This document shows positions 1-35,537 of a stretch of 35,537 nt of DNA, one piece after another. Positions within the stretch are counted from its first letter, which is position 1. Each line of letters opens with the position of its first letter. A program made the translations under genes and the position numbers. Location of the stretch: assembly GCA_017463155.1 (NCBI GenBank), contig JAFTPT010000002.1, positions 1 to 35,537 on the forward strand, read 5' to 3'. This DNA comes from Blautia sp. GTDB taxonomy: Bacteria > Bacillota > Clostridia > Lachnospirales > Lachnospiraceae. The notes under the pieces are model-generated. The model had not been told where the DNA came from, did not search any database, and was given only the letters and a program-made list of their open reading frames with translations.

Positions 1-14
1 CTGAGCGTTTTGCA

Positions 15-73
15 AAATGAGCGGATGAAACAAGACAGAGAACCGTCCCCTGTCTTGTTTCATCCGCTCATTT
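15..73. repeat. Inverted repeat with GGGACGGTTCT-family motif
   Basis: Two perfectly complementary 24-nt arms (15-38 and 50-73) flank an 11-nt loop. The stretch AGAACCGTCCCCTGTCTT (39-56) runs from the loop into the right arm and recurs at the far end of the window (35363-35380, with its complement at 35314-35331). On the minus strand the hairpin is followed by TTTTGC, so it may also terminate the regulator gene that ends at 208. It may be a dispersed palindromic repeat. Nothing recognisable lies in 74-207. Confidence 0.8.
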
Positions 74-207
74 CTGGTTGGAGTTAGCGATTAGCTCGCT
101 TCGACGTTGCCCGGGGCCTTGCGGGCAGAGAGATCTTTGCCCCTGGCAGCGTCCGTCCTATCCCTCTACTCCTTTAAACCGTGAGCGATATTACATTTAA
201 TTAGAAT

Positions 208-1236
208 TTAAAGTACAATTTCCCGCGAGACAATCTCGATGGGGATTTCGTAATAGTAGGAAGAGGGTTTGATCATCTTGATCAGGTGATCAAACATCAG
301 CCGGACCAGCTGATACCCTTGATTATAGGCGTTCTGGGAGATGACAAAATCCAGGACGCCTTCTTTTAGCAGTGCTTCCGTCTCGGGCGACTGGTCGTGG
401 CAGATGATCTTGATATCCTTCTTGACACCGGCGACCATGAGTGCACTCTTGACGCCTTCACTTCCGTTGCCGGAAAGGTAGAGGCCATCCAGATCGGGAT
501 AGCGGTTAAGATAATCGAGGGCAATGCGGAAGGCTTCCTCCCGTTTATCCTGGTTTTCCTGGATTTCAACGATCCTGATCGGATTTTTGCATTCGGCGAG
601 GCGGCTGCTGAACCCCTGCAGGCGATCCGGGTGGCAGGAGAGGATGGCAGAGCTGATGATCACGCCGACCTCTCCGCCCTCGGGCAGCAGCTTTTCCATA
701 AGGCCGGCAGCCACCATGCCGGCTTTTTTATGGTCCTGTCCCATGTAGCGGAAGCCCTTGATCTCCTCCAGAGGAGAGTTGAAGGTCATGACCTTCACAC
801 CGTTCGCCTGCATCTGGTTGATCTTCTGGATCACAGCCGGATCATTGATGGGGATCAAGGCGAGACCGGAGATGTTCTGGCTCTCGAGATCCAGGAGAAT
901 ACTGATCATTTCGGCCGGCTCCAGGGCGGTCAGCATGCGGGTGATCACTTCAAATCCGAAGGCCTCGAATTCCCGCTTTCCTTTGGCGATCCCGCTCAGA
1001 AGTCCCTGCACATAGGGATTGTAATCCGGCGTCAGGATCACGCCGATCTTGACAGGGTTTTTGCTCATGACCAGGGCCTTGCCCATAAGGTTGGGATGAT
1101 AATCGAGATTGTCAAGGATCTCCTGAATCCGAACCTTCGTCTCTTCTTTGACACCGGGGCGGCCGTGGATCACTTTATCGACAGTTGCTCGTGAAACATT
1201 CGCGAGCTTTGCTATTTCATTGATGGTAATCGCCAT
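208..1236 (-). CDS. LacI-family transcriptional regulator with periplasmic-binding-protein-like sensor domain
   Basis: This 342-aa protein starts with a LacI helix-turn-helix: residues 4-29 read TINEIAKLANVSRATVDKV and so on, with recognition residues R16-A17, followed by a hinge helix and a Peripla_BP_4-like sensor domain of about 280 residues. I chose the ATG at 1236 because GAGGGAGAG lies just upstream and the HTH begins there; an upstream in-frame start at 1284 would add 16 unrelated residues. It is transcribed divergently from the isomerase/ABC operon starting at 1657 and probably represses it. The repeated CACGAGCACA sites between the two genes are the likely operators. The inducer is inferred to be a sugar or sugar phosphate from this pathway. 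The family call is firm; target and ligand are inference. Confidence 0.93.
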   Translation of the reverse strand: MAITINEIAKLANVSRATVDKVIHGRPGVKEETKVRIQEILDNLDYHPNLMGKALVMSKNPVKIGVILTPDYNPYVQGLLSGIAKGKREFEAFGFEVITRMLTALEPAEMISILLDLESQNISGLALIPINDPAVIQKINQMQANGVKVMTFNSPLEEIKGFRYMGQDHKKAGMVAAGLMEKLLPEGGEVGVIISSAILSCHPDRLQGFSSRLAECKNPIRIVEIQENQDKREEAFRIALDYLNRYPDLDGLYLSGNGSEGVKSALMVAGVKKDIKIICHDQSPETEALLKEGVLDFVISQNAYNQGYQLVRLMFDHLIKMIKPSSYYYEIPIEIVSREIVL

Positions 1237-1369
1237 AATTCTCTCCCTCAAAATGAGTTGAATATTCTGGAAAAAATGTAACATAAACGATACGGATCAG
1301 CAAGCGTTTTTCCTTGTATATCTAGTTTGTGCAAGCAAAAATGAAGATAGAATCCCTCCTTGAAATAGG

Positions 1370-1463
1370 CACGAGCACATTCGAAGGCCTGCTTCTAATG
1401 AGCGTTTGTTTGATAATAGTCCAACAATCACAAAATAGAATAGAACTAGACACGAGCACAATT
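1370..1463. promoter_or_regulatory. Two upstream copies of the operator half-site CACGAGCACA
   Basis: CACGAGCACA occurs at 1370-1379 and 1451-1460, and a third time in the operator at 1603-1612, all in the same orientation and followed by T or ATT. The two upstream copies lack a good opposite half. They may be auxiliary sites for DNA looping by the divergent LacI-type regulator. This is sequence pattern plus family knowledge; binding is not shown. Confidence 0.5.
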
Positions 1464-1553
1464 CCGATTATTGACACGAAAGGAAACACAATTCCTGATT
1501 CGATTGGCTAATATCAACAAAAACCGAAGATAAAAAGTAGTAAAACTGCTTCA

Positions 1554-1582
1554 TTGACACAAAATCATAATCGGGTTATAAT
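1554..1582 (+). promoter_or_regulatory. Sigma-A-type promoter of the isomerase/ABC operon
   Basis: TTGACA at 1554-1559 and TATAAT at 1577-1582 are separated by 17 bp, a perfect consensus. The predicted transcription start is near 1589, about 68 nt before the first ATG. Confidence 0.88.
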
Positions 1583-1595
1583 TTCATTATCAAAG

Positions 1596-1615
1596 AATTG
1601 AGCACGAGCACAATT
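1596..1615. promoter_or_regulatory. LacI-type operator over the transcription start
   Basis: A 20-bp imperfect palindrome is centred on CG (1605-1606). Eight of ten position pairs are complementary, with outer arms AATTG and CAATT. It starts a few bases after the predicted start site, where repressor binding would block initiation. It contains the third copy of CACGAGCACA. Confidence 0.65.
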
Positions 1616-1656
1616 TCAAAAAACACAAAGGCTGAGATCGAAAAGGAGATGAAGAT

Positions 1657-2535
1657 ATGAAATTTGGAATCGGTCATGCGTACTGGGGAAACACATGGGA
1701 TTGCGATATCAAAAAATATGCTTCTGTGGGCAAGCGCCTTGCTGAATTCGGATTTGATATGTTTGAGGTTACGGCAGATCATCTGTATCACATGAGCGAG
1801 CAGGAGCTGCAGGAGATGAAGGCCATCGGGCATGAATACGGGCTCACCTTCTCTACCAACAGCGGACCGGCAAAGGAATATGATCTGAGCTCTCCGGATC
1901 CGGCAGTCCGCGCGAACGGAGCCGAGTACTTCAAAAAGATCCTGGAGGCCATGGACGTGATCGGGTCCCCGACACTGGCCGGAGCGATCTACTCCTTCTG
2001 GCCCTGCGATTTCAAGTACGTTGATAAAGAGGCCGCCTGGGAGCACAGCATCGAAAAGCTGCAGGAGATCGGAGCCGTCGCAGAGGGTCTCGGCATCGAG
2101 TGCGCGCTCGAAGTTCTGAACCGGAATGAGACCTACATCCTGACTGACTGCAAAGAGGCCATGGAATACTGCGACCGGGTGGGAAGCAAGGCAGTCAACA
2201 TCCTGCTGGACACCTACCATATGAATATAGAAGAAGACAACATGTGCGATGCCATCCGTCTCGCAGGCGACCGGTTGGGACATTTCCATGTAGGAGAGAA
2301 CAACCGCAAGCTTCCGGGCATGAACAACAGCCTTGACTGGGCAGCCATCGGACAGGCACTTCGGGATATCAATTATCAGAAGGGCATCGTTATGGAACCA
2401 TTCCTTCTTTCCGGCGGGGCAGTCGGGTTTGACGTCCGTGTGTGGAGAGACCTCAGCAACGGCGCTGACAAGGAACAGATGGATGAGTATCTCAGAGCCT
2501 CGCTGAAATTCCTGAAAGAGAAGTGCCTGGGCTGA
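1657..2535 (+). CDS. D-allulose/D-tagatose 3-epimerase-type ketose isomerase
   Basis: A 292-aa TIM-barrel protein of the sugar-phosphate isomerase/epimerase superfamily. It resembles clostridial D-psicose (allulose) 3-epimerases across its length. Diagnostic stretches are ALEVLNR (150-156), LLDTYHMNIEED (183-194), HFHVGENNRK (209-218) and VMEPF with VWRDLSNGAD near the end. The four metal ligands expected for the family are visible as E152, D185, H211 and E247. The family interconverts ketohexoses at C3, for example tagatose with sorbose, or allulose with fructose. A good ribosome site (AAAAGGAG) precedes the ATG. It is the first gene of the operon, before a PfkB kinase and an ABC importer, which suggests intracellular processing of an imported or oxidised ketose. 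The exact substrate cannot be read from sequence. Confidence 0.88.
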   Translation: MKFGIGHAYWGNTWDCDIKKYASVGKRLAEFGFDMFEVTADHLYHMSEQELQEMKAIGHEYGLTFSTNSGPAKEYDLSSPDPAVRANGAEYFKKILEAMDVIGSPTLAGAIYSFWPCDFKYVDKEAAWEHSIEKLQEIGAVAEGLGIECALEVLNRNETYILTDCKEAMEYCDRVGSKAVNILLDTYHMNIEEDNMCDAIRLAGDRLGHFHVGENNRKLPGMNNSLDWAAIGQALRDINYQKGIVMEPFLLSGGAVGFDVRVWRDLSNGADKEQMDEYLRASLKFLKEKCLG

Positions 2536-2640
2536 GACATCCCGCAAACAGTATCGTTTTTGAACATGGAAAGAAGCCGGAATTGATAAAGAAAAGCCGG
2601 ACTCCTTTCTGACAGGAAGAACGAAAGGGAGGGAATCTAC

Positions 2641-3579
2641 ATGGCAGAAGTCTGGATCATGGGAGAAATGATCGTCGAGATCATGAGAACAGAAGAGGAT
2701 CAGCCTCTTGACAAACCGGCACTGTTCCGAGGGCCGTTCCCGAGCGGAGCCCCGGCGATCTTTATCGATACGGTGGCAAGGCTTGGCCACAGCTGCGGGA
2801 TCATCAGCGGTGTCGGAAATGACGATTTCGGCAAATGTCTGCTCGAGAGACTTTCCGGTGACGGAGTCGATATCAGCCAGGTGCTGAGAAGCGACAGGGC
2901 GGCAACCGGATGCGCGTTTGTCACGTATTTTTCAAACGGAGACCGTAAATTCATCTTCCACATGGGGAACACGCCGGCAGCGGACGCGACGGCCCCTGCG
3001 CCTGCTGTGCTGGAGGGCGTGAAATACTTCCATATTATGGGATGCTCTCTCTCCGCCAGAAAGGAATTCGGCGAGGAGATCCTGAAGACCATGCATATGG
3101 CGAAAAACATGGGAGCCAAGGTCTCCTTCGACCCGAATATCCGCAGGGAGCTGCTGAAGGATGACAGTTCACTGGCCATGGTAAAGGAAGTTGTGGAAAA
3201 CACGTCCGTATTTCTTCCCGGTGTGGAGGAACTGCTGATGATCACAGGCAAGGCTACGGTGGAAGAAGCCGTACGGGCCTGCTTCGATAACCCCGTGCTT
3301 GAGATCCTGGCACTTAAGAAAGGCTCGAAGGGCTGTACGGTCTACACGAGGGAGAACACCTACGACTTCGGGATCTACCGGGTGGAGCCGGTGGACGCGA
3401 CAGGTGCCGGGGACAGCTTCGACGGTGCGTTTATCAGCGGATTGCTGGAAGGAAAGCCCATCACGGAGATCCTGAAGATGGCATCCGCGGCCGGAGCGCT
3501 GAACACGGCGGCCTTTGGCCCGATGGAGGGAAAGATCAGCCCGGAGAATATCAGGGCCATGATCGAAGCCAATGCCTGA
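2641..3579 (+). CDS. PfkB-family sugar kinase (candidate ketohexose or ketohexose-phosphate kinase)
   Basis: A 312-aa ribokinase-fold kinase. It has the N-terminal substrate region with GVGNDDFGKCL (57-67), the central DPNIR motif (164-168) and the C-terminal PfkB signature DATGAGDSFDGAF (252-264), with catalytic base D258. Length is typical of the family. GGGAGGG sits upstream of the ATG; a CTCCTTTC stretch about 30 nt earlier could pair with this ribosome site. The gene lies between the ketose 3-epimerase and the importer. With GatY/GatZ-like aldolase genes about 6 kb downstream, phosphorylation of tagatose, tagatose 6-phosphate or a related ketose is an attractive role. Fructokinase or 2-keto-3-deoxygluconate kinase activity cannot be excluded. 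Family assignment is firm, substrate is inference. Confidence 0.85.
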   Translation: MAEVWIMGEMIVEIMRTEEDQPLDKPALFRGPFPSGAPAIFIDTVARLGHSCGIISGVGNDDFGKCLLERLSGDGVDISQVLRSDRAATGCAFVTYFSNGDRKFIFHMGNTPAADATAPAPAVLEGVKYFHIMGCSLSARKEFGEEILKTMHMAKNMGAKVSFDPNIRRELLKDDSSLAMVKEVVENTSVFLPGVEELLMITGKATVEEAVRACFDNPVLEILALKKGSKGCTVYTRENTYDFGIYRVEPVDATGAGDSFDGAFISGLLEGKPITEILKMASAAGALNTAAFGPMEGKISPENIRAMIEANA

Positions 3580-3601
3580 GGATGGCCGGAAGGGAGGCAA
3601 C

Positions 3602-5089
3602 ATGAGCGAATACAAACTGGAATTAAAGCATATTTCAAAAAGCTTTCCCGGCGTCAAGGCACTGGATGATGTCAACATCGCGCTGCGGCCCGGCACCGTG
3701 CATGCGGTCGTCGGGGAGAACGGCGCCGGAAAATCGACCCTGATGAAGATCATCAACGGTCTGTACCAGAGAGATGAAGGACAGGTGTTCCTGGACGGAA
3801 AAGAAGTTCATTTCAGCGGACCGCTGGAATCCTCCGCGGCCGGGATCGCGATGATCTATCAGGAATTGAACTTCTTTGGAGAACTGTCTATCGCGGAGAA
3901 CATCTTCATGAAGCGGCAGCCCACCAGCGGCGGCAAGGTCAACTGGAAGAAGATGTACGACGATGCAGCCGCGATCCTGAAGGAAAATGACCTTCCCTAT
4001 GATCCCCGGACAAAGATCAAGGAGCTTCCGATCGCAAGTATCCAGATGCTGGAGATCGTGAAGGCGGTGGCTTTCAATGCACAGGTCATCATCATGGACG
4101 AGCCCACCTCGTCGATCTCCAACAAGGAGGTAAAGATCCTCTTTGACAAGGTCAATGAGCTTAGGGCAAAGGGAATCAGTTTTCTGTATATCAGCCACAA
4201 GATGGAGGAGATCTTCCAGATCGCGGACGACATCACGGTCATCCGGGATGGAAAGAGCATCATCAGCGGCCCGGCATCGGACTTCAATGACGAATCGATC
4301 ATCACCTACATGGTCGGCCGTTCGATCGAAAATGTATACCCAAAGGTTTCGGTACCCATCGGGGAGGTGCAGTTCGAATGCAAGAATCTTTGCTCGGACG
4401 GCATGTTCAAGGATATCTCGATGACAGTCCGTAAGGGCGAGATCGTCGGGATGGCCGGACTGGTCGGCGCAGGCAGGAGCGAGGTCTGCAGAGCGATCTT
4501 CGGACTGGATCCGCTGGACTCCGGGGAGATCACACTGTGCGGCAGGCCATATAAGCCGAAGAATGTGACCCACGCCATCAAGAACAAGATCCTGATGATC
4601 ACCGAGGACCGTAAAAAAGAAGGCATCATCGGCGTACGCAGCTGCCGCGAGAATATCACACTGACGAGCCACCATATCCGTAAGGGTGTCTGGATGAATC
4701 TCGCCAAGGAGAAAAAAGAAGCCCAGGAGATGGCAGAGATGCTGAAGGTCCGGTTCGCAGGCATTGAGACACCGATCGGCTCTCTAAGCGGCGGCAATCA
4801 GCAGAAGGTCCTTCTGGCCCGCTGGCTGATGCTGGACAGTGACCTGCTGATCCTCGATGAACCTACCCGTGGTATCGATGTCGGCGCGAAGCTGGAGATC
4901 TACAATATCATGATCGACCTGGCCAGAAAGGGCTACGCGATCATCATGATCTCCTCGGAAATGCCCGAGCTTCTCGGCATGTGTGACAGGATCTACGTGA
5001 TGAGCCAGGGCTACATGACCGGTTGTCTGGACCGCACTGATTTTAACCAGGAAACGATCATGCAGATGGCCATCAAGAACATTGACTGA
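3602..5089 (+). CDS. Ribose-type sugar ABC transporter, tandem ATPase (RbsA/MglA family)
   Basis: A 495-aa protein with two fused nucleotide-binding domains. The first has Walker A GENGAGKST (38-46) and Walker B IIMDEPTSS. The second has a degenerate Walker A (GLVGAGRSE), the signature LSGGNQQKV and Walker B LLILDEPTRGID. The first-domain signature region (LPIASIQMLEIVKA) is degenerate, as is common in one half of RbsA proteins. I chose the ATG at 3602, preceded by AAGGGAGG; the upstream in-frame ATG at 3572 would overlap the kinase gene. The protein energises the permease encoded at 5113 and the binding protein at 6143. Cargo is a monosaccharide or polyol, inferred from family and context. 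Confidence 0.94.
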   Translation: MSEYKLELKHISKSFPGVKALDDVNIALRPGTVHAVVGENGAGKSTLMKIINGLYQRDEGQVFLDGKEVHFSGPLESSAAGIAMIYQELNFFGELSIAENIFMKRQPTSGGKVNWKKMYDDAAAILKENDLPYDPRTKIKELPIASIQMLEIVKAVAFNAQVIIMDEPTSSISNKEVKILFDKVNELRAKGISFLYISHKMEEIFQIADDITVIRDGKSIISGPASDFNDESIITYMVGRSIENVYPKVSVPIGEVQFECKNLCSDGMFKDISMTVRKGEIVGMAGLVGAGRSEVCRAIFGLDPLDSGEITLCGRPYKPKNVTHAIKNKILMITEDRKKEGIIGVRSCRENITLTSHHIRKGVWMNLAKEKKEAQEMAEMLKVRFAGIETPIGSLSGGNQQKVLLARWLMLDSDLLILDEPTRGIDVGAKLEIYNIMIDLARKGYAIIMISSEMPELLGMCDRIYVMSQGYMTGCLDRTDFNQETIMQMAIKNID

Positions 5090-5112
5090 GCATCCGGGCG
5101 GAGGTGTATGAA

Positions 5113-6078
5113 ATGAATAATAAAACAAAAAAGTTTGACATTCAGAAGTATTCCCTGATCATCATTCTGGTGGTCATGGTCGCGGTCTGCTCGATCCTTT
5201 CCAAGAGCTTCTTTACACCGACAAACCTTCTGAATATCCTGAAGCAGGTATCCGTCGTCACGATCTGTGCGTTTGCGCAGGGGATGATCATCATCATGGG
5301 CGATATCGATCTGTCACTCGGATATCTGGCCGGCATGGCCGGCACCTATGCATGTATCTTCTACATGCACATCAACAATCTGTTCGTAGCCTTCCTGCTC
5401 GGCCTCGTGCTCGGTGCAGCGGTAGGCGCGATCAACGGCCTGTTCGTCGCACACTTCAATCTGCCTGCCTTCATCGTAACGCTGGCCATGCAGCAGGTAT
5501 GTCTCGGCGCGATCTGCCTGTATACGGCAGGACAGAACGTTTACCAGATTGGCGCCTTCAAGGGCCTTGGCCAGGGCACGATCCTCGGGATCCCGGTCAC
5601 AGTCATCTTTATGGTCGTCATGCTGGTGATCACCCATGTGATGCTGACCTACACAAAATTCGGCCGGTACATGTACGCGGTCGGCGGCAACCGGGAGGCT
5701 GCCAATGCAGCCGGTGTTGAGGTTGAAAAGGTCCGCTGGGCTGCCTTCATCGTATCGGGTATGTTTGCGGCGGTAGCCGGTATGGTCCTGATGGGACGTC
5801 TGAACGCAGGTATCCCCACACAGGGACAGGGTTATGAGACCGACGCCATCACGGCTACGGTCATCGGCGGAACGAGCTTTTCGGGCGGTTCCGGTACGGC
5901 GCTGGGCACCCTGCTCGGCTCCATCATCATCGGTATCCTGAACAACATCATGACACTTCTGGGCGTGGACTCTTACCTGCAGATGATCATCAAGGGCGGT
6001 ATCATCATCCTGGCTGTCCTGGCAGACGTGGTGACCAAATCCGGAAAACGCAGCATCAAGATCATGGCATCCAAATAA
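5113..6078 (+). CDS. Ribose-type sugar ABC transporter permease (RbsC family)
   Basis: A 321-aa polytopic membrane protein of the BPD_transp_2 family with about eight to ten hydrophobic helices. It carries the family hallmarks GDIDLSLG (near residue 63), RYMYAVGGNREAA in the cytoplasmic EAA-like loop and the C-terminal GGTSFSGGSGTALGTLLG. GGAGG at 5100-5104 is eight bases before the ATG at 5113 and decides this start over a GTG at 5104. The gene follows the ATPase by 23 bp. It forms the homodimeric channel of the importer. Confidence 0.93.
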   Translation: MNNKTKKFDIQKYSLIIILVVMVAVCSILSKSFFTPTNLLNILKQVSVVTICAFAQGMIIIMGDIDLSLGYLAGMAGTYACIFYMHINNLFVAFLLGLVLGAAVGAINGLFVAHFNLPAFIVTLAMQQVCLGAICLYTAGQNVYQIGAFKGLGQGTILGIPVTVIFMVVMLVITHVMLTYTKFGRYMYAVGGNREAANAAGVEVEKVRWAAFIVSGMFAAVAGMVLMGRLNAGIPTQGQGYETDAITATVIGGTSFSGGSGTALGTLLGSIIIGILNNIMTLLGVDSYLQMIIKGGIIILAVLADVVTKSGKRSIKIMASK

Positions 6079-6142
6079 CCCAAAAAGGGCATCAACTTCT
6101 GGTGCAAGAAGTCTATATACAACAAAAAAGGAGGACCAATCA

Positions 6143-7123
6143 ATGAAGATGAAGAAAATGTTAAGCGTACTCGTATCCGCAGGCCTTGCAGTCGGAATGC
6201 TTACCGGCGCATGTGTGAACGCACAGGCTGAAGAAGGCGCCTATAAGGTTGCTTTCCTTCCGACCGATATGTCCGCCACCTTCGCATCCTGGCTGGCAGC
6301 AGAACTGGAAACCGCTTTTGCGTCCTATGATGATATGGAGCTGACGGTCATGGATTCCAAGAATGACCTGCAGACCCAGATCTCCAACATGGAGACCTGC
6401 GTATCCCAGGGCTATGACTACATCATCCTGCTTCCGCTGGAGCCGGCTGCAGAAGACGATCTGGTCGCACAGTACATTGAGGACGGCACTCCGATGATGA
6501 ACATCAACCTGGATGACCTTCAGGTCGAGAAAGCTTCCTCCGTTATCGCAAATCCCTATGACCTTGGAACGATCGTATCCGAGTATGCAAAGACCCTGAT
6601 TCCGGAAGATGCCAATGTCGTCGTCCTTCTTGGACCGTCCGGCAATACAGACTCCATCGAGCGTCGTCATGCGTATGAAGATGTCATTTTCACCCAGATG
6701 GAGGGCGTGACGATCCTTGACGAGCAGCTTGGCGACTGGGAAAAGGCAAAAGGCATGGAGCTGATGGAAAACTGGCTGCAGGTCTATGACGACATCGACG
6801 CTGTCTTCTCCATGAACGATGCGATGGCGATCGGCGCTTATGAGGCTGCCGCAGATGCCGGCAGAGCTGACGATATCATGTTCTTCGGCGTTGACGGTCT
6901 TGCAGACGCTGCAGTTGCGATCCGTGACGGCGAGATCGACGCAACCGCTCTTCAGGATGCACAGGTCATGGCACAGGAAGGTGCAAGGATCGTGCATGAA
7001 GTCCTGACCGGTGAGAATGCGGAAGGCTTCGAGAAGACCCAGATCGACGTTACCCTGATCACCCCGGACAACGTTGCCGAGTTCGTAGAGAGATATACCG
7101 CCAACGGAATGCTGAGCGAGTAA
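6143..7123 (+). CDS. Sugar-binding protein of the ABC transporter (Peripla_BP_4 type)
   Basis: A 326-aa exported binding protein. The signal peptide spans residues 1-29 and ends in NAQA before EE, a good signal peptidase I site. The only cysteine in the signal region is in LTGAC, which is not a canonical lipobox because position -3 is Thr. The mature part has the two-lobed ribose/galactose-binding fold, with DMELTVMDSKNDLQTQ, DYIILLPLEP and NDAMAIGAYEAA segments. A small hairpin (6095-6112) and AAAGGAGG precede the ATG. It completes the importer of the first operon. How the protein stays at a Gram-positive surface without a clear lipid anchor is unexplained. Confidence 0.92.
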   Translation: MKMKKMLSVLVSAGLAVGMLTGACVNAQAEEGAYKVAFLPTDMSATFASWLAAELETAFASYDDMELTVMDSKNDLQTQISNMETCVSQGYDYIILLPLEPAAEDDLVAQYIEDGTPMMNINLDDLQVEKASSVIANPYDLGTIVSEYAKTLIPEDANVVVLLGPSGNTDSIERRHAYEDVIFTQMEGVTILDEQLGDWEKAKGMELMENWLQVYDDIDAVFSMNDAMAIGAYEAAADAGRADDIMFFGVDGLADAAVAIRDGEIDATALQDAQVMAQEGARIVHEVLTGENAEGFEKTQIDVTLITPDNVAEFVERYTANGMLSE

Positions 7124-7207
7124 GCAGAAAAAAAAGAGAAACTGAAAACGGATAGACGATCCGGAAACATCCCGGCCGGAACAGGCCCGGAATGAATTGA
7201 AACCAGT

Positions 7208-7233
7208 GGTCTTCCCGGAACTCCGGGAAGACC
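7208..7233 (+). promoter_or_regulatory. Intercistronic hairpin between binding protein and dehydrogenase genes
   Basis: GGTCTTCCCGG and CCGGGAAGACC form a perfect 11-bp stem with loop AACT. No U-tract follows, so it is not a typical terminator. It may stabilise the upstream binding-protein message or lower downstream expression, as seen in many ABC operons. Confidence 0.6.
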
Positions 7234-7259
7234 ATTCCAGTAGAACGGAGGGAATGACA

Positions 7260-8279
7260 ATGAAACAGGCTATTTTGACAAAACCAGAGACCATCGAATT
7301 CAGCGAGATCGAGAAACCGGTCATACAGCCGCATGAGATCCTTATGAAGGTGAAGAACATCGGCATTTGCGGATCCGACATTCATGCATATTACGGCAAG
7401 CATCCGTTCATGTCCTTCCCGATCCGTCTGGGCCATGAGATGGCCGGAGAGATCGTCGAGGTTGGTGCTGACGTAAAAGACCTCAAGGTCGGCGATCTGG
7501 TAACCGCCATGCCGCAGACCTTCTGCCACGAGTGCGAGCCCTGTAAAGAAGGAAGATACAATATCTGCAATACCCTGGACGTGATCGGCTGCCAGACACC
7601 CGGAGCTGCCTGTGAATACTTCAACGTGGATTCCGCCCTGATCAAGAAGATCCCGGAGAGTATGAGCGCACGGACCGCGGCTACGATCGAGCCTGCCGCC
7701 GTCGGCGTACATGCCGTCCGCAGAGGCCAGAGCGTCGTGGGTAAGAATGTCGTCGTCATGGGCGCCGGCACGATCGGAAACGTAACGGCACAGGCCGCCA
7801 TGGCGGAAGGAGCCAAGGCGGTCCTGATCACGGATTTCTCGGACTATCGTCTGGAGCTGGCCAAATCCTGCGGGATCCCGTTTGCGGCCAACACAGGAAA
7901 GGTCACCATGCAGGAAGCGATCAAGGAAGCCTTCGGGGATGAAGGCGCGGATATCTTCTTTGAGTGTGTGGGCATCGGCGCGACCGTCAACCAGGCCATC
8001 GAGTGCTCCAAGAAGGGCCACGATATCATCATCGTCGGCGTATACGGAAGCACGCCCGAGATCAACATGGCATGGGTGCAGGACCGGGAATTCCGCCTGA
8101 TCGGCTCCCTGATGTATGTGGACAAGGATTTCCAGGATACCATCGATTACATGGCAGCCGGAAAGATCAACATGGAACCGCTTGTATCCAAGGTGTTCCC
8201 CTTTGATCAGTATCCGGAAGCTTTCAAATACATCGAGCAGAACAAGGATACCAGCTTAAAGATCCTGATCGAGATGTGA
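7260..8279 (+). CDS. Zinc-dependent MDR polyol/alcohol dehydrogenase (sorbitol dehydrogenase-like)
   Basis: A 339-aa medium-chain dehydrogenase. Catalytic zinc ligands are C37 (GICGSD) and H59-E60 (LGHEMAG). The structural zinc cysteines are C89, C92, C95 and C103, and the Rossmann motif is VVMGAGTIGN. I chose the ATG at 7260, six bases after GGAGGGA; the ATG at 7254 is too close to the ribosome site, and a TTG at 7197 would start before the hairpin. Family members oxidise polyols such as sorbitol, L-iditol or galactitol to ketoses, or act on L-threonine. Behind a ketose epimerase and kinase, a polyol-to-ketose step is plausible. Substrate is not determined. Confidence 0.88.
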   Translation: MKQAILTKPETIEFSEIEKPVIQPHEILMKVKNIGICGSDIHAYYGKHPFMSFPIRLGHEMAGEIVEVGADVKDLKVGDLVTAMPQTFCHECEPCKEGRYNICNTLDVIGCQTPGAACEYFNVDSALIKKIPESMSARTAATIEPAAVGVHAVRRGQSVVGKNVVVMGAGTIGNVTAQAAMAEGAKAVLITDFSDYRLELAKSCGIPFAANTGKVTMQEAIKEAFGDEGADIFFECVGIGATVNQAIECSKKGHDIIIVGVYGSTPEINMAWVQDREFRLIGSLMYVDKDFQDTIDYMAAGKINMEPLVSKVFPFDQYPEAFKYIEQNKDTSLKILIEM

Positions 8280-8294
8280 GAACAGGAGGTTCCT

Positions 8295-9074
8295 ATGATC
8301 GACGAATCAAAATACCGCCGTTTTGACGAGAACTTTTCGCTGGCCGGCAAAACGGCCATCGTGACAGGCGCTTCCAACGGGATCGGTGAAGCGATCGCGC
8401 AGATGTTCATCCGCAAAGGCGCCAATCTGGCGGGCTTTGACATGAACCCGTCTCCGGTCCTTGCGGACTATGCGAAGGAGCACGGGGTATCCTATCTGGA
8501 GATCATCGGCGACATTACGGTCACCGACGATATCAAACGGACGGTTTCTTCCGTGATCGAAAAATTCGGAAAGATCGATATCCTCGTGAACTGCGCCGGC
8601 ATCGGCATCCTGGAGACGCTGGAGGAGTACACGGAGAAGGTGTGGGATAAGACGCTGGCCGTCAATCTGACCGGAGGGACCCGTATGGCCCTGGCCGTCG
8701 GGGAGACCATGAAGCAGAACGGTGGAGGAAGCATCGTCAATATCGCGTCCCAGGCCGGTATCGTCGCGCTGGAGAGGCATCTCGCCTACGGGACGGCCAA
8801 GGCGGGCGTCATTCAGATGACAAAGCAGCTGACCCTCGAATGGGCGCAGTACGGGATCCGCGTCAACGCGATCTCGCCGGCGGTCATCATGACGGACATG
8901 GGCCGCATGAACTGGGAAAATGAAAAGGGAGAGGCCTTCAAAAAGCTGATCCCGGCAAGACGCTTCGGGTATCCGGAGGAGGTCGCGGCCGCCTGTGTAT
9001 TCCTGGCGAGCGACGCGTCCCAGCTTATCAATGGAGCGAATCTGGTCCTGGACGGCGGTTTTACCATTTCCTGA
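8295..9074 (+). CDS. Short-chain dehydrogenase/reductase (SDR family)
   Basis: A 259-aa classical SDR. The cofactor motif TGASNGIG is at 24-31, NCAG at 99-102, and the catalytic residues are S152, Y165 and K169 in the YxxxK arrangement. C-terminal GANLVLDGGFT is the usual SDR ending. AGGAGG precedes the ATG and the gene begins 15 bp after the MDR dehydrogenase. It is the last gene of the first operon. It may oxidise a second polyol or reduce a keto-sugar in the same pathway; many homologues are annotated as gluconate or sorbitol dehydrogenases. Substrate unknown. Confidence 0.88.
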   Translation: MIDESKYRRFDENFSLAGKTAIVTGASNGIGEAIAQMFIRKGANLAGFDMNPSPVLADYAKEHGVSYLEIIGDITVTDDIKRTVSSVIEKFGKIDILVNCAGIGILETLEEYTEKVWDKTLAVNLTGGTRMALAVGETMKQNGGGSIVNIASQAGIVALERHLAYGTAKAGVIQMTKQLTLEWAQYGIRVNAISPAVIMTDMGRMNWENEKGEAFKKLIPARRFGYPEEVAAACVFLASDASQLINGANLVLDGGFTIS

Positions 9075-9106
9075 TAACAGAGAGGCCGCAGGGCCATTGA
9101 GTGAAC

Positions 9107-9141
9107 AAAAAACAGCCGCAGGGACCGGTCCCTGCGGCTGT
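9107..9141 (-). terminator. Rho-independent terminator of the fucU-like gene
   Basis: A perfect 30-bp palindrome (15-bp arms, 9112-9126 and 9127-9141) is followed on the minus strand by a run of six T. It ends the minus-strand gene and sits between two convergent genes. On the plus strand it lacks a T-tract but could still slow read-through. Confidence 0.88.
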
Positions 9142-9154
9142 GTGCGTATACAGC

Positions 9155-9601
9155 TTATTTGTTGATGACGACGCCCTTCTGGAGCATGACGTTGGCGTAG
9201 ATGGCCTTTTCGCCGGTGGCGATGATGCAGTAGGCCTTCTTGGCTTCCTCATAGAAGGCAAAACGCTCGATCTGTCCGATGCAGTCAGCACCACGTTCAT
9301 CGTGCTTTGCCGCGATCTCTTCATAGTCCTTCCAGATCTCGGGGGTGCCGCAGGTATCGCCGGGCATGACCTCCATGAGGTTCATCGGCTTTTCGATATA
9401 GGTGTCAAGCGGCATGACGGTCAGGATGGCGTCCAGGATCTCGGGAACACCGTGGCCGTCCATGCGGACGACGATGGCGTCCTTGCCCATGGTCTCGGCC
9501 GGGAAGTTGCCGTCGCCGATGACGATGCGGTCGCTGTGACCCATCTCACAGAGGATCTTGAGAAGCTCCGGGGAAAGAATTTCGGGAATACCTAATAACA
9601 T
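9155..9601 (-). CDS. fucU: FucU/RbsD-family sugar mutarotase (L-fucose mutarotase-like)
   Basis: A 148-aa protein matching FucU along its length. It opens with ILSPELLKILCEMGHSD, where H22 is the conserved histidine, continues with GDGNFPAETMG and PEIWKDYEE, and ends with RFAFYEEAKKAYCIIATGE and a NVMLQKGV tail. FucU interconverts anomers of L-fucose and related sugars in the cytoplasm; RbsD relatives act on ribose. AAAGGAG precedes the ATG. The gene runs against both flanking sugar operons and has its own terminator. A promoter-like TTGCAA-17-TAATCT (minus strand, 9677 to 9649) and a palindrome in the leader suggest separate control. It probably supplies the right anomer to one of the local kinases or isomerases. 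Confidence 0.88.
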   Translation of the reverse strand: MLLGIPEILSPELLKILCEMGHSDRIVIGDGNFPAETMGKDAIVVRMDGHGVPEILDAILTVMPLDTYIEKPMNLMEVMPGDTCGTPEIWKDYEEIAAKHDERGADCIGQIERFAFYEEAKKAYCIIATGEKAIYANVMLQKGVVINK

Positions 9602-9624
9602 AGCTGATTGCTCCTTTCTGATTC

Positions 9625-9677
9625 GTGTATGGATACACTTCTGTATTTAGATTACGCTTGTGACGCGATGATTGCAA
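9625..9677 (-). promoter_or_regulatory. Candidate promoter and leader palindrome of fucU-like gene
   Basis: On the minus strand TTGCAA (9677-9672) and TAATCT (9654-9649) are 17 bp apart. Just downstream, GTGTATGGATACAC (9625-9638) has perfect 6-bp arms around GG and could be an operator. The elements are weaker than the other promoters in this window. Confidence 0.45.
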
Positions 9678-9765
9678 GAGAAAAATGTAATTGACGGGTG
9701 ATGGCTGATTCCGGTTTGATCAGGAGCGGCTCCCGAAAAAAAGGGAAAAATCGTGATTTTGCATA

Positions 9766-9794
9766 TTGACAGAAGCGTGGAACGATAGTATATT
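9766..9794 (+). promoter_or_regulatory. Sigma-A-type promoter of the gatZ-gatY operon
   Basis: TTGACA at 9766-9771 and TATATT at 9789-9794 have a 17-bp spacer. The predicted start is near 9801, at the edge of the operator. Confidence 0.85.
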
Positions 9795-9800
9795 TTTATC

Positions 9801-9822
9801 AAAACCGAAACGTTTCGGTTTT
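9801..9822. promoter_or_regulatory. Perfect LacI-family operator at the gatZ promoter
   Basis: A perfect 22-bp palindrome with a central CG and core CCGAAACGTTTCGG lies directly on the predicted transcription start. Its inner ten bases, GAAACGTTTC, recur at 17666-17675 and 19511-19520 in two other promoters. The LacI-type gene inside this operon (12055) is the obvious candidate ligand. CcpA could also bind such a site. Confidence 0.85.
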
Positions 9823-9838
9823 AGAAAGGGAAAATGAC

Positions 9839-11152
9839 ATGAAGAATTTGATGCTGCAGGTTTTACAGGAACAAAAAGAAGGAAAACAGATCGGAATCTA
9901 CTCGGCTTGTACCGGTAACGCGCTTGTGCTGGAAGCTTGCATGCGCCACGCCGTGAAGACCGGCAGTCCTCTTCTGATCGAGGCAACGGCCAACCAGGTC
10001 GACCAGTACGGCGGCTACACAGGTATGAAGCCTGCGGATTTCATGAAGATGATCCATGAGCTGGCACAGAAGGCCGGGCTTTCCATGGACAGGATCATCC
10101 TGGGCGGAGATCATCTGGGACCGCTCACCTTTGCACATCTTCCTGAGGAGGAGGCCATGAAGGAAGCCTCCGAACTGGTGCGGCAGTATGTAAAAGCCGG
10201 CTTTACCAAAATCCATATCGATACAAGCATGAAGGTAGCCAGCGATCCGGCCGACGTACGGCTTTCGGATGAGATCATTTCCCGCAGGGGTGCCCTCCTG
10301 GCCTCCGTCGCGGAAAAAGCCTATGCGGAGCTCAAAGAGGAGAATCAGGACGCGGTTCATCCGGTCTACATTGTCGGCTCCGAGGTCCCGATCCCGGGGG
10401 GTTCCCAGGACGCGGTCGACACGGGCGTCCAGGTGACGAAGGTCGAAGACTTCAAGGCGACGGTCAAAGCTTTTGAAGATGCTTTTGCGGCAAAGGGGCT
10501 TTCCGATGCGTGGAAGTACGTGATCGGCGTGGTCGTGCAGCCCGGTATGGAAGAGAAGGACGCCGGCTGTACCGAATATGACCGCAGCAAGGCGGTCGAA
10601 CTGATGGCTTCCATCAAGGAATTCCCGTCACTTATGTTCGAAGGACATTCCTCCGACTACCAGACCAAATACAAACTGCGTGAGCTGGTGGAGGACGGCG
10701 TAGGGATCCTGAAGGTAGGCCCGGGCCTTACCTTTGCCCTTCGTGAAGGACTCTTTGCTCTTGCCTATGCGGAGAAGGAGCAGTACAAGGCCGAGCCCGA
10801 AAAGCAGAGTGATTTCATGGAAGCGCTGGATGAGGCCATGCTGGCGGATCCCAAATATTTCGTCAAGCATTATCACGGAACTGACGCGGAGATCGCGATC
10901 AAGCGGAAATTCTCCTTCTCGGACCGCTGCCGGTACTACCTGCCGCAGGAGAAGGTGCAGAAGGCGATGGATACTCTGTTTGACAATTTCAAGGACGGCG
11001 TTCCGCTCAACCTGCTGAGCCAGTTCATGCCGATCCAGTACACCAAGGTCCGTGAGGGCGTCCTGAAGAACGATCCCAAAGAACTGGTCTTTGACCGCGT
11101 TGCCAACACGGTCGACGAATACCTGTACGGAACACAGCAGGAAAAGCTTTAA
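9839..11152 (+). CDS. gatZ: D-tagatose-1,6-bisphosphate aldolase subunit, GatZ/KbaZ family
   Basis: A 437-aa protein of the GatZ/KbaZ family. Clear landmarks are IEATANQVDQYGGYTGM, DRIILGGDHLGPL, GFTKIHIDTSMK and IVGSEVPIPGG, each close to the E. coli proteins. In enteric bacteria GatZ and KbaZ have no aldolase activity of their own and are needed for full activity and stability of the catalytic GatY/KbaY subunit. The gatY-like gene follows 28 bp later, which supports a GatYZ complex that cleaves tagatose 1,6-bisphosphate to dihydroxyacetone phosphate and glyceraldehyde 3-phosphate. The ribosome site (GAAAGGG) is modest. The operator lies in the leader. Confidence 0.92.
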   Translation: MKNLMLQVLQEQKEGKQIGIYSACTGNALVLEACMRHAVKTGSPLLIEATANQVDQYGGYTGMKPADFMKMIHELAQKAGLSMDRIILGGDHLGPLTFAHLPEEEAMKEASELVRQYVKAGFTKIHIDTSMKVASDPADVRLSDEIISRRGALLASVAEKAYAELKEENQDAVHPVYIVGSEVPIPGGSQDAVDTGVQVTKVEDFKATVKAFEDAFAAKGLSDAWKYVIGVVVQPGMEEKDAGCTEYDRSKAVELMASIKEFPSLMFEGHSSDYQTKYKLRELVEDGVGILKVGPGLTFALREGLFALAYAEKEQYKAEPEKQSDFMEALDEAMLADPKYFVKHYHGTDAEIAIKRKFSFSDRCRYYLPQEKVQKAMDTLFDNFKDGVPLNLLSQFMPIQYTKVREGVLKNDPKELVFDRVANTVDEYLYGTQQEKL

Positions 11153-11180
11153 TCAATAAACCAAAAAGGAGGCTGACAAG

Positions 11181-12026
11181 ATGGCATATGTAACATCGAT
11201 GGAAATGCTCGCGAAAGCGCAGAAGGGCGGCTATGCGGTAGGCGCCTTCAACGCGGAGAACATGGAGATGGTAAAGGCGATCATCCAGGCGGCGGAGGAG
11301 CTTCGCGCCCCGGTCATGATCCAGACGACCCCCTCGACGATCAGGTACGGCACGTTGGATACGTATGCGGCGATCGTGAAAGCGGAGGCAGAGAATGCCA
11401 GCGTGCCGGTCTGCCTGCACCTGGATCACGGCAGCAGTTTTGAACTGGCCATGGAGGCCCTTAAGGCCGGCTACAGCTCCGTCATGATCGACGGCTCCAA
11501 GCTTCCGTTTGAGGAAAATGTGGAGGTCAGCAAAAAGGTGGCCGATGTGGCGGCAACCATGGGGATCCCGTGTGAGGCCGAGCTTGGAAAGGTCGGCGGC
11601 AAGGAAGACGACCTTGAGGCGGAGGCGGATACCAATACCGACCCGCAGCAGGCGAAGGAGTTTGTGGAACGCACAGGCGTCACCTCCCTGGCCGTGGCGA
11701 TCGGGACGGCGCATGGTTTTTACGTGGGGACACCGGTGCTTGACAAGGAACGCCTGAGCGAGATCCGGAAGGTCGTGGACATCCCGCTGGTGCTGCACGG
11801 AGCGTCCGGACTTACGGATGAGGACGTCAGCGACTGCGTGAAGCGCGGCATCTGCAAGGTGAACTTTGCTACGGAGCTCCGCGCGGCCTACACGAAGGCG
11901 GCGCGCAAAACGCTGGAGGATGAGAGCGTCTTTGATCCCAAGGCATATGGAAAAGCCGGCATCGCGGCTGTCAAGGAGCTTGTCATGGGCCGCATGAAGG
12001 TGTGTGGCTGCGACGGAAAAGCCTGA
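11181..12026 (+). CDS. gatY: Class II tagatose-1,6-bisphosphate aldolase catalytic subunit, GatY/KbaY family
   Basis: A 281-aa zinc-dependent class II aldolase, near the 284-286 aa of E. coli GatY/KbaY. HLDHG at 80-84 provides the catalytic D82 and zinc ligand H83; the other zinc histidines are H178 (IGTAHG) and H206 (VLHGASG). NFATELR near residue 230 fits the phosphate-binding end of the barrel. AAGGAGG precedes the ATG. Co-occurrence with GatZ favours tagatose bisphosphate over fructose bisphosphate as substrate, although GatY-type and Fba-type enzymes overlap in sequence. Confidence 0.9.
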   Translation: MAYVTSMEMLAKAQKGGYAVGAFNAENMEMVKAIIQAAEELRAPVMIQTTPSTIRYGTLDTYAAIVKAEAENASVPVCLHLDHGSSFELAMEALKAGYSSVMIDGSKLPFEENVEVSKKVADVAATMGIPCEAELGKVGGKEDDLEAEADTNTDPQQAKEFVERTGVTSLAVAIGTAHGFYVGTPVLDKERLSEIRKVVDIPLVLHGASGLTDEDVSDCVKRGICKVNFATELRAAYTKAARKTLEDESVFDPKAYGKAGIAAVKELVMGRMKVCGCDGKA

Positions 12027-12054
12027 TAAGGATTTTGTTTTTTGAGGTGATGAC

Positions 12055-13101
12055 ATGGCGGCGACCATGAAGGATCTGGCCAGGCATACCGGGCTGGGTC
12101 TGGCCACGATCTCGTCCTATTTTAACGGTGGAAATGTCCGTGAAAAGAACAGGATCAAGATCGAACAGGCGATCGAAGAACTGCATTATGAGGTGAACGA
12201 GGTCGCCAGAGGCCTGAAGACAAACGCGACCCATACGATCGGCGTCGTGATCCCGGAGCTGAACAACACCTTCTGCACGGAGATCATTACCGGTATGGAG
12301 GATATCCTGCGGAGCCGGGGCTACGCGACGATCGTGTGCGACTGCCGGACCGACGCGGCCCTTGAGCAGGAGGCCATCGAATTCCTGACCCGCAAGCGGG
12401 TGGACGGCATCATCAACATGCCGGTCGATCCGGCGGGAAGCGGGCTCCGGGAATTCTCCAAAGCGGGAAAGCCCGTCATACTCCTGGATCGCAGGATTCA
12501 GGGACTGGACTGTGACTGCGTGCTGGTGGACAACCGGAGAGCTGTCAATGAAGCCGCCTCTCTTCTGTTCGCGCAGGGACACCGCAACATAGGGATCATC
12601 AGCGGTCCCCGCGAGATCTATACGGCGTCCGAGCGGCTGAAGGGATATGCGGACGCCCACAAGGAAGCCGGGATCCCGGTGCAGGAGTCCCTGATCTGCC
12701 AGGGCGACTACACGATCCGGGGCGGCGTCAGCGGCATGATCTCGCTGATCCGCAGAAATCCGCATATGACGGCGGTGATCGCAACAAACTATGAAATGAC
12801 CGTGGGGATGATGATCGCGGTCAATGAGCTGGGAATACGGATTCCGGATGAACTGTCGCTGATCGGCTTTGACAATCTGGAATTTGCGCGGGCCTGCTGC
12901 CCTGCGCTGTCGATCGTGTCCCAGCCGACGATGGAGATGGCGAAGGAAACGGCTTCCCTGATGCTCGCAAGACTGGGCGTCGAGGGAGAAGCATCCTCCG
13001 GGCCGGAGGTGAAGTATTTACGGACCCGCCTGATCGGCGGCAGATCCGTTTCCGGACCTCTTCCGGGAGCAGAAGAGCGTAAGGCTGTCGGAGGCCTTTG
13101 A
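12055..13101 (+). CDS. LacI-family transcriptional regulator of the gat-like operon
   Basis: A 348-aa LacI-type protein. The HTH covers residues 4-28 (MKDLARHTGLGLATISSYFN), with recognition residues L16-A17, then the hinge helix NEVARGLKTN and a sugar-binding sensor domain. GAGGTG lies before the ATG. It sits inside the operon it probably controls, through the perfect operator at 9801-9822, giving autoregulation. Its DNA-binding helix has the same L16-A17 as the regulator at 17720 and closely similar flanking residues, so the two may share sites. The effector is unknown; a ketose phosphate or polyol phosphate is likely. Confidence 0.93.
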   Translation: MAATMKDLARHTGLGLATISSYFNGGNVREKNRIKIEQAIEELHYEVNEVARGLKTNATHTIGVVIPELNNTFCTEIITGMEDILRSRGYATIVCDCRTDAALEQEAIEFLTRKRVDGIINMPVDPAGSGLREFSKAGKPVILLDRRIQGLDCDCVLVDNRRAVNEAASLLFAQGHRNIGIISGPREIYTASERLKGYADAHKEAGIPVQESLICQGDYTIRGGVSGMISLIRRNPHMTAVIATNYEMTVGMMIAVNELGIRIPDELSLIGFDNLEFARACCPALSIVSQPTMEMAKETASLMLARLGVEGEASSGPEVKYLRTRLIGGRSVSGPLPGAEERKAVGGL

Positions 13102-13135
13102 TCATATGTACCCTTTTGAAGGGAGAGTAAACAAA

Positions 13136-14656
13136 ATGGAAAAGTCATATTTATTGGGAATCGATATCGGGACCAGCGCCTGCAAGATCGCGGTCTTTGA
13201 CAGAAACGGGCACGTGGCCGCCGCCGGAAACGGCAGCTACAAGGTCTACTACCCGCAGGAAGGCTGGGCCGAACAGGATCCGGAGGAATGGTGGGATGTG
13301 ATCTGCCGCACGATCCGGAAGACCCTGGAAGAAGGAAACATCGATCCGGACCGGATCGCCGGGATCGGGATCGACGGACAGAGCTGGTCGGCTATCGCCA
13401 TCGACAAAGAGGGCAGGGTCCTTACGAACACGCCCATCTGGATGGATACACGTGCCGCGTCGATCTGCAGAAGGCTGAACCGGGAGATCGGGGAGGACAG
13501 GATCTTTGCGGTCTCCGGCAATTCTCTTCAGCCGTCCTATACCACGGCGAAGGTCCTCTGGTACAAGGAAAACATGCCGGAGGTCTATGCGAAGATCGAT
13601 AAGATCCTGCAGTCCAACAGCTTTATCGGATATAAGCTGACCGGAGCCATCACCCAGGATCTGTCCCAGGGGTATGGCTGGCATTGCTTTTCCATGCGGG
13701 AAGGCACCTGGGATCCGGAGATGTGCGAAAAGCTCGGGATCCCGATGGAGTTTCTTCCGCCGATCGTCCCCTGTGATGAGATCATCGGGACGGTCACCAA
13801 AGAAGCGGCGGAAAAAAGCGGCCTTGCGGTCGGCACACCGGTTGCGGCCGGCGGGCTGGACGCGGCCTGCGGAACGCTCGGAGCCGGCGTGATCCATCCC
13901 GGGGAGACCCAGGAGCAGGGCGGACAGGCCGGCGGAATGAGTATCTGCCTGTCCGAATACAAGGCGGATCCACGGCTGATCCTCGGATACCATGTGGTTC
14001 CGGGTACCTGGCTCCTGCAGGGCGGGACCACCGGCGGAGGCGGCGTGATGCGCTGGTTCGAGCAGGAGTTCGCGTCCTACGAACGGGAGATCAGCGGCCG
14101 GGTCGGAAAGTCTTCATTGGAGCAGCTGAACGTGATCGCTGAGCAGGTACCGGCCGGGTGCGAAGGCCTTACCTTCCTCCCCTATATGGCAGGGGAACGT
14201 TCACCGATCTGGAATCCGGACGCGAAGGGTGTATTCTACGGACTGGATTTTTCGAAGACGAAGGGCCATATGGTCCGGGCCTGCATGGAGGGTGTGGCAT
14301 ACTCCCTCCGGCACAATCTGGAGGCGGCAAAGGAAGCCGGCGCAGAGGCAGAGGTTCTCCGTGCCATGGGCGGATCGGCCAATTCACTCCTCTGGACGCA
14401 GATCAAGTCCGACGTGACGGGCAGACCGATCGTCGTGCCCTCTTCGGACACCGCGACGACCCTCGGAGCGGCATTGCTCGCAGGCGTGGGCGTAGGCTTT
14501 TACAAGGATTACGAGGAAGCAGTGGCCTGTACGGTGCGCGAGATGCGGAGGCATGAACCGGATCCCGCGATGAAGGCCGTCTATGACGCAGGCTTTGAAA
14601 CATATAAGAAGCTCTATGAGAGCCTGAGAGGGCTTATGACAAGAAAGGAAGGTTAA
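13136..14656 (+). CDS. FGGY-family carbohydrate kinase (xylulokinase-like)
   Basis: A 506-aa FGGY kinase. The N-terminal ATPase motif is GIDIGTSACKIAVFD, the substrate region includes GWAEQDPEEWW, the catalytic Asp is probably in GGLDAACGTLGAG, and the C-terminal domain has GGSANSLLWTQIKSDVTGRPI and the adenine-loop glycines. Similarity is greatest to xylulokinases. I chose the ATG at 13136, after GGGAG; an ATG at 13106 would add ten residues. The gene is followed seven bases later by a GatD-like polyol-phosphate dehydrogenase, so this kinase may phosphorylate a polyol (for example galactitol or arabitol) or a ketose. In enteric bacteria the PTS makes galactitol 1-phosphate; here no PTS is present, which leaves room for this kinase to do that step. 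Confidence 0.87.
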   Translation: MEKSYLLGIDIGTSACKIAVFDRNGHVAAAGNGSYKVYYPQEGWAEQDPEEWWDVICRTIRKTLEEGNIDPDRIAGIGIDGQSWSAIAIDKEGRVLTNTPIWMDTRAASICRRLNREIGEDRIFAVSGNSLQPSYTTAKVLWYKENMPEVYAKIDKILQSNSFIGYKLTGAITQDLSQGYGWHCFSMREGTWDPEMCEKLGIPMEFLPPIVPCDEIIGTVTKEAAEKSGLAVGTPVAAGGLDAACGTLGAGVIHPGETQEQGGQAGGMSICLSEYKADPRLILGYHVVPGTWLLQGGTTGGGGVMRWFEQEFASYEREISGRVGKSSLEQLNVIAEQVPAGCEGLTFLPYMAGERSPIWNPDAKGVFYGLDFSKTKGHMVRACMEGVAYSLRHNLEAAKEAGAEAEVLRAMGGSANSLLWTQIKSDVTGRPIVVPSSDTATTLGAALLAGVGVGFYKDYEEAVACTVREMRRHEPDPAMKAVYDAGFETYKKLYESLRGLMTRKEG

Positions 14657-14662
14657 CAAGCG

Positions 14663-15709
14663 ATGAAAGCAGCAGTGGTAGTTGCAAATGAAAAGGTTGA
14701 ATATCAGGAGATCGAAGAGCCGCAGGTGAAACCGGGCTTTGTCAAGATCAGGGTCAAGGCTTCCGGTATCTGCGGATCCGATGTCCCGAGAGTCCTTCAT
14801 AACGGAGTCCATTTTTATCCCATCGTGCTGGGACATGAGTTCTCCGGCGATGTGGTCGAAACAGGGGAAGGCGTCACCAAGGTGAAGGCCGGTGACAGAG
14901 TCACCTGCGCACCGCTGATCCCCTGCATGAAGTGTGACGACTGCCAGAAAGGTCATTTCTCGCTTTGCAAGCACTATTCCTTCATCGGCTCGAGAGTGAA
15001 CGGCAGCAATGCGGATTACGTAGTGATCCCGGAACAGAACACGGTTCCTTTTGATCCGTCCATCTCTTATGAGCAGGGAGCCATGTTTGAGCCCTCCACG
15101 GTCGCTCTTCACGGATTGTTCCAGAACGACTACCAGGGCGGGGAGGACGTGGCGATCCTCGGCTGCGGCACCATCGGCATCTTCACCATGCAGTGGGCAA
15201 AGATCTTCGGCGCGCACAAGGTCGTCGTGTTCGATATCAGTGACGAGCGTCTGGAGCTTGCGACCCGGATGGGCGCGGACGCCGTGGTCAATACAACAAA
15301 AGAAAACTTTATGGAAGAGGCAATGGCCCTGACCGGCGGCAAGGGATACGGTTTTGTATTCGAAACGGCAGGACAGGTTCCCACCATGCAGATGGCATTC
15401 GAGCTGGCGGCCAACAAGGCTCATGTCTGCTTTATCGGTACGCCGCATGTGGATCTGACCTTTACGCCGAAGCTCTGGGAGTGCATGAACCGGAAGGAAT
15501 TCAAACTGACCGGCTCCTGGATGTCCTACAGTGCCCCGTTCCCGGGAAGGGAATGGACCCTGACCGCGGATTATTTCGCAAACGGAAAGCTCAAGTTCGA
15601 TCCGGCTTTCATTTTCCGTGAGATCCCCATGAGCCAGGCACAGGAGGCTTTCCAGATGTACAAGACCCCGGGTCTCGTACAGGGCAAGATCCTGCTGACA
15701 AATGAATAA
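14663..15709 (+). CDS. gatD: Galactitol-1-phosphate 5-dehydrogenase-like zinc enzyme (GatD family)
   Basis: A 348-aa zinc MDR dehydrogenase very close to E. coli GatD. Shared stretches include GICGSDVPRVLHNGVHFYPI followed by LGHEFSG (E. coli has GLCGSDLPRIFKNGAHYYPI), and GSWMSYSAPFPGREW near the end. Catalytic zinc ligands are C37 and H58-E59; structural cysteines are C88, C91, C94 and C102; the Rossmann motif is LGCGTIG. GatD oxidises galactitol 1-phosphate to tagatose 6-phosphate, upstream of the GatYZ aldolase. Relatives act on arabitol phosphate or xylitol phosphate, so the polyol could differ. GGAAGG precedes the ATG. Confidence 0.85.
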   Translation: MKAAVVVANEKVEYQEIEEPQVKPGFVKIRVKASGICGSDVPRVLHNGVHFYPIVLGHEFSGDVVETGEGVTKVKAGDRVTCAPLIPCMKCDDCQKGHFSLCKHYSFIGSRVNGSNADYVVIPEQNTVPFDPSISYEQGAMFEPSTVALHGLFQNDYQGGEDVAILGCGTIGIFTMQWAKIFGAHKVVVFDISDERLELATRMGADAVVNTTKENFMEEAMALTGGKGYGFVFETAGQVPTMQMAFELAANKAHVCFIGTPHVDLTFTPKLWECMNRKEFKLTGSWMSYSAPFPGREWTLTADYFANGKLKFDPAFIFREIPMSQAQEAFQMYKTPGLVQGKILLTNE

Positions 15710-15750
15710 ACAGGAATACGCGCGTACCGCGCACAATAAGGAGGAAGATT

Positions 15751-16761
15751 ATGGCTACTGTTGATCCCAAAACCGTTCCTTATAAAACACTGTATACCGG
15801 AGCAAAGATGCCTGTCGTGGGCATGGGTACCTTCGGAAGTGACCATGCGGATCCGGAAGCAGTTGCTGCATCCGTCAGGGGCGCGATCCCGGCGGGCTAT
15901 CGTTCCTTTGACTGCGCTGCCTGCTACGGCAACGAGGACGTGATCGGGCAGATCTTTGCGGATGCCTTTGCGGAAGGCCTTGTTACGCGTGAAGAGCTGT
16001 TCATCGCTTCCAAGGTGTGGAACGACATGCACGGTGACGGGGACGTCCTGCTTGCCTGCGCAAAAACGCTGAAGGACCTGAAGCTTGACTACCTGGATAT
16101 GTACTATGTGCACTGGCCCTTCCCGAACTACCATGCACCGGGCTGCGACGTGGATTCCCGGAATCCGGACGCGGTTCCCTTTACCGTGGAGCGGTTCATG
16201 AAGACCTGGCGGCAGATGGAACGCCTTGTGGACATGGGCCTCACAAAGCATATCGGCATGTCCAACATGACGATCCCGAAGCTGGAGGCCGTCCTGCCTC
16301 TGTGCCGCATCAAACCGGCCGCCATCGAGATGGAGCTTCACCCCTGCTTCCAGCAGCCGGAGCTTTTCAAATACTGTCAGGATAAAGGCATTGAGATCGT
16401 GGCCTTCTGCCCGATCGGCTCACCGGAGAGACCGGAGCGTGACAAGATGCCGGAGGATATCGCGGACATCGAGCTTCCGGAGATGAAGGCGATCGCCGCT
16501 GCCCACGGCGTGCATCCGGCCGTGATCTGCATTAAATGGTCCGTCCAGAGAGGGTCCTGCCCGATCCCCTTCTCCCTGAAGGAAAAGAATTACGTGATGA
16601 ACCTGAAATGCGTCACGGAAGATCCGCTGACGGAAGAGGAGATGAAGATCATCGAGGGCCTTGACCGGAACAACCGCCTGATCAAAGGCCACGTCTTCCT
16701 GTGGGAAGGAGCCAAAGACTGGCACGACCTGTGGGACGAGGACGGCGTGATCGTTAAATAA
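15751..16761 (+). CDS. Aldo/keto reductase
   Basis: A 336-aa AKR TIM-barrel oxidoreductase. The catalytic tetrad is visible as D54 and Y59 (FDCAACYGNE), K88 (ASKVWN) and H121 (YYVHWPF). It has the typical GMSNMTIPKLEAVL and PIPFSLKEKNYVMNL (cofactor-binding) segments. AAGGAGG precedes the ATG. It is the last gene of the gat-like operon. It could reduce aldoses to polyols (for example galactose to galactitol), feeding the GatD route, or detoxify aldehydes. Family certain, substrate inferred. Confidence 0.88.
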   Translation: MATVDPKTVPYKTLYTGAKMPVVGMGTFGSDHADPEAVAASVRGAIPAGYRSFDCAACYGNEDVIGQIFADAFAEGLVTREELFIASKVWNDMHGDGDVLLACAKTLKDLKLDYLDMYYVHWPFPNYHAPGCDVDSRNPDAVPFTVERFMKTWRQMERLVDMGLTKHIGMSNMTIPKLEAVLPLCRIKPAAIEMELHPCFQQPELFKYCQDKGIEIVAFCPIGSPERPERDKMPEDIADIELPEMKAIAAAHGVHPAVICIKWSVQRGSCPIPFSLKEKNYVMNLKCVTEDPLTEEEMKIIEGLDRNNRLIKGHVFLWEGAKDWHDLWDEDGVIVK

Positions 16762-16786
16762 GCATTCAAAGCAGAACAGAGAAAGA

Positions 16787-16826
16787 CCGCAGGTCTCCTG
16801 AAAAAGAGACACTGCGGCCTTTTTTT
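16787..16826. terminator. Bidirectional terminator between the gat-like operon and the VOC gene
   Basis: CCGCAGGTCTC (16787-16797) pairs with GAGAC-A-CTGCGG (16806-16817), with one bulged A, followed by seven T on the plus strand. On the minus strand the hairpin is followed by TCTTTCTCT, so it may also serve the convergent VOC gene. Confidence 0.88.
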
Positions 16827-16860
16827 ATTTTATAGGATAGTTCTCCGTACGGTTCTGAGC

Positions 16861-17253
16861 CTACAGGTACTGGCTGAACTCGATCCGTTCTTTGTTGGGC
16901 CCTTCGATATTGAAGTAGCGGATGCCATTCTCCCAGTAAGGGAGAAAGTGGATCTCATCCTCCAGGTTGTTCATGCCGCGGGAGCAGATGAATTCGTAGG
17001 CTTTCTCTACGTCGTTGACATCGATGGCGATATGGTCGATGGATCCTGTCCGCAGGGCGGCCGCCTCTGCCTCGTAGACCTCGATCGTCAGACCGCCCAG
17101 CCGCAGGAAATGCACAGCCAGTCCGTTGTCCGGCTGGATGCTGCTGTGAACGATATCAAAGCCAAGTTCCGTGTAAAACAACAGGGTTTCTGCCATATCG
17201 GTGGTCGGGATCCCGATATGCTGGAGCCCCGCTGCATAATCTGCCATTCTCAT
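16861..17253 (-). CDS. VOC-fold (glyoxalase/bleomycin-resistance superfamily) protein
   Basis: A 130-aa protein with two beta-alpha-beta-beta-beta modules. Putative metal ligands follow the glyoxalase pattern: His in LQHIGIP, Glu in TIEVYE, His in IDHIAIDV and Glu in ERIEFSQ. I chose the ATG at 17253, six bases after GAGG; the open frame continues upstream to 17463, but that part looks unlike a VOC protein. It stands alone between two sugar operons on the opposite strand. Possible roles include lactoylglutathione-lyase-like detoxification of methylglyoxal from triose phosphates, or sugar-phosphate epimerisation. Neither can be told from sequence. Confidence 0.85.
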   Translation of the reverse strand: MRMADYAAGLQHIGIPTTDMAETLLFYTELGFDIVHSSIQPDNGLAVHFLRLGGLTIEVYEAEAAALRTGSIDHIAIDVNDVEKAYEFICSRGMNNLEDEIHFLPYWENGIRYFNIEGPNKERIEFSQYL

Positions 17254-17623
17254 AAAAGACCTCATCTCGTGCGCGGTGCGCACGTTCCTTTCCATGCACG
17301 GTTTAAAATACCATGATTCGTATGCCCAAAAAGAATGATTATGGATTGTTTCGCTCTTCGAGCTCCCACAATCCTGCTCTCCATTCGCAAATCGTGGTGC
17401 TGACGCACCGCTTTTTTGCTCATGTAGAGGCGCGCCCAAGGTCTTACTTCCACTTACGTGCAAGCACGACGTGGGAGAAGACTTTTGGCGCTGTAATCAT
17501 ATTGTAGCACGGAATCCGGGAAGGGACAAGTCTGCTCCGGGAGAAAGAAAGCCTTTGGCAGCGCACAAGTTTTTTTCCACGGCATGCAGTATCGAAAAAA
17601 AACAAATAATTCCGGATTTGCTC
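17254..17623. other. Intergenic stretch with small hairpins and a long open frame of unclear status
   Basis: No convincing gene. On the minus strand two frames stay open for 60-70 codons upstream of the VOC start, and the peptides resemble, from memory only, short hypothetical proteins repeated in gut Clostridia. Hairpins are CGTGCGC/GCGCACG at 17268-17284 (in the VOC leader) and GGTGC-TGAC-GCACC near 17397-17410. It may be a degenerate repeat. Confidence 0.4.
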
Positions 17624-17677
17624 TTGCATATGTGATGGAAACAGTTCATAATGAGAAATATACATGAAACGTTTCGC
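17624..17677 (+). promoter_or_regulatory. Promoter and operator of the second GAAACGTTTC-linked regulator
   Basis: TTGCAT (17624-17629) and CATAAT (17647-17652) are 17 bp apart. The operator core GAAACGTTTC (17666-17675) lies just after the predicted start. The 13-mer TGAAACGTTTCGC here is the exact reverse complement of the site at 19509-19521, suggesting autoregulation and shared control. Confidence 0.7.
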
Positions 17678-17719
17678 TTTATGCATTCTGTATAAACAGT
17701 ATCAGGAAGAAGGATCGAT

Positions 17720-18727
17720 ATGCGGGCCACGATCGTGGATATCAAGAACAGAACAGGGCTTTCGCTGGCGACGATCTCAAAATACCTCAACGGGGGAAAT
17801 GTGAGACCCGAGAACAAGGCGAAGATCGATGAGGCTGTCGAAGCCCTGAATTACCAGGTAAATGAGAGCGCGAGGAGCCTTGTGACCAACCGGACACATG
17901 TGATCGGCGTCGTTGTATACACGATCGACAATCTCTTTGTCGGGACGATGCTGCATCATCTCGGCGGCCTGTTCCGCTCCCGCGGATACGGGATGATGAT
18001 CTGCGATTCTGCCAACGATGAAGGGATCGAACAGGAAAACCTGCGCCATATGGTACAGAAAAATGTCGATGGGGTCCTGCTGATGCCGGTCTCGGACGAT
18101 CCGGCCATTGTCACGCCGCTCAGGATGGCGGGTATCCCGGCCGTATGTCTTGACCGGGTACTTGAGGGCGCGGACTGTGACAGCGTGGTCGTCAATAACC
18201 TTGAAACGGCCAGAAGCCTGACGGAGCTGCTGATCCGGAACCATCATGAACGGATCGCCATGCTCGGATCCATCACGGAATATACGGGGAGGGAGCGCCT
18301 GAAGGGGTACCGGGAGGCCATGGAAAAGGCCGGTCTCCCGATCCGGGAGGAGTATGAACTCAGGCTGTCCCACACCCTGCGGTCGGGGTACGACGGCATG
18401 CAGAAGCTTCTGGATCTTCCGGAACCACCCACGGCGATCGTACTCAGCAATTATGAGGTGACCATGGGCGCCATCATGACGATCCAGCGCAGGGCCTGCC
18501 GGTATCCGGAGGATTTTTCGCTGGTCGGGATCGACAATCTGATGCTGGCAGAGATCGTACGGCCGAGGATCAGCGTGGCCGTCCAGCCGATCGAGGAGAT
18601 GAGTGTGAAAGCGGCAGAGCTTCTTCTCGAAAGGATCGAGGAGCCTGGGGAGACGGAGAGGATCCCGGGCCGCCACTATGTATTTGAGACACAGTTTTAT
18701 GATTACGGGTCCGTGCAGGCTGTCTGA
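17720..18727 (+). CDS. LacI-family transcriptional regulator of the second ABC importer
   Basis: A 335-aa LacI-type repressor. The HTH occupies residues 4-28 (TIVDIKNRTGLSLATISKYLN) with recognition residues L16-A17, then NESARSLVTN as hinge and a sugar-sensing domain. AAGGA is six bases before the ATG. It is a diverged paralogue of the regulator at 12055, with nearly the same DNA-binding helix. Operator-like sites stand in its own promoter and in the transporter promoter at 19469. It probably represses both and responds to the imported sugar. Confidence 0.93.
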   Translation: MRATIVDIKNRTGLSLATISKYLNGGNVRPENKAKIDEAVEALNYQVNESARSLVTNRTHVIGVVVYTIDNLFVGTMLHHLGGLFRSRGYGMMICDSANDEGIEQENLRHMVQKNVDGVLLMPVSDDPAIVTPLRMAGIPAVCLDRVLEGADCDSVVVNNLETARSLTELLIRNHHERIAMLGSITEYTGRERLKGYREAMEKAGLPIREEYELRLSHTLRSGYDGMQKLLDLPEPPTAIVLSNYEVTMGAIMTIQRRACRYPEDFSLVGIDNLMLAEIVRPRISVAVQPIEEMSVKAAELLLERIEEPGETERIPGRHYVFETQFYDYGSVQAV

Positions 18728-18805
18728 CGGGTCCGGCTGATAGTGCCGGCAATATTGCAGGGCTTTCCTGCGGGAGACATGCCGCGGGCTGACAGGAGGG
18801 ATCGT

Positions 18806-19411
18806 ATGTACAGGCAGGATCCTGTCTGGAATGAATACTACAGGGAGACAGAACCGGGGAGGCGTAAGGAACTGTTTGACAAGATCGCTTCCGGGGAGCC
18901 GGAGGATGAAGTCCTTCCGTACAGGCGCTTCTTTTTTGAAAAAAGACACTCGGATCATGGTAAGCTTTCCACGGACGTGGATCTGTACCTGTTCCAGTGC
19001 GTTAATTTTATCCAGATCGCCAGGGCGAGCCGGCTTTTCCGGCGGGCCGGTGAGAAGGAGCTTCGATCCGTGATCGGAGACCTTGGGTTTACGGAAGCCT
19101 CCGACGCGGGAGAGGCGGGAAAAACAGCCCTCTACTGGGAGATCCGGAATACCGTCCGCAGATATATCAAAAGCTGCGGCGACGGCAGTTACCGGCGCAT
19201 GGTGTTCGGTCTGATCGGCACCTCCGATAAAGACCGTAAAAAGCAGATCTGTGAGGATATCTGGCACATGACATACGGCCTTGCACGTAAATTCGGCATG
19301 GAAGAGGAGCTGGCCGTCTGGAACGAGGCAGTCCTGGATGAATATGCGGGCCTTGACTATGAGGCGATGGACCGACTGCGGGAGTTTGATGGCCGGATGT
19401 CAAAAAAATAA
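18806..19411 (+). CDS. Uncharacterised 201-aa cytoplasmic protein
   Basis: A soluble, charged, probably all-helical protein with no signal peptide, membrane segment or catalytic motif that I recognise. It opens MYRQDPVWNEYYRETEPGRR and has YRRFFFEKRH and DLYLFQCVNFIQIARASRLF, then a Trp/Tyr-rich C-terminal half. I think it belongs to a Lachnospiraceae-restricted DUF family (possibly DUF6553), but this is from memory. The ATG at 18806 follows GACAGGAGGG and is preferred to an ATG at 18743. The gene lies between the LacI regulator and its presumed target transporter, 79 bp after the regulator, so it may share the regulator's transcript. I assign no function. Confidence 0.8.
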   Translation: MYRQDPVWNEYYRETEPGRRKELFDKIASGEPEDEVLPYRRFFFEKRHSDHGKLSTDVDLYLFQCVNFIQIARASRLFRRAGEKELRSVIGDLGFTEASDAGEAGKTALYWEIRNTVRRYIKSCGDGSYRRMVFGLIGTSDKDRKKQICEDIWHMTYGLARKFGMEEELAVWNEAVLDEYAGLDYEAMDRLREFDGRMSKK

Positions 19412-19468
19412 AAGATACGGACAGTCTTTCTGTGAACAAAAATCAGGCTTTCCGTGAGCAAAATCTTG

Positions 19469-19497
19469 TTGACAAACAGCAGTGTCTGTAGGATAAT
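19469..19497 (+). promoter_or_regulatory. Sigma-A-type promoter of the second ABC importer
   Basis: TTGACA (19469-19474) and GATAAT (19492-19497) with a 17-bp spacer. The predicted start is near 19504, directly before the operator core. Confidence 0.83.
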
Positions 19498-19508
19498 GAT
19501 AGAGCAAA

Positions 19509-19521
19509 GCGAAACGTTTCA
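19509..19521. promoter_or_regulatory. LacI-type operator of the second ABC importer
   Basis: GCGAAACGTTTCA with the 10-bp palindromic core GAAACGTTTC (19511-19520), a few bases after the predicted start. It is identical, in reverse complement, to 13 bp in the promoter of the regulator at 17720, and shares its core with the gatZ operator. Confidence 0.78.
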
Positions 19522-19623
19522 TCTTTTTGCCGAAGGGTGGGCTTTTCGGTCTGCAAAACCGGAGGAATACGGAGCAGATCCGGCAATCCGGTGGACAATA
19601 CATTTTCAGCGGGAGGGATAAAA

Positions 19624-20601
19624 TTGGAAAAAATCAAACAAAATCCAGTCGTTAAGAAGCTGGGCTTCAACCGGATCATCCTGTTCTGCATACTTCTTCT
19701 CATGTATGCGGCGTTTTCGGCAGCGGTACCGGGCTTTGCAGGCACAGCGAGGATCATGAGCATCCTTAACTATGTCTATTTCCTGGGCTTCCTGGCTCTG
19801 GGCGTCACCTTCGTCATCGCTACCGGCGGCATCGATTTCTCGATCGGCCCGGTCATGTTCTGCTGTGCCCTGATGGCAGGCTACACGCTGAATACCTACG
19901 GAGCACCGGTCATCGTGGCGATCCTCATGAGCATTGCGATCGGTCTCCTGTTCGGTATCTTTAACGGATACCTTGTTTCCTTTGTTGGCATTCCTCCCTT
20001 TATCGTATCCATGGCGACCATGAACATCGCCAAAGGCCTTGGCTCCGTCTTCACCAAGACGCAGTCCGTCAGTTGGCCGCAGGCCAACGACGCCGCCGGC
20101 AACGGCTGGTTCCGGAATCTGGTCAAGGTCGGCAGCGTTCCGACCGGCCTGATCATCTTCGCGGTGGCCGTCGTGATCCTGTTTATCCTCATGAACAACA
20201 CCAAGGCAGGACGTTATATCCTGTGCCTCGGCAGCAACAAGGAAGCTGTCCGTCTGTCGGGCGTCAACGTCCGTAAATGGCAGATGCTCGCTTACGTGAT
20301 CTGCGGTATCCTGGTCGGTATCGCGGCGGTATTCTTCGTAGGCGCCTACACCACGGTCCAGCCGGGTCTCGGCGATACCTACAACAATGAAGCCATCGCG
20401 TCCTGCGTTATGGGAGGTACTTCCATGGCAGGCGGTCTTGCCTCCATCGGCGGAACCGTGATCGGCGTGTTCGTCATCTCTCTTCTGCAGGAGGGCATCA
20501 TGGCTCTCCGTATGACCAAGGAAGTGCAGATGATCATCACCGGCCTCATCGTTATCGTATTCGTTTACGCTGACGTCTCCGCGAGACGCCGTAAGAACTG
20601 A
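19624..20601 (+). CDS. Ribose-type sugar ABC transporter permease 1 (RbsC family)
   Basis: A 325-aa polytopic membrane protein with the BPD_transp_2 hallmarks: VIATGGIDFSIGPVMF near residue 65, RYILCLGSNKEAVRLSGVNV in the coupling loop, and VMGGTSMAGGLASIGGTVIG. I chose the TTG at 19624, because GGGAGGG lies seven bases upstream. The in-frame ATG at 19537 would add 29 residues that do not look like a permease N-terminus. It probably pairs with the second permease encoded at 22133 to form a heterodimeric channel. Confidence 0.9.
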   Translation: MEKIKQNPVVKKLGFNRIILFCILLLMYAAFSAAVPGFAGTARIMSILNYVYFLGFLALGVTFVIATGGIDFSIGPVMFCCALMAGYTLNTYGAPVIVAILMSIAIGLLFGIFNGYLVSFVGIPPFIVSMATMNIAKGLGSVFTKTQSVSWPQANDAAGNGWFRNLVKVGSVPTGLIIFAVAVVILFILMNNTKAGRYILCLGSNKEAVRLSGVNVRKWQMLAYVICGILVGIAAVFFVGAYTTVQPGLGDTYNNEAIASCVMGGTSMAGGLASIGGTVIGVFVISLLQEGIMALRMTKEVQMIITGLIVIVFVYADVSARRRKN

Positions 20602-20620
20602 CGGAAAGGAGAAGGAAAAA

Positions 20621-22117
20621 ATGGGCGAAGTTATTTTGACAATGAAAGGCATCGACAAATCCTTCCCCGGTGTACATGCGCTGGATCACGTTGATCTGGA
20701 ACTGAGAAGAGGCGAAGTACACGCGCTGATGGGCGAGAACGGTGCCGGCAAGTCCACACTGATGAAGGTGCTTACCGGTATTTACACCAAGGATTCCGGA
20801 AGCATCAATTACGAAGGCAGGGAAGTAGAATTCCATAACACCCACGAGGCTCAGGAGGCGGGCATCGTGATCGTGCACCAGGAACTGAACATGGTGGGCG
20901 ACCTGACGGTGGCGCAGAACATCTTTATCGGCCGCGAGTTCAAAAAGGGCATCATGATCGATGACCGCAAGATGATCGAAGAATCCCGCAAGCTTTTTGA
21001 CGAACTCCACATCGATATCGATCCCAGGGCCAAGATGAGCGACCTGACGGTCGGTAAGCAGCAGATGTGCGAGATCGCCAAGGCCATTTCCCATAAGGCC
21101 AAGGTCATCATCTTTGATGAGCCCTCCGCGGCACTGACCGAGAAGGAGATCGAGGATCTGTTCACGATCATCCGCGATCTGCGTGCCCAGAACCTGGGTA
21201 TCATCTACATCTCGCATCGTATGGACGAGATCAAGGTCATCACCGACCGTGTCACGGTCATGCGTGACGGAACATATGTAGGTACGCTGATCACCGACCA
21301 GTGTACAAAGGAAGACATCATCAACATGATGGTGGGCCGTGTCATCTACGAGGATCCCAAGACCCACAGCATGGTGCCGGAGGATGCACCGGTCGTTCTG
21401 AAGGTCGAGCATCTGAACGCCGGCAAGATGGTGCAGGATGTGAGCTTTGAGCTTCGCAAGGGCGAGATCCTGGGCTTTTCGGGCCTGATGGGTGCCGGAC
21501 GTACCGAGACGGCCCGTGCGCTGTTCGGCGCTGACCCCAAGACCAGCGGCGACATCTACATCAACGGGCAGAAGGTCACGATCAACAGCCCGGAGGACGC
21601 CGTCAAGCATGGCATCGGATATCTTTCCGAGGACCGCAAGCGCTACGGGATCGTGGTGCAGAAGACCATCACCGAGAACTCCACCATGGCGACCCTCGAA
21701 AAATACATGTCAGGTCTCTTTATCAACAAGGGAGCTGAGAAGGCCGTTACGGAACAGTACATCAAAGAGCTGGATACCAAGACGCCGAGTGCCGACCAGC
21801 TGGTCGTCAATCTTTCCGGCGGCAACCAGCAGAAGGTGGTCATCGCAAAATGGCTTGTCCGCAACTGCGATATCCTGATCTTCGATGAGCCGACCAGAGG
21901 TATCGACGTAGGTGCCAAGAACGAGATCTACAAGCTGATGAACAGGCTGGCCGCCGAGGGTAAATCCATCATCATGATCTCCTCTGAAATGACAGAGATC
22001 CTTCGAATGAGCGACCGTATCGTAGTCATGTGCGAAGGCAGAAAGACCGGCGAGATCCCGATCGAAGAGGCTACGCAGGAAGCAATCATGGACAAAGCGA
22101 CTCGGGATATCAACTAA
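20621..22117 (+). CDS. Ribose-type sugar ABC transporter, tandem ATPase (RbsA/MglA family)
   Basis: A 498-aa fused two-domain ATPase. Domain 1 has Walker A GENGAGKST (38-46), signature-like LTVGKQQMCEIAKA and Walker B IIFDEPSAAL. Domain 2 has GLMGAGRTE, LSGGNQQKVV and LIFDEPTRGIDVGAK. AAGGAG precedes the ATG. It is a paralogue of the ATPase at 3602 but belongs to a separate transporter flanked by two permease genes. It powers uptake of an unidentified monosaccharide or polyol. Confidence 0.94.
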   Translation: MGEVILTMKGIDKSFPGVHALDHVDLELRRGEVHALMGENGAGKSTLMKVLTGIYTKDSGSINYEGREVEFHNTHEAQEAGIVIVHQELNMVGDLTVAQNIFIGREFKKGIMIDDRKMIEESRKLFDELHIDIDPRAKMSDLTVGKQQMCEIAKAISHKAKVIIFDEPSAALTEKEIEDLFTIIRDLRAQNLGIIYISHRMDEIKVITDRVTVMRDGTYVGTLITDQCTKEDIINMMVGRVIYEDPKTHSMVPEDAPVVLKVEHLNAGKMVQDVSFELRKGEILGFSGLMGAGRTETARALFGADPKTSGDIYINGQKVTINSPEDAVKHGIGYLSEDRKRYGIVVQKTITENSTMATLEKYMSGLFINKGAEKAVTEQYIKELDTKTPSADQLVVNLSGGNQQKVVIAKWLVRNCDILIFDEPTRGIDVGAKNEIYKLMNRLAAEGKSIIMISSEMTEILRMSDRIVVMCEGRKTGEIPIEEATQEAIMDKATRDIN

Positions 22118-22132
22118 GAGGGGGAAGAGAAG

Positions 22133-23101
22133 ATGACCAAAAAGAAATCAATTTTTACCCAGGAAGTGATCGTCGGGATCGTTCTGATCGCCCTTTACCT
22201 GATCTTCCGTGCGATCAGTGCGGACTTTGGTAAATATACGACCTTCCTGAGCATGATGGATATTTCCTACTACTATGCACTGATGGCGATCGGCGTGGCC
22301 TTCCCGCTGATCACGGGCGGTGTTGATCTGTCCATCGGTACCGGCATGATCTGCTATGCGCTGGCAGGCGGCGCGCTGATCCGTTTCAACGGTGTGCCGA
22401 CCGGCGTCGCGATCCTTGTGTCGATCCTCTTTGGTGTGGCGATCGGCCTGGCCAACGGCGTCCTGATCGCGATCATGGGACTTCCGCCCTTCCTGGCAAC
22501 GCTTTGTACCTGTATGATCACCCGTGGACTTGGCTCTGTCGTGACAGGCTCCTTCGCGATCCCGTGGCCGACGGCCAAGCAGCCGAACGGCTGGTTCCAT
22601 TCGATCTTCAAGATCACGATGGCCGACAAGACCAAGCTTCCGCTGGGCCTTCTGTGGATCATCCTGCTGATGCTGATCATGCAGTTCGTCCTGGCCCACA
22701 CCAGATTCGGACGTTACACCATCGCGATCGGCTCCAACAAGGAGGCTGCGATCCTTTCCGGTATCAACGTCAGATTCTATCATGTGATGGTCTATGTGGT
22801 CAGCGGCCTGTTCGCGGGACTTGCCTCCATCGCATACGCGGCGGTCATCAAGACCGTGCAGCCGGGTACCGGCGCCGGTATGGAGCTGGATGCCATCGGC
22901 GGCGCGATCGTCGGCGGCGTGTCGGCCTCCGGCGGATACGGGACCATCTATGGAACGGTCCTTGGTGCCTATGTCATCATCTTCCTGAAGCAGGGACTTC
23001 CCTACATCGGGTTTAACGCCAACATGCAGCAGATCATCACGGGCCTGGTCCTGATCGGCGCCGTGGCCATCGATATCATCAAGCGGAAAGTGATCAAATA
23101 A
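22133..23101 (+). CDS. Ribose-type sugar ABC transporter permease 2 (RbsC family)
   Basis: A 322-aa polytopic membrane protein. Landmarks are FPLITGGVDLSIGTGMI, RYTIAIGSNKEAAILSGINV and IVGGVSASGGYGTIYG. GGGGGAAGAG precedes the ATG, 15 bp after the ATPase gene. It is clearly related to the permease at 19624 yet diverged, which fits a heterodimer rather than a recent duplication. Confidence 0.92.
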   Translation: MTKKKSIFTQEVIVGIVLIALYLIFRAISADFGKYTTFLSMMDISYYYALMAIGVAFPLITGGVDLSIGTGMICYALAGGALIRFNGVPTGVAILVSILFGVAIGLANGVLIAIMGLPPFLATLCTCMITRGLGSVVTGSFAIPWPTAKQPNGWFHSIFKITMADKTKLPLGLLWIILLMLIMQFVLAHTRFGRYTIAIGSNKEAAILSGINVRFYHVMVYVVSGLFAGLASIAYAAVIKTVQPGTGAGMELDAIGGAIVGGVSASGGYGTIYGTVLGAYVIIFLKQGLPYIGFNANMQQIITGLVLIGAVAIDIIKRKVIK

Positions 23102-23132
23102 TTTTCCGGATGTGTATCGCCTTCTATCCATG

Positions 23133-23158
23133 AAAATCTTCCCCGCAGGGGGGATTTT
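23133..23158 (+). promoter_or_regulatory. Intercistronic hairpin before the binding-protein gene
   Basis: CCCC/GGGG around loop GCA is extended by two T-G wobble pairs and an AAAAT/ATTTT helix with one bulge. It lies between permease 2 and the binding-protein gene and may protect the downstream message. Confidence 0.45.
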
Positions 23159-23217
23159 ACGGGAGCCGGAGAAGACCGGTTTCTTGAAACATTCATTCAA
23201 AAAAGGAGGAAAAACGA

Positions 23218-24321
23218 ATGAAGAAAAAAGTATTAGCAGCCCTGTTGTGCGCAGCAATGGTAGGAAGCATGGTTTCTGCACCGGTATTCGCAGAGAACCT
23301 TTCCGACACGACTGAAGGTATCGCTCAGTTTGACGGACTTGTTGCAAACGATGCGTATGATTTCCAGATCGTTGTTAAGTCCTTCCAGTCTACCTATTGG
23401 CAGGCAGCACTGCAGGGCATGGATCAGGCCAGCGAAGAGCTTGGCGTGACCTACACCGCACAGGGCCCGGCTTCCGAGTCTGACATCGCCGACCAGGTCA
23501 ACATGCTGAACAGCGCGATCAACGGCGCTCCCGCCGGTGTTGGTCTTGCAGCATGCGATACCTCTTCCGTTCTTGAGTCCCTGCAGGCAGCTGCAGACGC
23601 CGGTGTTCCGATCGTTGCATTCGATACCGGTATCGCAGATGCTCCGGAAGGCTCCGTTGTTTGTACGGTCGTTACCGACAACACCGCAGCTGGTGAAGTT
23701 GCAGCCGTTAACATGTACGAGGCGATCAAGGATCAGCTCGGCAACGGCACTGTCCGTATCGGCGAAGTCAACCAGGATAACTACGCTCTGAACATTCAGC
23801 AGAGAGGCCTTGGCTTCATCAACAAGATGATCGAGCTGGCTGCTGCTGATGGCTACACCGTAGCTATGGAAGGTAATGAGTTCTATGTAAACGCTGCTGA
23901 AGGCGCAGTTGAAGGCGATGCCGACATCATCCTTGAGGTTCGTGTACCGGCTCAGACCACTGTTGACCTTTGCTCCACCGAGGCTGGTACTCTTCTGGAC
24001 AAGGAAGACACCATCGCTGTGTTCGGTTCCAACCAGACCGCAGCTGAGGGACTTCTGGTTGCCAATGAGAACCGTGAAGTTCTTGGCGACACCGTTGTCG
24101 GTGTAGGCTTTGACGCTGGTACCTCCATCAAGGCTGCTGTCGAAGATGGCACCTTCCTTGGCGCTGTTACCCAGTCTCCGCTGATGATGGGTTACTACTG
24201 CATCTATGCTCTGACCGCTGCAGCTAACGGCCAGGAGCTGATCGATGTCCCGACCGATGGTTACTGGTATGATGCTACCAACATGACCGACGAGAACATC
24301 GCTCCGAACCTGTATGACTAA
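23218..24321 (+). CDS. Sugar-binding protein of the second ABC transporter (Peripla_BP_4 type)
   Basis: A 367-aa exported binding protein. The signal peptide ends in PVFA before EN near residue 25, a signal peptidase I site; the only Cys in the signal (C11) is not in a lipobox. The mature protein has FQIVVKSFQSTYWQAAL, the N-terminal sugar-binding strand, then VPIVAFDTGIA and AVFGSNQTAAEGLL, all typical of ribose/xylose/autoinducer-2 binding proteins. AAAGGAGG precedes the ATG. It is the last gene of the operon before a terminator. Confidence 0.92.
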   Translation: MKKKVLAALLCAAMVGSMVSAPVFAENLSDTTEGIAQFDGLVANDAYDFQIVVKSFQSTYWQAALQGMDQASEELGVTYTAQGPASESDIADQVNMLNSAINGAPAGVGLAACDTSSVLESLQAAADAGVPIVAFDTGIADAPEGSVVCTVVTDNTAAGEVAAVNMYEAIKDQLGNGTVRIGEVNQDNYALNIQQRGLGFINKMIELAAADGYTVAMEGNEFYVNAAEGAVEGDADIILEVRVPAQTTVDLCSTEAGTLLDKEDTIAVFGSNQTAAEGLLVANENREVLGDTVVGVGFDAGTSIKAAVEDGTFLGAVTQSPLMMGYYCIYALTAAANGQELIDVPTDGYWYDATNMTDENIAPNLYD

Positions 24322-24363
24322 TTCCTGAGGGAAAAGACATAACAGAATAAGAGAGACATAAGG

Positions 24364-24397
24364 AGCCGCCCTGTGGTTTTTGCCGCAGGGCGGCTTT
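24364..24397 (+). terminator. Terminator of the second ABC importer operon
   Basis: AGCCGCCCTG (24364-24373) and CAGGGCGGCT (24386-24395) form a perfect 10-bp stem, extended inward by three pairs, followed by TTTCTGCGCTTT. The T-tract is imperfect but the hairpin is strong. Confidence 0.8.
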
Positions 24398-24436
24398 CTG
24401 CGCTTTCATGAACAGTGAACAGTGGATTTTGTTCCG

Positions 24437-24465
24437 TTGACATCCATATTTTGTGGTGATAAAAT
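24437..24465 (+). promoter_or_regulatory. Sigma-A-type promoter of the transglutaminase-like surface locus
   Basis: TTGACA (24437-24442) and TAAAAT (24460-24465) with a 17-bp spacer. The predicted start lies about 130 nt before the first codon, leaving a long leader. No GAAACGTTTC site is present, so this locus is not part of the neighbouring sugar regulon. Confidence 0.82.
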
Positions 24466-24485
24466 AAACTTGATACCTATATGCA

Positions 24486-24590
24486 GTTTTTGATCCGCGT
24501 AAGATCATTTTTTACAAATCATTGTTTACAGGTTCAGATGGCGGCGGTCCATATTATGTGAAGGGGAGGGCCGGCGCCGGGGGTCACATA
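24486..24590 (+). promoter_or_regulatory. Structured 5' leader of the surface locus
   Basis: TGATC-CGCGTAA-GATCA followed by six T forms a short terminator-like hairpin near 24488-24510. A second hairpin pairs TATGTGA (24555-24561) with TCACATA (24584-24590) around a GC-rich loop containing CCGGCGCCGG. It ends one base before the AGGAGG ribosome site. It does not match a riboswitch class I know. Confidence 0.45.
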
Positions 24591-24605
24591 AGGAGGTAAG
24601 GGGAA

Positions 24606-26705
24606 TTGAAAAAAAGAATATGGATGCTGGCGGCACTGCTTTCTCTCAGTCTGACTGCCTCGGGCCTGACGAGTGTTTGGGGCGAAATGCTGTCGGACGG
24701 GACTGCTGCGGATGCGGTATTTGAGGGAGAGGACCAGGAGGCAGGTTCCGACGATGATTCCGCACAGGACGACGGGGATGACGATGAGGATACCGGTGAT
24801 ACGGGCGAAGGCCTGTCTTCGGATACGGACACGTCGGGAGAACTGCATCCTGAAGACGAAGAGGATACGGATGACATCACCGCAGACGAGGGCGGAGATG
24901 AATCCGGCGAAGATGAAGATGATCCGTCTGCAGGGGACGGGGATGACGATCCGGAGGAGGGCGAGGATCCGTCTGAAACGGATGAAGATGAAGAGCTTTC
25001 CTCTGAACCCGCGGAGGATGAGCAGATCGAGATCACCGAGAGACAGCTCTCCATGCAGACCGATCTTGCGACAGGGGATGTGACGGCTGTGCTGATCCGC
25101 TGTTATGGAAAGAACAGCGAAGGTGAACGTACGCTCGTCAGAACCTATATCTGGGACGTTGAGGATCACAGCTTCTGGACGATCACACCGGCAGAGCAGG
25201 AACTGCTCCCCGTAGAGGCGGGACTTCAGCAGCTGTACGGAGAGATCCGGTGGAATCTGTACAAGGATGCCGACGGATATACGGTTCCGTATGGGGACGG
25301 CTATGTGATCTCGGACAGCGGGGACGGGCTTCGGTGGGAGTACTATTATACCGCTGCCGATACAGAGGAGGGCCTTCCGGCCGGCGAGCTGACCGGCTAC
25401 AGCCAGGATGCGCCCGCAGCATTCTATATCGGAACACAGGCACCGCTTACCGGGCATGAAGGTCTTCAGATCATAGGAGAGGATACCTTTTATCTGGAGG
25501 CGGACGGGACGGTCTTTACGGGCGGGACCAAAAAGATCGAGGATCACGTCTACACCTTCGACGCAAAGGGCGTCTGCACCGACGTGTACCAGACCGGCTG
25601 GGTCAAGGAGAGCGGCAGCTGGTATTATTACAAGGATGACGGAAGTAAGATCACGAGTACGGGATTTACGACTCTTGATGGTAAAATATATTATCTGAGC
25701 AAAGGCAAGCGGCTGAAGGGATGGATTACCCGCAGCAAAATGCTTTATTATCTGGAGCCTGCGACCGGCGTTCTTCTGACCGGAAAGCAGCAGATCGACG
25801 GAAAGCTGTATATCCTGGATGAAAAGGACGGCCATCTCCTCTATGGCTGGCAGCAGATCGGGAACGATATGCATTATGCCAACAAGAAGGACGGCCACCT
25901 CGTCAAAGGATGGCAGAAGATTTCCGGCAAAAAGTATTTCTTCAACTCCAAGGGCATCCGCCGTAAGGGCATGATGACAGAGGGGACAAAGGTATACTGC
26001 TTCAAAACGGACGGAACGCTCCGCAACGGCTGGTATACCTATAAGGAGCAGAAGTACTACTTTGACTCGTCGACCGGTGTGGCCTACCGGAACCGCTGGG
26101 CGACGATCAGCAAGGGTAAATACTATTTCAACAGTGACAGTGTCATGTGTACCGGGGTCATAGAGGTCAAGGGCAAGACCTATGTCCTGAATTCCGCGGG
26201 CAAACTGATCAAGAACCGAAAGGTCTACAAGGTCAAAAACAATTACTACAAGATCTCCAAAAACGGGGTGGCGACCCTGCTGAGCCAGGCCGAAGGACTT
26301 GCAAGGACACAGATGCAGAAGAGCGGCTGGAGTCTTAATTCCGCGTTCACTTATGCCTCGGGACTTTCCTGGCAGGAGACGCCCAACCTTATCCTTGGAG
26401 ATGAAAAGGAACAGGAAGCGTACGCGGTCTACGGATTCCTGAACGGGAAGGGCAACAGCGAGGTCATGGCTGCCGTCTTCTACCAGATGGCCAGGGCGCT
26501 CGGCTATGATGCCTATTATGTGAAGGGATATGTGCCGACGGCCGGCGGCTACAGCCAGCAGCAGGCCTGGGTCGAGATCGTAAAGAGCGGCAAGACCTAC
26601 GTGTGCGACCCGTATTTTACAAAGATGACCGGGAAGAGTGGTTACATGTTCGCCTACAAGAAAAAAGGAACATGGAGATATAAGGACTATGCCCGTGTGA
26701 GCTGA
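24606..26705 (+). CDS. Secreted wall-repeat protein with inactive transglutaminase-like domain (A1)
   Basis: A 699-aa exported protein. Layout: signal peptide (1 to about 26); very acidic Asp/Glu/Ser/Gly linker (about 39-140); a domain I do not recognise (about 141-285); glucan/choline-binding-type wall repeats (about 285-555, GW...YYF pattern); and a C-terminal domain (560-699) aligning with the transglutaminase-like domain of the protein at 27702. The alignment puts S618 and Q653 where the paralogue has catalytic Cys304 and His339; only the Asp (D668) is kept. Both lost residues are one base change from Cys and His codons. The domain is therefore predicted to be catalytically dead and may bind, scaffold or regulate. 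The start is TTG at 24606, nine bases after AGGAGG. It opens a four-gene surface locus. Confidence 0.87.
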   Translation: MKKRIWMLAALLSLSLTASGLTSVWGEMLSDGTAADAVFEGEDQEAGSDDDSAQDDGDDDEDTGDTGEGLSSDTDTSGELHPEDEEDTDDITADEGGDESGEDEDDPSAGDGDDDPEEGEDPSETDEDEELSSEPAEDEQIEITERQLSMQTDLATGDVTAVLIRCYGKNSEGERTLVRTYIWDVEDHSFWTITPAEQELLPVEAGLQQLYGEIRWNLYKDADGYTVPYGDGYVISDSGDGLRWEYYYTAADTEEGLPAGELTGYSQDAPAAFYIGTQAPLTGHEGLQIIGEDTFYLEADGTVFTGGTKKIEDHVYTFDAKGVCTDVYQTGWVKESGSWYYYKDDGSKITSTGFTTLDGKIYYLSKGKRLKGWITRSKMLYYLEPATGVLLTGKQQIDGKLYILDEKDGHLLYGWQQIGNDMHYANKKDGHLVKGWQKISGKKYFFNSKGIRRKGMMTEGTKVYCFKTDGTLRNGWYTYKEQKYYFDSSTGVAYRNRWATISKGKYYFNSDSVMCTGVIEVKGKTYVLNSAGKLIKNRKVYKVKNNYYKISKNGVATLLSQAEGLARTQMQKSGWSLNSAFTYASGLSWQETPNLILGDEKEQEAYAVYGFLNGKGNSEVMAAVFYQMARALGYDAYYVKGYVPTAGGYSQQQAWVEIVKSGKTYVCDPYFTKMTGKSGYMFAYKKKGTWRYKDYARVS

Positions 26706-26743
26706 TACCGGCAGGGGCTCGTCTGCAGAAGAGAGGAATGGAT

Positions 26744-27688
26744 ATGAGCAAGAAAAAATGTACGTTGTTGATCGCCGCAATGGCGTTTTCCGTGACGATG
26801 CTGGCAGCCTGCCAGGGGGGCAATGAGACCCGGCAGAAGGCTTCCGAGGTAGCTGCGCCGGAAACACCCACACCGGAACCGACCAGTACGCCGATTCCGA
26901 CGCCGGAACCGACCAGTACGCCCACGCCAGTACCGCTGAAGACCATCGGCGTCAAGGCGGAGGGGACCTATGAGATCCGGCTCAAAAACACAACGGGCAA
27001 GGTGATCAAAGGCTTTGCGATCAAGGAAAGAGACGCGGAGGCTTTCAGCAGCAATCTGCTGGAGAACGGGGATAAGATCGAAAACAACGAACAGAGGCTG
27101 TTCTATTACAAGCCCGAGAACGGAAAGATCTATGATATCCAGATCACCTTCGAGGATGATAAGCTCCATGTGCTTCATGATTTCCCGTTCGCGGACATGA
27201 AGGCCGGCGACATCTGCCTGGAGGGAGAGGTCGTTTATCTCTCCTACACGAATCCGGCCAATGCCCCGGTGAGCACCAAGGCGGCCGAGATGATGGCGCA
27301 GAATGTGGCGACGCCGACTCCCGCTCCGGAGGTGACCGTGACACCGGTCCCGGAGGTACAGCAGCAGGAGAACACGCCCCAGTACAACCAGGACGAGAAC
27401 TACAACTATAACAACAATACCAACAATAATACCAACAACAATACGAATAATAATACAAATAATAACACAAACAATAACACAAACAATAATACAAACACCA
27501 ACACAGACACTGATACCAACACGGATACGGATACCGGTACAGACACCAATACGGATACCGATACAGAGCAGCCGATCATCAACGATACGGACACAGACAC
27601 CGGTGATCCCGTGATCGAGGAGGGAAGCTACGACGACGGAAGCGGCGTCGAAGAGGGCTCCAGTGATGACGAACTGTTGACCTATTAA
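26744..27688 (+). CDS. Lipoprotein with Asn/Thr-Asp/Thr repeat tail (B1)
   Basis: A 314-aa lipoprotein. The lipobox is L20-A21-A22-C23 after a basic-hydrophobic signal. A Pro/Thr/Glu-rich spacer (about 40-64) leads to a compact domain of about 110 residues (KTIGVKAEGTYEIRLKN ... FPFADM ... YLSYTN). The same domain occurs in the protein at 28886. The C-terminal third is low complexity: a QQQENTPQYNQDEN segment, seven NNNT units, then NT/DT alternation and an acidic end. I chose the ATG at 26744, seven bases after GAGAGG; one at 26738 is too close. It lies directly behind A1. Function unknown; the spacer and tail suggest a membrane-anchored protein spanning the wall. Confidence 0.86.
   Translation: MSKKKCTLLIAAMAFSVTMLAACQGGNETRQKASEVAAPETPTPEPTSTPIPTPEPTSTPTPVPLKTIGVKAEGTYEIRLKNTTGKVIKGFAIKERDAEAFSSNLLENGDKIENNEQRLFYYKPENGKIYDIQITFEDDKLHVLHDFPFADMKAGDICLEGEVVYLSYTNPANAPVSTKAAEMMAQNVATPTPAPEVTVTPVPEVQQQENTPQYNQDENYNYNNNTNNNTNNNTNNNTNNNTNNNTNNNTNTNTDTDTNTDTDTGTDTNTDTDTEQPIINDTDTDTGDPVIEEGSYDDGSGVEEGSSDDELLTY
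27409..27600 (+). repeat. Low-complexity repeat coding for NNNT and NT/DT units
   Basis: Seven consecutive NNNT units are followed by alternating NT and DT. Codons vary between copies (AAC/AAT, ACC/ACG/ACA), so the repeat is kept at protein level and is not a pure DNA microsatellite. Confidence 0.85.
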
Positions 27689-27701
27689 GAGAGGCGGCCA
27701 C

Positions 27702-28856
27702 ATGAGAAAGAACAAAACAGTATTTTTACTGCTTGCTTTGTTTGTCCTGCTTGCCGGAGCTTTCTGCGTGACCGCGCATGCGGCCGATACGCCCGGTACC
27801 TGGAAGACCATCAAAGGAAAAAGGTACTTTGTTGATGAGAAGGGAAACAAGGTCAAGGGATGGATCACCTGGAAGAACGGCCGGTATTATACTAGCAAGA
27901 GCACAGGTGTGATGCTCACGGGCAAGCAGACCATCAGCAAGAAGCTGTACTACTTTAATCCGAAGGGCAGCTATATCGGAAAAGCCTACACAGGATGGAG
28001 AAATATCAAGAGCAAACGCTATTACTTCAGCCCGGAGGACCTGGCGGCGGCCAGGGGCTGGGAGACGATCGGGAATAAGAAATACTATTTTGATGCGGAC
28101 TTCAGCATGCATAAGGGCTGGCGTTCCTACCAGAAAAAATGGTATTACTTTGACAAGACCACAGGAGAGAACCTGACCGGCTGGATCAAGGTCGGCGGCA
28201 AGACCTGGTACTGTGATCCTGCGAATGGATACCGCCTGACCGGCTGGCAGACGATCGGTGGAAAGAAGTATTACTTCAATTCCTCCGGCGTTATGCAAAA
28301 AGGGATTGTCAAAATATCCGGAAAGCGCTATTATTTTGAAAGTGACGGCTCTCTCGTCATAAACAAGAGCTCCTATTCGATCAACGGGATCGCGTACAAG
28401 GTCGGTACGGACGGCGTCCTTTCCTATTCGAGCGATGCCTATGCGCTGGCAGCGGCCCGTCTGGACAAGGTCGGCTGGAACCTGAAGAAAGCCTTTAAAT
28501 GGTCGGCGCATCATATCCGCTACCGGTTTGTCGGTTCGTCCGGAGCACCCTCCGGGGCAAAGATGGCCGAGTATTATGCGAAGATCGGCTTCAGCAGATT
28601 GTCGGGGGACTGCAACGTCATGGCGGCAACATTCTACTATATGGCCAAGCTGCTGGGCTACAAGGCGTATTTTATGCGGGGAAGTGTCCCGCTGGCCAGA
28701 GGAGGCTGGGGTCCCCACGCCTGGGTCGAGGTCGTGAAGAACGGCCGGACCTATCTCTGCGACCCGGATTACGAATATGACGATGGCAGAAACGGCTACA
28801 TGATCACTTACAGTTCCGGAGGCTGGAGCTATGCCAACAGGAGACGGATCTGTTAG
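27702..28856 (+). CDS. Secreted wall-repeat transglutaminase-like protein, intact triad (A2)
   Basis: A 384-aa exported protein. The signal peptide ends at AHA (residue 27). Residues about 33-245 hold roughly nine wall-binding repeats of the GW...KYYF type. The C-terminal domain (about 246-384) is a transglutaminase-core fold with the full triad: C304 in SGDCNVMAATFYYMA, H339 in GPHAWVEV and D354 in YLCDPD. In bacteria this fold includes protein cross-linkers, peptidases and peptidoglycan-acting enzymes. GAGAGGCGG precedes the ATG, 13 bp after B1. It is a shorter paralogue of A1 without the acidic linker. The wall repeats place the enzyme on the cell surface; its substrate is unknown. Confidence 0.88.
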   Translation: MRKNKTVFLLLALFVLLAGAFCVTAHAADTPGTWKTIKGKRYFVDEKGNKVKGWITWKNGRYYTSKSTGVMLTGKQTISKKLYYFNPKGSYIGKAYTGWRNIKSKRYYFSPEDLAAARGWETIGNKKYYFDADFSMHKGWRSYQKKWYYFDKTTGENLTGWIKVGGKTWYCDPANGYRLTGWQTIGGKKYYFNSSGVMQKGIVKISGKRYYFESDGSLVINKSSYSINGIAYKVGTDGVLSYSSDAYALAAARLDKVGWNLKKAFKWSAHHIRYRFVGSSGAPSGAKMAEYYAKIGFSRLSGDCNVMAATFYYMAKLLGYKAYFMRGSVPLARGGWGPHAWVEVVKNGRTYLCDPDYEYDDGRNGYMITYSSGGWSYANRRRIC

Positions 28857-28885
28857 AGATATACATACAAGAGGAGGAACACAAG

Positions 28886-29668
28886 ATGAAAAAAACATGG
28901 ATCGCAGCCCTGATCCTCGGCGCAGCCCTGGCGATGGGAACAACGGCTTTTGCCGAAGAGGCAGCGCTGAAGACGATCGGTACAGAAGCCGAAGGTGCTT
29001 ATAAGGTACAGATCAAGAACGGCACCGGACGTGAGCTCAGTGGTTTTGAACTGCGTAAGATCGGCACACAGGAATTTGACAAAAAGCTCATGGCCGACGG
29101 CGATGTGATCGCACCGGATGAGGAGGTCATCCTCTACTTTACACCGGATGCGGATGCCGCTGCGGCAGCGCAGACGGAAGAGACGGCTGAAGCGGAAGGC
29201 CCCAAGGCTCCGACACCTCTCTACGACGCCCGCGTGACCTTCAAGGATGACAACAGCACGGCCGAGATCCCGAACTTCCCGTTCGAGGATATGGAAGGCT
29301 GTGAGATCAAGTATGAAGACGGTCTTGTGTTCATTGCATACAAGAGTCTGACCACAGGCGAGGAGCTTGACACCAAGGAAGAGGCCAGAGCCCTGATCGA
29401 GGCTGTCCTTGCCGCTATGAAGGCGGCCGAGGAGGCAGCAGCGGCACCGGCACAGTCCGGCGGATCTTCTTCCGGCGGCGGAGACTATTCCTACAGTGAG
29501 GATTATTCCTACAGTGACAGCGGAAGCAGCAGCGGTGGCGGCGGAAGCTCCTATTCCGAACCGGCCTACGAGGAGCCGGCTTATGAGGAACCGGCTTACG
29601 AAGAACCCAGCGGCGGCGGTGACTCCGGCGGAGATCCCGGATGCCTGGACGAAGGTCTGGTTTTCTAA
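28886..29668 (+). CDS. Secreted protein with B-domain and Tyr/Glu/Pro-Ser/Gly tail (B2)
   Basis: A 260-aa exported protein. The signal peptide ends in AFA before EE (residue 23), and there is no lipobox. The first part matches the B1 domain: LKTIGTEAEGAYKVQIKNGT, then FPFEDMEGCEIKYEDGLVFIAY, with an Ala/Glu-rich insertion between them. The tail is Ser/Gly/Tyr-rich and has tandem EPAYE/EPAYEEP units and a late Cys (GCLDEGLVF). Synonymous codons differ between tail units. AGAGGAGG precedes the ATG. It follows A2 as B1 follows A1, giving an A-B-A-B layout. Function unknown; soluble export, in contrast to lipid-anchored B1, suggests the pair divides membrane and wall locations. Confidence 0.85.
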   Translation: MKKTWIAALILGAALAMGTTAFAEEAALKTIGTEAEGAYKVQIKNGTGRELSGFELRKIGTQEFDKKLMADGDVIAPDEEVILYFTPDADAAAAAQTEETAEAEGPKAPTPLYDARVTFKDDNSTAEIPNFPFEDMEGCEIKYEDGLVFIAYKSLTTGEELDTKEEARALIEAVLAAMKAAEEAAAAPAQSGGSSSGGGDYSYSEDYSYSDSGSSSGGGGSSYSEPAYEEPAYEEPAYEEPSGGGDSGGDPGCLDEGLVF

Positions 29669-29686
29669 TCTCAGCAAAAATGAAAG

Positions 29687-29726
29687 GGCCAGGACATCTG
29701 CCCGCGCAGATGTCCTGACCTTGTTT
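29687..29726 (+). terminator. Terminator-like hairpin before the MBOAT gene
   Basis: AGGACATCTGC (29691-29701) and GCAGATGTCCT (29706-29716) form a perfect stem, extended outward by C-G, a mismatch and two G-C pairs, with loop CCGC. CCTTGTTT follows. It may partly terminate transcription between the surface module and the acylation genes. Confidence 0.65.
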
Positions 29727-29748
29727 ATGCGACAACAGGAGTTCACAC

Positions 29749-31260
29749 ATGTCACTGGTTTCCAATACATTTATTCTGTTCGTGGCAGCCACGATCCTGG
29801 TCTATTACCTGGTTCCGGGTAAACTGCAGTGGATCGTACTGCTGGTTTTTTCATATCTGTACTATATAGCAGGGGGCGTTCAGTACCTGCTTTTCCTTTT
29901 GTTTTCCACAGCCGTTACCTATGGCGGAGCGCTTCTGATCAGCCGGCTGCGGGCGGACGGAAAGGAAAAGACCGCCAAAAGGATCCTGCTGCTGGCACTT
30001 CTTCTGAATCTGGGAATGCTTGGCGTTCTCAAGTATTCGGATTTCGTGATCGAAAATATCAATGCGGTGCTTCACCTGGGATGGAAGGAATTTCGTTTTC
30101 TCCTTCCGCTGGGGATCTCGTTCTACACCTTCCAGTCGACAGGCTATCTGCTCGACGTATGGTGGAAGAGGACGGAGCCGGAACGGAATCCCGGCAAGTA
30201 TGCGCTGTTTGTTTCGTTTTTCCCGCAGCTGCTGCAGGGCCCGATCGGCAAATTCAGCCGCCTGGAACCACAGCTCTGTACGCCGCATAAGCCCACAGGC
30301 CGGAACCTGTGCAGAGGCTTCGAGCGGATCCTGTGGGGCTATTTCAAAAAGATGATCATCGCCGACTGGGCGGTGGTCTTTGTGGACGCGGTCTTCGACG
30401 ATCCCGGCAAGCTCAGCGGGATCTCGATCTTTGCCGTGATCATGTACTCTATCCAGCTGTACGCGGATTTCTCCGGCGGCATCGACGTCGTCATCGGGAT
30501 CGCCGAGATGATGGGCATCACGCTGGATGAGAACTTCACCCAGCCGTATCTGGCCACATCTCTGGCGGATTTCTGGCACAGATGGCATATCTCCCTTGGA
30601 AACTGGATGAAGGATTATGTTTTTTATCCGCTTTCCCTCTCCAGGTGGATGGGAAAATTCGGTAAATGGGCCAAGCAGACCTTCGGCAAGAAGACCGGCC
30701 GGGGCCTTCCGATCTGCATTTCCAATATCCTGGTTTTCCTGGTGGTCGGCATCTGGCACGGCGCGGCCTGGAAATATGTGGTTTACGGCCTGTACAACGG
30801 TATCATCATCGGTGTCAGCGGCATGCTGGCCGGCGCGTACCGGAGCTGGAAAAAAGCGCTTCACATCAACAGCAAGGCGGCCTGGTATCATGTGTTCATG
30901 GTGCTGCGCACCCTGGTGATCGTCAATATCTACCGGTTCTTTGACCGGGCAGACACGGTGCGGGGAGCCTGGACGCTCCTTGTGGACAGCTTTACCCACT
31001 GGAACCCGTCGCTGATCATGACGATCCCGGCGGGAAGGGGCGGTACGGCGTTCACGCCCTACGCACTTCTGATCATTGCCTGCGGATGCATCGTTTTGTT
31101 CATCGTCAGCATCCTCAAGGAAAAAGGCTGGGATATCCGCGAGCGGATCGCGGCACTGCCGCTGCCGGTGAGCGCGGCCATCTATTTCTGCCTGTTACTG
31201 TCAATCGGTTTATTTGGCTCCACGGCCGCAGCAAGAGGGTTTATCTATGCACAATTTTAA
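29749..31260 (+). CDS. MBOAT-family membrane O-acyltransferase (DltB/AlgI-like)
   Basis: A 503-aa polytopic membrane protein. MBOAT landmarks are LPLGISFYTFQSTGYLLDVWW (119-139, seen as adjoining motifs), LLQGPIGKFSR (161-171), DFWHRWHISLGNWMKDY (274-290) and GIWHGAAWKY (334-343), where H337 is the likely catalytic His. It would transfer an acyl group across the membrane to a wall polymer. ACAGGAG precedes the ATG. The next genes encode an SGNH-like protein and an acyl carrier protein, the same trio as DltB, DltD and DltC, so D-alanine or another acyl group is the probable cargo. AlgI-type polysaccharide acetylation is the main alternative. Confidence 0.9.
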   Translation: MSLVSNTFILFVAATILVYYLVPGKLQWIVLLVFSYLYYIAGGVQYLLFLLFSTAVTYGGALLISRLRADGKEKTAKRILLLALLLNLGMLGVLKYSDFVIENINAVLHLGWKEFRFLLPLGISFYTFQSTGYLLDVWWKRTEPERNPGKYALFVSFFPQLLQGPIGKFSRLEPQLCTPHKPTGRNLCRGFERILWGYFKKMIIADWAVVFVDAVFDDPGKLSGISIFAVIMYSIQLYADFSGGIDVVIGIAEMMGITLDENFTQPYLATSLADFWHRWHISLGNWMKDYVFYPLSLSRWMGKFGKWAKQTFGKKTGRGLPICISNILVFLVVGIWHGAAWKYVVYGLYNGIIIGVSGMLAGAYRSWKKALHINSKAAWYHVFMVLRTLVIVNIYRFFDRADTVRGAWTLLVDSFTHWNPSLIMTIPAGRGGTAFTPYALLIIACGCIVLFIVSILKEKGWDIRERIAALPLPVSAAIYFCLLLSIGLFGSTAAARGFIYAQF

Positions 31261-32245
31261 ACGGTTCGCAAAGATCGTCCTGGTGCTGCTGGTGTGCGTT
31301 CTGCTCCTTCGCGGGCTCGATCTGGCACTTTATCCCTGCACATTCATGCGGAATGACGTGCACGCGATCACGACAGAGCACTTTGACGAGCTGATCGTGG
31401 GGACCTCCCACGGAAAAATGAATATCGTTCCCGACGTTCTGGAACAGACCACCGGCCTGAAAGGCCATAATGTCTGTGTCGGAAGCGAATATCCGGTCGA
31501 CGTCTATCACCTGCTCATGCTGGCCTGTGAAAAGCAGCAGGCACCGAAGCGGGTGATCTACGAGATTTCCCCGGGTTATTTTGTCCAGGAAAAAGAAGAG
31601 GGAAACAACTACCTTCTTTTCTACCATGAGTTTCCGCTGTCAAAGGCGAAGCTCTCGTATTTTAAGACTTCCATCGCGAAATGCAACTTCCGGACGGTCC
31701 TGTTTCCCTGGTACGAGTATTCGCTCAGCTATGAACTCGGGCGGGCAGGGAAGACCCTGTCACAGAAGCTGGGCGGCGACTATGACGTCGCCAGCCTGAA
31801 GAGCGAGACCCAGGAATACCATGAGGACGGCTGGATCCAGCGTAACGCGGTCCACACCGAGAATCTCGATCCGGAAAAAGGGTTTGCGGAGGTGCGGGAG
31901 TTTGCCACGGAGAATGTGATCGCATCCAACATGGAGTATCTGCAAAAGACGATCCGTTTCTGCAAGGACAACGGCATCGAGTTTGTGGCGGTGACGACAC
32001 CCGTCCCGCAGCCCACGCTTCTCAACTTTGAGAGCAGCTATCGGGAGGCCTGGGGTTACTTTGATGAATTCTTTGCGGAGGAGGGCGTACCCTACGTGAA
32101 TTTCAATGCACAGTACTACAACGCCTTCCCTCACAAGATTCAATATTTTACAGACTACGACGGCCATATGAATGGCAAAGCAGCACAGGATTTTTCGGCC
32201 GTACTGGCGGACATCCTGACAAACTATCTGAACAAAGGAGAATGA
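31247..32245 (+). CDS. Membrane-anchored SGNH-like protein (DltD-like)
   Basis: A 332-aa protein with one N-terminal membrane anchor (about 8-29) and an extracytoplasmic domain. The nucleophile block is ELIVGTSHGKMN, with S54; near the C-terminus DYDGHMNGKAA has the Asp/His expected of the SGNH triad. The middle segments (VIYEISPGYF, PVPQPTLLNF) fit DltD/DUF1574-type proteins. The ATG at 31247 lies inside the end of the MBOAT gene (14-nt overlap), after AGAGGG, which indicates translational coupling. DltD acts with DltB in the last steps of teichoic-acid D-alanylation. A similar role on a wall or lipid-linked polymer is inferred. Confidence 0.82.
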   Translation: MHNFKRFAKIVLVLLVCVLLLRGLDLALYPCTFMRNDVHAITTEHFDELIVGTSHGKMNIVPDVLEQTTGLKGHNVCVGSEYPVDVYHLLMLACEKQQAPKRVIYEISPGYFVQEKEEGNNYLLFYHEFPLSKAKLSYFKTSIAKCNFRTVLFPWYEYSLSYELGRAGKTLSQKLGGDYDVASLKSETQEYHEDGWIQRNAVHTENLDPEKGFAEVREFATENVIASNMEYLQKTIRFCKDNGIEFVAVTTPVPQPTLLNFESSYREAWGYFDEFFAEEGVPYVNFNAQYYNAFPHKIQYFTDYDGHMNGKAAQDFSAVLADILTNYLNKGE

Positions 32246-32247
32246 AC

Positions 32248-32472
32248 ATGGAAGAATTACTTGAGATCCTCGAAGAGATCCAGCCGGACGCGGATTACGA
32301 GACATGCACGACCCTGATCGATGACAACATTCTGGATTCCTTTGCGATCCTGTCCATCATCAGCGAACTGCAGGAGACCTTTGATATCAGCATCACGCCC
32401 GCCGATATCATTCCGGAGAATTTCAACTCCGCACAGGCACTGTGGGATATGGTGCAGAGGCTGAAGAACTGA
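32248..32472 (+). CDS. Acyl carrier protein (DltC-like)
   Basis: A 74-aa acidic carrier protein. The phosphopantetheine site is the serine S31 in DDNILDSFAILSIISEL, with DSF replacing the DSL of fatty-acid ACP. This resembles DltC-type and polyketide-type carriers. I chose the ATG at 32248, seven bases after AAAGGAG; an ATG at 32242 overlaps the ribosome site. It overlaps the end region of the SGNH gene and ends in a strong terminator. It probably carries the acyl group for the MBOAT protein; no AMP-forming ligase that would charge it is in this window. Confidence 0.88.
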   Translation: MEELLEILEEIQPDADYETCTTLIDDNILDSFAILSIISELQETFDISITPADIIPENFNSAQALWDMVQRLKN

Positions 32473-32516
32473 GAATAAGCGTGCTCTGTATGTCCGGGAG
32501 AACGGAGCGTTGCGGT

Positions 32517-32546
32517 GCGGCTGCTGATTGCAGCCGCGTTTTTTTT
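32517..32546 (+). terminator. Rho-independent terminator after the acyl carrier protein gene
   Basis: GCGGCTGC (32517-32524) and GCAGCCGC (32530-32537) form a perfect 8-bp stem with loop TGATT, followed by G and eight T. It closes the acylation operon. Confidence 0.93.
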
Positions 32547-32614
32547 ATGTTACTATAATAAAAGAAACGATATCCAGGACAACGCATTGCACCGGCAGGA
32601 GAAAGAACGTTCTG

Positions 32615-33805
32615 ATGATGGAAAAAACACTGAAACAGGAGATCCATACCGAGTTGACCGATCACATCATTCCCTTCTGGGATGCGCTTCGGGATGAGGA
32701 GCATGGCGGTTTTTATGGAAGAGTGAATCATGACCTCACGATCGACCATCATGCGGACAAGGGCGGCGTTTTGCATAGCAGGATCCTGTGGTTCTTTTCG
32801 GAGGCCGGACGGGTGCTGCAGGACGAGCAGTGTCTCATGAACGCCCGGCATGCCTTCCGTTTTCTGAAGGAGCATCTGCTCGACGGCGAATACGGCGGGG
32901 TCATGTGGACGACGGACTACCGGGGGGAACCGGCCGACGCCTCCAAGCATGCCTACTGCCAGGCCTTTGCGATCTATGGCCTGTCGGCCTGGTACAGGGT
33001 CTCCGGCGAACAGGACGCCCTCACGACCGCGATGCGCCTGTTTGAACTGCTCGAGACCCGGATGCGTGATCCGGAGGGGTACGGCGAGGCCTTTGAGCGG
33101 GACTTTTCGCCCCAGGTGAATGACAAGCTTTCGGAGAACGGTGTGCTGGCGGACCGGACCATGAACACGCTCCTACATGTGATCGAGGCGTACACGGAAC
33201 TTCTGCGCGTATCCGGAGATGACCGGGTCCGGACAAAGCTTACGGAAGCAGTCAGGATTATGATGGACCGGGTCTTCGACCCGGCCAAAGGACGTCTGGA
33301 AGTGTTTTTTGACAAGGATTATCACTCCCTGATCGATCTTTACTCCTACGGCCATGATATCGAAGCCGCGTGGCTTCTGGACCGGGCAGCAGAGGTGCTC
33401 GGGGATCCGGTGCTGACGGAAAAGGTACATGTTATGACGGCCGTCCTGGAGGATCATGTCCTGCGGGAAGGCTTTGACGGGGAAGCTCTCACGGCAGAGT
33501 GTGAAGAGGGACGCGTGCTGGCGGACCGGATCTGGTGGGTCCAGGCGGAGGCTGTGAACGGATTCCTGCATGCATGGAAGAAGCGCCCGGAGAGAACGGA
33601 CTTTCTGGACGCCGCCCGCCGTGAGTGGCAGTATATCAGAGAGCACGTGATCGACAGAAGGCCGGACAGCGAGTGGCTGGAGCAGCTTGACAAAGCCGGC
33701 CGCCCGGATGGCAGTAAGCCGATGGCCGGACTCTGGAAATGCCCCTACCACAACGGCCGCATGTGCCTCGAGTTTCTTTTGTTTCCCTTTGAAACAGGAA
33801 GATAA
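32615..33805 (+). CDS. Cellobiose 2-epimerase-like (AGE family) enzyme
   Basis: A 396-aa (alpha/alpha)6-barrel protein. It matches ruminococcal cellobiose 2-epimerase closely: ELTDHIIPFW, HSRILWFFSEAGR, KHAYCQAFAIYGLSAWYR, TMNTLLHVIEAYTELL, SYGHDIEAAWLLDRA and the C-terminal WKCPYHNGRMC that contains the catalytic His. The family epimerises the reducing glucose of cellobiose (or mannobiose) to mannose, in beta-glucan or mannan use. I chose ATG 32615; a second ATG follows directly. Length and N-terminus (MMEKTLKQEI) agree with the ruminococcal enzyme. A TATAAT at 32554-32559 may be its -10 element. No mannan or cellobiose gene is adjacent. Confidence 0.87.
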   Translation: MMEKTLKQEIHTELTDHIIPFWDALRDEEHGGFYGRVNHDLTIDHHADKGGVLHSRILWFFSEAGRVLQDEQCLMNARHAFRFLKEHLLDGEYGGVMWTTDYRGEPADASKHAYCQAFAIYGLSAWYRVSGEQDALTTAMRLFELLETRMRDPEGYGEAFERDFSPQVNDKLSENGVLADRTMNTLLHVIEAYTELLRVSGDDRVRTKLTEAVRIMMDRVFDPAKGRLEVFFDKDYHSLIDLYSYGHDIEAAWLLDRAAEVLGDPVLTEKVHVMTAVLEDHVLREGFDGEALTAECEEGRVLADRIWWVQAEAVNGFLHAWKKRPERTDFLDAARREWQYIREHVIDRRPDSEWLEQLDKAGRPDGSKPMAGLWKCPYHNGRMCLEFLLFPFETGR

Positions 33806-33808
33806 GCC

Positions 33809-33837
33809 TTTACTTTACCGCTACGATATATTAAAAT
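33809..33837 (+). promoter_or_regulatory. Candidate promoter of the rhamnulokinase gene
   Basis: TTTACT (33809-33814) and TAAAAT (33832-33837) are 17 bp apart in a very AT-rich stretch. A second -10-like TATAAT is at 33844-33849 without a clear -35. Moderate support only. Confidence 0.45.
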
Positions 33838-33901
33838 TATAGATATAATTTGTGTGCTTTTTAAAGAAACATAGAATACACAGAAACAGGAGGTTTTGTA
33901 C

Positions 33902-35305
33902 ATGGCAACCTATTATCTGGCAGTAGACATCGGAGCATCCAGCGGTCGTCTGATCCTCGGCCATCTTGAGGAAGGAAAAATGATTCTCGAGGAAGTGTAC
34001 CGTTTTGAAAACGGCATGGTCAAGAAGGACGGCGAGCTCTGCTGGGAATTTGACCGGCTCTTCAAGGAGATCGTGGCAGGACTCAAGAAGTGTAAGGAGA
34101 TCGGCAAGGTTCCGGTGAGCATGGGCGTGGACACCTGGGGCGTCGACTTTGTGCTGCTCGACAAGGATGAGAAGGTACTCGGCAATACCGTCGGCTACAG
34201 GGATCACAGAACGGACGGGATCGAGGAAGAGGTCTACAAGATCATTCCGAAGGAAGAGCTCTATGCTCGTACGGGTATCCAGTTCGCCATCTTCAATACC
34301 ATCTACCAGCTGATGGCGGTCAAGAAACAGCATCCGGAATATCTGGAACAGGCGGAGACGCTTCTGCAGGTACCGGATTATTTCCATTATCTGCTGACCG
34401 GCGAAAAGACCAACGAATATACCGAGGCAACGACGGGCAACATGGTCGACCCGAAGACCAGAGACTGGGATTACGAGCTGATCGAGCGCATGGGCTACCC
34501 GACAAAGATCTTCAGCAAGCTGATCATGCCGGGCACCAGCATCGGCCATCTTCGTCCGGAGCTTCGTGACGAGATCGGCTTTGATCTGGAGGTTGTTGCT
34601 CCGTGTACACATGATACAGGCTCTGCCGTTCTCGCGGTTCCCGCGAACGATGATGACTTTATCTACATCAGCTCCGGAACCTGGTCCCTGATGGGCCTTG
34701 AACGGAAGGACGCGGACTGCTCCGAGAAGAGCTGTGAGCTTAACCTGACCAACGAAGGCGGCTACAACGGGACGATCCGCTACCTCAAGAACATCATGGG
34801 ACTCTGGATGATCCAGTCTGTCCGCCATGAGACGGGCGACGCCTACAGCTTCAGTGAGATCGTCGACCTGGCGGAGGAGGCCAAGGACTTCCCGTCGAGA
34901 GTCGATGCCAACGCGGACTGCTTCCTTTCCCCGGACAATATGACGGAGGAGGTCAAGGATTACTGCCGCAGGACCGGCCAGCCGGTACCCGAGACCATGG
35001 GCGAGCTCTCGACCGTAATCTACACGAGCCTGGCCGAGTGCTATGCAAGGACGGCCAAGGAGCTGGAGGAGATGACCGGCAGGACCTACAGCCGTATCCA
35101 CATCGTTGGCGGCGGTTCCAACGCGGGGTACCTCAACGAACTGACGGCCAGGGCGACCGGCAAGGAGATCCATGCAGGCCCGGGCGAGGCGACCGCGATC
35201 GGAAACATCACGGCCCAGATGCTGAAGACCGGCGAGTTTTCTTCCGTCGAGGAAGCCAGGAACGTGATCCACGAATCCTTTGATATCAAGATCTACAAAG
35301 CGTAA
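33902..35305 (+). CDS. rhaB: Rhamnulokinase (FGGY family)
   Basis: A 467-aa FGGY kinase matching RhaB. Landmarks are LAVDIGASSGRLILGHL (N-terminal ATPase), GVDTWGVDFVLLD, YRDHRT, the APCTHDTGSAVLAVP block with the catalytic Asp, YISSGTWSLMG, NEGGYNGTIRYLKNIMGLWM and IHIVGGGSNAGYLN. RhaB phosphorylates L-rhamnulose at C1; some relatives use L-fuculose. AGGAGG is eight bases before the ATG at 33902, which beats a TTG at 33896. No rhamnose isomerase or aldolase is in the window; the rest of the pathway may lie beyond the intron downstream. The FucU-like mutarotase at 9155 could act on the same deoxysugar. Confidence 0.92.
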   Translation: MATYYLAVDIGASSGRLILGHLEEGKMILEEVYRFENGMVKKDGELCWEFDRLFKEIVAGLKKCKEIGKVPVSMGVDTWGVDFVLLDKDEKVLGNTVGYRDHRTDGIEEEVYKIIPKEELYARTGIQFAIFNTIYQLMAVKKQHPEYLEQAETLLQVPDYFHYLLTGEKTNEYTEATTGNMVDPKTRDWDYELIERMGYPTKIFSKLIMPGTSIGHLRPELRDEIGFDLEVVAPCTHDTGSAVLAVPANDDDFIYISSGTWSLMGLERKDADCSEKSCELNLTNEGGYNGTIRYLKNIMGLWMIQSVRHETGDAYSFSEIVDLAEEAKDFPSRVDANADCFLSPDNMTEEVKDYCRRTGQPVPETMGELSTVIYTSLAECYARTAKELEEMTGRTYSRIHIVGGGSNAGYLNELTARATGKEIHAGPGEATAIGNITAQMLKTGEFSSVEEARNVIHESFDIKIYKA

Positions 35306-35310
35306 GACAT

Positions 35311-35382
35311 AAAAAGACAGGGGACGGTTCTGCGTCTTGTTTGCTCCGGCAAACAAGACACAGAACCGTCCCCTGTCTTTTT
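35311..35382. repeat. Long inverted repeat with GGGACGGTTCT motif, possible terminator
   Basis: Two 34-nt arms (35311-35344 and 35349-35382) pair at 33 of 34 positions around loop TCCG. The outer AAAAA/TTTTT ends make it terminator-like in both directions, six bases after rhaB. AGAACCGTCCCCTGTCTT in the right arm is identical to 39-56 at the other end of the window. Confidence 0.9.
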
Positions 35383-35387
35383 CCCTT

Positions 35388-35537
35388 GTGCGCCCGTCGG
35401 CGCACGTTTCTAACCGGTGAAAGTCCGGAATCCGCCCGGCAGTGGGAAGGATATAGCCGAAGACAAGGGTGTCCATCGCGAGATGGAATCTGAAGGAAGT
35501 CGGATGTCGGGGAAAGTACTAACCCGGCGGGCAAACC
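35388..35537 (+). mobile_element. 5' end of a group II intron (truncated by window edge)
   Basis: The segment begins GTGCGCC, the usual group II 5' end (GUGYG), and continues with features I associate with bacterial group II domain I: CCGGTGAAAGTCCGG, AAGGGTGTCCATCGCGAGATGG and GGAATCTGAAGGAAG. No reverse transcriptase is visible because the window ends. The intron starts five bases after the long hairpin; group IIC introns favour sites behind terminator hairpins, but the class cannot be fixed from 150 nt. Confidence 0.75.

Follow-up and report, generated by a model that had tools for sequence, protein, structure and literature searches.

In sortase systems, a C-terminal tag (LPXTG) is read by a surface cysteine enzyme. 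LapG and the pseudomurein endoisopeptidases PeiW and PeiP are hydrolases that act on other substrates, and they are not known to have a cysteine tag. We also know of no cysteine-tailed partner for TglA of Streptococcus pyogenes (PDB 9crn). Among the matches listed in the open-licence PMC literature, no paper on TglA was found in the parts of the records covered. In MBOAT-SGNH acylation of the envelope, represented by Dlt and PatAB, a C-terminal F[IL]YxxF/FXYXXF motif on the MBOAT acts as the acyl shuttle, as described in PMC12148441. In DltX-type shuttles the Tyr of the FXYXXF hexapeptide is the acylated residue.

In the present study, we analyzed a window of 35,537 nucleotides, the whole stretch from position 1 of Blautia sp. 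contig JAFTPT010000002.1 (contig C54 of the draft genome). Four adjacent ORFs on one strand, A1-B1-A2-B2, were found at positions 24606-29668 and encoded exported proteins, so the alternating module described by a sequence-only reading of this DNA was confirmed (Table 1). The downstream Dlt-like acylation genes and the tail tag of the B proteins were absent from that reading. The locus resembled MBOAT-SGNH acylation systems in that its MBOAT had an FXYXXF-type end and a putative, weakly matching SGNH-like neighbour, and in that a presumably flexible C-terminal peptide carried one potentially reactive residue. It differed in that the B tag carried Cys rather than a Tyr motif and was placed on a separate exported protein, where it tracked the state of a transglutaminase (TG)-fold enzyme. 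A role of the B tail as a DltX-type acyl shuttle was rejected, since the tags carried Cys and no FXYXXF Tyr hexapeptide. The likeness to sortase consisted of a C-terminal tag and a surface cysteine enzyme, the fold being different; direct reading of the B tails revealed neither LPXTG nor a membrane helix with a basic tail after the tag. The identity with TglA was only 15%. The TG-B pair was undescribed, by title and start of abstract, among the matches listed in the open-licence PMC literature, which is weak evidence of absence because only open-licence PMC was covered.

Table 1. Features of the A-B module and its downstream genes (window positions).
Feature	Position	Strand	Basis or remark
Promoter-like site TTGACA-17-TAAAAT, sigma-70-like, TG before second hexamer	24437..24465	+	11/12 consensus matches; consensus match only
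A1: acidic N-terminal region, choline-binding repeats, transglutaminase-like domain	24606..26705 (start maybe 24624)	+	Pfam, catalytic columns
A1 codon at catalytic-Cys position, Ser	26457..26459	+	Sequence, alignment
A1 codon at catalytic-His position, Gln	26562..26564	+	Sequence, alignment
B1: lipoprotein, Asn/Thr/Asp-rich tail without cysteine	26744..27688	+	B domain 26939-27280
B1 C-terminal SDDELLTY, without Cys, at the place of the tag	27662..27685	+	Sequence read
A2: choline-binding repeats, transglutaminase-like domain, Cys-His-Asp	27702..28856	+	Pfam, alignment, model
A2 catalytic Cys codon	28611..28613	+	Sequence, alignment
A2 catalytic His codon; Asp codon	28716..28718; 28761..28763	+	Sequence, alignment
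B2: secreted, low-complexity arm, C-terminal cysteine tag	28886..29668	+	B domain 28970-29380
B2 C-terminal tag GCLDEGLVF	29639..29665	+	Cys codon 29642-29644
Strong terminator- or attenuator-like hairpin in the B2-MBOAT interval	29690..29717	+	Folding
MBOAT (DltB-like), ending FIYAQF	29749..31260	+	Pfam; NCBIfam DltB model below cut-off; motif at 31240-31257
DltD-like SGNH-type protein	31247..32245	+	Weak Pfam match, below cut-off; homologues recur beside MBOAT
Acyl-carrier-like protein, 74 aa	32248..32472	+	Homologue L047:3337-3561 matches PP-binding

Both A proteins carried predicted choline-binding repeats (Choline_bind_3, 92.3 bits for A1 and 136.8 bits for A2 against a cut-off of 27) and a transglutaminase-like domain (Transglut_core, PF01841), which scored 28.9 bits in A1 and 23.3 bits in A2, the latter barely above the cut-off of 23. 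The two proteins shared 38% identity across residues 34-383 of A2 (E 3e-63), which was consistent with the common wall-repeat and transglutaminase-like domains proposed earlier. In the alignment, the catalytic positions held a Cys-His-Asp triad in A2 and Ser-Gln-Asp in A1. Judged by these predicted catalytic residues, A2 is an intact TG-like enzyme and A1 is a dead one, as the sequence-only reading had held. Ten TG proteins of other genera were scanned for accompanying domains. Two carried ChW and four GBS_Bsp-like domains (two of these four also SLH); choline-binding, DUF4214 and DUF5648 domains occurred in one protein each, and in the tenth protein nothing beyond a weak Kelch match was seen outside the TG region. 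These unrelated surface and wall modules suggested that the enzyme is held at the surface by varied means while the tag of the partner stays constant. Among 35 strong Blautia TGs (E up to 1e-25), 26 had a B gene within 7 kb by hand count; nine had none, one of which adjoined the tagged SH3 protein of locus L218. Elsewhere in the genome of the window (L041:3702-6331, contig C51), three further wall-repeat TG-like genes formed a second cluster; one had an intact triad, and no same-strand B was found within 6.5 kb of that gene.

B1 and B2 shared a domain, as the sequence-only reading had recognized (E 5e-10 in genome searches, 34% identity in the domain alignment); it is a beta-sandwich, and no Pfam or NCBIfam family matched it. 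Comparison of the B domain with AlgF, the adaptor of alginate O-acetylation, gave a Z within the range of a common arrangement, with no sequence similarity shown. The predicted pairing of a lipid-anchored with a soluble partner was also upheld by the sequences, B1 having a lipobox (..MLAAC) and B2 a plain signal peptide (..TTAFAEE). A B match was present in all 63 genomes of the genus, in 22 of 299 genomes of the family sample (21 of 298 genera), in 36 of 294 genomes of the order sample and in 3 of 398 genomes of the phylum sample, the genome of the window included.

The first set comprised 142 B ORFs, none dropped by score, and a second set added 26 more. A same-strand TG lay within 6.5 kb of 47 of the 168 B ORFs (47/142 in the first set and 0/26 in the second). 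Late loci often had flanks shorter than 6.5 kb; TG positions were checked by hand there, and none was nearby. The remaining 121 of 168 B-domain proteins were away from A genes. A TG-specific B family was rejected on these counts (95/142 and 26/26 away from TG). The usual contexts in Blautia were beside glpK/uppP and beside pyrH, without a TG. The pyrH-side lipoprotein recurred across Blautia and other genera (L062, L067, L125, L127, L131, L132, L206, L207, L211, many of L223-L254, and L335-L359); its conserved C-terminus (for example ..FTVSTTVDENGNEIVAGVW) does not resemble the tag, and the protein may belong to the core lipoproteins of the envelope. The glpK/uppP-side, TG-free lipoprotein of Blautia (L041, L060, L061, L063-L066 and others) had an Asp/Tyr/Ser-rich tail with ends such as IPWDYE or VWDENGNW.

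The tag was scored in complete B proteins as a Cys located 8 to 11 residues from the C terminus. The partner TG was taken as the nearest upstream one, or else the nearest downstream one, and was classed by the presence of the catalytic Cys; six B proteins cut by contig ends were set aside (four with an intact partner, one with a dead partner and one without a TG). The tag was present in 33 of 36 complete B proteins with an intact partner (18/18 in Blautia and 15/18 elsewhere). It was present in none of the six with a dead partner, namely B1 of the window, B1 of L044, B1 and B2 of L045, and the B proteins of L200 and L214. Without a TG nearby, 4 of 120 complete B proteins were tagged (4/94 and 0/26). 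The cysteine tag on B beside an intact TG is a new observation, absent from the earlier reading. That reading had regarded B homologues lying mostly away from A-type genes as contrary to its proposal; this was the case for the domain family as a whole (47/142 and 0/26 near a TG), yet the tagged subfamily lay near a TG in 33 of 37 cases. Its suggestion that B is a substrate or ligand of A was therefore supported in one part, as the tail Cys followed the catalytic Cys of A (33/36 versus 0/6), and weakened in another, as most B-domain proteins lay away from A.

The four tagged B proteins without a TG were inspected individually. Those of L050 and L058 began at a contig end, the TG of L056 was found by another profile but fell below the cut-off used here, and L135 had an AT3 neighbour and no TG within 6.5 kb. 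Among B proteins with intact TGs, that of L143 had its Cys 24 residues from the end, outside the tag range, and those of L128 and L160 lacked the tag and had odd tails of different composition. In L128:8713-9684 and L160:9284-9868 the composition of the tail changed abruptly, and it is possible that these tails are frame shifts, either biological or made by assembly. The tails that ended in the tag were 35-149 residues long (median 82), and five residue types accounted for 55 to 96% of their composition. Reading of the tags revealed no conserved Gln or Lys. By a simple pattern, a lipobox occurred in 13 of 15 tagged B proteins with an intact TG outside Blautia and in 2 of 18 in Blautia. As background, 56 of 4888 ORFs of at least 100 aa in all frames had a loosely similar ending, with no B hits among the 56. 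One B protein, L058:92-1225, ended in five tandem cysteine tags (CLEGGVIV and alike). L218:8135-9052, which was missed by the B profile, combined an SH3_3 domain with a shortened B-like part and the tag GCLTGGLLN, and adjoined a TG and an MBOAT.

The association of the tag with an intact rather than a dead partner gave a Fisher p of 1.6e-5, but the rows are related, and independent pairs were counted on the tree. The B tree comprised 47 rows, of which 42 had both states; three changes of the catalytic Cys and six of the tag were placed on it. The tag was concordant in a mean of 2.8 of 3 independent pairs and never opposite (sign test p 0.25); with only three independent losses of the catalytic Cys, a sign test cannot reach significance. 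Six loci (L200, L214, L213, L143, L160 and L128), each with an untagged B close to acylation or TG genes, had been named beforehand as expected to contain a dead TG or a broken tail. The catalytic-Cys position, read after the prediction, was Ala in L200 and Asn in L214. No TG was found within 6.5 kb in L213, and L143 failed the prediction because it combined an intact TG with a sound-looking tail. In genome G033, the sole TG found was dead and both TG-adjacent B proteins lacked the Cys; in genome G366, the single TG that passed the cut-off was the dead enzyme of L200. That the two cysteines are kept together and lost together is most simply read as a sign that they come into contact.

The dead enzyme was not peculiar to the window. 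On the TG tree, A1 and the dead enzymes of L044, L045, L059 and L214 formed a starred clade (97/89) whose five members each came from a different genome; this clade lay inside a larger starred set of 20, from which A2 was excluded. The spread of this clade indicated that the dead lineage had arisen before these genomes diverged and has since been retained. L044, L045 and L214 also paired a dead A with an untagged B, and L044 had the same A-B-A-B order as the window. B1 of the window grouped with B1 of L044 and L045 and with L214 (83/90, open fork below); L215, also in this group, had an intact TG of its own and a B cut by the contig end. The sequence-only reading had proposed specialisation, with one pair dead and the other intact, and this proved to be old and recurrent; the direct tandem duplication of an A-B unit that it had also suggested was not supported, as the set of 20 with A1 excludes A2. 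A recent tandem duplication was rejected: the TG tree placed A1 apart from A2, and the branching of the B tree did not settle whether A1-B1 and A2-B2 arose by duplication. The tail ends were kept in the dead pairs, as HSDVVEQ/HSDIVEQ in L044 and L045 and as DELLTY in the window, suggesting that docking is still in use. A1/B1 would be a derived pair that has lost both cysteines and probably acts by binding only.

The acylation neighbours were then considered. The MBOAT of the window scored 65.2 bits against a Pfam cut-off of 27, its C-terminal end fitted FXYXXF, and its best named match was from Blautia sp. MSJ-9 (66%). The DltD match of its neighbour was weak (14.1 bits, cut-off 22.7). The Dlt-like genes at 29749-35305 comprised the MBOAT, the DltD-like protein and the carrier, with no match to the AMP ligase of relatives within 6.5 kb in the window. 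The near-perfect hairpin upstream of the MBOAT gene had 12 pairs and a terminator-like match on both strands; an 80-nt stretch gave an MFE of -30.4 kcal/mol (z -4.87). This hairpin may set the ratio of the A-B pair to the acylation genes. Across the loci retrieved, an F[IL]YxxF end was present in 37 of 39 complete MBOAT-like ORFs. An MBOAT or AT3 gene lay within 6.5 kb of 34 of 37 tagged B genes (29 MBOAT, 5 AT3 only). The five beside AT3 instead of MBOAT were in L044, L135, L137, L144 and L161; for L191, L192 and L202, neither gene was found within 6.5 kb, L191 and L202 being on short contigs. The idea that the tag belongs to MBOAT was rejected on account of these eight loci. A common order outside Blautia was TG, MBOAT ending FIYFRF, AlgX/DHHW-type SGNH protein and B; other orders were TG, B and MBOAT, or TG with B and AT3. 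A Blautia locus (L047) had the order TG, B, MBOAT, DltD-like, AMP ligase, decarboxylase-like PLP enzyme and carrier. In L044 (5856-13351), the four-gene order was followed by an AT3 gene (5856-6989, E 1e-59) where the window has its MBOAT, indicating that the A-B pair stays while the type of acyltransferase changes. In a set chosen by MBOAT (best 80 of 111 loci, some cut by contig ends), a TG was found in 8, a B in 8 and both in 7, and all seven of those B proteins were tagged; the eighth TG was weak and antisense, and the eighth B was weak (E 1e-4). Four of the seven loci were, by their equal lengths, contigs already counted, a fifth carried the tail of L052, and two were new (L261 and L262). 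The TG-B pair was absent from 73 of these best 80 of 111 MBOAT loci, so acylation does not need the pair.

Based on these sequence comparisons, we consider it fairly probable that A2 and B2 form a surface enzyme-partner pair in which the B tail is a substrate or acyl carrier of A and serves the acylation genes, with A1/B1 as a binding pair. A2 would be anchored in the wall through its choline-binding repeats, and B2 would present the cysteine tag on a flexible arm; outside Blautia, most tagged partners are predicted to be membrane lipoproteins. The tag could then enter the A2 active site, where its cysteine and the catalytic cysteine may share one acyl-transfer or thiol-exchange reaction. In this way, the tail would act as enzyme substrate or acyl carrier for the adjoining MBOAT/SGNH or AT3 genes of surface-polymer acylation. 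Tandem tags and acylation neighbours make use as a substrate or carrier the best fit. A specific form of this scheme, in which the tag Cys of an extracellular acyl carrier takes a thioester-bound acyl group from MBOAT/SGNH or AT3 and gives it to the TG catalytic Cys and then to a wall target, is speculative and seems doubtful in that detail.

Other explanations of the paired cysteines were weighed against this one. The TG might attach the tail of B to a component of the wall or release it from one, so that a lipid-anchored B links membrane and wall, a task that Braun lipoprotein performs through another enzyme class. We regard such a tether as rather unlikely: by the simple pattern, 16 of 18 tagged Blautia B proteins with an intact partner lacked a lipobox, the tag had no conserved Gln or Lys, and the recurrent MBOAT and AT3 neighbours would be left unexplained. 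Alternatively, a mixed disulfide between the tag Cys and the catalytic Cys could block the enzyme until it meets a reductant or ligand, making the tag a redox latch or pseudosubstrate. Although such a latch accounts for the joint loss of both cysteines and for the tail ends kept in the dead pairs of L044, L045 and the window, the five tandem tags of L058 and tails of up to 149 residues suit a substrate or carrier better, and we judge the latch very improbable.

It is also conceivable, though unlikely, that clusters losing their function lose both cysteines without any contact between A and B. That there were only three events agrees with shared decay of this kind, as does L045, where both the A2 gene and the tag of B2 were missing. 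However, the five dead A1-type genes, from five genomes, were long and open and formed a supported clade, indicating that dead A1 was maintained, and the tag was absent in 116 of 120 complete B proteins without a TG nearby but occurred in 33 of the 36 that had an intact one. The tagged B of L135, which has no TG within 6.5 kb, and the intact TGs that have no B are not accounted for by the enzyme-partner reading.

Collectively, the analysis gives a testable role to a so far unnamed family of proteins in gut Lachnospiraceae and related bacteria, and names one nine-residue peptide and one enzyme for testing, with the dead pair A1/B1 as a natural control. If the enzyme-partner reading is true, at least some surface TG-like enzymes would have dedicated partners that can be recognized by a cysteine tag. 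If B were an acyl carrier, cysteines would relay the acyl group outside the membrane, as a counterpart to the known tyrosine shuttle, and with the pair at work polymer acylation may gain an extra extracellular step in these bacteria.
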